Positions 1 to 64,000 of a stretch of DNA of 64,000 nucleotides are shown piece after piece. The position numbers and the translations under genes are program-made. A model generated the notes under the pieces. It saw nothing but the letters and a program-made list of their open reading frames with translations, ran no database searches and was not told the origin of the DNA. The DNA is taken from NCBI RefSeq assembly GCF_001879715.1, contig NZ_MNBW01000004.1, positions 186,001 to 250,000 of the forward strand, in the 5' to 3' direction. Every line of letters starts with the position of its first letter. Within the stretch, counting starts at the first letter, position 1. This DNA comes from Nioella nitratireducens. Lineage in GTDB: Bacteria > Pseudomonadota > Alphaproteobacteria > Rhodobacterales > Rhodobacteraceae.

Positions 1-2
1 AT

Positions 3-50
3 GCCGACGGATTCTTTTCGCTGCTGACCGAGCGCATCGGTCGCCTGTGA
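3..50 (+). CDS. C-terminal end of an upstream CDS (partial)
   Basis: An open frame enters from the left edge and ends at a TGA at 48-50. The last residues read ADGFFSLLTERIGRL. Too little remains to assign a family, and a chance open frame of this length is possible. It would lie 68 bases upstream of selO on the same strand. Confidence 0.35.
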   Translation, partial: ADGFFSLLTERIGRL

Positions 51-88
51 TCCGATCCAATACCCCCTCTGGCATCCTGACCGCGAAA

Positions 89-118
89 CCCTAGGTCTAG
101 GGGGAAAGGACATTTCCC
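89..118 (+). promoter_or_regulatory. Two inverted repeats directly upstream of selO
   Basis: CCCTAG-GT-CTAGGG (89-102) is a perfect 6-2-6 inverted repeat. It is followed at once by GGGAAA-GGACA-TTTCCC (102-118), a 6-bp hairpin ending at the base before the selO ATG. The Shine-Dalgarno-like AAAGGA lies in the second hairpin. Seen directly; a role as operator or as a structure masking the ribosome site is inference. Confidence 0.4.
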
Positions 119-1561
119 ATGCAGATCGCGTTCGACAATTCCTATGCCCGCCTGCCGTCGCGCTTCTTTGCGCCCTTGGCTCCGACTCCCGTGGCCGATC
201 CTGCCATGATCGCGTTGAACGCGCCCCTTGCCGAGGCTCTTGGCCTCGATCCCGAGGCGCTTCGCCGCCCCGACGGTGTGGCGATGCTGGCCGGAAACAG
301 GGTGCCCGACGGCGCGACACCGCTGGCGCAGGCCTATGCCGGGCACCAATTCGGCGGGTGGGTGCCGCAACTAGGCGACGGGCGGGCGATCTTGCTGGGC
401 GAAATCCTCGACCGGACCGGGCAGCGGCGGGATATCCAGCTCAAGGGCTCGGGCCCGACGCCGTTTTCGCGGCGGGGCGACGGGCGCGCAGCGCTTGGGC
501 CGGTGCTGCGGGAATATATCGTGTCCGAAGCCATGCATGCCTTTGGCATCCCAACCACGCGGGCACTGGCGGCGGTCTTGACGGGTGAACCGGTGCAGCG
601 GGAGCGGGCGCTTCCCGGGGCGGTGCTGACCCGTGTCGCCAGTTCGCACATCCGCGTCGGCACGTTCCAGTTCTTCGCGGCACGCGGCGACGAGGAGGCG
701 CTCAAGGCGCTTGCAGGTCATGTCATTGCACGGCACTACCCAGAGGCGGACACCCCCCTGGACCTGCTGACGGCAGTCGTGGCGCGGCAGGCGCGGCTGA
801 TCGCGCAGTGGATGGGCGTGGGGTTCATCCACGGCGTGATGAATACCGATAACATGTCCGTCGCGGGGGAAACCATCGACTATGGCCCTTGCGCCTTCAT
901 GGACGGCTATCACCCGGACACGGTGTTTTCCTCGATCGACCGGATGGGTCGCTATGCCTATCGAAAGCAGCCCGAAATCGCGGTCTGGAACCTTGCGCAA
1001 TTTGCCACCGCGCTGTTGCCGATCATGGGGATGAGCCACAAGGATGCCGTCGCTGTCGCCACCCGCGCGGTCGAGGGCTTCGCCGACCTGTTCGGCACCG
1101 CGTGGGAAGCGGTCTTCGCTGCCAAGCTCGGGTTGGCGGATCTGGATGAGGATGACGGCGGGCTGGCCTATGACCTGCTGATGCGCATGGCCAAGGGGCG
1201 GGCGGACTTTACCCGCACATTCCGGGCGCTGTCAGGGGCCGATCCGACAGCCGCGCGCGAGGAATTCGTCGACCCGGCCACCTTGGACGCATGGCTGCCC
1301 CGCTGGCAGGCGCGTCTGACAGCAAAGGGCGCGGACGCATCCGTGCGGCGCGCCCGCATGAGCGCCGCGAACCCCGCCTTCATTCCCCGCAATCACCGCG
1401 TGGAAGAGGCCATCGCCGCCGGGCTGACAGGTGATTTCGCCCCGTTCCACCGATTGACAGAGGTGCTGTCGCGCCCCTTCGACGATCAGCCCGAAGCCGC
1501 AGACCTGACCCTTGCCCCAACCCCGGATCAGGAGGTGCGCCAGACCTTTTGCGGCACCTGA
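119..1561 (+). CDS. selO: Protein adenylyltransferase SelO (YdiU/UPF0061 family)
   Basis: SelO proteins are pseudokinase-fold enzymes that transfer AMP from ATP to Ser/Thr/Tyr of target proteins, linked in bacteria to redox homeostasis. The 480-residue product has the family blocks: [16 protein letters not shown] (about 80-95), [17 protein letters not shown] (about 108-124), HGVMNTDNM (about 240) and [11 protein letters not shown]. Length fits the bacterial family. The C-terminus ends CGT, so the residue that is selenocysteine in some eukaryotic homologues is an ordinary Cys (TGC codon). The start has AAAGGA just upstream. The gene to the right is convergent and its stop codon abuts this one. 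Confidence 0.95.
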
Positions 1562-2209
1562 TTACTCCTTGCGGCGGAACCTGCGAAAAAGGCGGCGGTT
1601 GAGCGTCACGAACTCATCCACCATCGCCCCGACCGAGCCGAGCGCACGACCCTTGAGGTAGAGCGCCCCCAAGCCGCCACCAAAGCCCGCGCCGATCACA
1701 TCGACGATCAGGTCGCCCATGGTGTCGGGCAAGCCCGATTTCTGCATGTTGAGTCCGAAGGCCTGGTCCATGGAAAATTCGAAAATCTCCCACAAGACAC
1801 CGAACGTGATACCGATCGTCGCCGCCAATAGCCCCATGGCCCATGCCGGCGCGGCGTAGGCGTCGCCCTCGAACAGGATGAACACGACCAAAAAGCCTGC
1901 CAGCCCGAACCCAATGGCGGACAGCCCGTGCAGCGCTATGTCCCACCACCAGACCCGCTCGTAGAAATCGAACGCCTCTCCAAGGAAGATCGACGCGAAG
2001 ACGAAGATCACCACCAGCGCGACCAGGCTGCGCGGCAGACGAATATGCAGGCGCGAGGCCATGAAAAGCGGCCCCATCGACAGCATCAGGGTGGACGCCG
2101 CAACAAAGGCGGCCGTCCAGCGTCCGGTCAGCAGTGCCGCAAGGATCTCGATGCTCAGACCGGTCCAGATCAGGTAGGTGATCCGGCTTTGGTTTTTCAG
2201 CGTTTGCAT
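1562..2209 (-). CDS. Polytopic membrane protein, possibly DUF2238/YjdF-like
   Basis: The 215-residue product has about six hydrophobic segments and a basic tail (RRLFRRFRRKE). Conserved-looking polar residues sit in a loop reading WEIFEFSMDQAF, followed by DTMGDLIVDVIGAGFG. Those acidic motifs, close to or within membrane segments, recall the YjdF-like DUF2238 family, but this is recognition by eye. A longer open frame extends to 2614, overlapping the opposite EEP gene, so the internal ATG at 2209 is chosen. The function is unknown. It converges on selO with no spacer, and its start faces the EEP gene across about 100 bases. Confidence 0.75.
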   Translation of the reverse strand: MQTLKNQSRITYLIWTGLSIEILAALLTGRWTAAFVAASTLMLSMGPLFMASRLHIRLPRSLVALVVIFVFASIFLGEAFDFYERVWWWDIALHGLSAIGFGLAGFLVVFILFEGDAYAAPAWAMGLLAATIGITFGVLWEIFEFSMDQAFGLNMQKSGLPDTMGDLIVDVIGAGFGGGLGALYLKGRALGSVGAMVDEFVTLNRRLFRRFRRKE

Positions 2210-2308
2210 GGTGTGGCCCGTCGGCTTTCGGCCCCGTGACGATAACGCACGGGCCGCCACGCGCAAGGAGGGGCTTGCCACGGCGCAGGGGCGCGGCACA
2301 CTGGAGCC

Positions 2309-3031
2309 ATGCCCTACCCCGCCCCGCCAGATCCGGCCCATATCCGCGTCGCCAGCTACAACATCCGCAAATGCATCGGGCTGGACCGCCGTCGCAACCC
2401 GCATCGCATCGCCCGGGTGGTTGCGGCGCTTGGCGCGGACGTGGTGGCCCTGCAAGAGGCCGACAAACGCTTGCCGCCCCGCCCCGCTGCGCTGTCTGCA
2501 ACCGTGATCAGGGACGAGGCCGGGATGACGCCTGTCGATGTGGCTGAAACCCGTGTCAGTCTTGGCTGGCACGGCAATGCACTGCTGCTTGGGGCGGGCT
2601 GGACGCTGACGCATCTCGATCGCCTTGCCCTGCCGGGGTTGGAGCGGCGCGGTGCGCTTGTGGCCGAATTGGACGGCCCCAAGGGCACGCTACGGGTGGT
2701 GGCCACGCATCTGGGCCTGCGGCGGCGAGACCGGCAACGGCAAATGACCCTGATCATGGCTGCCCTGAACGCGCGATCCGGGCCACCGACAGTCTTGATC
2801 GGCGATCTCAACGAATGGTCGCCACAGGCCGGGTTTGCCCCGCTTGATCCGTTTTTCACCCTGCACCGCCCCGGCCGCAGCTTTCCTGCGCGCCGCCCTT
2901 TGGCGGCGCTTGATCGGGTGGCCACCGGGCCGGGGCTGTCCTTGGTGCAAGCCGGTGCCTGCCGCTGGGGCGAGGCCGGGCGCGGCTCAGATCACCTGCC
3001 TATCTGGGCGGACCTTTCACGGGACGGTTGA
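2309..3031 (+). CDS. Endonuclease/exonuclease/phosphatase (EEP) family protein
   Basis: The 240-residue protein has the full EEP metal-dependent phosphodiesterase/phosphatase signature: SYNIRK (Asn ligand), LQEAD (Glu ligand), THLGL, GDLNE (catalytic Asp and Asn), DRVAT and the terminal SDHLPI (catalytic Asp-His pair). No signal peptide is evident, so it is probably cytoplasmic. Substrate cannot be decided from sequence: DNA repair nuclease, nucleotide phosphatase and phospholipid phosphodiesterase all use this fold. The 3' end overlaps the convergent EamA gene by 32 bases. Confidence 0.88.
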   Translation: MPYPAPPDPAHIRVASYNIRKCIGLDRRRNPHRIARVVAALGADVVALQEADKRLPPRPAALSATVIRDEAGMTPVDVAETRVSLGWHGNALLLGAGWTLTHLDRLALPGLERRGALVAELDGPKGTLRVVATHLGLRRRDRQRQMTLIMAALNARSGPPTVLIGDLNEWSPQAGFAPLDPFFTLHRPGRSFPARRPLAALDRVATGPGLSLVQAGACRWGEAGRGSDHLPIWADLSRDG

Positions 3032-3896
3032 TCAGCAACAGCCCCGCACAGACCAGCGCCAGCGCGATCAGGATGCCGGGCCCGACCTGCTCGCCCAGCA
3101 CCAGCCAGCCAAGCGCCACCCCGAGGATCGGTGTCAGAAAGCTGAAGGACGCCACAGACGAGGCGGGATAGATCGTCAGCAGCCAGAACCAGAACAGGAA
3201 GCCGAGCGAGGCCACCGCCACCACCTGGAACAGCAGCAAACCGAAGTGATAGGGCTGCAAGTCGCGGATCAGCGGCCCGAAAAGCGGCGAAATCAGCAGC
3301 AGGATTGGGGCAGAAACCATGAGTTGCCACAAAAGCTGCATCTCGGGCCGGGTCTGCCGCACCGCGCCAAGCCGCGCCACCAGTGCGATCCCGCCCCAGC
3401 AGAACGCCGCCCCCAAAGCCAGCGCATCACCCAGCAACGAGGCCTCGCCCGCCCCACCCCGATTGAACACCGCGATAGCGACGCCCACCACGGCCAGCCC
3501 CTGCCCTGCCAGTTTCATCGGCGACATTTTCTCGCCATCCAGCAACCAGTGGGCGGCGAACCCCAGCCAGACCGGCATGGTGTAGAACAGGATCGACGTC
3601 CGCGCGACGGTGGTCCAGTCAAGCGCAAAGAAGAGACAACAGAATTCCAGCGAGAAAAGCAGCCCCAGCAACAGGCCTGAAGGCCAGGTTCCGGGGCGGA
3701 TTCGGATCGGCACGCCGCGCAGCTTCATCCACAACACCATGACGATCAGCGCCCCGAGCGAACGCAACCCCGCCATGAACACCGGCTGAAAGCCCGTATT
3801 GCCAAGCTTGATGGCCACCTGATTGACGCCAAGCACGATGGCAAACAGCGTCAGCGACACCGCCCCAAAAAGGTCGATTGATGATTTCCGCTCCAT
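3000..3896 (-). CDS. EamA/DMT-superfamily permease
   Basis: This 298-residue protein has about ten hydrophobic segments in two EamA-type repeats, the layout of drug/metabolite transporters. The second half contains a motif reading SFLTPILGVALGWLVLGE, the usual EamA ending. The start at 3896 is preferred over an in-frame ATG at 3980 because AGGAGGG lies 8 bases before it and the shorter form begins directly at the first membrane region. Substrate is unknown; the family exports amino acids, metabolites or drugs. It is only loosely similar to the two tandem permeases at 5.3-7.2 kb. Confidence 0.88.
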   Translation of the reverse strand: MERKSSIDLFGAVSLTLFAIVLGVNQVAIKLGNTGFQPVFMAGLRSLGALIVMVLWMKLRGVPIRIRPGTWPSGLLLGLLFSLEFCCLFFALDWTTVARTSILFYTMPVWLGFAAHWLLDGEKMSPMKLAGQGLAVVGVAIAVFNRGGAGEASLLGDALALGAAFCWGGIALVARLGAVRQTRPEMQLLWQLMVSAPILLLISPLFGPLIRDLQPYHFGLLLFQVVAVASLGFLFWFWLLTIYPASSVASFSFLTPILGVALGWLVLGEQVGPGILIALALVCAGLLLINRPVKGPPR

Positions 3897-4006
3897 GCCG
3901 AGCCCTCCTGCCTGTGGTGCCCACAAGCCCCGGACAATCGGCGCTGTCAAGCCGGGGACCCGCATGGTAAACCGGGCCAAGTCTTTCTTTGGCGTGGATT
4001 TCCTAG

Positions 4007-5275
4007 ATGAATCTTCTGCAAATCACCTCGCTTCTGATCGTGCTGGCGGGGGCCTTCGGCGCGGTGAATTACCTGTTCCTTAAGCTGCCCGCAGCAATCG
4101 GAATCCTCGCGGTCGCACTGGCCGCGTCGCTGGCCACGATGGCGCTTGATGCGGTCGTGCCGGGATTCGCGATCGACGATCAGCTCCGGCTGCTGGTGTC
4201 CGAAATCGACTTTTCCCAAGCACTTCTGGAAGGCATGCTCGGCCTGCTTCTCTTCGCCGGGGCGCTGCATGTGAAGCTGGAGGATCTGGCCGGGCAGTGG
4301 CGGGTGGTGGCGCTTATGGCCACGATCGGCGTCGGGCTGTCCACGGTGATCATCGGCACCGGGTTTTCCTGGCTGACCGGGATGCCGTTCCTCGTTGCCC
4401 TCGTGTTTGGTGTCATCGTGACCCCCACCGATCCGGTGGCGGTGCTTGGGGTGCTGCGCGCGGCGCGTCTGTCGAGATCGCTGGAAACCAAGATCGCGGG
4501 CGAAAGCCTGTTCAACGATGGTGTGGGCTATGTCGTGTTTCTTGTCCTTGTCGGGCTCGCCTTCGCGCAAGGCGGCGGCCATGGCGGCGGCGCCGAGGCT
4601 GATCTGGCCGACGCGGCGCTGCTTTTCGCACAAGAGGCGCTTGGCGGTGCAGTCCTTGGCACCGCGCTTGGCTGGCTCACCTTCCGGGTGATGCGGCGGA
4701 TCGACGACCCATCGCTGGAAGTGCTCCTGACCCTCGGCCTGGCCTTTGGCGGCTATGAACTGGCCATCGCGCTGCATGTGTCGGCCCCGATCATGGCGGT
4801 CGTGGCCGGTCTGCTGATCGGGCACACCGGCCCCAAGGGCGGTATGAGTGTTGCAACCCGCGCCCATGTAGACAGTTTCTGGTCCCTGATCGACGAAATC
4901 CTGAACGCGGTCTTGTTCTTGCTTATCGGGATCGAGGTGTTCGCGGTCGTCTTTTCAGAGGGCATCCTGCTGGCGGGGGCGGCAGCCATCGTTCTGGCCC
5001 TCGTTGCCCGTTTCGTGGCGGTGGCCCTGCCGATCTATGCGCTGAGCCCGTTCCGGGGCTTTTCGCCCGGCGTGATCCCGATCATGACATGGGGCGGGCT
5101 GAAGGGCGGGATTTCTGTCGCACTGGCGTTGTCCCTGCCCGATAGCGAGTGGAAGCCCCTGATCCTCGGCGCGACCTACATGATCGTGGTTTTCTCGATC
5201 ATCGTACAGGGCCTGACGGTTGGAAACCTCGCCCGCCATCTGGGCCGCGAACCGGAGCTTGACCTCGATCCATGA
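4007..5275 (+). CDS. CPA1-type Na+(K+)/H+ antiporter (NhaP-like)
   Basis: The 422-residue inner membrane protein has about twelve predicted segments. It carries the core CPA1 motifs: TPTDPVAVL in the middle of the transport domain and ESLFNDGVGYVVF a few turns later, whose Asp residues coordinate the exchanged ions. Late MTWGGLKGGISVALAL is also typical. It exchanges Na+ or K+ for H+ to maintain pH and ion balance. No long cytoplasmic regulatory tail is present; the protein ends soon after the last helix. Its stop overlaps an in-frame upstream ATG of the next permease (ATGA at 5272-5275), suggesting co-transcription. Confidence 0.92.
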   Translation: MNLLQITSLLIVLAGAFGAVNYLFLKLPAAIGILAVALAASLATMALDAVVPGFAIDDQLRLLVSEIDFSQALLEGMLGLLLFAGALHVKLEDLAGQWRVVALMATIGVGLSTVIIGTGFSWLTGMPFLVALVFGVIVTPTDPVAVLGVLRAARLSRSLETKIAGESLFNDGVGYVVFLVLVGLAFAQGGGHGGGAEADLADAALLFAQEALGGAVLGTALGWLTFRVMRRIDDPSLEVLLTLGLAFGGYELAIALHVSAPIMAVVAGLLIGHTGPKGGMSVATRAHVDSFWSLIDEILNAVLFLLIGIEVFAVVFSEGILLAGAAAIVLALVARFVAVALPIYALSPFRGFSPGVIPIMTWGGLKGGISVALALSLPDSEWKPLILGATYMIVVFSIIVQGLTVGNLARHLGREPELDLDP

Positions 5276-5313
5276 GGGGCGCAAAGCCACGGTCCGCCAA
5301 CGGAGCCTTTCCC

Positions 5314-6174
5314 ATGCACGACAACCTGCGCGGCATCTTGTTGATGACCCTGTCGATGGCCGCCTTCGCGCTTGGAGATGTCGGGGTCAAGAGCCTGTCC
5401 GGCATCGTGCCGCCGGGGCAGATCATGGGCACGATGGGGGCCGTGGGGACGCTGATCTTCGCCCTCTGGACACGGGCGCGCGGCTTGCCGCTGTTCCCGC
5501 GAGAGGTTTTCCACCCCGCCGTGGGCCTGCGTTTTCTGGCTGAAATCGTGGCGGGGACCGGCATGGTTCTGGCGATCACGCTCAACCCGCTATCGCTGGC
5601 CACCGCCATCTTGCAAGCCGCACCGCTGGTGGTGACGATGGGGGCCGCCCTGATCTTTGGCGAACGCGTCGGCCTGCATCGCTGGAGCGCGATCCTGACC
5701 GGGTTGGTGGGCGTGCTGGTGATCCTGCGGCCCGGATTGGCCGGCTTCAACCCTGACACGATCTGGGTGATTGTCGCCATGCTCGGCCTCGCGTTCCGCG
5801 ATCTGGCGACCCGCGCCGCGCCCAAGGGATTGAACAATCTGCAACTGGCGACCGTGGGGTTCTTTGCACTGGTGCCGACCGGCCTGCTGGTCACCTCGTT
5901 CACCGAGCCGCCGCTCTGGCCGGGCGTGGTCGGCTGGGGCTGGCTTGGGTTCACTATCCTGGCCACCGTCGCGGGCTATTACACCATCACCGCCGCCATG
6001 CGCGTAGGAGAGATCGGTGCCGTAACCCCGTTTCGCTATTCGCGGCTGATCTTCGGGATGATCCTTGGCATGACGCTGTTCGGGGAACGGCCCGATGGAC
6101 TCGCCTATCTGGGGGCGGCAATGATCCTGTGTGCGGGGCTTTATTCCGCGTGGCGAGAGCGGTTGCGCCGCTAG
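5314..6174 (+). CDS. EamA/DMT-superfamily permease, tandem copy 1
   Basis: The 286-residue protein has ten hydrophobic segments in two EamA halves. The start at 5314 (MHDNLRGILL) has GGAG 8 bases upstream and aligns with the start of the next gene (MNNLNGILL); an in-frame ATG at 5272 overlaps the antiporter stop and could be used instead. The C-terminal half contains TPFRYSRLIFGMILGM and LFGERPDGLAYLGAAMI, nearly repeated in the following gene, so the two are paralogues from a local duplication. The substrate is not identifiable. Confidence 0.88.
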   Translation: MHDNLRGILLMTLSMAAFALGDVGVKSLSGIVPPGQIMGTMGAVGTLIFALWTRARGLPLFPREVFHPAVGLRFLAEIVAGTGMVLAITLNPLSLATAILQAAPLVVTMGAALIFGERVGLHRWSAILTGLVGVLVILRPGLAGFNPDTIWVIVAMLGLAFRDLATRAAPKGLNNLQLATVGFFALVPTGLLVTSFTEPPLWPGVVGWGWLGFTILATVAGYYTITAAMRVGEIGAVTPFRYSRLIFGMILGMTLFGERPDGLAYLGAAMILCAGLYSAWRERLRR

Positions 6175-6300
6175 TGCTCATTCAAGGCGCATATAACGCC
6201 CATCACGCAAATTCATGACGGCTGCTGCAATCGCGCTTGCGCCACGGCGCGCTTTGCGGTTGGCATGTCCGCACCCCCTTCCACAACCGCCAAGGCCCAG

Positions 6301-7185
6301 ATGAACAACCTCAACGGCATCCTGCTGGTCGTCGCAGCCATGGCCGCCTTTACGGCGGAAGACGCGATGATCAAGATCCTGTCGGGGTGGTTTCCGACCG
6401 GGCAGATCCTGATCTTTCTGGGGATCGGCGCGAGCATCGTCTTTGCCCTGCTGGCGACCCTGCGCCGCCAATCGCTGCTGGCCCGTGCCGCGTGGCGCCC
6501 GGCCCCGCTGATCCGCGCTGCGTCGGAAGCGGTGGCAGCGACGGCCTTCGTCACCTCGTTGTCGCTGGTCGATATCTCGGTGGTCGCCGCCGTGTTTCAG
6601 GCCACTCCACTGGCCATCACCATGGGTGCTGCGCTGTTTTTCGGCGAACAGGTCGGCTGGCGCAGGTGGACGGCGATCGGCCTTGGCTTTACCGGCGTCC
6701 TGCTGATCATTCGACCGGGGCTGGCGGGGTTCGAACCGGCAGCGCTGTTCGTGCTGGTCAGCGTAGGCGCTGTCGCTGTGCGCGACCTGACCACACGGCT
6801 GGTGACAAGGGATGTCAGCTCGCTCGTGGTATCGTTTCAGGGTTTTGCGGCGGTGATTGTTGCGGGCGCCCTGCTGTTGCCCTTGCAGGGCGCAAGCCTG
6901 ATCGCGCCCGAGCCGCAGCAGCTATGGCTGGTGGCGGGGACGCTGATCTTTTCGGTCACGGGCTACTACGCCATCGTGCAGGCGATGCGGGTGGCCGATG
7001 CGTCGGCGGTTCAGCCGTTCCGCTACACGCGCCTGATCTTTTCGATGATCGCGGGCATCCTCGTATTCGGCGAACGGCCCGACGCCCTGACGCTTCTCGG
7101 CGCGGCGCTGATCATCGGCACCGGGCTATATACCTTCTTGCGCGAACGCGCCCTTGTGCGGGCCGCGCGGCGGGCTGCGGCGTAA
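6301..7185 (+). CDS. EamA/DMT-superfamily permease, tandem copy 2
   Basis: This 294-residue permease is a paralogue of the gene just upstream, sharing the N-terminal pattern, QATPLAITMGAALFFGE and the PFRYTRLIFSMIAGI block. Start choice: ATG at 6301 aligns with the paralogue and follows AAGG; an ATG at 6265 would add 12 residues without a better ribosome site. It begins about 125 bases after the first copy, so it may have its own promoter. Adjacent duplicated EamA genes could encode related transporters with split specificities, or form a heteromer; neither can be seen from sequence. Confidence 0.88.
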   Translation: MNNLNGILLVVAAMAAFTAEDAMIKILSGWFPTGQILIFLGIGASIVFALLATLRRQSLLARAAWRPAPLIRAASEAVAATAFVTSLSLVDISVVAAVFQATPLAITMGAALFFGEQVGWRRWTAIGLGFTGVLLIIRPGLAGFEPAALFVLVSVGAVAVRDLTTRLVTRDVSSLVVSFQGFAAVIVAGALLLPLQGASLIAPEPQQLWLVAGTLIFSVTGYYAIVQAMRVADASAVQPFRYTRLIFSMIAGILVFGERPDALTLLGAALIIGTGLYTFLRERALVRAARRAAA

Positions 7186-7301
7186 AGTCTCAAGCTGCCG
7201 CTGTTGGCGCAAACAGTCGGCCACCGGCGCGCAGTAGCCCATGAAACAAAGGCCGTTAGCGCTACCATTGACCGTTTACTTTCGGCTGGTCCCTGCTATA
7301 G

Positions 7302-8615
<1,314 letters not shown>

Positions 8616-8636
8616 GCCACCCGAAATCCCGGAATG

Positions 8637-8664
8637 GGCCGGCCCGCACGGGGCTGGCCTTTTC
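8637..8664 (+). terminator. Rho-independent terminator of eno
   Basis: GGCCGGCCC (8637-8645), loop GCACG, GGGCTGGCC (8651-8659) form a 9-bp stem with one G-T pair, followed by TTTTC. It begins 21 bases after the enolase stop codon. Confidence 0.8.
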
Positions 8665-9004
8665 ATCTGGGCCATGGCCGCAAGCCATCTGCGATCAGCC
8701 CTGGGAACACCGTGATAGCCAGCCGTGCGGCGGTGTTGAGCCCGTCACCCGCCTGCCCCTTGCGCCGATTGCGCATCCAACCATTCCTCTCACCGTCAGC
8801 GGCACGGCCCCAAAGAGCACCGCAGGGTCCAGATTGGCTAGGGGGCGACCTGCCGACCAGCCCGCAATGGTGCCGATCGCAACAAGGCCGGTCCGAGCGT
8901 GATCTTGGACCCGCCATGTCCAGCCCTTTCCAAACGCGCTGGCCAGTTTCGTTGACGCCACGCCCCGTTTGACAGCCCCTGCCCCACCCGCTTTCATTCA
9001 GGCT
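8665..9004. other. Gene-free stretch, nothing convincing seen
   Basis: About 340 bases between the eno terminator and the ribosome site of the next gene. Short open frames exist on both strands, but none has a ribosome site, family resemblance or convincing codon use. I see no tRNA, repeat or strong hairpin. It must contain the promoter for the 9.0-10.3 kb pair, but I cannot place it. Confidence 0.5.
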
Positions 9005-9019
9005 GGGAGGACTCGGGCC

Positions 9020-9412
9020 ATGCCCCTGCATATTCTGATCATTCTCGTGGTCGGCGGCATCGCGGGCATCGCGATGTTGACTCATGTCTTTGGCCTGTCC
9101 AAGCCGTTGCGGTTCGAAACAGACGAGCAGGCCCGCGCCGCTTGGCTGCGCAGTTGGCCCGAGGACCGGATCACCGACATTCATCTGGCCCCCGATGGCA
9201 CCGCCGCCCTGATCGAAACGGACCATGGCCCCGGCGTGGTCTTCCCGATGGGCGCCGACAGCAGCGGCCACCGCATGACCGGGGCCGAGGCGCGAGAGAC
9301 CGCCAGTGGCCTTCGCCTTACGTTCCACGATTTCGGCACGCCGCGTCTGGACGTATGCCTGCCCCCCGAGGCCCGCAACCATTGGCGCCAGATCATAACG
9401 GAGGCCACATGA
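9020..9412 (+). CDS. Small membrane-anchored protein of unknown function, paired with sterol desaturase
   Basis: The 130-residue protein begins with one hydrophobic segment (MPLHILIILVVGGIAGIAML, about 1-20) followed by a soluble domain of about 105 residues. I recognise no family. The start is set by GGGAGG 9 bases upstream; an in-frame ATG at 8969 would bury the anchor behind an unlikely Pro-rich leader. The stop overlaps the desaturase start (ATGA, 9409-9412), so the two are translationally coupled and may act at the same membrane. Confidence 0.8.
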   Translation: MPLHILIILVVGGIAGIAMLTHVFGLSKPLRFETDEQARAAWLRSWPEDRITDIHLAPDGTAALIETDHGPGVVFPMGADSSGHRMTGAEARETASGLRLTFHDFGTPRLDVCLPPEARNHWRQIITEAT

Positions 9413-10335
9413 CCGCAGATCTGACCTATCCCGACGTGGTGCAATGGGCGGTGCCCTTCTTCATCGCCGCGATCCTGATCGAGCTTCTGTGGATCGTTAC
9501 CAAGGGCCGTGGCGGACGCTACGAAACCCGCGACGCCGTCACATCGCTGATCCTTGGGGCGGGCAACGTGGCCAGTGGCATCGCGCTCGGCTTCATCGCC
9601 TGGGGCTTCTTCATGGTGCTGTGGGACATCACGCCGCTCGACCTTGGCACAAGCTGGTGGGTCGTGGCGCTTTGCTTCGTGCTGGATGACCTGCGCTATT
9701 ACTGGGTACACCGCTTCGGCCATCGTATCAGGTGGGTCTGGGCCAGCCATGTGAACCACCATTCCAGCCAGCACTACAACCTGACCACGGCGCTGCGCCA
9801 GACGTGGACCTATACCTTTACCTTCATGATGGTGGTGCGCGCGCCCCTGATCCTGCTGGGCTTTCACCCGGCCATGGTGCTGTTCGTGGGCGGGCTGAAC
9901 CTGATCTACCAGTTCTGGATTCATACCGAGGCGATCGGAAAGCTGCCCCGATGGATCGAGGCGGTGATGAATACCCCCAGCCACCATCGCGCCCATCACG
10001 GCCGCAACCCGCGCTATCTGGATTGCAACTATGCCGGTGTGTTCATTATCTGGGACAGGATGTTCGGCACCTTTGTGCCAGAGATGGCGGAGGACCGCGT
10101 CGATTACGGCCTCGTCCACAACCTGGGCACGTTCAACCCATTGCGCGTGGCGTTCCACGAATGGGTTGGCCTTTTCAGGGACGTGACCCGGAAGGGCCTG
10201 ACATGGCGCGAACGACTGATGTATGCCGTTGCACCACCGGGCTGGAGCCATGATGGCAGCCGCCAGACCTCGGACGGGATCAAGGAAAGCCACCTGATGC
10301 GCCACCCGGAGGACCGGGGGACGCCGGGGTTCTAG
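9409..10335 (+). CDS. Sterol desaturase / fatty acid hydroxylase family protein
   Basis: The 308-residue membrane protein has the His-rich di-iron signature of the FA_hydroxylase superfamily: HRFGH (about 103), HVNHHSS (about 117), HTEAIG and SHHRAHHGRNPRYLD near 195-210. Hydrophobic segments flank the boxes. These enzymes use O2 to hydroxylate or desaturate lipid chains, sterols or carotenoids. In alphaproteobacteria the substrate is rarely known; hopanoid, carotenoid or ornithine-lipid modification are possible. It is translated from an ATG overlapping the stop of the membrane-anchored protein before it. Confidence 0.9.
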   Translation: MTADLTYPDVVQWAVPFFIAAILIELLWIVTKGRGGRYETRDAVTSLILGAGNVASGIALGFIAWGFFMVLWDITPLDLGTSWWVVALCFVLDDLRYYWVHRFGHRIRWVWASHVNHHSSQHYNLTTALRQTWTYTFTFMMVVRAPLILLGFHPAMVLFVGGLNLIYQFWIHTEAIGKLPRWIEAVMNTPSHHRAHHGRNPRYLDCNYAGVFIIWDRMFGTFVPEMAEDRVDYGLVHNLGTFNPLRVAFHEWVGLFRDVTRKGLTWRERLMYAVAPPGWSHDGSRQTSDGIKESHLMRHPEDRGTPGF

Positions 10336-10368
10336 CCACAGCAGGCAGGGCCTTGGACCTGGGCGGGA

Positions 10369-11442
10369 TCAAGCGCCCCGAAACCGCCCCTGCCGGTAGG
10401 GGGCCAACAGCCCGGCGAACCGATCCCCGCCCATGACGTCATCGGCCACCGCCTCTCCGGTCACGGCGGCGAGCGTGACGCCGGAATGCATCACCGCAAG
10501 GGTCAGCCCCTCGGGGCCGGCCGCCCCGATCACCGGCAGACCGTCCCCCGGCACCGGACGGTTTGCGACCAACACCTGTTGCCAGCGCAAATCCACGCCC
10601 GGCAGCAACGCACGGGCCGATGCCAACGCCTCTTCCGCCAGGGCCTCGGGCGCTTTCGCCAAAACCTCGCTGCTGTCGGATTGATGCGAAACCGATGTGG
10701 GCGCCAGAATACGTCCCTGCCCGTCTTGCCGCAATTCCCGCTCGGGCGTCACGACGATGCGGTCGAGAACCGGTGCAACCGGTTGGCTGACCATCAACGC
10801 GCCCGGCCGACGCAGCATCGGCAGGGGTGCGCCGAACGGCGCGACAAGGTCCGGGCTGCGATTGGCTGCAGCGACGATGATATGGTCGGCAGGGATATCG
10901 CCCCATTGCGTCCGTAGCCCCGTCACCCGGTCAGCCCGCGTGGTGATCGCCTCGGCCCGCACACCGTAAGACACCCGCGCGCCAAGGTCTTGAGCGCGCG
11001 ACAGCAAAGCGGCTGCAACGCGTGCGGCATCCGCCGCGCCCTCTGCGGGAAAGGCCAGCGCCTCTGTCGCGGTGCAGGCCACATGCGGCAGGCAGGCGCG
11101 GATCTGATCGCGTGTCAGCCGGGTCAGGCGATAGCCAAGCCCGACCAGATCGGCCTCTTGACGGGCCAGTGCATCGCCCTGCGCTTCCCACGTCACCGAT
11201 CCCGGCCAGCTCAGCCCGTCGAGCGCGCCCAAACGATGCCATGCGGCAATGCCTTCGGCGCGCAGGCGGAAGTGATCGGCGTCGTGATAGAAGCTCGCGT
11301 TGATCCAGCCAAAGGAACATCCGGTGGCCGCCGAGGCCGGGCCAGCGGCAGCCTCGACCACCTGCACCTCGGCCCCGGCCCCGGCCAGACGGTTGGCAAT
11401 TGCGGCGCCCAAAATGCCTGCCCCGATCACGATGGTTTTCAT
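10369..11442 (-). CDS. FAD-dependent amine/amino acid oxidoreductase (DAO family)
   Basis: The 357-residue protein starts MKTIVIGAGILGAAIANRLA, a Rossmann dinucleotide fold with GxGxxG, followed by the acidic end of strand 2 (VVEAA). The central TAWGDIPADHIIVAA-like strand and the C-terminal block GLPVIGAAGPEGLTLAVMHS-type motif are typical of the DAO family (D-amino acid dehydrogenase, glycine oxidase, sarcosine oxidase). Substrate is not determinable. GGAGGA lies 6 bases before the ATG. It is convergent with the desaturase and divergent from the cupin gene. Confidence 0.88.
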   Translation of the reverse strand: MKTIVIGAGILGAAIANRLAGAGAEVQVVEAAAGPASAATGCSFGWINASFYHDADHFRLRAEGIAAWHRLGALDGLSWPGSVTWEAQGDALARQEADLVGLGYRLTRLTRDQIRACLPHVACTATEALAFPAEGAADAARVAAALLSRAQDLGARVSYGVRAEAITTRADRVTGLRTQWGDIPADHIIVAAANRSPDLVAPFGAPLPMLRRPGALMVSQPVAPVLDRIVVTPERELRQDGQGRILAPTSVSHQSDSSEVLAKAPEALAEEALASARALLPGVDLRWQQVLVANRPVPGDGLPVIGAAGPEGLTLAVMHSGVTLAAVTGEAVADDVMGGDRFAGLLAPYRQGRFRGA

Positions 11443-11506
11443 GGCGCGTCCTCCAGCCTAAGGTTTCGCCAGAAGCTTATCCGCAGACACGGCAGGAGCA
11501 ACCCGC

Positions 11507-11926
11507 ATGACCGCAGACGAGATCATCGCCACGCTTCAACTGGCCCCGCACCCCGAGGGCGGCCACTACCGCCAGACATGGGTGGCAGAAAACGACGGGC
11601 GCCCCACGGGGACTTGCATCTATTTCCTGCTGAAAGCGGGCGAGGCGAGCCATTGGCACCGTGTCGATGCAGCGGAAATCTGGCTCTACCATGCTGGCGC
11701 GCCCTTGGCCCTGTCGATCAGCGAAACGGATGAAGGACCGGCGCGATATCACCTGTTGTCCCCGGATCTGACGAAGGGGCGCCCGCAAATCCTCGTACCG
11801 CCGCATCACTGGCAAGCAGCGCGCAGCACCGGCGACTGGACCCTCGTGTCCTGCACGGTCAGTCCCGGCTTTCGGTTCGAGGGGTTCGAGCTGGCCGCGC
11901 CCGGGTTCGACATTCCGAGGGCCTAG
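11507..11926 (+). CDS. Cupin_5 (DUF985) family protein
   Basis: The 139-residue single-domain cupin begins with the family signature LAPHPEGGHYRQTW and then ASHWHRVDAAEIWLYHAG, the metal-binding His/Glu cluster of the DUF985 cupins. PPHHWQAARS supplies the last cupin motif. The biochemical role of the family is poorly defined. AGGAG is 8 bases upstream of the ATG. The stop is one base from the next ATG, so it is co-translated with the fatty acid desaturase. Confidence 0.92.
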   Translation: MTADEIIATLQLAPHPEGGHYRQTWVAENDGRPTGTCIYFLLKAGEASHWHRVDAAEIWLYHAGAPLALSISETDEGPARYHLLSPDLTKGRPQILVPPHHWQAARSTGDWTLVSCTVSPGFRFEGFELAAPGFDIPRA

Positions 11927-11927
11927 G

Positions 11928-12818
11928 ATGGATCACAAGACCGCCCTCGCTGCTCTCTCGCCCGCCCGCAAGGCGGCTTTGACGCAACGTTCCGACCGAG
12001 AGGGTCTGCGCCATCTCGCCGGGCATGTCGGGGCGATGTTCCTCTGTGCTCTGCCGATCCTGATGGGCTGGCCGGGTTGGCCCCTGGCGCTTCTGCCACT
12101 CGGCATCCTGACGGTGTTCCTGTTCACGCTCAGCCATGAATGCACACACTACACCCCGTTCCGCAGTCGCTGGCTGAATGACGTCGTCGGCCACGTCGTC
12201 AGCCTGCCGCTGGTGCTGCCTTTCACATGGTTTCGCTACTACCACCTCGCCCACCACAAGTTCACCAATGACCCTGAGCGCGATCCGGAGCTGGAGGGCG
12301 GTCCGCGCCCCGAAACATGGACGCAGTTCCTGATCCACCTCAGCGGCTGGGGCTATTGGCGTGGGATGGTCCGAACCCTGTTGGCCAATGCCGTTGGCCG
12401 CATCGACGCGCCCTATTTGCCTGTCCGCCGACATGGTGCGATGCGGCGCGAGGCGCGGATACTGCTGGCCCTGTATGCAGGGAGTCTTGCCAGCCTGATC
12501 TGGTCGCCGCTGGCACTGTGGCTCTGGATCTTGCCGTCGCTGATCGGGCAGCCGTTCCTGCGGCTCTACCTGCTGGCCGAACATGGCCGCTGCCCGCCTG
12601 TCGCCAATATGCTGGAAAACTCCCGCACCACCTATGCTGGCTGGCCGGTGCGCTCTATCGCCTGGAACATGCCGTTTCATGCCGAGCATCACAGCTTCCC
12701 CAACGTGCCCTTTCACAAGCTGCCCGAGCTGAACCGCGATCTTGCACCGCTGCTGAAAAGCACGTCAGACAGCTACCCGGCCTTCGCGCGGGAATATGTG
12801 CACACCCTTGGACCGTGA
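11928..12818 (+). CDS. Fatty acid desaturase family protein
   Basis: The 296-residue membrane protein carries the three His boxes of acyl/carotenoid desaturases: HECTH (about 66), HLAHHKFTND (about 102) and HAEHHSFPNVPFHKLPELN near 246. Long hydrophobic pairs lie between boxes 1 and 2 and boxes 2 and 3. The di-iron centre inserts a double bond or hydroxyl using O2 and reducing equivalents. The precise lipid or carotenoid substrate is not evident. Together with the desaturase at 9.4 kb it is one of two lipid-modifying oxygenases in this stretch. Confidence 0.9.
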   Translation: MDHKTALAALSPARKAALTQRSDREGLRHLAGHVGAMFLCALPILMGWPGWPLALLPLGILTVFLFTLSHECTHYTPFRSRWLNDVVGHVVSLPLVLPFTWFRYYHLAHHKFTNDPERDPELEGGPRPETWTQFLIHLSGWGYWRGMVRTLLANAVGRIDAPYLPVRRHGAMRREARILLALYAGSLASLIWSPLALWLWILPSLIGQPFLRLYLLAEHGRCPPVANMLENSRTTYAGWPVRSIAWNMPFHAEHHSFPNVPFHKLPELNRDLAPLLKSTSDSYPAFAREYVHTLGP

Positions 12819-12828
12819 GGGGTAGCGG

Positions 12829-12848
12829 TGGACCGCGAGGGCGGTCCG
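12829..12848. terminator. Hairpin between convergent genes, candidate bidirectional terminator
   Basis: GGACCGC-GAGG-GCGGTCC (12830-12847) is a perfect 7-bp stem with a tetraloop, extendable by one T-G pair, lying between the desaturase stop and the anmK stop. No long T-run follows on either strand, so it is only a candidate. Confidence 0.45.
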
Positions 12849-12865
12849 TCCAAAATGAGACGCGC

Positions 12866-13960
12866 CTACCCCTTTGGCCGACTGATCCGCCCGCCGCCCA
12901 CCTGCGCGGCCACGCCCGTGGTCATCGGCCCCGAGGTCGACATCTTTCGCGCGACCCGCACCGCGAGGAAGGCAAAGGCCTGCGCTTCCAGCATGTCGCC
13001 ATCAAGGCCCACGTCCTCGACCGGGATCACCGGACAGGGCAGCGCCTTGGCCAGCCCCCGCATCATCGCCGCATTGTGCCGCCCGCCGCCACAGACCAGC
13101 ACGCGGGCAGGGGGCGCGGGGAACAGCGTCATCCCATCGGCCACGCAAGCCACGCTCACCGCCACAAGGGTTGCCGCCGCGTCGGCATCGTTTAACCCGC
13201 TCACTTTCGCTGACAGGTCCGCAAAATCATTCCGATCCAGGGACTTGGGAGGCATTCTTGACAGGAAGGGCCGCGCCAAGGCCGCTGCCACCACTGCGTG
13301 ATCCACCTGCCCCGACAGCGCAAGCGTGCCGCCCTCGTCCCGCGCCATGCCGCGACGGCTGCGCAGAAGGTCATCCAGCGGCGCATTCCCCGGCCCGGTA
13401 TCAAAGGCCAGAACCGCGCCATCCTGCTCTGGTCCCGCATAGCGGGGATCGACCCATGTCAGGTTGCCGACCCCGCCTAGATTGAGGAACACGAGCGGCG
13501 CACTCGCCCCGATCCACTGCGCACAGGCAAAATGATAATAGGGCGCCAGGGGCGCGCCCTCGCCGCCCAACTGCACATCTGACGACCGGAAATCCCAGAC
13601 CACCGGCAGACCCAGCACATCGGCCAGCACTTGCCCGTCGCCCGCCTGATGGGTGCCACGCCCCTTGGGATCATGGGCCAGCGTCTGGCCGTGAAACCCG
13701 ACCATCTTGGCCCCGGACAGGCGCGACAGCACGGCGGCATGGGCCGTCTCCACGACCTCTGCCGCCTGATCCACCCCATCCTCTCCCGGCCACCGCCCAA
13801 GCGCGGCGCGGATCGCCTCTCTCTCCGCGTCGCGGTAGGCGCGATAGTGCGTTTCACCGAAGGCGACGATGCGTCGCCCATCCGTCAGGAGCATTGCTGC
13901 ATCGACGCCGTCCAAAGAGGTGCCCGACATCGCCCCTGCAACCCATATCGGCCCTTCCAT
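12866..13960 (-). CDS. anmK: Anhydro-N-acetylmuramic acid kinase
   Basis: Phosphorylates and opens 1,6-anhydro-MurNAc recovered from cell wall turnover, giving MurNAc-6-phosphate. The 364-residue product opens with [19 protein letters not shown], the diagnostic AnmK N-terminus. Other family blocks are [36 protein letters not shown] and [12 protein letters not shown]. Length is typical. AAGGGA precedes the ATG. It is divergent from tyrS across 53 bases, an arrangement I associate with Rhodobacterales genomes. Confidence 0.95.
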
Positions 13961-14013
13961 CGCTCGTCCCTTCCCGGTATCACCGCGCCACCGATAGAAT
14001 GGACGGACGTGAC

Positions 14014-15267
14014 ATGACCTACCACCCCAAATCCGAGTTCCTGCGCGTGATGATCGAACGTGGCTTTCTGGCCGACTGCACCGATTATCAGGGCCTTGAC
14101 GAAACTCTGATCACGGGCGTGGTGCCGGCCTATATCGGCTTTGACGCGACGGCCAAGTCGCTGCATGTCGGGTCGCTGATCCAGATCATGATGTTGCGCT
14201 GGCTGCAAAAGACGGGGCACAAGCCGATCACGCTGATGGGCGGCGGCACCACCAAGGTGGGCGATCCCAGCTTTCGCGCCGATGAACGCCCGCTTCTCAG
14301 CCCCGCGCAGATCGACGACAACATCGCCGGGATCGGCAAGGTCTTTGCCCAATACGTGACCTATGGTGACGGCCCGACAGATGCGCTGATGCTGAACAAT
14401 GATGAATGGCTGGCGGACCTCAACTACCTCGATTTCCTGCGCGACATCGGGCGGCATTTCTCCGTCAACCGGATGCTGAGTTTTGAAAGCGTCAAGTCGC
14501 GCCTCGACCGGGAGCAATCGCTCAGCTTCCTCGAATTCAACTACATGATCTTGCAGGCCTACGATTTCCTGGAATTGAACCGCCGTTACGGCTGTCGGCT
14601 GCAAATGGGCGGCTCGGACCAGTGGGGCAACATCGTCAACGGCATCGACCTGACGCGCAGGGTGCTGGACAATGAGATTTTCGGCCTGACCTCTCCGCTT
14701 TTGACCACCTCGGACGGCAAGAAGATGGGAAAGAGCGCGGATGGCGCGGTGTGGCTCAACGCCGAAATGCGCTCGCCCTATGAATTCTGGCAGTTCTGGC
14801 GCAACACGACCGACGCCGATGTGGGCCGGTTCCTCAAGCTCTATACCGAATTGCCGATCGAAGACTGCGACCGCCTCGGTGCCTTGGGCGGGTCCGAGAT
14901 CAACGAAGCCAAGATTGTATTGGCCAACGAGGTCACGGCGCTGCTGCACGGGGCCGAGGCGGCGGCAGCGGCAGAAGCGACCGCGCGCGAGGTGTTTGAA
15001 AAGGGCGGCATGGGCGACGATCTGCCAACGCTGTCTTTGACCGCCGCAGAGATCGGCGAGGGAATTTCCATCGTCCAGCTCATCACCCGCTCGGGCCTGT
15101 CAAAATCGGGCAAAGAGGCGAAACGGCTGATTTCCGACAATGGCGCCCGCCTGAATGACGCACCTCTGACCGACTCGGGCCTGATGATCACCGCCGCTGA
15201 TCTGGCCGAGCCGTTAAAGCTCTCGGCTGGCAAGAAGCGTCACGCCCTGGTGGTGTTGCAAGGCTGA
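14014..15267 (+). CDS. tyrS: Tyrosine--tRNA ligase
   Basis: Charges tRNA-Tyr. The class I synthetase signatures are LHVGS (HIGH-like, about 46) and KMGKS (KMSKS-like, about 236), with [15 protein letters not shown] in between for the tyrosine pocket. The C-terminal S4-type RNA-binding region reads [20 protein letters not shown] (about 365-385). The product is 417 residues from the ATG at 14014; in-frame upstream ATGs at 13894 and 13999 overlap the anmK region and lack family resemblance. Confidence 0.97.
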
Positions 15268-15406
15268 AGGACGGCACACGCCCGCGCGCGGCGCAGGACC
15301 GGACTGGATCGGGCCCGCCATGGCCCGGCGATTTTGTGATAACGCCGCCAGGCGGGCACTGGCACACCGATCAAGGGAGCCATGTGCCCGCCCGAGGGCG
15401 GCCTCG

Positions 15407-15670
15407 TCAGCGCATTCCGAGCGCTTCTTTATACATTTCCAGAACTGCCTCTTCCTCGGCGATGTCATCGGGTTCGCGCTTGCGCAGCGCGATCACCTTG
15501 CGCATGACCTTGGTGTCATAGCCCCGGCCCTTGGCCTCGGCCATCACCTCTTTCTGCTGGTCTGCAATGTCTTTCTTTTCCATTTCCAGCCGTTCGTAGC
15601 GCTCGATGAACTGACGCAGTTCATCTGCGGTCACGCGGTAGCTGTCGGGGGGGGACGTCATTTCATCCAT
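15407..15670 (-). CDS. gapR: GapR-type nucleoid-associated protein (DUF2312/UPF0335)
   Basis: The 87-residue protein matches the DUF2312 family: a helical body with RVTADELRQFIERYERLE, then EKKDIADQQKEVMAEAKGRG and YDTKVMRKVIALRK. Caulobacter GapR, of this family, clamps overtwisted DNA ahead of RNA polymerase and replication forks and stimulates topoisomerases. Nearly all of the sequence is predicted helix, with a coiled coil in the first 50 residues. A second in-frame Met at residue 4 could be the real start. It is transcribed alone, convergent with tyrS. Confidence 0.9.
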   Translation of the reverse strand: MDEMTSPPDSYRVTADELRQFIERYERLEMEKKDIADQQKEVMAEAKGRGYDTKVMRKVIALRKREPDDIAEEEAVLEMYKEALGMR

Positions 15671-15802
15671 CGGCCTGCCTCATTTGACGGATTTCACCAG
15701 TCTGTTGATCTATCCGCCCTGCCCGCCCCCCGCAAGCCTTGCAGCCCCCCCGTCAACCGGCTAGGCCATTCCCCGCATGATCAACGCGGAGGAAGCGGGC
15801 GG

Positions 15803-16018
15803 ATGGAATGGCTTGTCTGGCTTGGAGCGGGGCTGACGGCGGCAGGGCTTATCCTGATCGGCTGGTGTATTCGCACCGCGTTTCGCGTGCGCAAGGCGAA
15901 CCTGCCCGATGAAGAGATGCGCGCGCGGCTGCAACGGGTCGTCGTGCTGAACATGGTGGCGCTTCTGGTCTCTGCGCTCGGCCTCATGTCGGTGGTGATC
16001 GGGGTCTTTCTCGCCTGA
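15803..16018 (+). CDS. Small two-helix membrane protein, function unknown
   Basis: The 71-residue protein has hydrophobic segments at about 4-23 and 48-69, separated by a charged loop (RKANLPDEEMRARLQR). GGAGGA lies 9 bases before the ATG, which supports it as a real gene. I recognise no named family. It is convergent with the DUF1223 gene, whose stop lies 18 bases beyond. Confidence 0.72.
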   Translation: MEWLVWLGAGLTAAGLILIGWCIRTAFRVRKANLPDEEMRARLQRVVVLNMVALLVSALGLMSVVIGVFLA

Positions 16019-16035
16019 GGCGGATGCGCGCCCCT

Positions 16036-16743
16036 TCAGGGCTGCAATCGCGCAGCCCCAAGAATCAGGCCCGGCCCCGCCATCTGCACGAGGACCACGA
16101 CCGGACCGGACCGATCGTCGTCCAGTTCCATCTCGAAGGGCGACTGCCCCGACCAATGGTCAAGCTGCATCCAGTCAGTGACCACGTTGCTATATTCCAC
16201 CGTCCGTCCGGCATTCTCGCCGCGCCGGATTTCGACCGTTTCTTCCGGGTGGTAACGCACCAGTTGCACCAGCATCCGCGGATCGTCAAAGGCCATGCTG
16301 GCGCGCGCGGCAATACGCAGCGCACCAGTGCGGGTCCGGGTCAGGCGCACCTCGACGGGATACTCGACCTCGCGCAATTCCATGATGTGTTCGGCCACGT
16401 CCATCGGTTCATAGCCGACCACACGCTCGACCCCGCCGACGATCATCTGCGGCGTGTAGACCATTCGCTGGCCAGCCGCACGGGCGTAGGATTGCTGGCG
16501 ATAGGTGAACTGGGACGAGGCGAAGGTATCCGCCCACCCGATATAATCCCAGTAATCGACATGCAGCGACAGCGCGATCACATCCGGTCGCGTGGCCAGT
16601 TCCGCCAGCAGCGCATCGGCGGGTGGACACGCCGAACAGCCCTGCGAGGTGAAAAGCTCAACCACGACCGGGCTGTCGGCACGGGCCACAGGTGGCAACA
16701 GCGTTGCCAGCCCGACGGCAATACAGGCGATGAAATAGCGCAT
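16036..16743 (-). CDS. DUF1223 secreted thioredoxin-fold protein
   Basis: The 235-residue product has a signal peptide (about 1-22, ending VARA) and then VVVELFTSQGCSACPPADALL, the hallmark of DUF1223 with its CxxC-like pair in a thioredoxin fold. HVDYWDYIGWADTFAS and the later YTPQMIVGG are also family blocks. The role is unknown; a periplasmic redox function is plausible. An open frame extends upstream to 17232 but overlaps the ICMT gene, so the ATG before the signal peptide is used. Confidence 0.88.
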   Translation of the reverse strand: MRYFIACIAVGLATLLPPVARADSPVVVELFTSQGCSACPPADALLAELATRPDVIALSLHVDYWDYIGWADTFASSQFTYRQQSYARAAGQRMVYTPQMIVGGVERVVGYEPMDVAEHIMELREVEYPVEVRLTRTRTGALRIAARASMAFDDPRMLVQLVRYHPEETVEIRRGENAGRTVEYSNVVTDWMQLDHWSGQSPFEMELDDDRSGPVVVLVQMAGPGLILGAARLQP

Positions 16744-16826
16744 GGCGGTCTGAGTATTATCCCTAGTGTCCCTAAGAGGTAGTGAACCCGGCTTGGTTGC
16801 GCCAATCAAGCCTTTGCGAGTTTGCG

Positions 16827-17276
16827 TTACAGCCAACGCCGCGTCTGTTGAAGATAGCGCCGGGCCTCCAGCCCGAATGCCTCGATCAGCCGCTCTTCCT
16901 CGGGGGCGATGAAGCGCAGGGTCAGGACCGAAATGAACAGCCCCGGCAGCAACACCGGGCTCAGCACCCCAAGCCACAGCACATAGCCGACAAGCATCGC
17001 CACGAGGCCCAGATAGATCGGGTTGCGAGTGTAGCGATAGGGGCCTTCCGTGATCAGTGCCGAGGGGGCGTGATGCGGCTCGATCGTCGTCTTCTTGCGC
17101 CAAAACCACAGCGCCGACCATAAGATCAGCCCAAGCCCGGCCAAGATGCCCACGATACCAAGGCCCCAGAACAGCGGCCCGAAGGCTGTGACCAGCGGCA
17201 TGTAGGTTCCCAGCAGCCACGCCGCGCCGCAAAAGCCCGCAAACCAGATCGGTGGCAGGTCGGGAAAGCCCTTCAT
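16827..17276 (-). CDS. Isoprenylcysteine carboxyl methyltransferase (ICMT/PEMT)-like membrane protein
   Basis: The 149-residue protein has four or five hydrophobic segments and the C-terminal signature of this family: EPHHAPSALITEGPYRYTRN followed by PIYLG, and later EEERLIEAFG. These membrane methyltransferases use S-adenosylmethionine; bacterial members methylate unknown small or lipid substrates. GAGGAG, overlapping the end of the upstream dioxygenase gene, serves as the ribosome site, and only 6 bases separate the two genes. Confidence 0.88.
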   Translation of the reverse strand: MKGFPDLPPIWFAGFCGAAWLLGTYMPLVTAFGPLFWGLGIVGILAGLGLILWSALWFWRKKTTIEPHHAPSALITEGPYRYTRNPIYLGLVAMLVGYVLWLGVLSPVLLPGLFISVLTLRFIAPEEERLIEAFGLEARRYLQQTRRWL

Positions 17277-17282
17277 CCTCGC

Positions 17283-17639
17283 CTACTCCTCGTCGAAGAT
17301 CGACAGATCCAGCGGCAGGCCGGTGCCCAGCCAGATACCGTGATCGCGATGATCGGCCAATTGATCCTGGAGGGTCTCGCCGGTGATGGGATGCGCGAAC
17401 ACCACAAGACCGTCACGATTGAGGGCCAGCCACGGCAGCAGCACCGCAAATTCCTGTGGCGTTGCTGCCAATTGGCACGATCCGCAGGGATGCGGCCCGA
17501 CCGGTTTGTCATGCATCCGGCCCATCGAGACACCGAACCGGTCCTTGGCGGCCTCGCAGATGTCGCGGGCGCGGGCATGGGATTTCGGATCGAAATAGAC
17601 GTGGGCGTGAAAGCCCGTGATCGCGGCGGGATCAGTCAT
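17283..17639 (-). CDS. DOPA 4,5-dioxygenase family protein
   Basis: The 118-residue single-domain protein has the expected length. It starts ITGFHAHVYFD and contains GPHPCGSCQLA and VFAHPITGET, the His-containing blocks of the DOPA-dioxygenase family, which opens catechol rings using non-haem Fe(II). The physiological substrate in bacteria is uncertain. AAAGGAGG lies 7 bases upstream of the chosen ATG; the open frame extends farther upstream but without family similarity. It is the first gene of a two-gene unit with the ICMT-like gene. Confidence 0.88.
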   Translation of the reverse strand: MTDPAAITGFHAHVYFDPKSHARARDICEAAKDRFGVSMGRMHDKPVGPHPCGSCQLAATPQEFAVLLPWLALNRDGLVVFAHPITGETLQDQLADHRDHGIWLGTGLPLDLSIFDEE

Positions 17640-17802
17640 CGGGAATCCTCCTTTGACGGGGTGTGGCGCGGGGTTTGGCCGGGCATCCGACATGACGCCG
17701 CGCGTTTCCTGCCCAATCGAGTTCACCACGCCCGTCGGGCGGCGTCCAGCCCCGGACTGTTTGACGACCGGCGCATTTGGCTATGCCCCGGCTTCTTGAA
17801 GC

Positions 17803-17829
17803 ACAGGGGCAGGAAATGCCCGCCCCTGT
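17803..17829. terminator. Hairpin downstream of the DUF2231 gene
   Basis: ACAGGGGC (17803-17810) and GCCCCTGT (17822-17829) form a perfect 8-bp stem with an 11-base loop, 28 bases beyond the stop of the minus-strand DUF2231 gene. There is no clear T-run, so termination is a guess. Confidence 0.35.
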
Positions 17830-17856
17830 CCAGGCCATCCGTGACGCCCAACCGCG

Positions 17857-18321
17857 TCAGTTGGCCGAGGCAATCACGTTGACGCCGTGATCATAGACCA
17901 GTTGCCCACCGAAATAGGCCACCGACACCACGAACAGCACGAGCGCCACATCAACGGCGCCGACCCCCCATTTACGCCCACCTTCCAGCGGGATCTGCCG
18001 CCACCAAATGCCAGCGCGGATCAGCGCCCAGATGCCGAACGCAATCGCGGTGTTCCAACCCAATGCTTCGTGCGTCTCGAACAATCCCGGGGCAAAGCCG
18101 CGCGTCAGGGCAATCTCCAGGGCCATATCCCCCAGCATCGCTGTCAGCGCCGCGGCAATCCCGGTGGCAACCGCCAGAACGGTGGCTATCGAGGCATAGG
18201 TATCCCTGCCCCCAAGCGGAATGCCGCGAAACAGCGCGACAAGATCAAAGGCGGCCAGCACCATGATCAGGACAATCGGAAAGTGAAGTATCATCGGGTG
18301 GAATTGCTCGAGAGCAGGCAT
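17857..18321 (-). CDS. DUF2231 family membrane protein
   Basis: The 154-residue protein has four hydrophobic segments and begins near FHPMILHFPIVLIMVLAAFD, the His-rich first helix typical of DUF2231. A second conserved His lies in ETHEALGWNTAIAFG. These paired membrane His residues suggest a haem- or metal-binding membrane protein, but the function is unknown. The internal ATG at 18321 is chosen because the open frame upstream to 18459 encodes no recognisable membrane start. Confidence 0.8.
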   Translation of the reverse strand: MPALEQFHPMILHFPIVLIMVLAAFDLVALFRGIPLGGRDTYASIATVLAVATGIAAALTAMLGDMALEIALTRGFAPGLFETHEALGWNTAIAFGIWALIRAGIWWRQIPLEGGRKWGVGAVDVALVLFVVSVAYFGGQLVYDHGVNVIASAN

Positions 18322-18479
18322 GTCTTGGTCCTCAGGTTTTTTCACGCCCTGGACGGTCGCGTCTTGCAGGCCCGCCATGGCCCCCTTGCCGTCTGCTCCA
18401 AAGCTTACCGGAGGCTGAAGACGGAAAGCGGCCACGTAAATGTGATCACCGTCGCCCAAACAGGCGCCTGCCTTGGGCC

Positions 18480-18515
18480 CGAAAAAGAAGAACGAGCCCC
18501 GACCGGGGCTCGTTC
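18480..18515 (-). terminator. Rho-independent terminator of acnA
   Basis: Read on the minus strand, GAACGAGCCCC-GGTC-GGGGCTCGTTC (18515 to 18490) is a perfect 11-bp stem with a tetraloop, followed by CTTCTTTTTC. It lies 58 bases after the acnA stop codon. Confidence 0.9.
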
Positions 18516-18573
18516 ACAGTGGTATCTTGACCCGACCGGACCAGAACCATGGCGCCGATGACGCCAGGGCGCC

Positions 18574-21318
<2,745 letters not shown>

Positions 21319-21410
21319 GGAGAAGCCTCCCTCGTGTCAAACGATGTGGGTACGTGCTGGCGCGGCTATGCCAGTATAACCGGAGTCGTTCAAGGGGGGT
21401 GTGGCGTTTT

Positions 21411-21428
21411 TGTATGCCGTTGCATACA
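21411..21428. promoter_or_regulatory. Palindrome between acnA and ccmA, candidate operator
   Basis: TGTATGC-CGTT-GCATACA is a perfect 7-4-7 inverted repeat, 93 bases upstream of the acnA start and 118 bases upstream of ccmA. It could bind a dimeric regulator of either or both divergent genes. I cannot name the regulator. Confidence 0.45.
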
Positions 21429-21546
21429 CATTTTGCGGAAAATTAGCACCCGCCCGCGCGCCCTGCCTTGCACCCCGGCAGGATGCGCCGTTTTGGTCCA
21501 TCCGCGACGCTTCCCCCGGCCCCGAGATTCGGCTAGGGCTGGGCGG

Positions 21547-22182
21547 ATGAGTTTGCGTGTTGACACAATCACCTGCACCCGCGGCGGCCTGACGGTGCTG
21601 TCCGGCGTCAGCTTTTCCGTCGCGCCCGGCGAGGCGCTGATCCTGCGCGGTCCCAACGGCGCGGGCAAGACCACCTTGTTGCGCACGCTGGCAGGGCTGA
21701 CGCCCCCCGCAGAGGGCCGTGTGGACGCCGCCCCCGACTCGATTGCCTATGCCGGTCATGCCGACGGGCTGAAAGCGCAACTGACCGTTGCCGAGAATCT
21801 GACATTCTGGACCGGCGTCTTTGCGGCGGACGGGATCGCGCGGGCTGTGGAGGCGTTCGATTTGACCGACCTGTTGGACCGGCGGGCGGGCAACCTGTCG
21901 GCCGGGCAGAAACGACGACTGTCACTGGCGCGCCTGCTGGTCACAGGTCGGCCGATCTGGTGCCTTGATGAACCGACCGTGTCGCTCGACACCGAAAACG
22001 TCGCCCGTTTTGCCCGCGCGGTCGAGGCACATCTGGCCGGGGGCGGTCTGGCGGTCATCGCCACCCATATCGACCTTGGCCTGCCAACGGCCCGCAGTCT
22101 GGATGTCACGCCCTTTACCCGCCGCGCCCGTCCGGCCTCCGGGGCCAGCGACGATCCCTTCCTGTCGGAGGGCGCACTGTGA
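21547..22182 (+). CDS. ccmA: Cytochrome c biogenesis ATP-binding export protein CcmA
   Basis: ATPase of the CcmABCD complex that releases haem-loaded CcmE during c-type cytochrome assembly. The 211-residue ABC domain has Walker [13 protein letters not shown] (about 36-47), signature [14 protein letters not shown] (about 118-131) and Walker [12 protein letters not shown]. An open frame continues far upstream, antisense to acnA, but the ATG at 21547 gives the standard CcmA length. It is the first gene of ccmA-B-C-D-G, called helABCDX in Rhodobacter capsulatus; ccmE, ccmF and ccmH are not in this window. Confidence 0.95.
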
Positions 22183-22835
22183 TCGAACTTCTTGTACGAG
22201 ATCTTCGCCTCGCCATTCGGGCGGGCGGCGGCTTCGGCCTTGGCCTTGCCTTCTTCCTGATCGCAACCATCCTGATGCCCTTCGGCATCGGCCCCGAGAC
22301 CGGCATGATCACCATCATCGCCCCCGGCATCCTGTGGATCGGTGCGTTGCTGGCCTGCCTGCTGTCGCTCGACCGGATCTTCGCCCTCGACTGGGAGGAC
22401 GGATCGCTCGAACTGCTGGCCACCTCGCCCCTGCCGCTAGAGGCCGTGGCGGGCGTCAAGGCACTGGCCCATTGGCTGACAACCGGCCTGCCGCTGGTCG
22501 CCGCCGCCCCGGTTCTGGCGGTATTGTTGAACCTGCCGCCGCAAGGGTTCCCGTGGCTGTTGGCCTCGCTCGCAGTGGGCACCCCGGCCCTGTCGGCCAT
22601 CGGCACCTTCGGGGCAGCACTGACCGTGGGCCTGAAACGGGGCGGACTTCTTCTATCTCTTCTTGTAGTGCCGCTCTACGTCCCCACCCTGCTGTTCGGG
22701 GCCGAGGCCGCCCGGCGCGGGGCCGAGGGTCTGGATGCCGCGACACCGCTCGTCCTGCTTGCCGGGATCACCTTCGCCACCGCCGCCACCATGCCCTTCG
22801 CCGCCGCCGCCGCCCTCCGCGTCAATCTGCGCTAA
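22179..22835 (+). CDS. ccmB: Haem exporter protein CcmB
   Basis: Membrane subunit of the CcmABCD complex. The 218-residue protein has six hydrophobic segments. It starts with a GTG overlapping the ccmA stop, reading [20 protein letters not shown], the usual CcmB opening. [20 protein letters not shown] and the preceding membrane segment are characteristic of the family. Coupled translation with ccmA fits joint assembly. Confidence 0.93.
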
Positions 22836-22890
22836 TGGCGCGGCCATCCACCCCATTGTGAGGGCGCGCAGACGCGCATAAGTTGCCGCC

Positions 22891-23619
22891 ATGTCGATCT
22901 GGGAATATGCAAATCCGCGCAAATTCATGACCACGTCTCAGGCTGTTCTGCCATGGGTCGCGGGCCTTGCCGCCGTGCTTGTCATCACCGGGTTGATCTG
23001 GGGCTTCTTCTTCACCCCCGATGATTTTCGCATGGGCTCGACCGTCAAGGTCATCTACATCCACGTTCCCGCCGCGATCATGGGCAGCGGCACATGGTTC
23101 ATGATGCTCATCACCTCGCTCGTCTGGCTGATCCGCCGCCACCATGTCAGCGCGCTCGCTGCCAAGGCGGCCGCGCCCGTGGGGATGGTCTTTACCCTGA
23201 TCGGCCTGATCACCGGCGCGATCTGGGGTCAGCCGATGTGGGGCACGTGGTGGGAATGGGATCCGCGCCTGACCGCCTTCCTGATCCTCTTCCTCTTCTA
23301 CCTCGGCTATATGGCGCTTTGGGAAGCGGTGGAAAACCCCGATGCCGCGGCGGACCTGACCAGCGTGTTGTGCCTTGTCGGTACGGTCTTTGCCGTGATT
23401 TCCCGCTATGCGTTGATCTTCTGGAACCAGGGACTGCACCAAGGGGCGTCGCTGTCGATGGATGCCGAGCAAAACGTGGCCGATGTGTTTGCCTATCCGC
23501 TCTGGACCTGCATCATCGGATTCCTGTTCCTCTTCGTCGCGCTCGTGCTGTATCGCACCCGGACCGAAATTCGCGCACGCCGCTTGCGCGCCCTGATCCA
23601 GCGCGAAAGGATGGCCTGA
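22891..23619 (+). CDS. ccmC: Haem exporter/lyase component CcmC
   Basis: CcmC binds haem and presents it to CcmE at the periplasmic face. The 242-residue protein has six membrane segments and the tryptophan-rich WWD motif WGTWWEWDPRLT (about 115-126). Flanking histidines in KVIYIHVPAA and in NQGLHQGASLS fit the axial haem ligands known for the family. It follows ccmB by 55 bases and overlaps ccmD. Confidence 0.95.
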   Translation: MSIWEYANPRKFMTTSQAVLPWVAGLAAVLVITGLIWGFFFTPDDFRMGSTVKVIYIHVPAAIMGSGTWFMMLITSLVWLIRRHHVSALAAKAAAPVGMVFTLIGLITGAIWGQPMWGTWWEWDPRLTAFLILFLFYLGYMALWEAVENPDAAADLTSVLCLVGTVFAVISRYALIFWNQGLHQGASLSMDAEQNVADVFAYPLWTCIIGFLFLFVALVLYRTRTEIRARRLRALIQRERMA

Positions 23620-23774
23620 TGCCCGATCTTGGACGGTATGCAACCGAAGTGCTCTCGGCCTATGGCGTGACCCTTCTGCTTCTGGTCGGGCTCATCGCCG
23701 GGTCGATCTGGAAAGCCCGCCGCGTTCTGCGCCAGCTGCGCGATGCCGAAAACCGCAGGGACAAGCCCGTATGA
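23619..23774 (+). CDS. ccmD: Haem exporter protein CcmD
   Basis: The 51-residue protein has one membrane helix (about 13-30) followed by a basic cytoplasmic tail (WKARRVLRQLRDAENRRDKP). CcmD is a small adaptor needed for release of holo-CcmE from CcmABC. Its ATG overlaps the ccmC stop by one base (TGATG) and its stop overlaps ccmG (ATGA), so size, topology and position all agree. Confidence 0.9.
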   Translation: MPDLGRYATEVLSAYGVTLLLLVGLIAGSIWKARRVLRQLRDAENRRDKPV

Positions 23775-24361
23775 AATTCAATTGGCTCATGGCCTTGCCG
23801 CTGATCATCGCGCTCGGCTTTTTCGGCGTGAACGCCTACAAGCTGACCACCACGGAACAGCAGCAGTCGGAAGGCGTTGACACGTCCTCCCTGCCCTCGA
23901 CCCGCGAAGGCCACCCGGCCCCGGACCTCGACCTGTCGCCGCTGGCGAATTTCGAGGACCTCAGCCGGGCCGACCTTGAAGGCAATGGCCTGATCATCGT
24001 GAATTTCTGGGCGAGCTGGTGCCCCCCCTGCCGGGCCGAGCACCCAACCCTTGCCGCACTGGCCGAGGCGGGAAACCCGCTGTTCGGGATCAACTACCGC
24101 GACCGGCCCGCCGATGCGCTGCAATATCTAGGCGACCTCGGCAATCCCTATGACCGCCTGTCCGCCGACCCCGAGGCCCGCAATGGCCGCGACTGGGGCG
24201 TGATCGCCATGCCCGAAACCTTCTTCATCAACGACGAAGGTGTCGTGGTCCTGCATTTCCGTGGCCCCATCGTTCGGCGCAGCCTGCTGAACCAGGTCGT
24301 GCCCGCGCTGCAAGAGGCGGGATATTCGCTCAACCTGCCAACGGATATGGTCGACGGCTGA
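23771..24361 (+). CDS. ccmG: Thiol:disulfide interchange protein CcmG/DsbE
   Basis: The 196-residue membrane-anchored thioredoxin has an N-terminal helix (about 5-22) and a periplasmic domain with active site FWASWCPPCRAEHPTL (about 78-93). The acidic GINYRDRP and cis-Pro MPETFFIN motifs are typical of CcmG. It keeps apocytochrome cysteines or CcmH reduced for haem ligation. It is the last gene of the ccmABCDG run; R. capsulatus HelX is the named counterpart. Confidence 0.95.
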   Translation: MKFNWLMALPLIIALGFFGVNAYKLTTTEQQQSEGVDTSSLPSTREGHPAPDLDLSPLANFEDLSRADLEGNGLIIVNFWASWCPPCRAEHPTLAALAEAGNPLFGINYRDRPADALQYLGDLGNPYDRLSADPEARNGRDWGVIAMPETFFINDEGVVVLHFRGPIVRRSLLNQVVPALQEAGYSLNLPTDMVDG

Positions 24362-24433
24362 TCCGCATTGGCCGGGGCGCCCCACCGTGGGCGCTATCCT
24401 TCCCGCAGATCTCGGCCTGACCGGCCGTTTGTC

Positions 24434-24540
24434 CGCCCGACGAACGGATCGGGCGAACGATGTCCCGATTTGCCCGCAGCCCCCCTGTCCGGCGCTGCAA
24501 GCCGTTGTGACCCCCCTGCATATCCAATATGAAAAAGGGG
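24434..24540 (+). promoter_or_regulatory. Structured leader upstream of metY
   Basis: The 206-base gap before metY contains CGCCCGA-N8-TCGGGCG (24434-24455). Nearer the gene, CCCC (within 24511-24516) and GGGG (24537-24540) enclose a nested CATAT-CCA-ATATG hairpin (24519-24531). The Shine-Dalgarno GGGAGG starts 15 bases after the GGGG. The fold could be regulatory. It matches no SAM-riboswitch consensus I can recall. Confidence 0.3.
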
Positions 24541-24567
24541 ATTTCTGTTCTTTGGGAGGTTTCCACC

Positions 24568-25860
24568 ATGTCCGACGCCCCGACTTTCGGCTTCGACACG
24601 CTACAGATCCACGCGGGCGCCCGGCCCGATCCGGCCACAGGCGCGCGCCAGACACCGATTTACCAGACCACGGCCTATGTCTTCCGCGACGCGGAACATG
24701 CCGCCGCGCTCTTCAACCTTCAGGAAGTGGGCTACATCTATTCGCGCCTGACCAACCCGACCGTGGCGGTTCTGCAAGAGCGCATCGCCACGCTGGAAGG
24801 CGGCGTTGGCGCGGTTTGCTGCTCCTCGGGCCATGCGGCGCAGATCATGGCGCTGTTCCCGCTGATGGGACCGGGCCGCAATGTGGTGGTCTCGACACGG
24901 CTTTATGGTGGCTCGATCACCCAGTTCAGCCAGACAATCAAGCGCTTCGGCTGGTCCGCGAAATTCGTCGATTTCGACGACATGGACGCCGTCGCCGCCG
25001 CTGTTGATGACGATACCCGCGCGATCTTTTGTGAATCCATCGCCAATCCCGGTGGCTATGTCACCGACCTCGACGCAGCCGCCAGCGTTGCCGATGCCGC
25101 CGGTATTCCGCTCATCGTCGACAACACCTCCGCGACACCCTATCTCTGCCGCCCGATCGACCATGGCGCGACCCTTGTCGTCCATTCCATGACCAAGTAT
25201 CTCACCGGCAACGGCACCGTCACCGGCGGCGTCGTGGTCGACTCGGGCACGTTCGACTGGTCCGCCTCCGACAAGTTCCCCTCGCTCTCGGCGCCCGAGC
25301 CCGCCTATCACGGCCTCAAGTTCCACGAGACCTTCGGTGCACTGGCCTTCACCTTCCACGGCATCGCCATCGGGTTGCGCGACCTTGGCATGACGCTGAA
25401 CCCGCAGGCGGCGCATTATACGCTGATGGGGATTGAAACCCTGTCCTTGCGGATGGAGCGCCACGTCCAGAACGCAGAGAAGATCGCGGCATGGCTGGAA
25501 ACCCATCCGGGCGTTCAGGCCGTGACCTATGCGGGCCTGCCCTCTTCGCCCTCGCATGAAAAGATGACCCGCATCTGCCCCAAGGGCGCGGGCGGTCTTT
25601 TCACCGTGGCGCTGAAATCGGGCTACGAAGGCTGCGTGAAATTCGTTGATGCACTGGAGCTTTTCAGCCACGTCGCCAATCTGGGCGACACCCGCTCGCT
25701 GGTGATCCACTCCGCCTCGACCACGCACCGCCAGTTGACCGAAGAACAGCAGGTCGCCGCCGGCGCCGCACCGAACGTGGTGCGTATCTCGATCGGGATC
25801 GAAGACGCAGATGACCTGATCCGCGACCTCGATCAGGCGCTGGCCGCGGCCTCTGTCTGA
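24568..25860 (+). CDS. metY: O-acetylhomoserine sulfhydrylase / aminocarboxypropyltransferase
   Basis: PLP enzyme that makes homocysteine from O-acetyl-L-homoserine and sulfide. The 430-residue length and the opening FDTLQIHAGARPDPATGARQ are diagnostic of MetY-type Cys/Met metabolism enzymes, longer than cystathionine lyases. The PLP lysine lies in HSMTKYLTGNGTVTGG (about 205-220). RLTNPTVAVLQERIATLEGG and FHGLKFHETFG-like blocks also fit. ATG at 24568 follows GGGAGG by 7 bases; an upstream in-frame ATG at 24529 would add 13 unlikely residues. A strong terminator follows. Confidence 0.94.
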   Translation: MSDAPTFGFDTLQIHAGARPDPATGARQTPIYQTTAYVFRDAEHAAALFNLQEVGYIYSRLTNPTVAVLQERIATLEGGVGAVCCSSGHAAQIMALFPLMGPGRNVVVSTRLYGGSITQFSQTIKRFGWSAKFVDFDDMDAVAAAVDDDTRAIFCESIANPGGYVTDLDAAASVADAAGIPLIVDNTSATPYLCRPIDHGATLVVHSMTKYLTGNGTVTGGVVVDSGTFDWSASDKFPSLSAPEPAYHGLKFHETFGALAFTFHGIAIGLRDLGMTLNPQAAHYTLMGIETLSLRMERHVQNAEKIAAWLETHPGVQAVTYAGLPSSPSHEKMTRICPKGAGGLFTVALKSGYEGCVKFVDALELFSHVANLGDTRSLVIHSASTTHRQLTEEQQVAAGAAPNVVRISIGIEDADDLIRDLDQALAAASV

Positions 25861-25878
25861 ACCGGCCTGACAAACAAG

Positions 25879-25917
25879 AGCGCCGCGCAAGGCCCCCTTG
25901 CGCGGCGCTTTTCTTTT
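25879..25917 (+). terminator. Rho-independent terminator of metY
   Basis: AGCGCCGCGCAAGG (25879-25892), loop CCC, CCTTGCGCGGCGCT (25896-25909) form a perfect 14-bp stem followed by TTTCTTTTCC. It lies 18 bases after the metY stop and also precedes the convergent GlcG/HbpS gene. Confidence 0.93.
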
Positions 25918-25930
25918 CCTGACGGTCGAT

Positions 25931-26353
25931 TCAGGCCAGCGCCGTGAACCCTGCCGCCTCGACGCCTGCCACCGCGGCAGCCGCATCATTGTCCGATGTA
26001 TCGCCGGTTACACCAACCGCGCCAACGACCACACCCTGCGCATCCTTGATCAACACGCCCCCCGGCACCGGGATGACCTTGCCGCCATAGGCGCCATTCA
26101 CCGCCGCCATGAAATAGGCCTGGTCCTCGGCCCGCCTCATCTGTGCGCTGCCCGGCATCCCCAGCATCACCGCGCCATAGGCCTTGCCGCGCGCAATCTC
26201 GAACCGGCCGGGACTCGCGCCATCCTCACGCTCATAGGCCAGCAAATGCCCGCCCGCGTCCAGCACCGCCACCGACAGCGGCTTCAGCCCCAATGCGCGG
26301 CCCTTTTCGCGGGCCACTTCGACCATGGTCTTGGCCTGATCCAGCGTAATCAT
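25931..26353 (-). CDS. GlcG/HbpS (DUF336) family protein
   Basis: The 140-residue protein matches the GlcG/HbpS family: LSVAVLDAGGHLLAYEREDG, then GRFEIARGKAYGAVMLG and IPVPGGVLIKDAQGVVVGAVG. Members bind haem or corrinoids or act beside glycolate/diol metabolism. It lies 110 bases downstream of glcB on the same strand, mirroring the glcG-glcB neighbourhood in glycolate operons. No glcDEF genes are present, so the glycolate link is by context only. Confidence 0.88.
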   Translation of the reverse strand: MITLDQAKTMVEVAREKGRALGLKPLSVAVLDAGGHLLAYEREDGASPGRFEIARGKAYGAVMLGMPGSAQMRRAEDQAYFMAAVNGAYGGKVIPVPGGVLIKDAQGVVVGAVGVTGDTSDNDAAAAVAGVEAAGFTALA

Positions 26354-26463
26354 CTTTCGCTCCCGTTAAGGTTAACGGCGCGCCCGGCCCCGTCAGGGAC
26401 CACCGGATGCACCTTCTTCTTGGCAAAAATACTCAAATCCGACGCCGCCGCCGGGCACCACCC

Positions 26464-28557
26464 TCAGGCAGCCCCCTTCAGCTCCAGGCGGCGGCGATGC
26501 AACACCGGCTCCGTGTAGCCCGAAGGTTGCACACGGCCCTCGAACACCAGATCGCAGGCGGCCTTGAAGGCGATGGTGTCGAACCCCGGCGCCATCGGAC
26601 GATAGAGCGGGTCTCCCGCGTTCTGGCGATCCACGACCTCCGCCATCTTCTGCATCGCCTCCATCACGCGGGCCTTGCTTACCACGCCATGATGCAGCCA
26701 ATTGGCGAGCGCCTGGCTGGAAATCCGGCAGGTCGCGCGGTCTTCCATCAGGCCGACATCGTGGATATCGGGCACCTTGGAACACCCCACGCCCTGGTCG
26801 ATCCAACGCACAACATAACCAAGAATGCCCTGCGCGTTGTTCTCGATCTCGCGGGTCAGCGCCTCGTCGCTCAGGTTCCGCCCGGCCATTACCGGGATGG
26901 TCAGCAGATCCTCCAGCGTGCCACGGGCCCCGCCTGCCTTGATCTCTTCCTGCCGGGCCAGAACGTCGACCTTGTGGTAATGGGTTGCGTGCAGCGTGGC
27001 CGCCGTCGGCGAGGGCACCCAGGCGCAGTTCGCGCCAGATTGCGGGTGGCCGATCTTGGCCTCCAGCATGTCATGCATCAGGTCGGGCATCGCCCACATC
27101 CCCTTGCCGATCTGCGCCTTGCCCTGCAACCCGCAGGCCAGCCCGATATCGACGTTGCGATCCTCGTAGGAGAGGATCCACGGCTGCGATTTCATCTCGC
27201 CCTTGGGCAGCATCGGCCCCGCTTCCATGCTGGTGTGAATCTCGTCGCCCGTCCGGTCGAGGAAGCCGGTGTTGATGAAGGCCACGCGGTGTTTCGCGGC
27301 GCGGATGCATTCCTTGAGGTTCACCGAGGTGCGGCGTTCTTCATCCATGATCCCCAGTTTCACGGTATAGCGCGGCAGGCCAAGCGCCGCCTCGACCCGC
27401 GTGAAGATCTCGTCTGCAAAGGCCACTTCTTCCGGCCCGTGCATCTTCGGCTTAACGACATAGACAGAGCCAGTGACAGAGTTGCCACTCTGGCGCGCAA
27501 GGTCATGCATGGCGATCAGCGTCGTCACCATCGCGTCCATCAGCCCCTCGCCGATTTCCAGCCCGTCGCGGTCAAGGATCGCCGGGTTGGTCATCAGGTG
27601 CCCGACGTTACGCACCAGCATCAGCGAGCGGCCCTTCAACGTCAGATCGCTGCCATCAGGGGCCACGAACTCCAGATCGGGGGACAGCGCGCGGGTAAAG
27701 GTCTTGCCGCCCTTGGTAACCTCTTCGACAAGGTCGCCCTTCATCAGCCCCAGCCAGTTGCCATAGGCCAGCACCTTGTCCTCGGCATCGACGGCGGCGA
27801 CGGAATCTTCGCAATCCATGATCGTGGACATGGCCGATTCCAGGATCACATCCGCGATCCCAGCGGGGTCTGATTTGCCGATCTCGCTGTTCGCATCCAG
27901 TTTCACGCGGATATGCAGACCGTTGTTCCTGAACAGGTATTCCGACCCATCGGCAGATTTCCCGGCGTATTTCTCATGCCCTTTCAACGCCTCAACATCT
28001 GTGACGCCGGTCCAGCCGCCATCGACCGGAACGGCCTCGTCCAGAAACGCCTTGGCCCATGCGATCACCCGTGCGCCGCGCTCGGGGTCATAGCCCTTGC
28101 CGGTGGGCAAATCGCCAAGCGCATCGGTTCCGTAGAGGGCATCGTAAAGGCTGCCCCAGCGGGCATTCGCGGCATTCAACGCGAAACGCGCGTTCATGAT
28201 CGGCACCACCAATTGCGGCCCCGGCACGCGGGCGATTTCGGGGTCGGTGGCCGTCGTCTGGATGCAGAAATCGGGGCCTTCCGGCACCAGGTAGCCGATC
28301 TCTTCCAGGAACGTCCGATAAGCCGCGGCATCATGGGGTTGGCCGCGCCGTTCCACATGCCACGCATCCACCTGCGCCTGAATCTCTTCGCGCTTGGCCA
28401 ACAGCACCCGGTTCCTCGGGCCAAGATCATGCACAAGGTCCGAAAGACCTTGCCAGAACGCGTCTGTTGCAACCCCGGTGCCAACGATCGCCTGGTCTTC
28501 GACAAAGGCTGCCAGCCGGTCATCGACCTGCAATTGCGCGCGTTTCACGTGAGTCAT
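26464..28557 (-). CDS. glcB: Malate synthase G
   Basis: Condenses glyoxylate and acetyl-CoA to malate. The 697-residue single chain fits isoform G. It has [20 protein letters not shown] near 135-155, the catalytic region with [30 protein letters not shown] and [17 protein letters not shown], and C-terminal [26 protein letters not shown] lies 6 bases before the ATG at 28557; a longer open frame to 28617 lacks a ribosome site. Two inverted repeats lie upstream. Confidence 0.96.
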
Positions 28558-28590
28558 CTGCGTCCCTCCAATCCGGTTCCCTCTCCAATT

Positions 28591-28639
28591 AGGAAAAAAG
28601 TTTCCTATAGGCAACAAGGGTGGTCAAAAAAACTGACCA
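28591..28639. promoter_or_regulatory. Inverted repeats upstream of glcB
   Basis: AGGAAA-AAAG-TTTCCT (28591-28606) and TGGTCA-AAAAAAC-TGACCA (28621-28639) are two perfect inverted repeats in the 91 bases between the photolyase stop and the glcB start. The second could also act as a weak end of the photolyase transcript. FadR/GntR-type operators contain TGGT/ACCA half-sites, but their usual spacing is shorter. Confidence 0.4.
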
Positions 28640-28648
28640 AAAGCTCCT

Positions 28649-30136
28649 TCAAATTTCAAAAGAAAGTTGGGTGGGGATTTTTCGGGGTTTTCGAAGGGGT
28701 TTCGGTCTGCCCGCCGCGTGGCGCGCCAACAGGGCCTCGCGGTCCTCTCGGAATCCCGGCGCATCGCGCACGCCCCAGACCCTGGTTCGCGCCGCGCGGG
28801 CGGCCTTCATCGGGTCGACAATGGGCGCCGGATAGCCGTGGCCGAGCAGGCGCCCCGCCCCGCCCCAGTCCCATGGCGCATGAAGATGCGCGTTCGGCAC
28901 CGGGCGTAGTTCCGGCACCCATTTGCGCACGAACGCCCCGTCCGGGTCCTGGTCCAACCCCTGCTTGACCGGGTTGTAGATGCGCGGCGTGTTCATTCCG
29001 GTCACACCCGACTGCATCTGCGCCTGCGGCCAGTGAATACCCGGTTCGTAATCGGTGAAGAGCCGGGCAAGGTGAAGCCCCGTCACCCGCCAGTCGAGCC
29101 AGAGGTGATAGCTGGCTACTGCCATCAGCATCGCGCGCATACGGAAATTGATCCAGCCGGTGTGGATCAACTGGCGCATGCAGGCATCGACGAAGGGCAG
29201 GCCAGTTTCCCCCTGTTTCCAAGCCTCCAACCGTTCGGCATCGGGCGCGCGGGGGCGCAGGGCCTCATAGGCTGGATGCAGGCAATGGGTTTCCATCTGC
29301 GGGGCGCTTTCGAGTTTTTGCATGAAGTGATCACGCCATGCGACGCGCGATGAAAAGGCCGACAGCGCCCGTTTCGGCGCACCCTCTTCCCGTCGACGGC
29401 AGTCCAGCGACTGCACTACCTCACGCGGGGAGAGCGTGCCAAAAGCCAGATGCGGCGACAGCCGCGAACAGGCGGCGGCCCCCGTCACGGGCGAGGACAT
29501 GCCACGCAAATACCCGCTGGCACGCATTTCCAGAAAGCTCTGCATCAGGTCGAGCCCGCGCGTGCGTCCGCCTTTTTGCCGCTCGGGGCAAGGGTCAAAG
29601 CGCAGTCGCAGATCTTGCGCATCCGGGGTCTCGCCCGGCGCCACCCCATGCGGGGCCAGCGCCTTGGGCGCGTCCGCCTGCGCCATCCGCATCGCCTTGT
29701 CACGCCGCCCGGCCCAGCCACGCCGGTGGCTCAACCCGCGTGTGATCCCCGGTTGCGGCAGTTCCAGCCACTCCACCCCCTGCCCCCGCGCCCAGTCTGT
29801 CACCCGCCCGTCGCGGGCGAAGGTCCAAAGATTGCCGGTTTCCTCATGGCTGACCAGCCGCATCGCGCCGTGGGTGGTGCGCAGCCCCTCCAGCACCTCG
29901 ACCGCATCGCCCATCCGCACCGCCAACGGTGCGCCCAAACGCGCCAGATCCTCGGCCAATCCCAGCAGGCTTTCAGCCACGAAACGCCATTGCCGCGCGG
30001 AACTGTCGGGCAGCGCCCAATACTCCGGCTCAACGATATAGAGCGGCAGAACAGGCCCTTCGCCCGCAGCGGCCGCCGCCAGCGCCGGGTTGTCCTCCAC
30101 CCGCAAATCCCGCTTGAACCAGAGAATCGTGATCAT
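28649..30136 (-). CDS. Deoxyribodipyrimidine photolyase / cryptochrome family flavoprotein
   Basis: The 495-residue protein has an N-terminal photolyase alpha/beta domain (ITILWFKRDLRVEDNPAL; antenna cofactor) and a C-terminal FAD domain. In the latter are SRLSPHLAFGTLSPREV (about 235-251), RVAWRDHFMQ, TGLPFVDACMRQLIHTGWIN and NTPRIYNPVKQGLDQDPDG. Such enzymes reverse UV-induced cyclobutane dimers with blue light, though some act as photoreceptors. The start at 30136 gives MITILW; nine extra residues in frame are rich in Cys and unlikely. It is the last gene of a unit with the WYL regulator and the VOC gene. Confidence 0.93.
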   Translation of the reverse strand: MITILWFKRDLRVEDNPALAAAAAGEGPVLPLYIVEPEYWALPDSSARQWRFVAESLLGLAEDLARLGAPLAVRMGDAVEVLEGLRTTHGAMRLVSHEETGNLWTFARDGRVTDWARGQGVEWLELPQPGITRGLSHRRGWAGRRDKAMRMAQADAPKALAPHGVAPGETPDAQDLRLRFDPCPERQKGGRTRGLDLMQSFLEMRASGYLRGMSSPVTGAAACSRLSPHLAFGTLSPREVVQSLDCRRREEGAPKRALSAFSSRVAWRDHFMQKLESAPQMETHCLHPAYEALRPRAPDAERLEAWKQGETGLPFVDACMRQLIHTGWINFRMRAMLMAVASYHLWLDWRVTGLHLARLFTDYEPGIHWPQAQMQSGVTGMNTPRIYNPVKQGLDQDPDGAFVRKWVPELRPVPNAHLHAPWDWGGAGRLLGHGYPAPIVDPMKAARAARTRVWGVRDAPGFREDREALLARHAAGRPKPLRKPRKIPTQLSFEI

Positions 30137-30175
30137 GCCGCAACAAGAACATAAACAGAACATTTGCGGAAGGGG

Positions 30176-30868
30176 TCACCGCCGGATCTCGCTCCGCTCA
30201 TCCATCCTGCGGTAGAAATCCTGCAACCGTTTTCCGCGCTCGGGTTTGAAGCTAGCGCCCTCGCCCAGCGCGTCCATGCGGTCGAGGCGAAAGGTGCGGA
30301 AGTTCTCGCGCAACTCGCACCAGCCGACCAGCGTCCAGACCGATCCCCAGAACCACAGGCCCAGCGGGCGCACCGTGCGCCGGGTCGCGGCCCCGGTCTG
30401 GTCGGTATAGTCGAAGGATAGCCGGACGGACCGGTCCACCGCACCCTCCAGCCGGTCGATCCGGTCGCGCAGATCGTCCGAGATCCGCCATCCCATGGCA
30501 TGAACCTGCACCCGCGCCGCCCGTGCCTGGGCGTCTTCGGGCAACACCGCCCCGATCTTGACCAACGCTTCCTCGGCGGCCCGCGCCATACCGGCCCCGC
30601 CGAAGGCCCGGATCAGCCGCGCCCCAGCCACGAGGGCGGTGATTTCATCCTCGGTGAACATCAGCGGCGGCAGGTCATACCCCGCCTCCATGACATAGCC
30701 AACGCCCGCCTCGCCATCTATCGGCACGCCGGTGGACTGGAGGTCGGCGATATCGCGATAGATCGTCCGCGTGCTGACCTCCAGCGTCTCGGCCAGCGCC
30801 TGCGCCGTAACCAACCGCCCGCCCCTCAGGTATTGGACGATCTGGAACAGGCGGTCGGCGCGGCGCAT
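30176..30868 (-). CDS. YafY-type transcriptional regulator (HTH_11 + WYL)
   Basis: The 230-residue protein has an N-terminal winged helix-turn-helix (RLFQIVQYLRGGRLVTAQAL, then TLEVSTRTIYRDIADLQ, about 5-45). A C-terminal WYL-type ligand domain follows, with LSFDYTDQTG, RRTVRPLGLWFWGSVWTLVG and FRTFRLDRM. WYL domains sense nucleic acid or nucleotide ligands and often govern DNA damage responses. It lies 3 bases after the VOC gene and 39 bases before the photolyase, so it may regulate this unit. Confidence 0.92.
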   Translation of the reverse strand: MRRADRLFQIVQYLRGGRLVTAQALAETLEVSTRTIYRDIADLQSTGVPIDGEAGVGYVMEAGYDLPPLMFTEDEITALVAGARLIRAFGGAGMARAAEEALVKIGAVLPEDAQARAARVQVHAMGWRISDDLRDRIDRLEGAVDRSVRLSFDYTDQTGAATRRTVRPLGLWFWGSVWTLVGWCELRENFRTFRLDRMDALGEGASFKPERGKRLQDFYRRMDERSEIRR

Positions 30869-30871
30869 GGG

Positions 30872-31249
30872 TCAGCTCACTTCAAACAGGCCAATGGAAT
30901 TGCCGTCGGGGTCGGTCGCATAAAAGAACCTTCCGGCCGGAATGTCGAGGATGGGCGACACCACGGTGCCGCCCGCCTCGGTCACACGGGTGACGGTGTC
31001 TTCCAGCTTGCCCATCGCGGCCAGATGCACGGTGGGGCCGGTGCCGTCGCCACCGGGCTTGCCGGTGTAAAGGTGTCCGGCCACACCCTTGCCCGGATCG
31101 GCACTTTGGAAAACGGCGGTGACATCCGGGCCCATCTGCTGCTTTTTCAGGGTCAGGCCAGTAACCGCTGAATAAAAAGAAATCCCGGAATCCAGATCGC
31201 TGACGGGCAGTTCAATCCAGACGCACGTGTCTTTCGGGGCAAAGGTCAT
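30872..31249 (-). CDS. VOC (glyoxalase/bleomycin resistance) family protein
   Basis: The 125-residue protein has the paired beta-alpha-beta-beta-beta modules of the VOC superfamily, opening WIELPVSDLDSGISFYSAVT and ending FFYATDPDGNSIGLFEVS. A Glu near each end could bind a metal. Substrate is unknown. AAAGGA lies 7 bases before the ATG. It is first in the unit with the WYL regulator and photolyase. Confidence 0.9.
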   Translation of the reverse strand: MTFAPKDTCVWIELPVSDLDSGISFYSAVTGLTLKKQQMGPDVTAVFQSADPGKGVAGHLYTGKPGGDGTGPTVHLAAMGKLEDTVTRVTEAGGTVVSPILDIPAGRFFYATDPDGNSIGLFEVS

Positions 31250-31336
31250 AGGGTCATCCTTTCCTATAGGCTATGGAATGACCCCCTGATGCCACACCCC
31301 TGCTGACAGCATTCTGTCAGCAGGGTGCAGTCGGTC

Positions 31337-31885
31337 TCAGCGGAACAGCGCGTTGATCTCCGCCGGGCTCAGGCTGGCGGTGTTATCGGCCATCCGGCAG
31401 TCGTCATTCTGCGGGTTGGCGTCGAGCCGGATATCGGGATCATAGGTGATCGCCACGCCGAACCCCTCAAGGAATTCAGAGGCCGGGTTCCAGCGACGCT
31501 CGGTTGCGAAGACAAAGCTCTCGCCCGGATCGAGGTTGACGAAGTCGCGCTGGCCGATCGGGGCTCCGCTTGCGGTGCGCATGGCAACGAACTGCTGCCC
31601 GCCATGCGAGCGGTAGGGCGCGCCGCCGACATTGGCAATCTCGGCCTCGATACGGACCATGCCGCCGCCAAGACGGCGTGCCGTAAAGGACCGGACGGCC
31701 GGGGCGGGGCATTGCACGGTCAGCAGGCCGGGCTGGACCCGGATACCATGCTGTGCAGCGATTCCAGACACGGCATTGGGCATAATTTGAACACCCTGCA
31801 ACTGGATCACCGACTGCGCAGAGGCAGCGGCGGGGGACAGGGCGGCAAGGGCTAGCGCTGCGGCCTTGAGGGAAAAACGGGACAT
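31337..31885 (-). CDS. Secreted protein of unknown function
   Basis: The 182-residue protein starts with a signal peptide (MSRFSLKAAALALAALSPAA, cleavage after ASA near 24) preceded by AAGGAG 9 bases upstream. The mature region contains RIEAEIANVGGAPYRSHGGQ and FVNLDPGESFVFATERRW, a beta-rich pattern resembling CARDB-like adhesive Ig-type domains. Two Cys (about 58 and 166) could form a disulfide. It is divergent from pepN. No function can be assigned. Confidence 0.72.
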   Translation of the reverse strand: MSRFSLKAAALALAALSPAAASAQSVIQLQGVQIMPNAVSGIAAQHGIRVQPGLLTVQCPAPAVRSFTARRLGGGMVRIEAEIANVGGAPYRSHGGQQFVAMRTASGAPIGQRDFVNLDPGESFVFATERRWNPASEFLEGFGVAITYDPDIRLDANPQNDDCRMADNTASLSPAEINALFR

Positions 31886-32040
31886 CGGAAGAACTCCTTT
31901 GGGAAGACGGGATTGGGAACGAATGGACATTCATGGGTCGAATGACCCAAGGGAAAGGTTCAATCCGTCTGTCCGGCGGCCTTGCACATGCGGGTGCATC
32001 GGCTACTCATTGGCGAGTCCCATACCCAAAGGATTTGCCC

Positions 32041-34623
32041 ATGCCCTCCGACGGTCCCCAAACCATCCATCTGGCCGATTACACGCCGCCCAACTGGCTG
32101 ATCGAGAGCGTGGAGCTGGATTTTGCCCTCGACCCCAAGGCGACGCGGGTCACATCCCGCATCCGTTTCACCCGCAATCCGGCGGCCAGGGACGGCGACC
32201 TGCATCTGGATGGTGAGCAACTGACCCTGCTTTCGGCGGCCATCGACGGGACGCCCCTGTCGGAAAACGAATATCAAAAGACCGACACCGCCCTGACCGT
32301 CCCCGCCCAGCGCCTGCGGGACGATGCCTTCACATGGGAGGCCGAGGTTCAGATCGCCCCGGCCGAGAACACCGCGCTTGAAGGGCTCTACATGTCGGGT
32401 GGCATGTTCTGCACCCAGTGCGAGGCCGAGGGCTTTCGCAAGATCACCTATTACCCCGACCGCCCCGACGTGATGGCCCCTTTCACCGTGCGCATAGACT
32501 CCCCCATGCCGGTGCTGCTGTCGAACGGCAACCCGGTCGAGCGGCACGGCCATATCGCCGAATGGCACGATCCGTGGCCCAAACCCTCCTATCTCTTCGC
32601 GCTCGTCGCGGGCGACCTCGTGGCCTATTCCGACCATTTCGTCACGCGCGCTGGCCGCAACGTGGCGCTCAACATCTGGGTCCGGCGCGGCGATGAAGAC
32701 AAGTCGCACTACGCCATGGGAGCGCTCAAACGCGCAATGACATGGGACGAGCAGGTCTATGGCCGCGAATACGATCTCGACGTGTTCAACATCGTCGCCG
32801 TGGACGATTTCAACATGGGCGCGATGGAGAACAAGGGCCTCAACGTCTTCAACTCCAAATATGTTCTGGCCAGCCCCGAAACCGCGACCGACCGCGATTT
32901 CGAGTTCATCGAGAGCATCATTGCGCATGAATATTTCCACAACTGGACCGGCAACCGCATCACCTGCCGCGACTGGTTTCAGCTTTGCCTGAAAGAGGGA
33001 CTGACCGTCTTCCGCGATCAGCAGTTCTCCGAGGATATGCGCGGTCACGCGGTGCAGCGCATCGACAACGTGCTGATGCTGCGCGCCCAGCAGTTCCGCG
33101 AGGATGCCGGCCCGCTTGCCCACCCGGTGCGCCCCGAAAGCTATCAGGAGATCAACAACTTCTACAGCGCCACCGTTTACAAGAAGGGCGCCGAGGTGAT
33201 TGGAATGCTCAAGCGGCTGGTGGGCGATGCTGGCTATGCCAAGGCGCTGGATCTCTATTTCTGCCGCCATGACGGCGAGGCCGCAACCATCGAGGATTGG
33301 CTAACGGTGTTCGAGGATGCGACGGACCGCGACCTCGGCCAATTCAAGCGCTGGTATACCCAAGCGGGCACCCCCCGTCTGACGGTCAGCGACAGTTTCT
33401 CGGGCGACACCTATCGCATCGAGTTCACCCAGACCACCAAGCCCACCCCCGGCCAGCCGGACAAGGCCCCACAGGTGATCCCCGTCGCGATCGGCCTGCT
33501 GGACGAGACAGGGGCCGAGGTCGAACCCACCCGTGTGTTGGAGTTGACGGAAGAACGACAGGCCTTCCACTTCCATGGGCTGACCGCACGCCCCGTCCCC
33601 TCGATCCTGCGCGGTTTCTCCGCGCCGGTGATCCTCGATCACAGCCCCAGCTTCGCTGACCGCGCGCTGCTGTTGGCCCATGACACCGATCCGTTCAACA
33701 TGTGGGAGGCGGGACGCTCGCTCAGCCGCGAAACGCTTATCGGGATGCTGGCCGACGACACGCCGCCTGCCACGGCCTATCTTCAGGCGCTGTCCACCGT
33801 TGCAGGCAATGACACGCTTGACCCGGCGTTCCGCGCGCTGGTGCTGTCGCTGCCGTCCGAGGACGACATCGCCCAAGGCGCGGTGGATACGGGGCTGGTC
33901 CCCGACCCGGTGCAGATCCACGCCACCCGCAAGGCGTTGTCGAAAGCGATTGCCGAGGCCGCGACAGACACCCTCATCACGCTATACGATGCGATGGAAA
34001 CGCCCGGCACCTACAGCTCCGACGCCACCTCTGCGGGCAAACGCGCCCTGCGCAACACCGCGCTGCGCCTGCTGATGCCGTTGGGCGGCCAGCCCCGCGC
34101 GCAGGCACAGTATGACGGCGCGACCAACATGACCGACCAGCTTGCCGCCTTCGCCTGCTTGCTGGAAACCGGCGACGACAGTGTCGCCGGGCGCTTTTAC
34201 CAGCAATGGCACGACGACCGTCTGGTGATGGACAAGTGGTTCATGCTTCAGGTCGCCCACGCCGCCCCCGAGCGCGCGGTCTCGGTCGCACGATCCCTCA
34301 CCGAGCATCCGTATTTCGACTGGAAGAACCCCAACCGCTTTCGCTCGGTCATCGGCGGGTTGACGATGGCCAACCCGGCGGGTTTCCACGATCCTTCCGG
34401 TGCGGGCTATGCCTTTTTGACCGACTGGATTCTGCGGCTCGACAAGGCAAACCCGCAGACCGCCGCCCGCATGTCCTCGGCCTTCGAGACATGGACCCGC
34501 TACGATGCCGACCGACAGGGCATGATACGCGATCAACTGGAGCGCATTGCCGGAACCGAAGGGCTGAGCCGCGACCTGTCGGAAATGGCGGGCCGGATGC
34601 TGAAGGCCGGTCAATCGGATTAG
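32041..34623 (+). CDS. pepN: Aminopeptidase N
   Basis: The 860-residue M1 metallopeptidase has GAMENKGLNVFN (substrate N-terminus recognition, about 260-271) and the zinc site HEYFHNWTGNRITCRDWFQ (HExxH, with the downstream Glu in LKEGLTVFRDQQF). The rest fits the Gram-negative PepN family: N-terminal beta domain and a long helical C-terminal cap. It removes N-terminal residues from peptides in the cytoplasm. AAAGGA lies 8 bases before the ATG at 32041; the frame extends upstream to 31933 without a ribosome site. Confidence 0.96.
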   Translation: MPSDGPQTIHLADYTPPNWLIESVELDFALDPKATRVTSRIRFTRNPAARDGDLHLDGEQLTLLSAAIDGTPLSENEYQKTDTALTVPAQRLRDDAFTWEAEVQIAPAENTALEGLYMSGGMFCTQCEAEGFRKITYYPDRPDVMAPFTVRIDSPMPVLLSNGNPVERHGHIAEWHDPWPKPSYLFALVAGDLVAYSDHFVTRAGRNVALNIWVRRGDEDKSHYAMGALKRAMTWDEQVYGREYDLDVFNIVAVDDFNMGAMENKGLNVFNSKYVLASPETATDRDFEFIESIIAHEYFHNWTGNRITCRDWFQLCLKEGLTVFRDQQFSEDMRGHAVQRIDNVLMLRAQQFREDAGPLAHPVRPESYQEINNFYSATVYKKGAEVIGMLKRLVGDAGYAKALDLYFCRHDGEAATIEDWLTVFEDATDRDLGQFKRWYTQAGTPRLTVSDSFSGDTYRIEFTQTTKPTPGQPDKAPQVIPVAIGLLDETGAEVEPTRVLELTEERQAFHFHGLTARPVPSILRGFSAPVILDHSPSFADRALLLAHDTDPFNMWEAGRSLSRETLIGMLADDTPPATAYLQALSTVAGNDTLDPAFRALVLSLPSEDDIAQGAVDTGLVPDPVQIHATRKALSKAIAEAATDTLITLYDAMETPGTYSSDATSAGKRALRNTALRLLMPLGGQPRAQAQYDGATNMTDQLAAFACLLETGDDSVAGRFYQQWHDDRLVMDKWFMLQVAHAAPERAVSVARSLTEHPYFDWKNPNRFRSVIGGLTMANPAGFHDPSGAGYAFLTDWILRLDKANPQTAARMSSAFETWTRYDADRQGMIRDQLERIAGTEGLSRDLSEMAGRMLKAGQSD

Positions 34624-34640
34624 GGTCAGAATCCCTTATC

Positions 34641-34673
34641 GCCCTTTTGGGTCGCCATTGGCGGCCCAAGGGC
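34641..34673 (+). terminator. Hairpin after pepN, candidate terminator
   Basis: TTGGGTCGCC-ATT-GGCGGCCCAA (34647-34669) is a 10-bp stem with one T-G pair. GCCC (34641-34644) and GGGC (34670-34673) extend it across a 2-base bulge. It starts 18 bases after the pepN stop. There is no clean T-run after it. Confidence 0.5.
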
Positions 34674-34738
34674 TGAAATCACCGCATTTTCCTGCCCGTG
34701 CCACATAAACACCCCAATGGCTGCGCAAACTCCTGGCC

Positions 34739-35137
34739 ATGTCACGGGATTACACATACCGGGTGCGCCAACGCAGCGCCGTTGCATGGGCAGGCCTTGC
34801 CTCGGGGCTGGTCATGCTTGCCTATGCGATCGAACAAACCGCGCCGCTCTGGGCGTGGGGTCTGCTGGCCCCCTGCATCTTTGTCTGCGTGCTGCAAATC
34901 GCCCTGCGTCCCAGCTATGGCCTGTCGTTGACCGCGCGGGCCTTGTGCATCTTCGACGGCTACCGCGAACACACCCTGCCCTTGTCCGGGGTGGATCACC
35001 TGCGCCTTGATGAAAACGGTGCCTGCCTGGTGCTGCGCTCGGGCGATGAGGTGCCCCTGCCCCGCCACGTTCTGCGCAACACGCTGGCCTTGATCCGCGA
35101 AATCACCGAACGCGGCATCCCGGTGCGCGCCGCCTGA
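34739..35137 (+). CDS. Small membrane protein, possible PH-like domain
   Basis: The 132-residue protein has two hydrophobic segments (about 15-33 and 36-54) and a C-terminal soluble region. The latter, SLTARALCIFDGYREHTLPL and CLVLRSGDEVPLPRH, looks like the small beta-rich domain of bacterial PH-like membrane proteins. No ribosome site is obvious before the ATG. It is convergent with the SLT gene and 115 bases downstream of pepN. The function is unknown. Confidence 0.7.
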   Translation: MSRDYTYRVRQRSAVAWAGLASGLVMLAYAIEQTAPLWAWGLLAPCIFVCVLQIALRPSYGLSLTARALCIFDGYREHTLPLSGVDHLRLDENGACLVLRSGDEVPLPRHVLRNTLALIREITERGIPVRAA

Positions 35138-35141
35138 CCCG

Positions 35142-35807
35142 TCACTCGACCGTGCAGTAGTCTTGCGAAGAGACCCAGTCGCGCATGTCCTCGCGCTTGC
35201 GGCGCGTGTGGAACGGGCCCCATTCGGCGGCCACCCCCTGCATTCCGGCGCTCACTACCCCGTCACGCTCGACGTTCTGCGACAGGATCCGCACCGCGCA
35301 GCGCAGGTTGGCCGCACCGTTTGTCAGCGCCTCGCCAGTCCCAACGGCACAGCCGCGCGCGCGGGCCGTGGCCGGGGCGATCTGAACCAGTCCGAACCAG
35401 CGCCCGCCGCCACCGACAGCCGACGCGCTATGTGTGCTCTCGTGCCAGCTCAGCGCCGAAACCAGCCCCGCCCAGAACGCCGCGCGCTGCGCCGGGTCGG
35501 CGTCGGGATAGGCCGGGCACCAGCGGGCGATGTCTTCGGGCACCACCCGCAACAGCCCCTCCTGAGCCAGAACCGCGCGATAGAGCGTCGGCCCCCAGCC
35601 GGGGCGTGCGGGGGCATCCATTCCCGGCCGCAACTCATCCCAATGCAGGGTGGGCACGGCGATCTCGGGGCGCGGGGTCGGCAATGGCGAGTCCTCGGGG
35701 GCCAGTCCGGGGCGCAGGTCGGGCGCCGGGCTGGTCGCAGGGGCCAACGCCTCCTGCGCGTGCAAGGGCATTGCCAGCAATGCCAAGCTCAGTAACAGAC
35801 CGCGCAT
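35142..35807 (-). CDS. Secreted lytic transglycosylase-like (SLT) protein, paralogue A
   Basis: The 221-residue protein has a signal peptide (MRGLLLSLALLAMPLHA) and a Pro-rich linker. The SLT-like domain reads SALSWHESTHSASAVGGGGR, then WFGLVQIAPATARARGC, with the Glu of HES at the catalytic position. The paired Cys in this and the C-terminal tail (DYCTVE) recur in the neighbouring gene. GGGAGGGG precedes the ATG. The family cleaves peptidoglycan; activity here is inferred. It is 57 bases downstream of its paralogue. Confidence 0.82.
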   Translation of the reverse strand: MRGLLLSLALLAMPLHAQEALAPATSPAPDLRPGLAPEDSPLPTPRPEIAVPTLHWDELRPGMDAPARPGWGPTLYRAVLAQEGLLRVVPEDIARWCPAYPDADPAQRAAFWAGLVSALSWHESTHSASAVGGGGRWFGLVQIAPATARARGCAVGTGEALTNGAANLRCAVRILSQNVERDGVVSAGMQGVAAEWGPFHTRRKREDMRDWVSSQDYCTVE

Positions 35808-35864
35808 GACGACCCCTCCCAATTTTCGGGTTATGCTGCCTGTCCGGGCGCGATCCGGCAAGGC

Positions 35865-36446
35865 TCAGCCCTGACAGTAGCTTTGCCGATGCAGCCAGTC
35901 GCGCATTTCGGCGGTCATCTCGGGGTTGCGCATCGGCCCCCAGTCGGCGGCCACGCCGCGTGTGCCCTGGCTGACCACACCATCCCGTGGCACCGTTACC
36001 GCCATGATCCTGAGGGCGCATCGCAGGTTCGCCGCGCCATCTGTCAGCGCCGCCCCGGACCCCGCCTCGCAGCCGCGATAGCGCGCCGTCGCGGGGGCGA
36101 TCTGCAACAGACCATACCAGCGCCCGCCGCCACCCACCGCCTGCGGATTCCAAGTGCTTTCATAGCGCGCCAACGCTGACATGAACCCGACCCAAAAGGC
36201 CGCGCGTTGCGCCTCGTCCGCCTCGGAATAGCCCGGGCACCAATACTCGGCATCCTGCGGCACGACCTGCGTCAGCACCGCGGCATCGCTTTCAAGCATG
36301 TCCATCGACGCGCGCGTCCACATCTCGGCTTCGGGTCGATGATCCCAGCGTGTGGTGAGGACAACCTCTGGCTCTGGACGCATCGCAGCACAAGCAGAGA
36401 GGACCGGAAGGGCCACAAGGCCAATCAAAAAGGCAGACACCCGCAT
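35865..36446 (-). CDS. Lytic transglycosylase-like (SLT) lipoprotein, paralogue B
   Basis: The 193-residue protein begins with a lipoprotein signal (LSAC lipobox, Cys at about 19). The SLT-like domain SALARYESTWNPQAVGGGGR then WYGLLQIAPATARYRGC has the catalytic Glu. It shares GVAAEWGP/GVAADWGP, four Cys and the tail RDWLHRQSYCQG with the next gene, so the pair arose by tandem duplication. One copy is predicted to be lipidated and the other freely secreted. Peptidoglycan cleavage is inferred from the fold. Confidence 0.85.
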   Translation of the reverse strand: MRVSAFLIGLVALPVLSACAAMRPEPEVVLTTRWDHRPEAEMWTRASMDMLESDAAVLTQVVPQDAEYWCPGYSEADEAQRAAFWVGFMSALARYESTWNPQAVGGGGRWYGLLQIAPATARYRGCEAGSGAALTDGAANLRCALRIMAVTVPRDGVVSQGTRGVAADWGPMRNPEMTAEMRDWLHRQSYCQG

Positions 36447-36733
36447 CGGGAGACTCGTTCATCGTTTCAGACCGAGCGTCTTTGCCCCCGAAACCGCCCT
36501 TCGCCTAGCCCCGCCGCCCACGCGCCCCGATTCCGGCGATCCACCGCCGATCCGGCCTGCGCGGTTCACGGCACACGCGGCGGGATTTGTCCGCGTGGCC
36601 CGCCGCGCCGCATCAAAGAAGCGCCCATGCGCGCGGCCCAAGGCGAAAGGTCGGCGAAACAGCCTTGCGCGCCCTCTTGCCCCCCTGTGCCCGCTGGCCT
36701 AGAACCGCTGCGTCACGAACGGAGACCCGCCCC
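36447..36733. other. Divergent intergenic region before gatB
   Basis: About 290 bases without a credible gene. One perfect 7-bp inverted repeat, CACGCGG-N10-CCGCGTG (36574-36597), lies 137 bases before gatB. No promoter boxes or RNA genes are clear. Confidence 0.4.
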
Positions 36734-38248
36734 ATGCTCGACCTGACCTACGACACCCCGAAACCCAAGACGATCGCCGGCGCCAAGCAGGATTGGGAGC
36801 TTGTGATCGGCATGGAGGTCCACGCGCAGGTCTCCTCGAAATCCAAGCTCTTCTCGGGCGCCTCTACCCAGTTCGGGGCGGAACCGAATTCCAACGTCGC
36901 CTTCGTGGATGCGGGCATGCCGGGCATGCTGCCGGTGATCAACGACTTCTGCGTGGCGCAAGCGGTGCGCACCGGGTTGGGCCTCAAGGCCGAGATCAAC
37001 CTCTTCTCGGCCTTCGACCGCAAGAACTACTTCTACCCCGATTTGCCGCAGGGCTACCAGATCTCGCAGCTCTACCACCCCATCGTGGGCGAGGGCGAAG
37101 TGCTGGTCGAAATGGGCGACGGCACCGCGCGTCTGGTGCGCATCGAACGCATCCATCTGGAACAGGACGCGGGCAAGTCGATCCATGACATGGACCCGGC
37201 CATGTCCTTCGTCGACCTCAACCGCACCGGCGTTGCGCTGATGGAAATCGTCAGCCGCCCCGACATCCGTGGCCCCGAAGAAGCCGCCGCCTATGTCGTC
37301 AAGCTGCGCCAGATCCTGCGCTACCTCGGCACCTGCGACGGCAACATGCAAAACGGCAACCTGCGGGCGGACGTGAACGTCTCGATCTGCGCCCCCGGCC
37401 AATATGAGAAATACCGCGAGACCGGCGATTTCGGCCATCTCGGCACCCGCTGCGAGATCAAGAACATGAACTCCATGCGGTTCATCCAGGCCGCCATCGA
37501 CTACGAGGCGCGCCGCCAGATCCGTATCGTCGAGGGCGGCGGAACTGTCGATCAGGAAACTCGCCTTTACGACCCCGACAAGAACGAAACCCGGTCCATG
37601 CGGTCCAAGGAAGAGGCGCATGATTACCGCTACTTCCCCGACCCTGACCTGCTGCCGCTGGTGATCGAACAAGCCTGGGTCGATGACATTGCCGCAAGCC
37701 TGCCGGAATTGCCCGATCAGAAAAAAGCGCGCTTCATCGCCGATTTCAGCCTGTCCGATTACGACGCCAGCGTGCTGACCTCCGAATCCCGCGACGCCGC
37801 CTTCTTCGAGGCCGTGGCAGGCGAGGCCGGGGACGGCAAGCTTGCCGCCAACTGGGTGATCAACGAATTGTTCGGGCGTCTCAAGAAAGACGATCTCGAC
37901 ATCGCGGACTCGCCCGTGTCGCCCTCGCAACTTGCCGCGATTATCCGGCTGATCAAATCCGATGCCATCTCGGGCAAGATCGCCAAGGATCTTTTCGAAA
38001 TCGTCTTCACCGAAGGCGGCGACCCCGAGGCGATCGTGGAAGAGCGCGGCCTTCGTCAAGTCACCGACACCGGCGCCATCGAAACGGCCGTGGATGAAAT
38101 CATCGCCGCCAACCCCGCGCAGGTCGAAAAGGCCAAGGCCAACCCGAAACTCGCGGGCTGGTTTGTCGGTCAGGTGATGAAAGCGACCGGCGGCAAGGCT
38201 AACCCCAAGGTGGTCAATCAATTGGTCGCCAAGAAACTGGCCGAGTGA
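36734..38248 (+). CDS. gatB: Aspartyl/glutamyl-tRNA(Asn/Gln) amidotransferase subunit B
   Basis: Subunit B of GatCAB, which converts Glu-tRNA(Gln), and where needed Asp-tRNA(Asn), to the amidated form. The 504-residue protein starts its catalytic domain with [47 protein letters not shown] and [16 protein letters not shown] follow, then the C-terminal YqeY-like helical tail ([20 protein letters not shown]). gatA and gatC are not adjacent. The ATG at 36734 follows GGAG. Confidence 0.97.
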
Positions 38249-38269
38249 ACATTTTGCCTGCACTGGCGT

Positions 38270-38292
38270 GCATCGGCCCTCTGGGCCGGTGC
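38270..38292 (+). terminator. Hairpin after gatB, candidate terminator
   Basis: GCATCGGCCC-TCT-GGGCCGGTGC is a 10-bp stem with one T-G pair, 21 bases after the gatB stop. There is no T-run, so a Rho-independent function is uncertain. Confidence 0.4.
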
Positions 38293-38433
38293 GCAAGCAG
38301 TGTGGCCATTGCGCCCCATGCGTTGCGGGCGCATCCCCCACCCCAAGACCCTATTGCCCCATTGGCTTCAGACCACTCCCGCTAACACCGGGTTGGTCAC
38401 GCAGGGCGCCAAAGGCGCTCTGCCCTCGCCAGC

Positions 38434-39384
38434 CTACACCGAACCGCCCAACCGCGCAGCGCCGTGCAGGCGCAGACGGTGTTGGACGCGGCCAGGATAG
38501 TCTGTCACCAGTCCATCCACGCCGGCGGCGATCAGCCGGTCGATATCGTCGATGTCGTTCACCGTCCAGACCGCGACGATGAGGCCAAGATCATGCGCCT
38601 CACGCACAAGGTCAGCTGTCACCTCATGCACGTGCGGGCACCACAATTGCCCCCCCGCAGCCGCCACCCGCCAAGGGAGGGAGCCGCCCTTCGACAGCAT
38701 GTCGGGCGGGATCGGGCCCGGGATCTGCTCGCCCGGCTGGCTGCGGGTTCGCGGCATCTGTGACAGGTAAGAGGTCGGCATGGTCGGCGCGGCCTGGCGG
38801 CATTCGTCCAGCAGATCCCAATCAAAGCTGTGCATCACCGTGCGCTCTTCCAGCCCGCGCCGCCGAACCTCTGACACGACAGCGGCCACGAAACCCTCGC
38901 GTTCGACCGGGTCGTGGCGCAGTTCCGGGTCGGATTTCAATTCCAGCAGCAGGTGCACGTCGGAATGACCGGGGGCCAGCACAAGGTCAAGCAGATCGGC
39001 AAGGCACGGCACCCTGATGCCGGTCAGCAAGACCTGATCGTGAAAGCGCTGGCCGTAGGTGGTGCGCGCGTCCACCCCGCCGACGTCGTATTTCAGCAGG
39101 TCTGTCAGGGTCAGGTCACGAATCCGCGGCCCTTCTGCATCAAGCCACTGGTCCCTGTCATCGCGCGTTGCATAGCCCGCGAGCGAATGGTTGTGCGTGA
39201 TGACAGGCACCCGGTCGCGCGTCAGGGTCACGTCGAATTCCAACAGAGTCACCCCAGCCGACAGGGCGAAGGCAAATCCCTCGATCGTGTTTTCGGGCAT
39301 GACGCCCCGCGCGCCCCGGTGGCCAATCACGCGCACCAATCCCGGTCCGCCGCGAAAGGCGTCAAGCTGGGGGAAGGCCGTCAT
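38434..39384 (-). CDS. ugpQ: Glycerophosphodiester phosphodiesterase
   Basis: Hydrolyses glycerophosphodiesters to sn-glycerol 3-phosphate and an alcohol. The 316-residue protein has [19 protein letters not shown] (catalytic His-Arg and Glu, about 19-37), [20 protein letters not shown] and the C-terminal [19 protein letters not shown]. It overlaps ugpC by 4 bases and ends the operon, as in the classical ugpBAECQ order. It has no signal peptide, so it acts on imported diesters. Confidence 0.93.
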
Positions 39385-40436
39385 GGCTCGATCCGCGCCC
39401 CGCTGTCACTGTCGAACAAGTGCTGGGCGGCAGGCGGCGCCGAGAAGCTTCGCGTCTCGCCCGGTTCCAGCGTGACATGGCCCGGCAAGCTGACGACGAC
39501 CGCCGTTTCGGTTCCTTCCAGAACGCCGTGCAGCAGCGTGTTGGCACCGAGCGCCTCGAACAGCTGCACGCAAACCCGGATCGGGCCGGTGTCATCGGGC
39601 ACCAGATGTTCGGGCCGGATGCCGAAGGTCACAGGCCCGGATACGCCGTCGGCCCCCGGCAGGGACACGCCATTGCCAAGCGTCACCGTGCCATTCGCCG
39701 CCGTGGCGGGCAGGAAATTCATTGCCGGGCTGCCAATGAACCCCGCCACAAAGATCGTGGCGGGCCGGTCATAAAGCTCGATCGGCGTGCCGAATTGTTC
39801 GACATAGCCAGCGTTCAGAACCATCAGCCGATCGCCAAGGGTCATCGCCTCGACCTGATCGTGGGTCACGAAGATCGACGTCACGCCAAGGCGTTTTTGC
39901 AGCTTACGGATTTCCAGCCGCATCTGCACGCGCAGCTTGGCGTCGAGGTTCGAAAGCGGCTCGTCGAACAGGAACACCTGCGGGTCTCGCACGATGGCAC
40001 GGCCCATGGCCACGCGCTGACGCTGGCCCCCCGACAATTGCCGGGGCTTGCGGTCGAGATACTGGCCGATTTCAAGGATATCCGCGGCTTCCTGCACGCG
40101 CCGCTCGATCTCGGCCTTGGGTTGTTTGCGGATCTTCAGACCGTAGGCCATGTTCTGGCGCACCGACATATGCGGATAGAGCGCGTAGTTCTGGAACACC
40201 ATGGCGATGTCGCGATCCGCCGGTTCCAGCCCGTTCACCACCTTGTCGCCGATGGAAACCTCGCCGGTGGTGATGCTTTCCAGACCCGCGATCATACGCA
40301 GAAGCGTGGACTTGCCGCAGCCCGAGGGCCCGACGATGACAACGAATTCCCCATCCTCGATATCGGCGTGGACGTGGTACAAAACCTGCGTCGGTCCGTA
40401 GGTTTTGGTCAGAGAGTCGAGTTTGATTTCAGCCAT
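39381..40436 (-). CDS. ugpC: sn-Glycerol-3-phosphate ABC transporter ATP-binding protein
   Basis: The 351-residue ATPase has Walker [13 protein letters not shown] (about 37-48), the ABC signature [19 protein letters not shown] (about 134-152) and Walker [19 protein letters not shown]-terminal OB-type regulatory domain ([10 protein letters not shown]) marks it as a carbohydrate-uptake type. Starting [14 protein letters not shown], it fits UgpC. It overlaps ugpQ and is 13 bases after ugpE. Confidence 0.95.
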
Positions 40437-40449
40437 CGGTCCGGGCGTC

Positions 40450-41301
40450 CTATTTATCGGTCTCGGTCAGCCCTTTGACAAAGAGCCTTTGCATCGCGAT
40501 CACCACGATGATCGGCGGCACCATTGCCAGAAGCGCCGTCATCATGATGATGTTCCATTGCGGGGTCTGCTCGGAGGCTTCGAGCATCTGTTTGATCGAC
40601 ACGACGATGGTCATCATGTTGGCGTCGGTCGTGATCAGGAGCGGCCAGAGATACTGGTTCCAGCCATAGATGAAGAGGATCACGAACAGCGCCGCGATAT
40701 TGGTGCGGCTGAGCGGCAGCAGGATGTCCCAGAAGAACCGCATCGGCCCGGCCCCGTCGATCCGGGCGCTTTCCAGCATCTCGTCGGGGATGGTCAGAAA
40801 AACCTGCCGGAACATGAAGGTGGCCGTGGCCGAGGCAATCAGAGGCACGGTCAGGCCCCAATAACTGTTGAGCATCCCCAGATCGGCGATCACCTCGAAG
40901 GTGGGCAGAATACGCACCTCGACGGGCAGCATCAGGGTGATGAAGATCATCCAGAAGACCCCCATTCGGAAGGGGAACTTGAAGTAAACGATGGCGTAGG
41001 CCGACAGCAGCGAGATGGCGATCTTGCCGACTGCGATCATCATCGCCATGACCAGCGAATTGAACATCATCATCCAGACAGGCGCGGTGCGGGTTCCATC
41101 CAGCCCGTTGCCAAGAAAGGTCTGGCGCAGGTTCACGAAGAACTGGTCGCCGGGCCACATCGGGATCGGGGCCTGCAACATGCGCGCGCCGTCATGGCTG
41201 GCGCCGACGAAGGTGATCCAGACCGGCAGCGCGACAAGTGCGACCCCGAAGATCAGCACCAGATGGGCAAGGATCGTGACGAAGGGGCGGTTTTCAACCA
41301 T
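40450..41301 (-). CDS. ugpE: sn-Glycerol-3-phosphate ABC transporter permease
   Basis: The 283-residue inner membrane protein has six hydrophobic segments. The EAA loop reads [20 protein letters not shown], coupling it to Ugp[21 protein letters not shown] matches the UgpE periplasmic loop. It overlaps the stop of ugpA by one base. Confidence 0.94.
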
Positions 41302-42182
41302 CAGTATTGCACCCTCTTTTCGATGAAACGGAACTGGACCACCGTCATCGCGATGACAAGGATCATGAGGATCACGGACTGCGCCGCCGACCCGCCCAGG
41401 TCCAGACCGATGAACCCGTCATTGTAGACCTTGTAGACCAGCGTCGTTGTGGCATTCGCCGGCCCGCCTTGCGTGACCGCGTGGATGATCCCGAAGGTTT
41501 CGAAAAAGGCATAGACCGCGTTCACGACCAACAGGAAGAAGGTGGTGGGTGAAATCAGCGGAAAGATCACCGTGGCAAAGCGCCGGAACGGCCCGGCCCC
41601 GTCGATCGCGGCCGCCTCGATGATGGATTTGGGGATGGATTGCATCGCGGCGAGGTAGAAGAGGAAGTTGTAGGCCACCTGCTTCCATGCGGCGGCTATG
41701 ATCACGAGACACATCGCCTGGTTGCCGTTAAGGTAGTGGTTCCAGTCATAGCCGACATTGTCGAGCATGAACGGAATGATGCCGAGCGTCGGGTTGAACA
41801 TGAACAGCCAAAGCGCACCCGCCAGCACGGGGGCGACGGCATAGGGCCAGATCAGCAAGGTGCGATATATGGTCGAGCCGCGGATCACCCGGTCGGCAAA
41901 ACCTGCAAGGATCAACGCAAAGCTCATCGACAGAAAGGCGACGGCGGCGGAAAAGTAGATCGTGCGCCCGAAAGTGTCCAGGTATTGGCGACTGTTCCAC
42001 AGGTATGTGAAATTCTCGAACCAGACGAATTCGGTCGACAACCCGAAGGCATCCTCGACAAGAAATGACTGATAAACCGCCTGGCTCGCCGGCCAGATAA
42101 AGAAGACCACCGTAATGATCACCTGCGGGGCCACCAGAAGGTAGGGCAACAGGGACGGTGGGAAGTGCACGCGTTTGAGCAT
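41301..42182 (-). CDS. ugpA: sn-Glycerol-3-phosphate ABC transporter permease
   Basis: The 293-residue permease has six hydrophobic segments and an EAA loop [20 protein letters not shown]. The N-terminal [20 protein letters not shown] and [14 protein letters not shown] are typical UgpA. It forms the pore with UgpE. It follows ugpB across an 83-base gap that contains a perfect hairpin. Confidence 0.95.
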
Positions 42183-42213
42183 CTGGATACAGTCGGTTGT
42201 GCGGGATGGGAAA

Positions 42214-42243
42214 GACCCGGCGGCCAGAAGGTGCCGCCGGGTC
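42214..42243 (-). terminator. Intercistronic stem-loop between ugpB and ugpA
   Basis: GACCCGGCGGC (42214-42224) and GCCGCCGGGTC (42233-42243) form a perfect 11-bp stem with an 8-base loop. On the minus strand it begins 22 bases after the ugpB stop and is followed by TTTCCC. Such hairpins after binding-protein genes protect or partly terminate the transcript, raising binding-protein yield over permeases; that role is inferred. Confidence 0.65.
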
Positions 42244-42265
42244 CGATTGCGTCAGGGATCGGCGA

Positions 42266-43570
42266 TCAGTTCACCGAGCGCTCGAACCGGCGCAGCAGCT
42301 CGTTACCACGCGCAACCGCGTTGTCCATTGCTTCCTGGGCGGTCTGGTCACCTGCCCAGAGTGCTTCCAGCTCTTCGTTGATCACGTCACGCACCTGCAC
42401 GTAATTGCCGAAGCGGATGCCGCGGGAATTCGGGGTCGGCTCGTTCAGCGAAAGCTGCTGGATGGCCACGTCGGTGCCGGGGTTCTCGTCGTAGAAGCCC
42501 TGCTCGCGGCTCAGCTCGGCGGCAGCGGTGGTGATCGGAACGTAGCCGGTGGCCTGGTGCCAGCGGGCCTGAACCTCGGGCGAGGAGATGTAGGTCAGGA
42601 ACTGTGCCAGACCGCGATAGTCTTCCTCGGGATGACCACGCAGCGCCCACAGGGTGGCGCCACCGATGATCGAGTTCTGCGGCGCGTCGGCCACATCCGT
42701 ATCCAGCGGCAGCATGGTTTGGCCGAACTCGAAGTCCACCTGACCATTGATCGAGCCGTAATAGGCCGAGGAGTTCATCCACATCGCGCATTCGCCGTTG
42801 GTGAACAGCGGCAGGGAATCCCCGCGGCGTCCGCCATAGACGAACAGGTTGTCGTCCTGCATGGCCGCGATGGCCTCCAGGCGGTTGACGACATGATCGT
42901 TGTTGAAGGTGAACTCGGTGTCGAACCCGGCAAAGCCGTTTTCCTGCGTGCCCATGGCGATGTTGTGCCAGGCCGAGAAGTTCTCGACCATCACCCAGCT
43001 CTGCCAGCCGAAAGACAAGCCGCATTCCATGCCGTTATCGACAACGGCGCGGGCGGCGGCCTCAACTTCGTCCCAAGTGGTGGGAACGCCAACGCCAGCC
43101 GCGTCCAGCGCGTCGGCATTGTACCACATCACGGGGGTCGAGCTGTTGAAGGGCATGGACAGAAGTTCGCCTTCCGGGGTCTGGTAGTACGAAACCACGG
43201 CCGGCAGATAGTCGGCGCCGTCGAAGGGCTCGCCTGCGTCTTCCATCATCTGCTGCACGGGGTAAATCGCGCCCTCGGCAGCCATCATCGTGGCGGTGCC
43301 GACTTCGAAGACCTGCACGAGGTGCGGCTGCTCACCGGCGCGGAAGGCGGCGATGGCGGCGGTCATGGTCTCGGTGTAGTTGCCCTTGTAGGTGGGGATG
43401 ACGGTGAAGTCTTCCTGCGAGGCGTTGAATTCGGCAGCCATCTCGTCGATCAGCTCGCCGTTGACGCCGCCCATGGCGTGCCACCAGTGAATTTCGGTTT
43501 GCGCGGCAGCCATGCTGGCCATCATCGCGGTCGCTGCGGCACTTGCCAGAAGCGTCTTGGTGAAGGTCAT
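42266..43570 (-). CDS. ugpB: sn-Glycerol-3-phosphate-binding periplasmic protein
   Basis: The 434-residue solute-binding protein has a signal peptide ending SMAAAQ (about 1-24). The mature start IHWWHAMGGVNGELIDEMA, then YKGNYTETMTAAIAAFRAGE and QVFEVGTATMMAA, are UgpB-specific. It delivers G3P or glycerophosphodiesters to UgpAE. The ATG at 43570 follows GGGAGAG; a longer open frame to 43639 lacks a ribosome site. It is first in the operon ugpB-A-E-C-Q and divergent from the LysR gene. Confidence 0.96.
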   Translation of the reverse strand: MTFTKTLLASAAATAMMASMAAAQTEIHWWHAMGGVNGELIDEMAAEFNASQEDFTVIPTYKGNYTETMTAAIAAFRAGEQPHLVQVFEVGTATMMAAEGAIYPVQQMMEDAGEPFDGADYLPAVVSYYQTPEGELLSMPFNSSTPVMWYNADALDAAGVGVPTTWDEVEAAARAVVDNGMECGLSFGWQSWVMVENFSAWHNIAMGTQENGFAGFDTEFTFNNDHVVNRLEAIAAMQDDNLFVYGGRRGDSLPLFTNGECAMWMNSSAYYGSINGQVDFEFGQTMLPLDTDVADAPQNSIIGGATLWALRGHPEEDYRGLAQFLTYISSPEVQARWHQATGYVPITTAAAELSREQGFYDENPGTDVAIQQLSLNEPTPNSRGIRFGNYVQVRDVINEELEALWAGDQTAQEAMDNAVARGNELLRRFERSVN

Positions 43571-43633
43571 CTTTTCTCTCTCCCTGGGAGGGTTGGTCGT
43601 GAACATGCGCAGAATTCGGGCAGACGAGAAATA

Positions 43634-43677
43634 ATTCAAGTGAATTTTATATAACAGTATTCATAATAAAACGTTAT
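43634..43677. promoter_or_regulatory. AT-rich divergent control region of ugpB and the LysR gene
   Basis: This is the most AT-rich stretch in the neighbourhood. It contains ATTCA-AG-TGAAT (43634-43645) and ATAAC-N17-GTTAT (43651-43677), candidate sites for the divergent LysR regulator. No Pho-box repeats of CTGTCAT type are visible. Confidence 0.45.
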
Positions 43678-43729
43678 GTTGATATAGAGACCATCATCCG
43701 CCGCACATCATGAAATCAGGTCCAACCCA

Positions 43730-44641
43730 TTGAAATTCAAACTAAGACAACTGGAGGCTTTCCGCGCCGTCGCCGAAGCCGGGAACATCACCAAGGCGGC
43801 GAAGGTTCTGGGAATCTCACAACCGGCGGTCAGCCGCCTGTTGTCGGATTTCTCGGGCTCCGTCGGGTTCGAGCTGTTCACGCGCCGCCGCGGGGTGCTG
43901 ATCCCCACCAGCGATTCCCGCTATCTGCTGGCCGAGGTCACACGGATTCTGGATGGGCTAGACCATCTCGACGACCTGCGCCGCGACCTGACCGAACGAA
44001 CCGTTGGCCATATCCGTATCGCCTGTCTGCCCGGCTTCGCGGTCAGCCACCTGCCCGGCGTTTTGGTAGATTTCCTCAAGGCCCGCCCCGGCGTGACCGT
44101 CACATTGGAACCGGACCGCCCCGAACGCATCCTCGAATGGATCATCGGGGAACAGTATGATTGCGGCATAACGGACGGGTTCCTCGGCCACCCTGCCACG
44201 CAGAGCCAGGATCTTTTCGTGCGGTCGGTCTGCATCCTGCCCAAGGGGCACCTGTTGCAGGAAAAGACCCGGATCACCCCCGCCGATCTGGCCGGGGAAA
44301 GGATGATTCACACCCGCCGCGACAGCCGGTTCTTCCAGCACCTGTCACGGGCTTTTTCCGACTACGGGGTCGAAATCAACAGCCTTGTCGAAGTGCGTCA
44401 GTTCACAACGGCCTGCACAATGGTGGGGCATGGCATGGGCGCCTCGGTCATCAGTGCGCTGGACGCGGAAGCGTTTCGCCATGAGGGCCTCGTCATCCGC
44501 CCCTTCAGCCCGGAAATCTTCCACCGCCTGACCATTCTGCGCCCGGCGTCTGGCCCCACATCGCCGGTCGTGCTGGACTTCATCGACGCCTTCGTCGAAA
44601 GCTTGCGCCCGTTTCTGGCCCAACAGCACCGAGAGGGATGA
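43730..44641 (+). CDS. LysR-type transcriptional regulator of the ugp locus
   Basis: The 303-residue protein has an N-terminal winged helix (LRQLEAFRAVAEAGNITKAA, then LGISQPAVSRLLSDF, about 5-42) and a C-terminal periplasmic-binding-like effector domain. A TTG start is needed for full length (ATG at 43710 is out of frame). Divergence from ugpB is the classical arrangement for LysR control of the adjacent operon; effector could be G3P or a related phosphodiester. Its stop overlaps the HAD gene (ATGA). Confidence 0.92.
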   Translation: MKFKLRQLEAFRAVAEAGNITKAAKVLGISQPAVSRLLSDFSGSVGFELFTRRRGVLIPTSDSRYLLAEVTRILDGLDHLDDLRRDLTERTVGHIRIACLPGFAVSHLPGVLVDFLKARPGVTVTLEPDRPERILEWIIGEQYDCGITDGFLGHPATQSQDLFVRSVCILPKGHLLQEKTRITPADLAGERMIHTRRDSRFFQHLSRAFSDYGVEINSLVEVRQFTTACTMVGHGMGASVISALDAEAFRHEGLVIRPFSPEIFHRLTILRPASGPTSPVVLDFIDAFVESLRPFLAQQHREG

Positions 44642-45519
44642 TCATGAAAGACGCCGCCGAGGTGTTCGACGCCTACGAGGCGATCCGCAGCCGTTTGCCA
44701 TCCATGCCAAGCCCCGGCGCAGGGCAGGACATCGACGCGTTGACCGACATCGCCGAAACGGTCGATGCCTTTGTTTTCGACGCGTTCGGCGTGCTCAATG
44801 TCGGAGACACCCCGATCCCCGGCGCGGCCCGGCGCGTTGCCGCGCTGCGTTCCATGGGCAAGGCGGTGCGCGTACTGTCGAACGCGGCCAGCTACGACCG
44901 TGTGGCAGCCTTCGCCAAATTCACCCGCCTCGGGATTCCGCTGGCCGAGGAGGAGCTTGTCACCAGCCGTGACGCGACCTTGCTGGCGATGGATGCCCGG
45001 CTGTGGGGCGTGATCGCCGCCCCGGAAGATCGGTTGCTGGACATGCCCGGTCCGACGTTGCGCCTTGGGGATGATCGTGACGCGATCGACCGGGCCGAGG
45101 GGATCGTGTTCCTGTCCAGCGCCGGATGGACCGAGGCCCGCCAGCAGATGCTGACAGACAGCCTTGCCGCCCGTCCCCGACCCGTCCTGATCGGCAATGC
45201 CGATCTGGTCGCACCGCGCGAAACCGGCCTGTCGCTGGAGCCGGGGCATTTCGCCCAGACCCTGCCTGCGCCGGACCTGCGGATGTTCGGCAAGCCCTTT
45301 CCCGATGTCTATACCCTGACCCGAGCCAGCCTGCCGGGCACACCGCCCTCGCGCATCGCGATGTGCGGGGACACGCTGCATACCGATATTCTCGGGGCTG
45401 CCGCCGAAAGATGGCAGACGGTGCTCGTCACGCGCGACGGGCTGTTTGCCGGGCACGATACCCGCCCTTTCGAGACCCGCTCGGGCATAGTTCCCGACTG
45501 GCGGGTCGCCCGCATCTAG
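44638..45519 (+). CDS. HAD-superfamily class IIA phosphatase (NagD-like)
   Basis: The 293-residue protein has HAD motif I VDAFVFDAFGVLN (about 42-54), motif III around FGKPFPDVY and motif IV MCGDTLHTDILGA. Motif I is DxF rather than DxD: the second Asp, the usual acid/base, is Phe, which appears normal for a NagD-like subgroup with aromatic residues there. Overlap with the ugp regulator suggests a phosphatase for G3P or a related ester; that is inference. Confidence 0.85.
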   Translation: MIMKDAAEVFDAYEAIRSRLPSMPSPGAGQDIDALTDIAETVDAFVFDAFGVLNVGDTPIPGAARRVAALRSMGKAVRVLSNAASYDRVAAFAKFTRLGIPLAEEELVTSRDATLLAMDARLWGVIAAPEDRLLDMPGPTLRLGDDRDAIDRAEGIVFLSSAGWTEARQQMLTDSLAARPRPVLIGNADLVAPRETGLSLEPGHFAQTLPAPDLRMFGKPFPDVYTLTRASLPGTPPSRIAMCGDTLHTDILGAAAERWQTVLVTRDGLFAGHDTRPFETRSGIVPDWRVARI

Positions 45520-45591
45520 GAATGCCTCCGGGGGGCCGGGAGATGGCGGCGCGATCCCAATCCTTTGGCAGCCCTCGGACCGGCCAAACCC

Positions 45592-46056
45592 TTAGCGCTG
45601 TGTCGCCAAAGCCTTGTTCTTGAAGCGTTTATCGGCGGTGACATCGGCCCCGAACCAGTCTGGCGGAGCGAAGGCATCGGCTGCGTCGAGCGACGGGAAC
45701 TCCACCTCGACCAACATCAGGGGCGCCAGCACACCGTCGAAAATGTCCAGCTCGAACACCCTGCCGTCCGCAAGGGCACCGACATAGCGGGTCTTCTCGA
45801 TCCGGCTGCCTGACGTCGCGGGCCACAGCGTCTGAAACTGGTCGGCCGTGATCGCGGTCTCATGCTCGGACCGCTCGATCGTGCCGCCGGACTTCACGGT
45901 CAGGAAATACCCGTCGCCTTTCTGGCGCAAGCGCACTTCAACGCTGTCGTCGGGGCCAGTGAGATAGCCTTGCCGCACCGCCTCGGCGCGCAGCCCGTCA
46001 AGCGCCGGGCAGCTCACAACGCGGAATTTCCGCTCGATCTCGGTCGGGTCGCTCAT
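45592..46056 (-). CDS. CYTH (triphosphate tunnel) domain protein
   Basis: The 154-residue protein has the complete CYTH signature EIERK (ExExK, residues 6-10) and basic tunnel strands: VEVRLRQKGDGYFLTVKSGG and GSRIEKTRYVG, with acidic DIFDG and EVEFPS. CYTH proteins bind or hydrolyse triphosphate groups in a beta-barrel (tripolyphosphatase, ThTPase, class IV adenylate cyclase). Size points to a tripolyphosphatase. Its start overlaps the ParA stop by 4 bases; it is last in the RHH-CHAD-ParA-CYTH operon. Confidence 0.92.
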   Translation of the reverse strand: MSDPTEIERKFRVVSCPALDGLRAEAVRQGYLTGPDDSVEVRLRQKGDGYFLTVKSGGTIERSEHETAITADQFQTLWPATSGSRIEKTRYVGALADGRVFELDIFDGVLAPLMLVEVEFPSLDAADAFAPPDWFGADVTADKRFKNKALATQR

Positions 46057-46808
46057 TTCGCGATCCTGTCCATGACCTCATCATGCAACGCCTGATAGGC
46101 TTGCGCCGCCGCGCTCTTGGGGGCCGTCGCCATGACCGGGGCGCGGTGCACCCCCATCCGCTCGATTTCCGAAGCGAAGGCGATCTGCGTCTTCATCAGC
46201 CGCTTCTTGTGGGCCTGTTTCATCGCGTCGATCGTCTCGCCATGCAGCGATTTCACACCCTGCACCATGGAAAAGAACCCATGCAGCTTTTTCAACGGCA
46301 GGTCATGACTGCGGAAGAACACTTCCAATTGTTCGAAGGTGCGCTGTGACAGGGTCGAGGGGATCACCGGCACCACGATCCCGTCGGCAGAGCGAAAGAC
46401 GTTCTCGGACAGGGTCGAGATGTTCGGCGGACAATCCAGCAAGACCACGTCATAATCACCCTTAACCCCCTTCAGCGCCTTTTTCAGGCGTGACCGGCTG
46501 TTGCGCATCCGGGCAAGAAAGACATCGAAGTCGCGGAAGGACATGTTCGCGGGCAGGATATCGAGATTGTCGTAATCACTGCCCCGAATAGCCTTGGTGA
46601 ACCGCTCGACGTCCTTGAAAAACTTTGCCTCCGTCAGCTTGCTGGACGGCTTTACCCGAAAGTAGAAGCTCGACGCGCCCTGCGGGTCCAGATCGCACAG
46701 CAGCGTCCGCTTGCCCGAGGCCGCCAGCGCATAGGCGAGGTTTACCGCCGTGGCCGTCTTGCCGACGCCGCCCTTGTTCGAATAGCAGGCTATGATCTTC
46801 ATGGTCAC
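46053..46808 (-). CDS. ParA/MinD-family ATPase
   Basis: The 251-residue protein has the deviant Walker A NKGGVGKTA (residues 11-19, with the signature Lys 12), LLCDLDPQGASS (switch) and YDVVLLDCPPNIS (Walker B). ParA ATPases bind DNA as ATP dimers and move plasmids, chromosomes, chemoreceptors or carboxysomes over the nucleoid. No ParB gene or parS-like repeat is nearby. It overlaps the CHAD gene upstream and the CYTH gene downstream by 4 bases each, so its cargo is probably connected to CHAD. A second Met two codons downstream could be the start. Confidence 0.93.
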   Translation of the reverse strand: MTMKIIACYSNKGGVGKTATAVNLAYALAASGKRTLLCDLDPQGASSFYFRVKPSSKLTEAKFFKDVERFTKAIRGSDYDNLDILPANMSFRDFDVFLARMRNSRSRLKKALKGVKGDYDVVLLDCPPNISTLSENVFRSADGIVVPVIPSTLSQRTFEQLEVFFRSHDLPLKKLHGFFSMVQGVKSLHGETIDAMKQAHKKRLMKTQIAFASEIERMGVHRAPVMATAPKSAAAQAYQALHDEVMDRIAK

Positions 46809-48328
46809 TCCTTGCCTCCGTGAAAGAGGTCGCGGAAGGTTTGCTGGGTCTCGGCGCTGTTGAAGCGGGCAAAGCTTTCGACCACCTTCCCGCGTTCCTC
46901 CAGCTGTCGCTGGTGCAGGACGGCGATCAAGGCGCCGACGCTCTGCGCGAGTTCGAGGTTCCCGTCATGGTCTGCGCGATCCAGCCCGGCCAGGAACGCC
47001 TGAAGGCTTTCCTGTTGCACCGAGTAGTCGTTGAACAGCCCGAGATTGTCTTGCAGGCGCTTGAGCGGCTTGATCAGGCTCTTGAAGGCGGATTTCGGAA
47101 ACACGGGGCCGAAAAATTCCATCAGGTAGCGCAGCTTCTTGCAGTGGATGCGAAGTTGGTGGACCTCTTCATCAGCGGTGTCAGCGTCGATCCCGGCCGC
47201 GATCTTGCAGATCTTGCGATAGCGTTTCCAGATCAGTTTACAGGCGAAGTCGTAGGCCGGCAGGTCGGCATTGGGACCGCGCTGCAACTTTTTCCGGCTG
47301 TCGAACAATTTGCCGAGCCTGTCCATATCCTTGTCATAGGCATTGCTGCGCAGGTGGCGCGACAGGGTCTTGAGTGCTTCCTGTCGTTCCTCGGCGAACA
47401 TGGCGAACATCCGGTCCAGCCCGCCATGCAGGCTGTCGGGCAGCAGGCCATAAAACGCGTTACGCTCCAGCAGGTAGACATCAAGGTCGCGCAACCGGCC
47501 CGTTGGGGCCATCAGGCCCGAGAACCGGGCTTTCAGATCCTGTGTCTGCGCCTTTGCATAGACACCTTTGAACAGGCTCAGCACAGAGCGGATCTTGCGC
47601 AGGGCAATGCGGTAGTCATGCAGAAACTCGGTGTCGATATCCTCGATAACACCCGCCTCGTTCTGTCGGGCCACCGGCAGATAGGCGGCGATGATATCGC
47701 TTGCGGCATCAAAGGCCGCTTCGTCGTGGCCAACGCCGATATCGGGCTTTGCGGCATAGGGTGCTAGGTTGGGAAAGAGCCGCCCGTAGAGATCATCATC
47801 ACTCAGCGGCACGCCCGTGCAGGCCGCCACCCGGCCGGTCAGTTTCGCCAACGCCTTGTCATAGCCGCGCAGCCCCTGCACCGCGACCACCGCGACGCTG
47901 GATGCCCCATCGGCGGACAACAGGCGCAGGCTCGCACGGGCCTGTGTCTTTTCCTCGTCATCCACCAGGGCAAGCTCTGACAGGCGCAACTGGCCGGTGC
48001 CGATCGCCATCAGGCTGCGCAGTTCAGGAAGGCTCGACAGGGCATGTTTGACCGGGCCGTCGGCCAGATCGGCGACGAAGGAGCAGCCCGTCCCGCCCGG
48101 TTGCGACAGGGTGGTGCCATCCGCTTGCCACAGCTCTAGCCGGTCGTCGATTTCGATCAGCACACGACGCTCTTTGCGCAGGCTCTGGTTGAAGGTGTCA
48201 TAAAGGGTAAAGCCAGCGGTTTCCTCCGCCTGCGTCAGGACGGGTGTCAGCCTGCCCACCGGACTGGCCGACAGCTGGTCGACCGCCTCGACGGGCAGCA
48301 GGAAACACGCATCGTCGTGTCGGGTCAT
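46805..48328 (-). CDS. CHAD domain protein
   Basis: The 507-residue protein has a C-terminal CHAD region (about 200-490). It is all helical and carries the conserved basic/His motifs LHDYRIALRKIRSVLSLFKG (about 235) and EEVHQLRIHCKKLRYLMEFF (about 390). CHAD domains bind polyphosphate and localise to polyphosphate granules, and often accompany CYTH. The N-terminal 190 residues (CFLLPVEAVDQLSAS; ERRVLIEIDDRLELWQADG) look CYTH-like in strand pattern but lack ExExK. The gene starts 4 bases after the RHH stop and overlaps ParA. Confidence 0.93.
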   Translation of the reverse strand: MTRHDDACFLLPVEAVDQLSASPVGRLTPVLTQAEETAGFTLYDTFNQSLRKERRVLIEIDDRLELWQADGTTLSQPGGTGCSFVADLADGPVKHALSSLPELRSLMAIGTGQLRLSELALVDDEEKTQARASLRLLSADGASSVAVVAVQGLRGYDKALAKLTGRVAACTGVPLSDDDLYGRLFPNLAPYAAKPDIGVGHDEAAFDAASDIIAAYLPVARQNEAGVIEDIDTEFLHDYRIALRKIRSVLSLFKGVYAKAQTQDLKARFSGLMAPTGRLRDLDVYLLERNAFYGLLPDSLHGGLDRMFAMFAEERQEALKTLSRHLRSNAYDKDMDRLGKLFDSRKKLQRGPNADLPAYDFACKLIWKRYRKICKIAAGIDADTADEEVHQLRIHCKKLRYLMEFFGPVFPKSAFKSLIKPLKRLQDNLGLFNDYSVQQESLQAFLAGLDRADHDGNLELAQSVGALIAVLHQRQLEERGKVVESFARFNSAETQQTFRDLFHGGKE

Positions 48329-48332
48329 TCAG

Positions 48333-48521
48333 TTACTTTCCGGGTTGGTCGAGAAAATTCTCAACGAGGGTCTCGATGATCTTCTGGACGCTCGTCTCGT
48401 CTTCGATTGCACGAAGCTTGAGGGCCTTGAGGGTCTTGCTGCTCAGCCGGAGCGAGGTGTTTTTCTTCTTGTCACTCTTGTCGCCAGCGGGTTTGTCCGT
48501 GCTTTTCTTGGATTTCGGCAT
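48333..48521 (-). CDS. Ribbon-helix-helix DNA-binding protein
   Basis: The 62-residue protein has a Lys-rich, disordered N-terminus (MPKSKKSTDKPAGDKSDKKK) and a ribbon-helix-helix body: NTSLRLSSKTLKALKLRAIE, then TSVQKIIETLVENFL. RHH proteins bind DNA as dimers. It is first in the operon. It could repress the operon, or be the DNA- or ParA-contacting partner of the CHAD cargo. Small basic-tailed proteins are common activators of ParA ATPases; that role is inferred. Confidence 0.8.
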   Translation of the reverse strand: MPKSKKSTDKPAGDKSDKKKNTSLRLSSKTLKALKLRAIEDETSVQKIIETLVENFLDQPGK

Positions 48522-48712
48522 TCATGGCCTCATGACTTAATGACGTCATTTTTTCACGCGGTGCGCCGGAATTCAACCCAAAAAACCCTTCGCTGCTGGC
48601 CTGACCTAAAGATATGCGGCTTTTTTCCTTGCCTCACTTATCACTCTGGCACAAAATTTTGCCTGGGTCTAAGAGCTGCATCCGCTGTCACATTGCCGTT
48701 GAGAGGTTTCCT

Positions 48713-48910
48713 ATGGACCGTTGCCTGTTTGTCGCTGAAACCGAGACCATTGATGCAGTCATTCATGTCTGGGTGCGGAAGGGAACGCGCCATCCCCGTC
48801 CGGTTAAGCCCGCCGATGTGACCGATGATGCGCTGCAAACAGCCGAATTTCACGGCGCGCCGAAAGATGCGATCCTGACTTGGCTGAAGCGGCTTACCGC
48901 TACGCCCTGA
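48713..48910 (+). CDS. Short protein of unknown function
   Basis: The 65-residue product from the ATG at 48713 follows GAGAGG by 5 bases. It is mixed alpha/beta (MDRCLFVAETETIDAVIHVW) with a C-terminal amphipathic helix (PKDAILTWLKRL). I recognise no family. It is the only plus-strand gene between two minus-strand units. A longer form from 48614 is possible but starts in a region without a ribosome site. Confidence 0.5.
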   Translation: MDRCLFVAETETIDAVIHVWVRKGTRHPRPVKPADVTDDALQTAEFHGAPKDAILTWLKRLTATP

Positions 48911-48916
48911 CCGGCC

Positions 48917-49843
48917 TCAGCCCCCTCTGAACCCTGCGACAATCCGGGCCAGATCCGGATGTGCCACGCGTGCGGCGGCCTTGTGGGGTGAGACCCATTC
49001 GCGCTGGCGGTGGCTTTCGTCCCATTGGCTGTCGGACAACACCTTGGTCACGTCCATCGGATAGACCGCCACCGTGCAGATTGCCCCCCATTTGGCATGA
49101 TCATACTGCCCAAGGCGGACCGCACCGATCCGCCCCATGACCCCGGCCTCTTCCAAGGCCTCCTTGGCGGCGGAGTCCTGCGGGGAAAGGCCGGGTTCGC
49201 AGATGCCCTTGGGGATGCCCCATTTCCGTCCGCTGCTGGTGGTGACCAGCAGCACCTGCACCGCGCCCTTGTGTCGGCGATAGGGCAAGGCGGCGGATTG
49301 GGTGTAGTAATAGGCCGGACGAGGGCGGCGTTCCGGCCAACCGGGGCCGGGAAATGGGAAGCTGTCGGGCAGATCGTTCGCCGCAACCAGCCGCTTCACC
49401 CTGCCCGTTCCCTTTCCAAGCGCGCCGCCGCGCAAACGCACATGGGCCAGCGAGCCGGGGCGCATGGCCGGTGCATCGGGTGCAAGGTGGCGCAACAGGT
49501 CGGTCAGCGTGTCGGGATGGCCTGAACACAACATTGCCGGCGCGGCCCGGTCGGACAGGGCCGAGACCTGATCGACCACGGAAGCCCGATAAAGCCTCTG
49601 GTCGGTCACGATGCTCCGCGCGGTCCCACCCCCGGCCTTCAGGGCCTTCTCTACACTAACAAGGGCGCGTTCCGCAGGCGAGGCAACGGCGATGTCTGGC
49701 GCATGCCCCTGCTCTTGCAGCCACGCCCCGAGTTTCTGCGCCTGTCGCTTGGAGCGCGATTTCAACGCGCGCGCCATGTCGCCTGCGCCATCGTCGGCTT
49801 TCGCGTCGCCGTGACAGAGCAATAGCAGATCTCGAACGGACAT
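48917..49843 (-). CDS. SixA-like histidine phosphatase / Nudix hydrolase fusion
   Basis: The 308-residue protein joins an N-terminal SixA-like domain (LLLLCHGDAK; VASPAERALVSVEKAL; SGHPDTLTDLLRHL) to a C-terminal Nudix domain with KWGIPKGICEPGLSPQDSAA and KEALEEAGV. The phosphatase RHG motif is CHG: the catalytic Arg is Cys. The Nudix box keeps its EALEE metal ligands but has Leu for the first Glu and Lys for Arg. GGGAGG lies before the ATG at 49843. It is 29 bases downstream of the CofD-like gene. MutT1 of mycobacteria has the reverse domain order. Confidence 0.88.
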   Translation of the reverse strand: MSVRDLLLLCHGDAKADDGAGDMARALKSRSKRQAQKLGAWLQEQGHAPDIAVASPAERALVSVEKALKAGGGTARSIVTDQRLYRASVVDQVSALSDRAAPAMLCSGHPDTLTDLLRHLAPDAPAMRPGSLAHVRLRGGALGKGTGRVKRLVAANDLPDSFPFPGPGWPERRPRPAYYYTQSAALPYRRHKGAVQVLLVTTSSGRKWGIPKGICEPGLSPQDSAAKEALEEAGVMGRIGAVRLGQYDHAKWGAICTVAVYPMDVTKVLSDSQWDESHRQREWVSPHKAAARVAHPDLARIVAGFRGG

Positions 49844-49872
49844 GAATATTCCTCCCTCGGACCGGGGGGCGA

Positions 49873-51060
49873 TCATGCCATTGACAGCAGGGCTTCACAA
49901 ACCTTTTCAGGATCGTATCGCAGGGGATCGTTCGCCTTTCGCAGCGGCAATGGCACCAGCGGCAGGCCAAACCGGGTCGTCAGCCGCACGGCGTCCTGCC
50001 CGTTGAATGCGTCATTGTCACACAGAACGGCGGTCATCAGATCCGAAACCGGGGTCTCCGCGCCCGCATCGGTCCGCAGGGCAGACAAGAGCGCGTCCAC
50101 CTGATCGGTGAGGGTCATGCCATGGCATTCCGGATCGGCGCCAAGGCTGGGCAGGTAGATTTTCGGAACCGTGCGTTGCGCCACCGACCGGCCAACATGT
50201 TTCGGCAACAGGTTCGCAATCACGCTGGAAAACAGGCTGCCCGGCGGATAGCAGATCAGATCGGCCTGCCCGATCAGCTTGCGGTTGCGCTTGGGCAGGG
50301 GCACGTCCTCGCCCGACAGGCGCACGCCCCGGTCGAGCAGGAAGAAGTCACGGATCGTAGAGGCGATCGGCGACGCGTCCTTGCCGGTCAAAAGGCGTTG
50401 CGTCGAAACCTCGGTGCCATCGTGCAAAACGGCCCCTATATCGAGGTTGCGATCCACGATCGCCCGCACCGTTCCTTGAACCGCCACCATCTTGGACATC
50501 AAAAACAAGACCGGCTCCAATGCGCGGTCATTGGCGAGGTAGCCGCCCGCGAGGATCAGGTTGCCGACACTGGCCCCGGCAAAGTTGAACTCCGCCGGAC
50601 ACTTGGCGGCAAAAACCTTGAGTTGCGACAGGATCAGGCTGCGCATCGGCTGCGAGATGGCCTTCATCAACCGGTGGCGGCCGTCCATCAGGGTGGCAAA
50701 TTCCTCGGCCAGATCTGCCCGCGTCGCGTTCTTGGGAAAGCGGTAGGAAAACAGACGAAAGATATCGGGCTGGCCCAGAACCGATTCATCGGCCAGCGCC
50801 ATGAGGCGGCTGCGCAGGTCGCCCACGGCGGGCATCTCGAAAGCCTCGCGCAGCACTTGCGAACTGCCGCCGCTGTCAAACGGCGTGATCAGGTGGATCG
50901 AGTTGTGGGTATAGAGTTTCAGCACCCGTGCGATTTCGTTCAGCGCACTGCCACCCGAGAAAAACAACAGGCGCGGCCCCAGATTGGGCAAGCTGCGCGC
51001 CCGCGCGACCCGCAAGGTGTCGGGAAATTCCGCGTTGCGGGTAATCTGAAGGTCTGACAT
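49873..51060 (-). CDS. CofD/YvcK-like protein of the GAK system
   Basis: The 395-residue protein has LLFFSGGSALNEIARVLKLY (about 31-50), then TPFDSGGSSQVLRE and PAVGDLRSRLMAL, matching the CofD/YvcK nucleotide- or sugar-nucleotide-binding core. Later GASVGNLILAGGYL and YPPGSLFSSVIANLLP are also family blocks. CofD makes the F420 precursor; YvcK-type proteins bind UDP-sugars. No F420 genes are in view, and the context fits the variant annotated as 'GAK system CofD-like'. The ATG at 51060 follows AGGAGAG; it is divergent from the Nudix-kinase operon across 62 bases. Confidence 0.9.
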   Translation of the reverse strand: MSDLQITRNAEFPDTLRVARARSLPNLGPRLLFFSGGSALNEIARVLKLYTHNSIHLITPFDSGGSSQVLREAFEMPAVGDLRSRLMALADESVLGQPDIFRLFSYRFPKNATRADLAEEFATLMDGRHRLMKAISQPMRSLILSQLKVFAAKCPAEFNFAGASVGNLILAGGYLANDRALEPVLFLMSKMVAVQGTVRAIVDRNLDIGAVLHDGTEVSTQRLLTGKDASPIASTIRDFFLLDRGVRLSGEDVPLPKRNRKLIGQADLICYPPGSLFSSVIANLLPKHVGRSVAQRTVPKIYLPSLGADPECHGMTLTDQVDALLSALRTDAGAETPVSDLMTAVLCDNDAFNGQDAVRLTTRFGLPLVPLPLRKANDPLRYDPEKVCEALLSMA

Positions 51061-51122
51061 TCTGCGTCTCTCCTGAATATCCCGCAGCGATACAAAACTG
51101 TCTGAAACCTCCTTTAACACCC

Positions 51123-51578
51123 ATGGATACAACGTCGAATGGCTTTCTTGCGGACATCCGCCCCTGTGCGCGGGCGCTGATCCTGCGGAAACAGGAGGTA
51201 TTGGTGCAGGTAAAATCGAAACCGGGGCGCGGTGATTACCTGTCGCTGCCAGGTGGCAAACAAGAGCCGGGCGAGACCCTGACCGATTGCGTGATCCGCG
51301 AATGCCGGGAAGAGATCGGCGTGACCGTGGACGTCGACCGCCTGATTCACGTTGCCGAAACCTTTCGTGACAAGCCCGGCGGCCTGCGGCACCAGCTGGA
51401 TGTGCTTTTCGCCTGCACGGTTCCGGCGGGCTACACCCCACGGCTTGGCCCCCATCCCGACCCCTCGCAGATCGCAACGGCATGGGTGCCGTTGCAGGAC
51501 GCCATCCCCCGCCTGTCCCCGGCGTTCGGCCCGGCCCTGACCGGGGACGCGGTCTATCTGGGGCTGTGCAATGGCTAA
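51123..51578 (+). CDS. Nudix hydrolase
   Basis: The 151-residue protein has a perfect Nudix box GX5EX7REUXEEXGU at residues 45-67 (GGKQEPGETLTDCVIRE, then CREEIGV). It hydrolyses a nucleoside diphosphate linked to another moiety, or another phosphoanhydride; the substrate is not visible. It is first in the rightward unit of seven genes and overlaps the next gene by 8 bases. The ribosome site is weak. Confidence 0.93.
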   Translation: MDTTSNGFLADIRPCARALILRKQEVLVQVKSKPGRGDYLSLPGGKQEPGETLTDCVIRECREEIGVTVDVDRLIHVAETFRDKPGGLRHQLDVLFACTVPAGYTPRLGPHPDPSQIATAWVPLQDAIPRLSPAFGPALTGDAVYLGLCNG

Positions 51579-53202
51579 ACTTCCGCGCGCTGTTGGTGAG
51601 AACCTGCATTTTCTCTGCGCTGAACTCGACGGGCAATTGTCCAACCTCGAAGCCTATTTCGAAGCGCCCGACCCGACCACCGCACAAAAGGTGATCCAGC
51701 GTGCGGGGTATTCCTACAACCTGTGGTCACGGGTCCAGAGCGCGGCCCTGCGAGGGCTGTCCTCGAAAAAGCCCACCCGCGAGACGCAAGTGCAGTTGCA
51801 CAACGCGGCGCTCGTGGCGCGCAATCTCGATCTGATTGCCCGCATGGCGCGGCGCAGTCTTGAACATGCCGAGGATGTCGATCGCAAGGCCCTGTTGCGG
51901 CCCGAAGCCTACCCCAAGGTCATCAAGCGCGTGCGCAAACGGATCAAGGCGATCCTGCCCGCGATGGAGGCCCGCGACAGCGACACGGCGGTGAAGATCG
52001 GACACGCCAAGGCCGATCTCGATACGCTCTACGATCAGCTCTTTCGCACCTACACCCAGGACATGCGCAAATCGAAACACACCGAGGATCTGGCCAAGTC
52101 GCTGCTTGCGGCAAACGAGGTGCATCGCATGGGCGATGCGCTGCAAGGCATCAGCGAGGCAATCCTGTCCGCCAGCATCGGCCAGTCGGTGCATTTCGAT
52201 CGCTATTTTTCATTGCGGAACGTGTTGGCAACGGGCGCGGCCGACGATCTGGAACTGGAGCCGCTGGCCGAAACCCGCTCGGGCAGCACGATCTCGGGCC
52301 TTCGCAGCAAGGACGGGCCCAGTGACGGATTCGACGCGGTGTTCAAGGACGGCGAGGCCGGGAAAGTGCGCGAGGAACGGGCGGGCGTAAAACGGTGGGA
52401 TTCCATCTATCCCGGTCTTGCCCCCAAGATCTTGTCCTACCAGAGGAACGGGGATTCGGCCGCGTTGCTGATCGAGTATCTGCATGGCCAGACGTTCGAG
52501 CAGGTCTTGCTGGGGGAAAGCGATGCGATGCTTGCGCAGGCCGAGACGGCGCTGGCCAAGACCCTCAGGGATGTCTGGAAACGCACCCGCACCGACGAAC
52601 CCGCTGACATGGCCTCGATGAAACAGCTCTTGAAACGGCTGCCCGATGTCTACCGCGTGCACCCGGACTTCGATGCCGTCCACTCTCGTATCAATGGGCT
52701 GGAGCTATGCGGGTTCGAAACCCTCGTGCAGCGCGCCGCCGCACGGGAAAAGGCGCTGATCGCGCCGTTCTCGGTGCATATCCATGGGGATTTCAACCTC
52801 GACAACGTGATCTTCGATGCAAGCGAAAGCAAGATCCACTTCATCGACCTGCACCGATCACGCTTCATGGACTACGTGCAGGACGTGTCGGTCTTCATGG
52901 TCTCGAACTACCGGCTGCAAGTGCATGACGCCGAGACGCGGCGGCGGGTCGTGCAGGTGGCTTCGGGTGTGCACGCGATGGCCCTGAAATTCGCCCGCGC
53001 ACAGGGGGACAAGAGCTTTGAATACCGGCTGGCGCTCGGGCTGGCGCGCAGTTTCGCCAGCTCGACCCGTTTTGTCTTCGACAAATCCCATGCCCGGCGC
53101 ATGATGGTGCGCGCCCGCTTCCTGCTGGAGGCCGCCCTGACCTGTCCGCCGGGCAAGGAAAACCGGCTGAAACTGCCGATCAAGGAGCTGTTTCGTGACT
53201 GA
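51571..53202 (+). CDS. PhoU-like / APH-like kinase fusion protein
   Basis: The 543-residue protein has a helical N-terminal half (about 1-215) resembling PhoU: LDTLYDQLFRTYTQDMRKS, then AANEVHRMGDALQGISEAIL. The C-terminal half has the phosphotransferase core FSVHIHGDFNLDNVIFD (HxDxxxxN, about 403-419) and IHFIDLHRSRFMDYVQDVS. APH-type kinases phosphorylate small molecules or proteins; PhoU is linked to phosphate sensing and persistence. The combination is unusual. It overlaps genes on both sides and sits between Nudix and ATP-grasp in the GAK unit. Confidence 0.85.
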   Translation: MAKLPRAVGENLHFLCAELDGQLSNLEAYFEAPDPTTAQKVIQRAGYSYNLWSRVQSAALRGLSSKKPTRETQVQLHNAALVARNLDLIARMARRSLEHAEDVDRKALLRPEAYPKVIKRVRKRIKAILPAMEARDSDTAVKIGHAKADLDTLYDQLFRTYTQDMRKSKHTEDLAKSLLAANEVHRMGDALQGISEAILSASIGQSVHFDRYFSLRNVLATGAADDLELEPLAETRSGSTISGLRSKDGPSDGFDAVFKDGEAGKVREERAGVKRWDSIYPGLAPKILSYQRNGDSAALLIEYLHGQTFEQVLLGESDAMLAQAETALAKTLRDVWKRTRTDEPADMASMKQLLKRLPDVYRVHPDFDAVHSRINGLELCGFETLVQRAAAREKALIAPFSVHIHGDFNLDNVIFDASESKIHFIDLHRSRFMDYVQDVSVFMVSNYRLQVHDAETRRRVVQVASGVHAMALKFARAQGDKSFEYRLALGLARSFASSTRFVFDKSHARRMMVRARFLLEAALTCPPGKENRLKLPIKELFRD

Positions 53203-54076
53203 ACTGAAAATCGGGGTGATCGGCATCCCGGGAAAATGGTCGACCGAGGCGCTCGCCGACGCGGTCGAGGCGCGCACCGGCTTTCGCCGCGTGATCGACA
53301 TGGGGGCCGTAGCGCTGGACCTGGACACCGGCGCGCTGATGCATGCGGGTGAGGATCTGTGCAGCTTCGATGCGCTGATCGTCAAGAAAATCTCCGAGGT
53401 CTACAGCCCCCATGTGCTCGACCGGCTTGAATTGCTGCGCGTGGCCGAGGCACGCGGGGTGCGTGTCTACTCGCGGCCCGAGGCGATCCTGCGGCTCATC
53501 GACCGGCTGGCCTGCACCGTGTCGCTCCGGCTCGCGGATATCCCGATGCCCCGGACCCTTGTTACCGAGGATCTGGCCGAAGCCGAGGCAGCGGTCGCAA
53601 TCTATGGCAGCGCGGTGTTCAAGCCGCTCTACTCGACCAAGGCGCGCGGCATGTGCCTGATCGACACAGGCCCCGAAGCCGCGGCGCAGATCGCTGGCTT
53701 CGCCGCGGACAACCCGGTCATGTACATCCAGGAAAAGCGCGACCTATCCGGGCAGGATCTGGGCATGGTGTTCCTGAACGGGAGCTATCTTTGCACCTAT
53801 GCGCGTGTTTCAGCCTCGGACACATGGAACACGACCATTCATAGCGGCGGCAAATACGCCGCCTATCAGCCCGACGCCGACCTGATCGACTTGGCCCGCC
53901 GGGCACAGGCCCCCTTTGGCCTGACCTTCACCACCGTCGACGTGGCGCTGACCGAACAAGGCCCCATCGTCTTCGAAGTGTCGGCCTTTGGCGGCTATCG
54001 CGGCGCGCAAGAGGGGTGCGGCCTGGATGCGGCGGCACTGGTTGCCGAACACGTGATCGCCGGGGCCACGCCATGA
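53195..54076 (+). CDS. ATP-grasp enzyme of the GAK system (RimK-like)
   Basis: The 293-residue protein has RimK-like ATP-grasp features: DALIVKKISEVYSPHVLDRL, then AVFKPLYSTKARGMCLIDTG (ATP-binding loop and Lys), VMYIQEKRDLSGQDLGMVFL and the metal-binding end PIVFEVSAFGGYRGAQEGCG. ATP-grasp enzymes ligate a carboxylate to an amine or thiol through an acylphosphate. It starts with GTG, 7 bases after AAGGAG, and overlaps the HPr-kinase-related gene (ATGA). The substrate is unknown. Confidence 0.9.
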   Translation: MTELKIGVIGIPGKWSTEALADAVEARTGFRRVIDMGAVALDLDTGALMHAGEDLCSFDALIVKKISEVYSPHVLDRLELLRVAEARGVRVYSRPEAILRLIDRLACTVSLRLADIPMPRTLVTEDLAEAEAAVAIYGSAVFKPLYSTKARGMCLIDTGPEAAAQIAGFAADNPVMYIQEKRDLSGQDLGMVFLNGSYLCTYARVSASDTWNTTIHSGGKYAAYQPDADLIDLARRAQAPFGLTFTTVDVALTEQGPIVFEVSAFGGYRGAQEGCGLDAAALVAEHVIAGATP

Positions 54077-55167
54077 CCCTGACAAGCGTTGCCGATGTGC
54101 TGGCGCGTCTCGACCGCTCGTGCCTTGCCGATACCGACCCCCTGGTCCTGTCGGTCGGGCCAATCCGGCTGCGCCTGCGCTGCGCCGGACCCTTGCGTGG
54201 CGACCTGTCCACCTATTTCGCCGATGTGCTGGCGGCGGATGGGCCGGAGGCAATTGACATCGACATACTGGAGGGGCAAGCGCTCGACCCCGCGCCGGAC
54301 TGGGTGGATTGGGCGCGCGAGCCCGGCAAGACCGGGCGCAAGGATGCCATCCACGATCTGGCCGACGGACGGCTGGTCTTCAAACGGCGCACGGGCGTTA
54401 CCTTTCTGCAATCCCGCACGGCCTTGGTGGCGTTCGGACCTGTCAGGGAAAATGCGAACCAGGTGATCAATTTCGTCAACACCCAGGTGCTGAATGCCTG
54501 CCTGCGGGGGGGCTGGCAAATCTGCCACGCGGCGGCCGTCACCAACGGCACGCGAACCTTGGCAATTGCCGGCCTGTCGGGCGGGGGAAAATCCACCTCG
54601 GTCTTGCGGATGATGGACCTGCCCGGCACGGCCTTCGTCACCAATGACCGGTTGATGGTGCGCGGTGGCGCGCCGGTCCCAAGCGCCCTTGGCATCCCCA
54701 AGCACCCCCGGATCAACCCCGGCACCATCCTGCACAACCCGCGCCTGCACGCGATGCTGCCGCCCGACCGGCTGGCGGCGCTGGCCGAGATGGCGCCCGC
54801 GGACCTGTGGCATCTGGAGGAAAAGCACGACCTGATCCTGCCTGATGTCTATGGTCAGAACCGGTTGCAACTGGCCGCCCCGCTGACCGATTTCTGGGTT
54901 TTGAACTGGCGGCAGGATACGGCGCGGCCCACGACCGTGCATGATGTGACCCTGTCTGACCGCCCTGATCTGCTTGGCGCAATCATGAAAAGCGCGGGCC
55001 CCTTCTACGCGGATGCCCATGACCGGTTCCAAACGGATCGCACGCCGCTCGATCCTGCCGCGTATTTGTCTGCGCTGCGCCATGTCCGGGTGCGCGAAGT
55101 GACCGGGCAGGTCGATTTCGACGCCCTCTTCGCGGAGGGCCGCCGCGTGTTGGGCGTCAGCGCATGA
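54073..55167 (+). CDS. HPr kinase-related protein (HprK-related kinase B type)
   Basis: The 364-residue protein has an HprK-like P-loop LAIAGLSGGGKSTSVLRMMD (about 163-182) following a His-rich strand (WQICHAAAVTNG). A downstream FVTNDRLMVRGG takes the place of the second Asp motif. True HPr kinase phosphorylates a Ser of HPr with ATP or pyrophosphate and can reverse it with phosphate. This is the 'K' partner in GAK annotation. It overlaps genes on both sides by 4 bases. Confidence 0.88.
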   Translation: MTLTSVADVLARLDRSCLADTDPLVLSVGPIRLRLRCAGPLRGDLSTYFADVLAADGPEAIDIDILEGQALDPAPDWVDWAREPGKTGRKDAIHDLADGRLVFKRRTGVTFLQSRTALVAFGPVRENANQVINFVNTQVLNACLRGGWQICHAAAVTNGTRTLAIAGLSGGGKSTSVLRMMDLPGTAFVTNDRLMVRGGAPVPSALGIPKHPRINPGTILHNPRLHAMLPPDRLAALAEMAPADLWHLEEKHDLILPDVYGQNRLQLAAPLTDFWVLNWRQDTARPTTVHDVTLSDRPDLLGAIMKSAGPFYADAHDRFQTDRTPLDPAAYLSALRHVRVREVTGQVDFDALFAEGRRVLGVSA

Positions 55168-55862
55168 CCCCGCGCTTCATCGCCCTCATTCGCCACGGCG
55201 CCTATAATCAGCGCCCCGATACGCCAAGCGCGCTGCAACCCTTCCCCCTGACGGACACGGGCCATGCCCAGGCCCGGGCCTGCGGAGAGGACATCGCCCA
55301 GCTTCTGGACGAGACCGGCTGGCGGCTTGATCCGGTGGCGCATTCCTCGCTGCAATTGCGCGCATGGCAGACCGCGCGGGGCGTGGCCGACGTTCTGGCG
55401 CCCCTTGGGCATCTCCTACAGATCGAACAAACCGACGATCTCTCGGAACGGGGGCTTGGCAGTGCCGCCAACCTGACCTTGCAGGAAATCGAGGATGTTC
55501 TGTGCGCTGACCCCCGCTTTGACGCGCCGCCGCCGGGATGGAAGGCCGACCGCGACTATCGACTGCCCTTGCACGGGGCCGAGTCGATGCGCATGGCGGG
55601 CGCGCGGGTGGCGGGCTGGTTGCGCCGGGCGGTGGCGCAGGAAACCGCAGCCCCTACCGCGACGCTGACCCTTGTCTTTGGCCATGGCGCAGCCTTCCGC
55701 CACGCGGCACACGACCTTGGCGTCCTGAGCCTCGACGAGATTTCACAATTCAGCATGTATCACGCACGACCGTTACTATTGTGTTACAAAGGCAATGATA
55801 CATGGCTCCATTGCGGCGGGGCCTGGAAGCAGCGCCCCCGTCCGGAAACCGCACTGGACTGA
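55164..55862 (+). CDS. Histidine phosphatase family protein
   Basis: The 232-residue protein has the intact RHG motif FIALIRHGAYN (Arg10-His11-Gly12), the second Arg in HSSLQLRAWQTARGV, acidic DDLSERGLG and the second His in LVFGHGAAFRHAAH. It removes phosphate through a phosphohistidine. Its intact active site contrasts with the SixA-like half of the leftward fusion. The ATG overlaps the preceding stop; 12 bases separate it from the metallophosphoesterase. Confidence 0.93.
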   Translation: MTPRFIALIRHGAYNQRPDTPSALQPFPLTDTGHAQARACGEDIAQLLDETGWRLDPVAHSSLQLRAWQTARGVADVLAPLGHLLQIEQTDDLSERGLGSAANLTLQEIEDVLCADPRFDAPPPGWKADRDYRLPLHGAESMRMAGARVAGWLRRAVAQETAAPTATLTLVFGHGAAFRHAAHDLGVLSLDEISQFSMYHARPLLLCYKGNDTWLHCGGAWKQRPRPETALD

Positions 55863-55874
55863 GGATCGTCTGAC

Positions 55875-57233
55875 TTGGCTGACCAAGACGCGATGTGGCA
55901 AGGGCCTGCCACGCTGCTGCCGCCCGTTTTCGATGCCTATTGCGATTTCGACGGGCTGCCCCGGCAATGCGCCGCATGGCCAGTTTCCGAGCCGCATTCC
56001 GGTGGCGGAACGCAGGCCTGCCTGCGCGACGTGCAACACAGCCTCAAGATCGCAGCCGCCCATGGCCGCTGGCATTGGCCGGAGCACCCGGTTGTCTTCA
56101 TTTCAGATCCCCACGCCGATGCCGAGGGCTTCCTGAGATCGCTGGCGGCGGCCGGAACAATTCAGCGCAATGGCCATGGTCCGCGCGACTTCGTCCTGAC
56201 CGGCTTTGGCCAGAGCGCGCGCATCGTGCTGGGCGGAGATTGCCTCGACAAGGGGCCAAGCAACCTCGACATGCTGGATGCCCTGGACGCGCTGTTTTCA
56301 AGCGGTGCAAACGTGCACCTGCTGGCTGGAAATCACGATTTGCGTTTCATGCTGGCAGTGCAGGCCCTGACCGGGCCGCGCAGCCCGCTGACCGAACACC
56401 TGTTCGTGCGTATGGGGCGCAAGACCGTTCCCCTGCTGCGCGAGGTCTGGGACAGGTTCCCGACCGCCGATCTGATGGCGAACCTGCCTGATGAGGCGAT
56501 CTGCCGGGCCCGCATCTTCCCCGGCCCCGACTGGGACACGCAGTTTCCAGATTTGGCCGCCGCCCATTTGTCGCGCAAGGCCATCGACAAGGAACTGGCC
56601 CGCCTGCGAACCAAGCAAGACCAGTTCGATGCCCAGATCACCAAGGCGGGTATGACCATGCGCATGGTCTATGCGTCGGCGCTGATGTGCAGGTCTTTGT
56701 TCCTTGCCCCGGACGGGCCCTATGCGTGGTTCTACGAGCGTATGGACATGATCCAGAAAAGCGGATCGCTTTTGTTCGTTCATGCCGGGCTCGACGACGC
56801 GATGTGCGCGCTTTTGGCCGAGGGTGGTCCCGATGCCGTCAATGCCCGCTTCCGCGCCGAGGCGCGGCAAGATCCCTTCGCCTTCTACTTTGGTCCGGTG
56901 GCCAATCTTGTCCGCACCAAGTATCGTGAGACGGACAAGCACCTGTCGGAGACGGGGGTGCAAAGGCTTCATGCACAGGGGATCAAGATGGTGGTTCAGG
57001 GACATGTGAACAATCATCGCGGTCAACGACTTCTGGCCAAACGCGGGCTCTTGCATCTGGAGGGCGACGTGACCCTCGACCGCGCCTCGCGCCATCTGGA
57101 GGGGCTGCCGGGAATCGGCGCCGGGGCCACGCTGATCCATCCTTCGGGCGATATCGTCGGCCTCAGCGCGGACTTCCCCGCCGCCAAGCATTTCCACCCG
57201 GAGCGCCTGTCTTGGGACGGGGTGGTCGCATGA
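55875..57233 (+). CDS. PPP/calcineurin-like metallophosphoesterase
   Basis: The 452-residue protein has the five metal-binding blocks: VFISDPHADAEGF (about 74-86), IVLGGDCLDKGPSNLD (about 117), LLAGNHDLRFML (about 150), LLFVHAGLDD (about 300) and MVVQGHVNNHRGQR (about 371). GDxxDxG with GNHD is closest to PPP-type Ser/Thr phosphatases. A helical insert (AIDKELARLRTKQDQFDAQI, about 235) separates the halves. The TTG start follows GAGGA by 9 bases; ATG at 55893 is an alternative. The stop overlaps the amphi-Trp gene. Confidence 0.9.
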   Translation: MADQDAMWQGPATLLPPVFDAYCDFDGLPRQCAAWPVSEPHSGGGTQACLRDVQHSLKIAAAHGRWHWPEHPVVFISDPHADAEGFLRSLAAAGTIQRNGHGPRDFVLTGFGQSARIVLGGDCLDKGPSNLDMLDALDALFSSGANVHLLAGNHDLRFMLAVQALTGPRSPLTEHLFVRMGRKTVPLLREVWDRFPTADLMANLPDEAICRARIFPGPDWDTQFPDLAAAHLSRKAIDKELARLRTKQDQFDAQITKAGMTMRMVYASALMCRSLFLAPDGPYAWFYERMDMIQKSGSLLFVHAGLDDAMCALLAEGGPDAVNARFRAEARQDPFAFYFGPVANLVRTKYRETDKHLSETGVQRLHAQGIKMVVQGHVNNHRGQRLLAKRGLLHLEGDVTLDRASRHLEGLPGIGAGATLIHPSGDIVGLSADFPAAKHFHPERLSWDGVVA

Positions 57234-57496
57234 GCCAGCCCGACGGAAAATTCCGCCACGAATCCTTGCAAGACCGCAAGACCATCAAGGCGTTGCTGAC
57301 CGCGCTGACCAAGGGCATCGGCGCAGGAGAAATCACTTTCGGCGAGGACGACAAGACCTTGGTTCTGCCGGTGGACGGCCTGATGACCCTGCGCATCAAG
57401 GCCGACCGCTCGGACGGCGCATGCCGGGTCGATCTGCGGATTTCGTGGACCGAAGACAACGACACCACAAGCACGAGTGCACCGCAGATCAAGTAG
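57230..57496 (+). CDS. Amphi-Trp domain protein
   Basis: The 88-residue protein begins KFRHESLQDRKTIKALLTAL and then has KGIGAGEITFGEDDKTLVLP, GLMTLRIKADRSD and the ending LRISW. This is the amphi-Trp pattern: a helix followed by amphipathic strands with a terminal Trp. The family is known mainly through its link to GAK clusters and also occurs in archaea; its function is not known to me. It ends the rightward unit, 87 bases before the response regulator. Confidence 0.85.
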   Translation: MSQPDGKFRHESLQDRKTIKALLTALTKGIGAGEITFGEDDKTLVLPVDGLMTLRIKADRSDGACRVDLRISWTEDNDTTSTSAPQIK

Positions 57497-57540
57497 AAAA
57501 ACGTGCGCGCACCACTCCCCCCTAGACGTCGGCGCGCAAT

Positions 57541-57555
57541 CCGGCATGATGCCGG
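57541..57555. promoter_or_regulatory. Palindrome upstream of the response regulator gene
   Basis: CCGGCAT-G-ATGCCGG is a perfect 7-1-7 inverted repeat, 28 bases before the GTG start of the response regulator and 44 bases after the amphi-Trp stop. The half-site ATGCCGG recurs at 61111-61117. It may be an operator; there is no T-run to suggest a terminator. Confidence 0.4.
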
Positions 57556-57583
57556 GTGAACGGGATGGACAAGGGAGGGTCCG

Positions 57584-58954
57584 GTGGAGGTAGCGGGTAC
57601 CCCCCACGACAGTCACCTGACAGAGCCGCTGGCCCAAGTCAGGGTACTGGTGGTGGATGACGAACCGGGGATGCGGAATTTCCTTGTCAAGACACTGGCG
57701 CCCTATTGCCGCGAGGTGGACGAGGCGTCAAACACCGAAGAGGCGGCCGAAAAGCTCGCCGGGCAGCACTTCGACATCATGTTGCTCGACAACATGATGC
57801 CGGGACAAAAAGGGTTGGATTGGCTGGCGGATCAAACCGTGACCGGGGGGGGCACCGATGTGATCATGGTCACCGCCTATGCCGATCTGGAAACCGCGAT
57901 CCGGGCGATGCGTGCCGGGGCGTCGGATTTCATCCTCAAACCGTTTCGCACAAACCAATTGCTCAACGCCGTGCGACGCTGCCAGCAAACCGCCATGTTG
58001 CGGCGGGAAAACCGGCTGCTGCGCCGCGAACTCGACCAATCGGACCTGGGGCGGCGGCAGCGCAGCCGGTTGCTGGGCAGCTCGCCCGAGGTCACCCAGA
58101 TCCGCGAGACTCTGGACAGGGTAAAGGATGTCACCACCCCGCTGCTGATCACCGGTGCGTCCGGCACCGGCAAGGAAGTGGCGGCGCGGCATCTGCATGC
58201 GGCCTCGCACCGGGCACGTCAGCCCTTCGTGCCAGTCAATTGCGCCACGATCCCAAGCGATATGATCGAGGTGGAGCTGTTCGGCCACGCAGCCGGGGCC
58301 TATCCCGGCGTTGCTTCGGCGCGAGAGGGGCTGTTGGCCTCTGCACAGGGTGGCACCGTTTTTATCGACGAGGTGGCAGAGCTGGCCGCCGCCGCCCAAT
58401 CGGCATTGCTGCGGGTGTTGGAAGACGGGCTGGTGCGCCCGGTCGGGACAGAGCGCAACCTGCAACTCGATGTCCGCTTCGTGCTGGCAACCTCGAAGTC
58501 TCTGGACCAAGAGGTGGCCGCGGGGCGTTTCCGGGCCGACCTGTTCTTTCGTTTCGACGTGCTGAATATCCAGATGCCGCCCTTGGCGCATCGCGGCACG
58601 GATGTGTTGGAACTCGCCGAGCTGTTTCTGGGTGACCTTTCTCAACGGCTCGGCTTGCAGCGGCTTGAGATTGATCAAACCACGCGCGCCGCGATGCTGC
58701 GCCACGATTGGCCGGGCAATATCCGCGAGCTGCGAAATTTCATTGAACGTTCGCTGATTTTTGGCCGCTTCCCGTTGGAAACCTTGGGCGGTCCGATTGC
58801 CACAACTGCCCCGATTGAGCCTTTGGAGCAGGTGGAACGACGGGAAATCCTGCGGGCTCTGGATGCCTTGGGCGGAAACCGGACCGAGGCGGCGCGCCGC
58901 CTTGGCGTATCGCGCAAGACCATCGACCGCAAATGCGCGGCCTGGGGCGTCTGA
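57584..58954 (+). CDS. NtrC/DctD-like response regulator with degenerate GAFTGA loop
   Basis: The 456-residue protein has a receiver domain (VVDDEP; phosphoacceptor Asp69 in IMLLDNMMPG; Lys in ILKPF), an AAA+ domain (Walker A GASGTGKE about 190; Walker B GGTVFIDEV) and a Fis-type helix-turn-helix (GGNRTEAARRLGVSRKTIDR). The sigma-54 contact loop, normally GAFTGA, reads GAYPGV (238-243), without the essential Thr. It may therefore activate sigma-70 RNA polymerase or act as repressor. GTG start with GGGAGGG upstream. The kinase gene follows 3 bases later. Confidence 0.93.
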   Translation: MEVAGTPHDSHLTEPLAQVRVLVVDDEPGMRNFLVKTLAPYCREVDEASNTEEAAEKLAGQHFDIMLLDNMMPGQKGLDWLADQTVTGGGTDVIMVTAYADLETAIRAMRAGASDFILKPFRTNQLLNAVRRCQQTAMLRRENRLLRRELDQSDLGRRQRSRLLGSSPEVTQIRETLDRVKDVTTPLLITGASGTGKEVAARHLHAASHRARQPFVPVNCATIPSDMIEVELFGHAAGAYPGVASAREGLLASAQGGTVFIDEVAELAAAAQSALLRVLEDGLVRPVGTERNLQLDVRFVLATSKSLDQEVAAGRFRADLFFRFDVLNIQMPPLAHRGTDVLELAELFLGDLSQRLGLQRLEIDQTTRAAMLRHDWPGNIRELRNFIERSLIFGRFPLETLGGPIATTAPIEPLEQVERREILRALDALGGNRTEAARRLGVSRKTIDRKCAAWGV

Positions 58955-58957
58955 GCG

Positions 58958-60928
58958 ATGGCGGCACGGTTCGGGGCGCGACGATCGGTGCGGGTACGCC
59001 TTTTGGTGATCGCGCTGCTGCCGATGCTGGTGCTTTTGCCGCTGATGCTGGGCAGCACCATGCTGCGGTGGTCGGGAAAGATCGACGATATTCTCGTCAC
59101 CAAGGTCAATGGCGACCTGACCATTGCGGATCAATATCTGACACGGTTGATGGAAATCTCGGGCGAGCGGCTGGACGCCGTGGCCGGTTCTGTCGCGCTG
59201 CACGATGCGCTTGGGCAGGACGAGGCGCTTGCGGGGTTGATGGCGGACCGGCGCGACGCGTTGCAACTGGACTTTCTCTACCTCACCACGGGGGCCGACG
59301 GCCCCGGCGGCTTCCCCTCGGGCGACTGGCCCGTGGTGCGCGCGGCGTTGCGGGGCACAGCCGAAAGCGCAATCGACATTCTGTCAGCAGGGGCGTTGGA
59401 TCAACTTTCCCCAGGTCTGGCAGACCGCGCCGCGATCCGCCTCGTGCCGACGGTGGCGGCCGTCCCCACCGAGCGCGACGTTGAAGACCGGGGAATGATC
59501 ATCCATTCCGCAGCACCCGTGACACTGCCCGATGGGCAACGGGCGGCTCTTGTCGGTGGACGTCTTCTGAACCGCAACCTCGACTTCATCGACACGATAA
59601 ATGCCCTTGTCTACCGCGAGCAAAGCCTGCCCGAGGGCAGCCGGGGCACCGCTACGCTCTTTCTCGAAGATGTGCGGGTCTCGACCAACGTGCGTCTGTT
59701 TGAAAATGTCCGCGCGCTCGGCACCCGTGTGTCGGCGGCTGTGCGCGCGCGGGTTCTTGACGAGGGGCAGGTTTGGCTCGACCGGGCCTTCGTGGTGAAC
59801 GACTGGTATATCTCTGCCTATGAACCTATCGTCGACAGCTTCGGTGACCGCGTGGGAATGCTCTACGTGGGCTTCCTGGAAACCCCGTTCCAGCAGGCCA
59901 AGAGAACATCGGTCCTGACGATTACACTGGTCTTCCTGCTTATCGCGGCGGCCTCGGTGCCGATCTTCCTTCGGTGGGCCGAGCGCATTTTCCTGCCGCT
60001 TGAGCGCATGACCCAGACCATTGCCAGGGTCGAGGCGGGAGACCTGCAAGCGCGCAACGGGGACACCGGGGATTCCGGCGAAATCGCACAGGTCGCGGGG
60101 CATTTCGACAACCTTCTTGACCAGATACAAGAACGCGACCGCCAATTGCGGGACTGGGCCAACAGCCTTGAACAAAAGGTCGAGGAGCGCACCGCCGACC
60201 TGCGCGCCGCGACCCGCAAGCTGGAAAAGACGACCGAGCGGTTGATCATGTCCGAAAAACTGGCCGCCGTGGGGGAAATCACCGCTTCGGTGGCACATGA
60301 GATCAACAACCCGATCGCGGTCATTCAGGGCAACCTCGACGTGGCCCGAACCTTGCTGGCCGAGAACGCCGACGCGGTCGATACCGAATTTCGCCTGATC
60401 GACGATCAGGTCTACCGCATCGGGTCCATCGTATCGAAACTGCTGCAATTCGCCCGGCCCGAGGAATATTCCGGCGCGGCCAATGTCATTTCACCGGCCG
60501 ATGTCGTGCGCGATTGTCTCGTGCTGACACGGCACCAGACCGAGGCAAACGGGATCGAGACGGTGACCGCCATCACGTCGGACCGCAAAGTCCTGATGGC
60601 CCGGACCGAATTGCAACAGGTGTTGGTAAACCTGATCCTGAATGCGGTTCACGCCATGCCCGGTGGAGGCAGGCTGACCCTTGAGGTGCACGATGCCGCG
60701 AACGGGGTCGACATCTTGGTGGAAGATACCGGAACCGGAATCGCCCCCGACACATTGCGCCGCATTTTCGACCCCTTCTTTACCACCAAACAAGCGCAAG
60801 GCACCGGGTTGGGCCTGTCGATCAGCCAGACGCTGGTGAGTCGTGCGGGCGGGCGTATCACCGCCGCTTCTGAGCTCGGAAAGGGCAGCACGTTCAGAAT
60901 TTTCCTGCCCCGGTCGGATCTGGCCTGA
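58958..60928 (+). CDS. Membrane sensor histidine kinase (DctB/NtrB-like)
   Basis: The 656-residue protein has a helix at about 15-35, a large periplasmic region (about 40-315; cache-like), a second helix at about 318-338, HAMP, a coiled coil, the H-box SVAHEINNPIAVIQGNL (His446) and a C-terminal ATPase domain (VNLILNAVHAMPGGG; DTGTGIAPDTL; GTGLGLSISQTL). The layout resembles DctB, the partner of DctD-type regulators. It is co-transcribed with the response regulator. The signal is probably a small carboxylate, given the transporter downstream. Confidence 0.94.
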   Translation: MAARFGARRSVRVRLLVIALLPMLVLLPLMLGSTMLRWSGKIDDILVTKVNGDLTIADQYLTRLMEISGERLDAVAGSVALHDALGQDEALAGLMADRRDALQLDFLYLTTGADGPGGFPSGDWPVVRAALRGTAESAIDILSAGALDQLSPGLADRAAIRLVPTVAAVPTERDVEDRGMIIHSAAPVTLPDGQRAALVGGRLLNRNLDFIDTINALVYREQSLPEGSRGTATLFLEDVRVSTNVRLFENVRALGTRVSAAVRARVLDEGQVWLDRAFVVNDWYISAYEPIVDSFGDRVGMLYVGFLETPFQQAKRTSVLTITLVFLLIAAASVPIFLRWAERIFLPLERMTQTIARVEAGDLQARNGDTGDSGEIAQVAGHFDNLLDQIQERDRQLRDWANSLEQKVEERTADLRAATRKLEKTTERLIMSEKLAAVGEITASVAHEINNPIAVIQGNLDVARTLLAENADAVDTEFRLIDDQVYRIGSIVSKLLQFARPEEYSGAANVISPADVVRDCLVLTRHQTEANGIETVTAITSDRKVLMARTELQQVLVNLILNAVHAMPGGGRLTLEVHDAANGVDILVEDTGTGIAPDTLRRIFDPFFTTKQAQGTGLGLSISQTLVSRAGGRITAASELGKGSTFRIFLPRSDLA

Positions 60929-60931
60929 TTT

Positions 60932-60985
60932 GGACAGAATGTCCCGTTTTCTACCCCTGCCAGGAAGGGATCGGACAAATTGTCC
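60932..60985. promoter_or_regulatory. Two GGACA-N3-TGTCC palindromes, candidate operators
   Basis: GGACA-GAA-TGTCC (60932-60944) and GGACA-AAT-TGTCC (60973-60985; flanks extend it to ATCGGACAA-A-TTGTCCGAT). Start-to-start distance is 41 bases, about four helical turns, so a dimeric protein could bind both on one DNA face. They lie just after the kinase stop and 199-252 bases before the transporter start. Confidence 0.65.
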
Positions 60986-61059
60986 GATATGCGCTTGGCC
61001 GAGCCCGGCCGGGTTGTCAAAATGTCTATGTAAGCAACTGTTTTAAAATGATTATTTGT

Positions 61060-61090
61060 TTGACACCAGACACTCAACTTGCCCAATTCT
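61060..61090 (+). promoter_or_regulatory. Candidate sigma-70-type promoter for the OFA transporter
   Basis: TTGACA (61060-61065) is followed after 17-18 bases by CCAATT/CAATTC, a poor -10 element. The AT-rich tract at 61021-61060 lies directly upstream, with the paired palindromes farther up. Weak -10 promoters of this type often need an activator. Confidence 0.35.
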
Positions 61091-61097
61091 GCGTCGT

Positions 61098-61115
61098 GGC
61101 ATGCAGTCGCATGCC
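61098..61115 (+). promoter_or_regulatory. Stem-loop or operator in the transporter leader
   Basis: GGCATGC-AGTC-GCATGCC is a perfect 7-4-7 inverted repeat, 68 bases before the transporter start. It contains GGCAT and ATGCC half-sites like the palindrome before the response regulator. It could be a leader hairpin or a protein site. Confidence 0.4.
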
Positions 61116-61183
61116 GGTTTGACCGGCCGGCTCCCGGGAGGGGAGACCTCGGCCACGGTCTGACACAGAGGGAGGATAACAAC

Positions 61184-62908
61184 ATGAGTAACGCCCAAGG
61201 GGGCGGCGCGCTCGGATTTTTGCACAAGAGCAATATCGTCGCCCAACCCGGATTCAACCGCTGGCGCGTGCCGCCCGCATCCATCGCCATCCACCTTTGC
61301 ATCGGCTCGGTCTATGCCTGGTCGGTGTTCAACCCGGCCCTGACGCGCCAACTTGGCGTGGTGTCGCCCGCCGCCGGGGATTGGAGCCTGAGCTCCGTCG
61401 TCTGGATTTTCTCGGTGGCTATCGTGTTCCTAGGACTGGCCGCGGCCTTTGCTGGAAAATGGCTGGAAGACGTGGGCCCGCGGATGGTCGGCGTGGTGGC
61501 CGCCTTCTGCTGGGGCGGCGGCTTCATCATCGGCTCGTTCGGCATCGCCAGCCATCAGCTCTGGCTGATCTACCTTGGCTATGGCGTGCTTGGGGGATGC
61601 GGTCTGGGGCTTGGCTACGTCTCTCCGGTTTCGACCTTGATCCGCTGGTTCCCCGACCGTCGGGGCATGGCGACCGGCATGGCCATCATGGGCTTTGGCG
61701 GCGGCGCGATGATCGCGGCGCCGGTCAAGGGCTGGTTGCTGAGCGTCTTCTCCAAGGCTCCTGACTACCTTGGCGCACAGGATGCGGTGGCCACGGTGGT
61801 CGAGAATGGCCGGATCTTCGCCGAAACCGCGGCCGGTCGCGTCGAGGTCGTGATCGCCTCTGCCACGCAAGCCGCTGAAATCGGCGGTCAGGCGGGTGTC
61901 TACGTCGTCGGCTCTGGCAATACAGGCGCAGCGGCCACCTTCATGACGCTCGGCATCGTCTACTTCGTTGTGATGATCATCGCTTCGTTCCAGTATCGCG
62001 TTCCCGCTGCAGACTGGAAGCCCGAAGGATGGCAACCAAAACCCGTCTCCTCGGGCTTGGTGACGCAGAACGACGTCCATATCGACCAGGCGCTGAAGAC
62101 GCCGCAATTCTGGCAGATGTGGGTCATGCTGTGTTTCAACGTGACCGCCGGGATCGGCGTGATCGGCGTGGCGAAGACGATGATGAGCGAAATTTTCGGC
62201 AGCACCATGCCGTTGATCGTGACCGCCGGTTTCGCCTCGACCTACGTTCTGATGATTTCCGTCTTCAACATGGTGGGCCGCTTCTTCTGGGCATCGACCT
62301 CTGACTTCATCGGGCGCAAGGCAACCTACATGTGCTTCTTTGTGTTGGGGACCCTGCTCTACCTGTCGATCCCCTACTTTGCCAGCGCAGGCGCCTCGGT
62401 TCCGTCGATGATCTACCTGATCGGCTTCTACGCGGCGACGATGATCATCTTTTCGATGTATGGCGGCGGGTTCGCAACGATCCCGGCCTACCTCGCGGAT
62501 ATGTTCGGCACCATGCATGTGGGCGGCATCCACGGACGCATCCTGACCGCATGGTCCACGGCAGGGGTTCTTGGACCTCTGGCGATCACTTCGCTGCGGC
62601 AGATGTCGGTAACGAACGCGATCGACGATCTGGCCTCTCGCGTCGATCCTGCGGCCTTCGCAGAGACGTTCGGTGCGCCGATCAGCCAGTTGCAGCAACT
62701 GGTTGACGCCCACACCGTGACCATCGCGCGCCTGATGGAGATCGCACCAGCGGGCACCATTGACCCGACGCCGAGCCTTTACAACACCACCATGTATTGC
62801 ATGGCGGCGCTGCTGGTGGTTGCGTTCTTCGCCAACCTGTTCATGCGACCGGTGAAAGAACACCACCACCACAGCGAGCCGGAACTGGCCAGCGTTCCGG
62901 TCGAGTGA
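61184..62908 (+). CDS. OFA-type MFS transporter (oxalate/formate or monocarboxylate)
   Basis: The 574-residue protein has twelve predicted segments. It has OFA-family features: RWRVPPASIAIHLCIGSVYA and WSVF in helix 1, GGCGLGLGYVSPVSTLIRWF with PDRRGMATGMA after helix 4, and FGGGAMIAAP. An insert of about 80 residues between helices 6 and 7 and a His-rich tail (KEHHHHSEPE) add length over typical members. Known members carry oxalate/formate, pyruvate or lactate. GGGAGGA precedes the ATG at 61184. Adjacent to the two-component system, as YhjX is controlled by YpdAB in E. coli. Confidence 0.92.
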   Translation: MSNAQGGGALGFLHKSNIVAQPGFNRWRVPPASIAIHLCIGSVYAWSVFNPALTRQLGVVSPAAGDWSLSSVVWIFSVAIVFLGLAAAFAGKWLEDVGPRMVGVVAAFCWGGGFIIGSFGIASHQLWLIYLGYGVLGGCGLGLGYVSPVSTLIRWFPDRRGMATGMAIMGFGGGAMIAAPVKGWLLSVFSKAPDYLGAQDAVATVVENGRIFAETAAGRVEVVIASATQAAEIGGQAGVYVVGSGNTGAAATFMTLGIVYFVVMIIASFQYRVPAADWKPEGWQPKPVSSGLVTQNDVHIDQALKTPQFWQMWVMLCFNVTAGIGVIGVAKTMMSEIFGSTMPLIVTAGFASTYVLMISVFNMVGRFFWASTSDFIGRKATYMCFFVLGTLLYLSIPYFASAGASVPSMIYLIGFYAATMIIFSMYGGGFATIPAYLADMFGTMHVGGIHGRILTAWSTAGVLGPLAITSLRQMSVTNAIDDLASRVDPAAFAETFGAPISQLQQLVDAHTVTIARLMEIAPAGTIDPTPSLYNTTMYCMAALLVVAFFANLFMRPVKEHHHHSEPELASVPVE

Positions 62909-62926
62909 TCTGACCGCTAGAATTGA

Positions 62927-62957
62927 AAACGGGGGCGCCAGTTTGGCGCCCCCGTTT
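62927..62957. terminator. Terminator after the OFA transporter
   Basis: AAACGGGGGCGCCA-GTT-TGGCGCCCCCGTTT (62927-62957) is a perfect 14-bp stem with a 3-base loop, 18 bases after the transporter stop. The A/T ends of the stem make it usable from both sides. Confidence 0.88.
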
Positions 62958-62992
62958 GACGTATGGGCAGGCCAAGCGCGACATCGCCGACC

Positions 62993-63282
62993 TCATGCCT
63001 TGGAACGACACAGCCAAGGTCGGCGGATGGGCTTGGACAGAGGGGCCCAGGCTGTCGGAACGGGCCCGATGAATCTGAACAGTTGAGTTAGGTGGGTTTT
63101 CTGCTCCCACTCGGCCAACGCCGCCCGGCGCCACCGGCCGGGCGCGACGAGGGGGGCCTCGGACCGGCTGGACAGTATCCGGTCATAGAGCTGCACCATG
63201 AACAGAGGGCCGGTCAGGATCAGCAGGGTCACGAACACCGATGCTGCACCAACGAAGGCAAACATCCACGCGCCATCGTTGC
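62993..63282 (-). pseudogene. Remnant of a type I secretion ABC transporter (PrtD/HlyB type)
   Basis: The open frame reads WMFAFVGAASVFVTLLILTG, then PLFMVQLYDRILSSRSEAP, which matches the first membrane segment of type I secretion permease/ATPases. The similarity stops at about SEAP and continues as unrelated sequence until the stop, with no ATPase domain. Upstream codons (NDGAW) may also belong to the family, but no start is evident. About 90 of the usual 550 or more residues remain. It is a decayed or deletion-truncated gene; no partner membrane fusion gene is in view. Confidence 0.75.
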
Positions 63283-63355
63283 GGGCGCGCGCAGTTCGGG
63301 GCGGCCGTCGACGGTTTCAAGCTGGCGCATGGCAACCGGGCCGCCTTGTCCATGG

Positions 63356-64000
63356 TCAGGCCACCTGCGCCAGTGGCAGCGACAGGGCGAGCGTCGCACC
63401 GGTGTTGGTCTTGATGAAATCGACGCTGCCGCCAAGAGCATGGGCGCGCCGACGCATGTTGACCAGCCCCATGCCGCCGCTGTCAACGGCCTGTACCGGG
63501 GTGCCGCCGCTGTTGGTAACCGTCAGGCGGATCCGGTCCACGCCCTCCGGTGCGCCGGTGATCGTGATCTGGTCCGGGTTACCGTGGCGGACGGCGTTAC
63601 TGACGGCCTCCTGCAGGATGCGCATGATGTTGAGGGCCTGTTCCTGGCTCAGGTGCTCGATTTCGGGCAGGCGGGTCATCGACCACGTGACGTCGATGCC
63701 GAGGTTCTCGATCGGCTCGACGCAGCGGTTGCGGAACAGGCCGAGATAGTAGCGCATGCTGCCGCCCCGGAAGGCAATGGCGTCCATCACCATGCGCAGG
63801 TCGACCAGTGCATTCCTTGCGGTGCGCTTGATGTCGGGGGTCGTGTCGTCAGGCCGGTCAGACAGCGCGACGATGGTCGCGAGGTGCCCGGCGACGCCGT
63901 CATGCAGGTCGGCGGTGATGCGCGCGCGTTCCTCGGACAGGATGCGGTCGCCGTCCAGCTTCTGCTGGCGCTCGAAGGCGGCGGCCAGTTCCTCCTCCTT
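63356..64000 (-). CDS. Sensor histidine kinase, NarX/DegS type (5' end outside window)
   Basis: The minus-strand frame is open from the right edge to the TGA at 63356-63358, giving at least 214 C-terminal residues. It contains the HisKA_3 phosphoacceptor region SEERARITADLHDGVAGHLA (His in DLHDG) and a HATPase_c domain (ALNIMRILQEAVSNAVRHGN; SGGMGLVNMRRRAHALGGSV). Such kinases pair with LuxR-type response regulators. No ATG is needed here because the true start lies beyond 64000. The regulator gene is not in view. Confidence 0.9.
   Translation of the reverse strand, partial: KEEELAAAFERQQKLDGDRILSEERARITADLHDGVAGHLATIVALSDRPDDTTPDIKRTARNALVDLRMVMDAIAFRGGSMRYYLGLFRNRCVEPIENLGIDVTWSMTRLPEIEHLSQEQALNIMRILQEAVSNAVRHGNPDQITITGAPEGVDRIRLTVTNSGGTPVQAVDSGGMGLVNMRRRAHALGGSVDFIKTNTGATLALSLPLAQVA

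Follow-up and report, generated by a model that had tools for sequence, protein, structure and literature searches.

The CHAD protein of C. tepidum and the CHAD "phosins" are characterized by the CHAD fold with conserved basic polyphosphate (polyP) ligands, His253, Arg256, Arg260 and Arg296 in the C. tepidum protein (PMC6537752), and NeuTTM, a CYTH/TTM protein, is a specific tripolyphosphatase (PPPase; PMC3440374). In the portions of two papers drawn on here, polyP is missing from the ParA cargos described (PMC10241942, PMC13052382). The corresponding sections of a 2025 review give AlgP as the single polyP-granule positioning protein, leave energy use in polyP positioning undecided and state that the Caulobacter proteins are yet to be identified (PMC13052382). 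For Acidithiobacillus, the part of the report considered here describes a folD-ppk1-parA-CHAD cluster in which ppk1-parA-CHAD is conserved (PMC10892726). The GAK system is named in NCBIfam without an assigned function, and we found no publication on it.

Gene content of the two modules

All 14 genes were found at positions 45592-57496 of the window, by which we mean the whole stretch of 64,000 nucleotides that was analysed. NCBIfam and Pfam profile matches bore out the genes and coordinates proposed in an earlier note, and the phosphate theme that it had assigned to the island is likewise supported. The host is a marine bacterium. The genes form two self-standing modules.

Module A (RHH-CHAD-ParA-CYTH and a small orphan gene):
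45592-46056, minus strand, CYTH/TTM protein, NeuTTM-like, predicted inorganic tripolyphosphatase (Pfam CYTH and structure match)
46053-46808, minus strand, ParA-type ATPase without N-terminal HTH (Pfam AAA_31, 138 bits; GTG start, or ATG 46802)
46805-48328, minus strand, CHAD protein with an N-terminal TTM-like barrel without ExExK, followed by the CHAD domain at about residues 212-443 (Pfam CHAD, 203 bits)
48333-48521, minus strand, 62-aa ribbon-helix-helix (RHH) protein with Lys-rich N-terminal tail (RHH_1, E=0.003); predicted autorepressor, possible ParA/nucleoid partner
48540-48549, no strand assigned, predicted RHH operator ATGACGTCAT, 19-28 bases upstream of the RHH start codon
48713-48910, plus strand, small orphan gene encoding 65 aa, conserved as a neighbour of CHAD-ParA (tblastn)

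Module B (GAK system):
48917-49876, minus strand, SixA-like domain fused to Nudix (start at ATG 49876 or 49843; in the window, CHG replaces the RHG motif)
49873-51060, minus strand, GAK system CofD-like protein (CofD_GAK) with YvcK/CofD fold (TIGR04357, 470 bits, cut-off 340)
51123-51578, plus strand, Nudix hydrolase with intact Nudix box (Pfam NUDIX, 64.6 bits)
51571-53202, plus strand, PhoU-like and APH-type kinase fusion (Pfam PhoU, APH)
53195-54076, plus strand, GAK system ATP-grasp ligase, RimK/MptN-like (TIGR04356, 448 bits, cut-off 300)
54073-55167, plus strand, HprK-related kinase B with P-loop GLSGGGKST (TIGR04355, 313 bits, cut-off 200)
55164-55862, plus strand, histidine phosphatase with intact RHG (Pfam His_Phos_1, 70 bits)
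55875-57233, plus strand, calcineurin-like metallophosphoesterase (weak ApaH-like match)
57230-57496, plus strand, amphi-Trp protein (TIGR04354, 61 bits, cut-off 31)

The tight overlaps that had been claimed are present as 4-base ATGA or GTGA junctions between CHAD and ParA, ParA and CYTH, ATP-grasp and HprK, HprK and histidine phosphatase, and metallophosphoesterase and amphi-Trp. Better start codons are ATG 51060 for the CofD-like protein, ATG 54073 for HprK and ATG 57230 for amphi-Trp. The orphan exists as noted earlier, but it is a real conserved gene on the plus strand, and therefore we count four transcription units instead of the three suggested. It has tblastn matches in L137 (56%), L070 and L077 (two), and weaker ones in L171 and L172 on Paracoccus plasmids. 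A scan for consensus promoters and terminators returned no more matches than in shuffled sequences.

In module A, the CHAD model (pLDDT 90) has as its top PDB match the polyP-bound C. tepidum CHAD structure 6qva (TM 0.95 on target). The four polyP ligands are kept as H237, R240, R244 and R280, in the order given above; the three Arg are invariant over 22 proteins, and the His is present in more than 90%. The CYTH protein aligns over its full length with N. europaea NE1496 (2fbl/3typ; E=5e-55), and its ExExK motif reads EIERK. ParA carries the deviant Walker A motif KGGVGKT; among solved structures it matches ParA/Soj relatives, with McdA lower in the list, and it shows 60-83% identity to its counterparts in 18 other genomes of the family and 44% in one further genome. 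The Pfam match of the RHH protein is weak, just under the cut-off, and the gene is conserved at about ten loci, its orthologues carrying the same basic tail. The 9-bp palindrome core ATGACGTCA is identical upstream of RHH in all ten RHH-bearing cassettes examined and is absent directly upstream of cassettes without RHH, which suggests that RHH may repress its own operon at the predicted operator ATGACGTCAT. Another ATGACGTCAT, at position 10433 of the window, falls within a reading frame of oxidoreductase type and was not considered further.

Module B belongs to the GAK system, as its CofD_rel_GAK, grasp_GAK, HprK_rel_B and amphi-Trp genes are clustered and all score above the curated cut-offs. 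Across the island, two Nudix and two histidine-phosphatase domains, PhoU with APH and the calcineurin-like phosphoesterase were confirmed. The best structure matches of CofD_GAK are of YvcK type (2ppv/2hzb, E ~1e-19), and the solved structures matching at E<=0.001 are YvcK/UPF0052-type chains only, which places it with YvcK-like proteins and not near CofD proper (2-phospho-L-lactate transferase); its score lies under the YvcK family cut-off as well. The ATP-grasp protein has EVSAFGG in place of E-x-N. In the window, as in several relatives, the SixA active site has degenerated; in Gammaproteobacteria the SixA-Nudix gene is located inside the GAK operon. A Nudix family of the size of the stand-alone hydrolase occupies the same position in 44 GAK loci. 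The amphi-Trp model consists of one helix and four strands (pLDDT 82), and a search for fold relatives in the PDB returned none at E<=0.001. Taken together, the evidence on the GAK half reaches no further than phosphate chemistry.

Occurrence of the modules in other genomes

Each module is kept as a unit in other genomes, and hence the grouping is above chance. CHAD and ParA were paired in 18 of the 19 family loci fetched, often together with RHH, CYTH, SixA or Nudix. Chromosomal CHAD-ParA cassettes exist (G322 and G475, each on a contig of ~4.1 Mb), and both modules are also found on plasmids. Across the phylum, most ParA proteins with ~45-50% identity to the gammaproteobacterial ParA are neighboured by genes such as those for RnfH, tRNA pseudouridine synthase and alanyl-tRNA synthetase; only CHAD-linked ParA clades were therefore counted. 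A Halomonas megaplasmid ParA (L169/L173) with no adjoining CHAD was also rejected.

Among 345 other genomes of the family, about one per genus and counted as genomes, not as independent lineages, CHAD-type ParA was present in 9 of the 22 with CofD_GAK, compared with 1.2 expected (p = 2e-7). Within the pufM-negative stratum the count was 8 versus 1.4 expected (p = 5e-6), and the accessory gene pufM, used as a comparison, showed depletion and no excess. The modules adjoin each other in L117, L119, L134 and L137 and in the gammaproteobacterial loci L138, L139, L142 and L166, with an arrangement that varies between lineages, and in the gammaproteobacterial loci L228 and L251 CHAD-ParA shares the strand of the GAK operon and stands either within it or at its head. 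On the GAK tree, well-supported branches force at least five changes in adjacency. The link between the two halves drawn in the earlier note is thus supported: rare co-occurrence, which the note had named as grounds for refutation, is not what the counts show, and the modules are adjacent in several lineages.

The same data do not support the wording "one system". The contig search covered the nearest 80 loci. Of the 69 GAK loci scored, 59 had no CHAD inside about 10 kb, and the closest GAK relatives of the window (L089, L090) are without CHAD-ParA; most CHAD-ParA cassettes have no neighbouring GAK, and in 11 of 23 genomes, approximately half, CofD_GAK is not accompanied by the GAK ATP-grasp. 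Solitary CofD_GAK genes showed no recurring neighbour and hence no shared operon. These results indicate two modules that are repeatedly combined.

In the same stretch, the gammaproteobacterial loci encode PstS, PhoU and a CNNM transporter, together with a helix-hairpin-helix protein whose tail is rich in Lys. PPK1 is present in 22 and PPK2 in 30 of the 31 module-bearing genomes, rates that describe these genomes alone, and no PPK gene was found within the operons examined.

Alternative explanations and proposed function

The most likely reading of module A is that of a ParA-driven polyP-granule handling cassette, because its CHAD protein matches a polyP-bound structure with the ligands kept and its CYTH protein matches a specific tripolyphosphatase; for this half, a ParA-positioned polyP cargo is a good hypothesis. 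The combination of RHH and a small ParA recalls ParF/ParG, and ParA could instead be a DNA-partition ATPase serving plasmid or island stability, with CHAD as a passenger, in line with the conserved palindrome upstream of RHH and the plasmid location of some cassettes. However, the constant partner of ParA is CHAD, RHH was not found in many cassettes, cassettes occur on chromosomes as well, and no dedicated centromere-binding partner, as in ParABS or ParFG, is kept beside parA. The palindrome is a single copy at the RHH promoter, the sole one in the G329 genome, unlike a centromere array, which renders partition very unlikely. An anti-phage defence island would account for the patchy distribution and plasmid carriage, but PADLOC, run on ten proteins, returned nothing but a generic P-loop match in ParA, and we regard this as extremely improbable.

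With regard to the pairing, two unrelated accessory cassettes might have been brought together by plasmid or island travel, given that both reside on plasmids, mostly apart, and that flanking genes vary from locus to locus. Chance of this kind is unlikely in view of the excess of co-occurrence (9 versus 1.2), the depletion of pufM, the recurrence of adjacency in different arrangements in several lineages and, in L228 and L251, the location of CHAD-ParA on the same strand within the GAK operon. Somewhat less improbable, though still doubtful, is that GAK is biosynthetic and makes a cofactor, either an F420-like phosphodiester or a glutamylated one, with a CofD-like transferase and a CofF/MptN-like ATP-grasp ligase, and is tied to polyP only via shared phosphate regulation. 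The CofD fold is consistent with such a pathway, as is MptN being the best family of the ATP-grasp after GAK (122 bits); yet CofD_GAK is closest to YvcK among solved structures, the E-x-N metal motif usual in such proteins is missing from the ATP-grasp, and no other F420-type gene recurred among the enriched neighbours identified.

We therefore consider it rather probable that the modules are functionally coupled, with A as the polyP-granule handling cassette and B in the same phosphate/polyP economy. This reading is weakened because most GAK clusters stand without CHAD-ParA, CofD_GAK often occurs without the GAK ATP-grasp, the operons examined contain no PPK and the SixA site is degraded. We infer that ParA would position polyP, that RHH or CHAD would be its partner and that RHH would act as a repressor; any direct action of GAK on polyP is likewise inferred. 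In this scheme, CHAD would coat and grip polyP, and a nucleoid-bound ParA ATPase would move or space the granule via the usual ParA cycle; the partner that triggers ATP hydrolysis would be CHAD or the Lys-tailed RHH protein. RHH would repress its own operon at ATGACGTCAT, and CYTH would remove tripolyphosphate left from polyP breakdown. The GAK kinases, ligase and phosphohydrolases would serve the same phosphate/polyP economy as module A, where GAK would most likely add phosphate to, or take it from, a granule-linked carrier or metabolite. That both modules form a dedicated polyP organelle, combining ATP-driven ParA positioning with enzymes that load and unload phosphate via a carrier or conjugate, is a tentative extension that we think possible but not likely.

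We regard the conserved operon, with its genes for a polyP-binding protein, a ParA ATPase and a basic DNA-binding protein, as a concrete candidate for a machine that would position polyP at the expense of ATP, and how polyP granules are positioned becomes a question open to direct testing. Moreover, the operon provides a first functional lead for the GAK system, as GAK accompanies polyP-binding, phosphate-uptake and PhoU genes.

Comparison with known systems

The cluster resembles the GAK system of NCBIfam (TIGR04354-TIGR04357) in that all four signature families pass their cut-offs, but differs in adjoining a CHAD-ParA-CYTH cassette. Its CYTH protein is like NeuTTM over the full alignment (2fbl/3typ; PMC3440374). 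Similar to the C. tepidum protein and the phosins, its CHAD has the fold and conserved polyP ligands, whereas here its gene is accompanied by that of a dedicated ParA ATPase and that of a small basic DNA-binding protein (PMC6537752). As in the Acidithiobacillus cluster, parA adjoins CHAD; there ppk1 is included, and in the part of that report considered here the authors took parA as plasmid partition and GAK genes are not named (PMC10892726).

According to the sections of the literature used here, AlgP of P. aeruginosa (PMC9239181) and PhaH of Caulobacter (PMC13052382) likewise represent Lys-rich or helix-hairpin-helix DNA-binding proteins tied to a storage granule, and the gammaproteobacterial helix-hairpin-helix protein resembles these nucleoid tethers in architecture (PMC13052382). 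In these sections they are without a known ATPase, whereas in the present loci an RHH or helix-hairpin-helix version is encoded with ParA. Neither an McdB partner nor microcompartment genes were found among the island proteins or the enriched neighbours identified. With McdAB of the carboxysome and other ParA/MinD cargo systems, as far as described in the portions cited, the locus shares a small ParA ATPase and a gene for a cargo-binding protein, which here is CHAD, for polyP, and not McdB (PMC10241942, PMC13052382). If the proposed reading is true, polyP would join the cargos of the ParA family.

Layout and gene content of the island

All genes that the earlier note had listed for the island at 45592-57496 were found present, and in a profile search of the window the GAK-system members scored well above the curated NCBIfam cut-offs. 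The genes are arranged as follows (RHH, ribbon-helix-helix protein; HP, histidine phosphatase; MPP, metallophosphoesterase):

minus strand: RHH-CHAD-ParA-CYTH (module A, together with the orphan gene)
48713-48910, plus strand: small orphan gene
minus strand: CofD-SixA/Nudix (module B, the GAK system)
plus strand, beginning 62 bases from the CofD start: Nudix-PhoU/APH-grasp-HprK-HP-MPP-amphi-Trp (module B)

Because it was found again beside the CHAD-ParA cassette in other genomes, the orphan is a genuine gene.

The RHH gene is preceded, about 20-40 bases ahead of its start codon, by the core ATGACGTCA, which is identical in 10/10 RHH-bearing cassettes; in 8 of these loci it takes the form of the 10-base palindrome ATGACGTCAT:

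window, 48540-48549
L069, 11891; L070, 2762; L074, 4313
L083, 1924; L119, 6988; L137, 5276; L171, 5260

In L070, the palindrome lengthens to 24 bases (TGATGTAATGACGTCATTACATCA). The sequence was not found directly before cassettes lacking RHH. It occurs only once in genome G329, at RHH, and in 4 to 15 copies in the other genomes searched. We read the conserved palindrome as a predicted autorepressor site of the RHH protein.

Co-occurrence and joining of the two modules

Both modules also exist apart. Close relatives of the window ParA (E<=1e-50) are present in 20/346 genomes of the family sample, the window's genome counted. CHAD precedes ParA in 18 of the 19 fetched loci (including the window's own), frequently with RHH upstream and CYTH downstream, and in three of the fetched loci a SixA-like or SixA/Nudix gene is present as well. 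The arrangement hypothetical-CHAD-ParA-CYTH-Nudix is found on Paracoccus plasmids, and the cassette is chromosomal in G322 and G475 (contigs of ~4.1 Mb). CofD_GAK is present in 23/346 family genomes and in 1/289 genomes sampled across the class, namely the window's own. Twelve of the 23 contain the GAK ATP-grasp; in the other 11, from which it is absent, no recurring neighbour was found around CofD_GAK. Plasmids of Qingshengfaniella, Pseudooceanicola and Tritonibacter carry the GAK module without CHAD, ParA and CYTH. CofD_GAK stands without other GAK genes nearby and without a common context in L027, L028, L029, L032, L035 and L037, and likewise in L038, L040, L043, L044, L046 and L047; for L032 (genome G295), however, ATP-grasp is present on a different contig.

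With the window's genome excluded, CHAD-type ParA was found in 9/22 CofD_GAK genomes versus 1.2 expected (Fisher p = 1.9e-7, indicative since the sample holds about one genome per genus and lineages are not independent), which supports a link between the two halves, as drawn in the earlier note. It occurs in 5/11 of these genomes with the GAK ATP-grasp and in 4/11 without. As a control for generic co-occurrence of accessory genes we used the photosynthesis gene pufM (144/346 genomes), which is rarer than expected among CofD_GAK genomes (2 observed versus 9.2), and the CofD-ParA excess persists in pufM-negative genomes (8 versus 1.4 expected, p = 4.7e-6, again indicative). Among the genomes with one or both modules, polyphosphate (polyP) kinase genes PPK1 and PPK2 are present in 22/31 and 30/31, counts that describe these genomes only. 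In six cases (genome:contig G580:C45, G425:C58, G327:C5, G293:C15, G332:C13 and G624:C30) the contig with CofD_GAK or ParA also holds a PPK2 gene, 14-45 kb away, a spacing that may be due to chance.

Of the 80 nearest GAK loci, located with the ATP-grasp alignment, 8 have CHAD within 10 kb (L117, L119, L134 and L137; gammaproteobacterial L138, L139, L142 and L166), and all except L134 have ParA as well. L119 and G290/L042 are one locus. The titles of L119 (Enemella evansiae TN21-6) and L142 (Halobacteria archaeon MAG) clash with their sequences, as their GAK genes group among Rhodobacterales and Gammaproteobacteria; these records are probably mislabelled or contaminated. A separate scan started from ParA in 398 genomes of the phylum revealed CHAD-ParA inside a GAK operon in L228 (SixA/Nudix-HP-MPP-AAA-RloB-CHAD-ParA-amphi-Trp) and heading one in L251 (CHAD-ParA-PhoU/APH-grasp-HprK-SixA/Nudix-HP). 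The AAA_21 and RloB-like genes between the metallophosphoesterase and CHAD of L228 (3105-4796) look like a defence-type insertion. In G375, a solitary CofD lies 9 kb from CYTH-ParA-CHAD.

On the ATP-grasp tree, adjacency requires 7 changes, and well-supported branches make 5 of these unavoidable; the window's closest relatives with full flanks have no adjacent CHAD-ParA. On the ParA tree, CHAD-linked ParAs require 4 changes and the GAK-linked members fall into three of the resulting groups. Such repeated joining in varied orders is expected under functional coupling and would not result from common descent of one island.

Properties of individual proteins

The model of the CHAD protein is confident (pLDDT 90); its N-terminal part matches TTM/thiamine-triphosphatase folds, and its C-terminal part matches the polyP-bound C. 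tepidum CHAD 6qva (rmsd 1.7, TM 0.95 on target). The polyP ligands mutated in the latter, His253, Arg256, Arg260 and Arg296 (PMC6537752), correspond to H237, R240, R244 and R280; over 22 proteins the arginines are invariant and the histidine is retained in >90%. CYTH matches NE1496/NeuTTM, a specific tripolyphosphatase, and the window ParA resembles ParA/Soj and retains KGGVGKT. The GAK ATP-grasp is RimK-like, with EVSAFGG in place of the EVNSSPG of its solved relative. The SixA half of SixA/Nudix (48917-49876) reads CHG, the RHG arginine being lost; the motif is degraded in several alphaproteobacterial relatives and intact in gammaproteobacterial ones. The phosphatase domain joined to Nudix in the window may be inactive. 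The amphi-Trp model has a helix and four strands, and a fold search with it found no known relative.

Standing of the modules and likeness to granule tethers

PMC10892726 reports ppk1-parA-CHAD in Acidithiobacillus and interprets parA as plasmid partition; it is an independent prior notice of the parA-CHAD pair. Full-text searches, with preprints and most subscription papers outside their coverage, yielded no paper proposing ParA-driven polyP positioning, and a full-text search found none on the GAK families named by NCBIfam. We therefore consider module A to be probably a variant of ParA positioning with a new cargo, module B a named, uncharacterised gene set that has now gained its first lead towards a function, and the island both modules combined.

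In L138, L139, L142 and L166, CofD is accompanied by CHAD, ParA, PstS and a helix-hairpin-helix protein ending in a long Lys-rich tail, with a CNNM/CorC transporter between CofD and CHAD and, where the contig extends so far, a PhoU-domain protein. A comparable protein is located near CHAD-ParA in L205, and the alphaproteobacterial RHH protein carries its Lys-rich tail at the N-terminus. Genes for helix-hairpin-helix proteins with long Lys-rich tails near ParA, with or without CHAD, include:

L205, 8660-8839 (-)
L138, 1834-2196
L252, 5908-6375

The review PMC13052382 describes PhaH, a helix-hairpin-helix protein, and AlgP as DNA-binding proteins that serve as nucleoid tethers for granules of PHB and polyP, and the AlgP tail is histone H1-like (PMC9239181). 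The helix-hairpin-helix proteins with Lys-rich tails near ParA resemble these nucleoid-tether proteins of storage granules.
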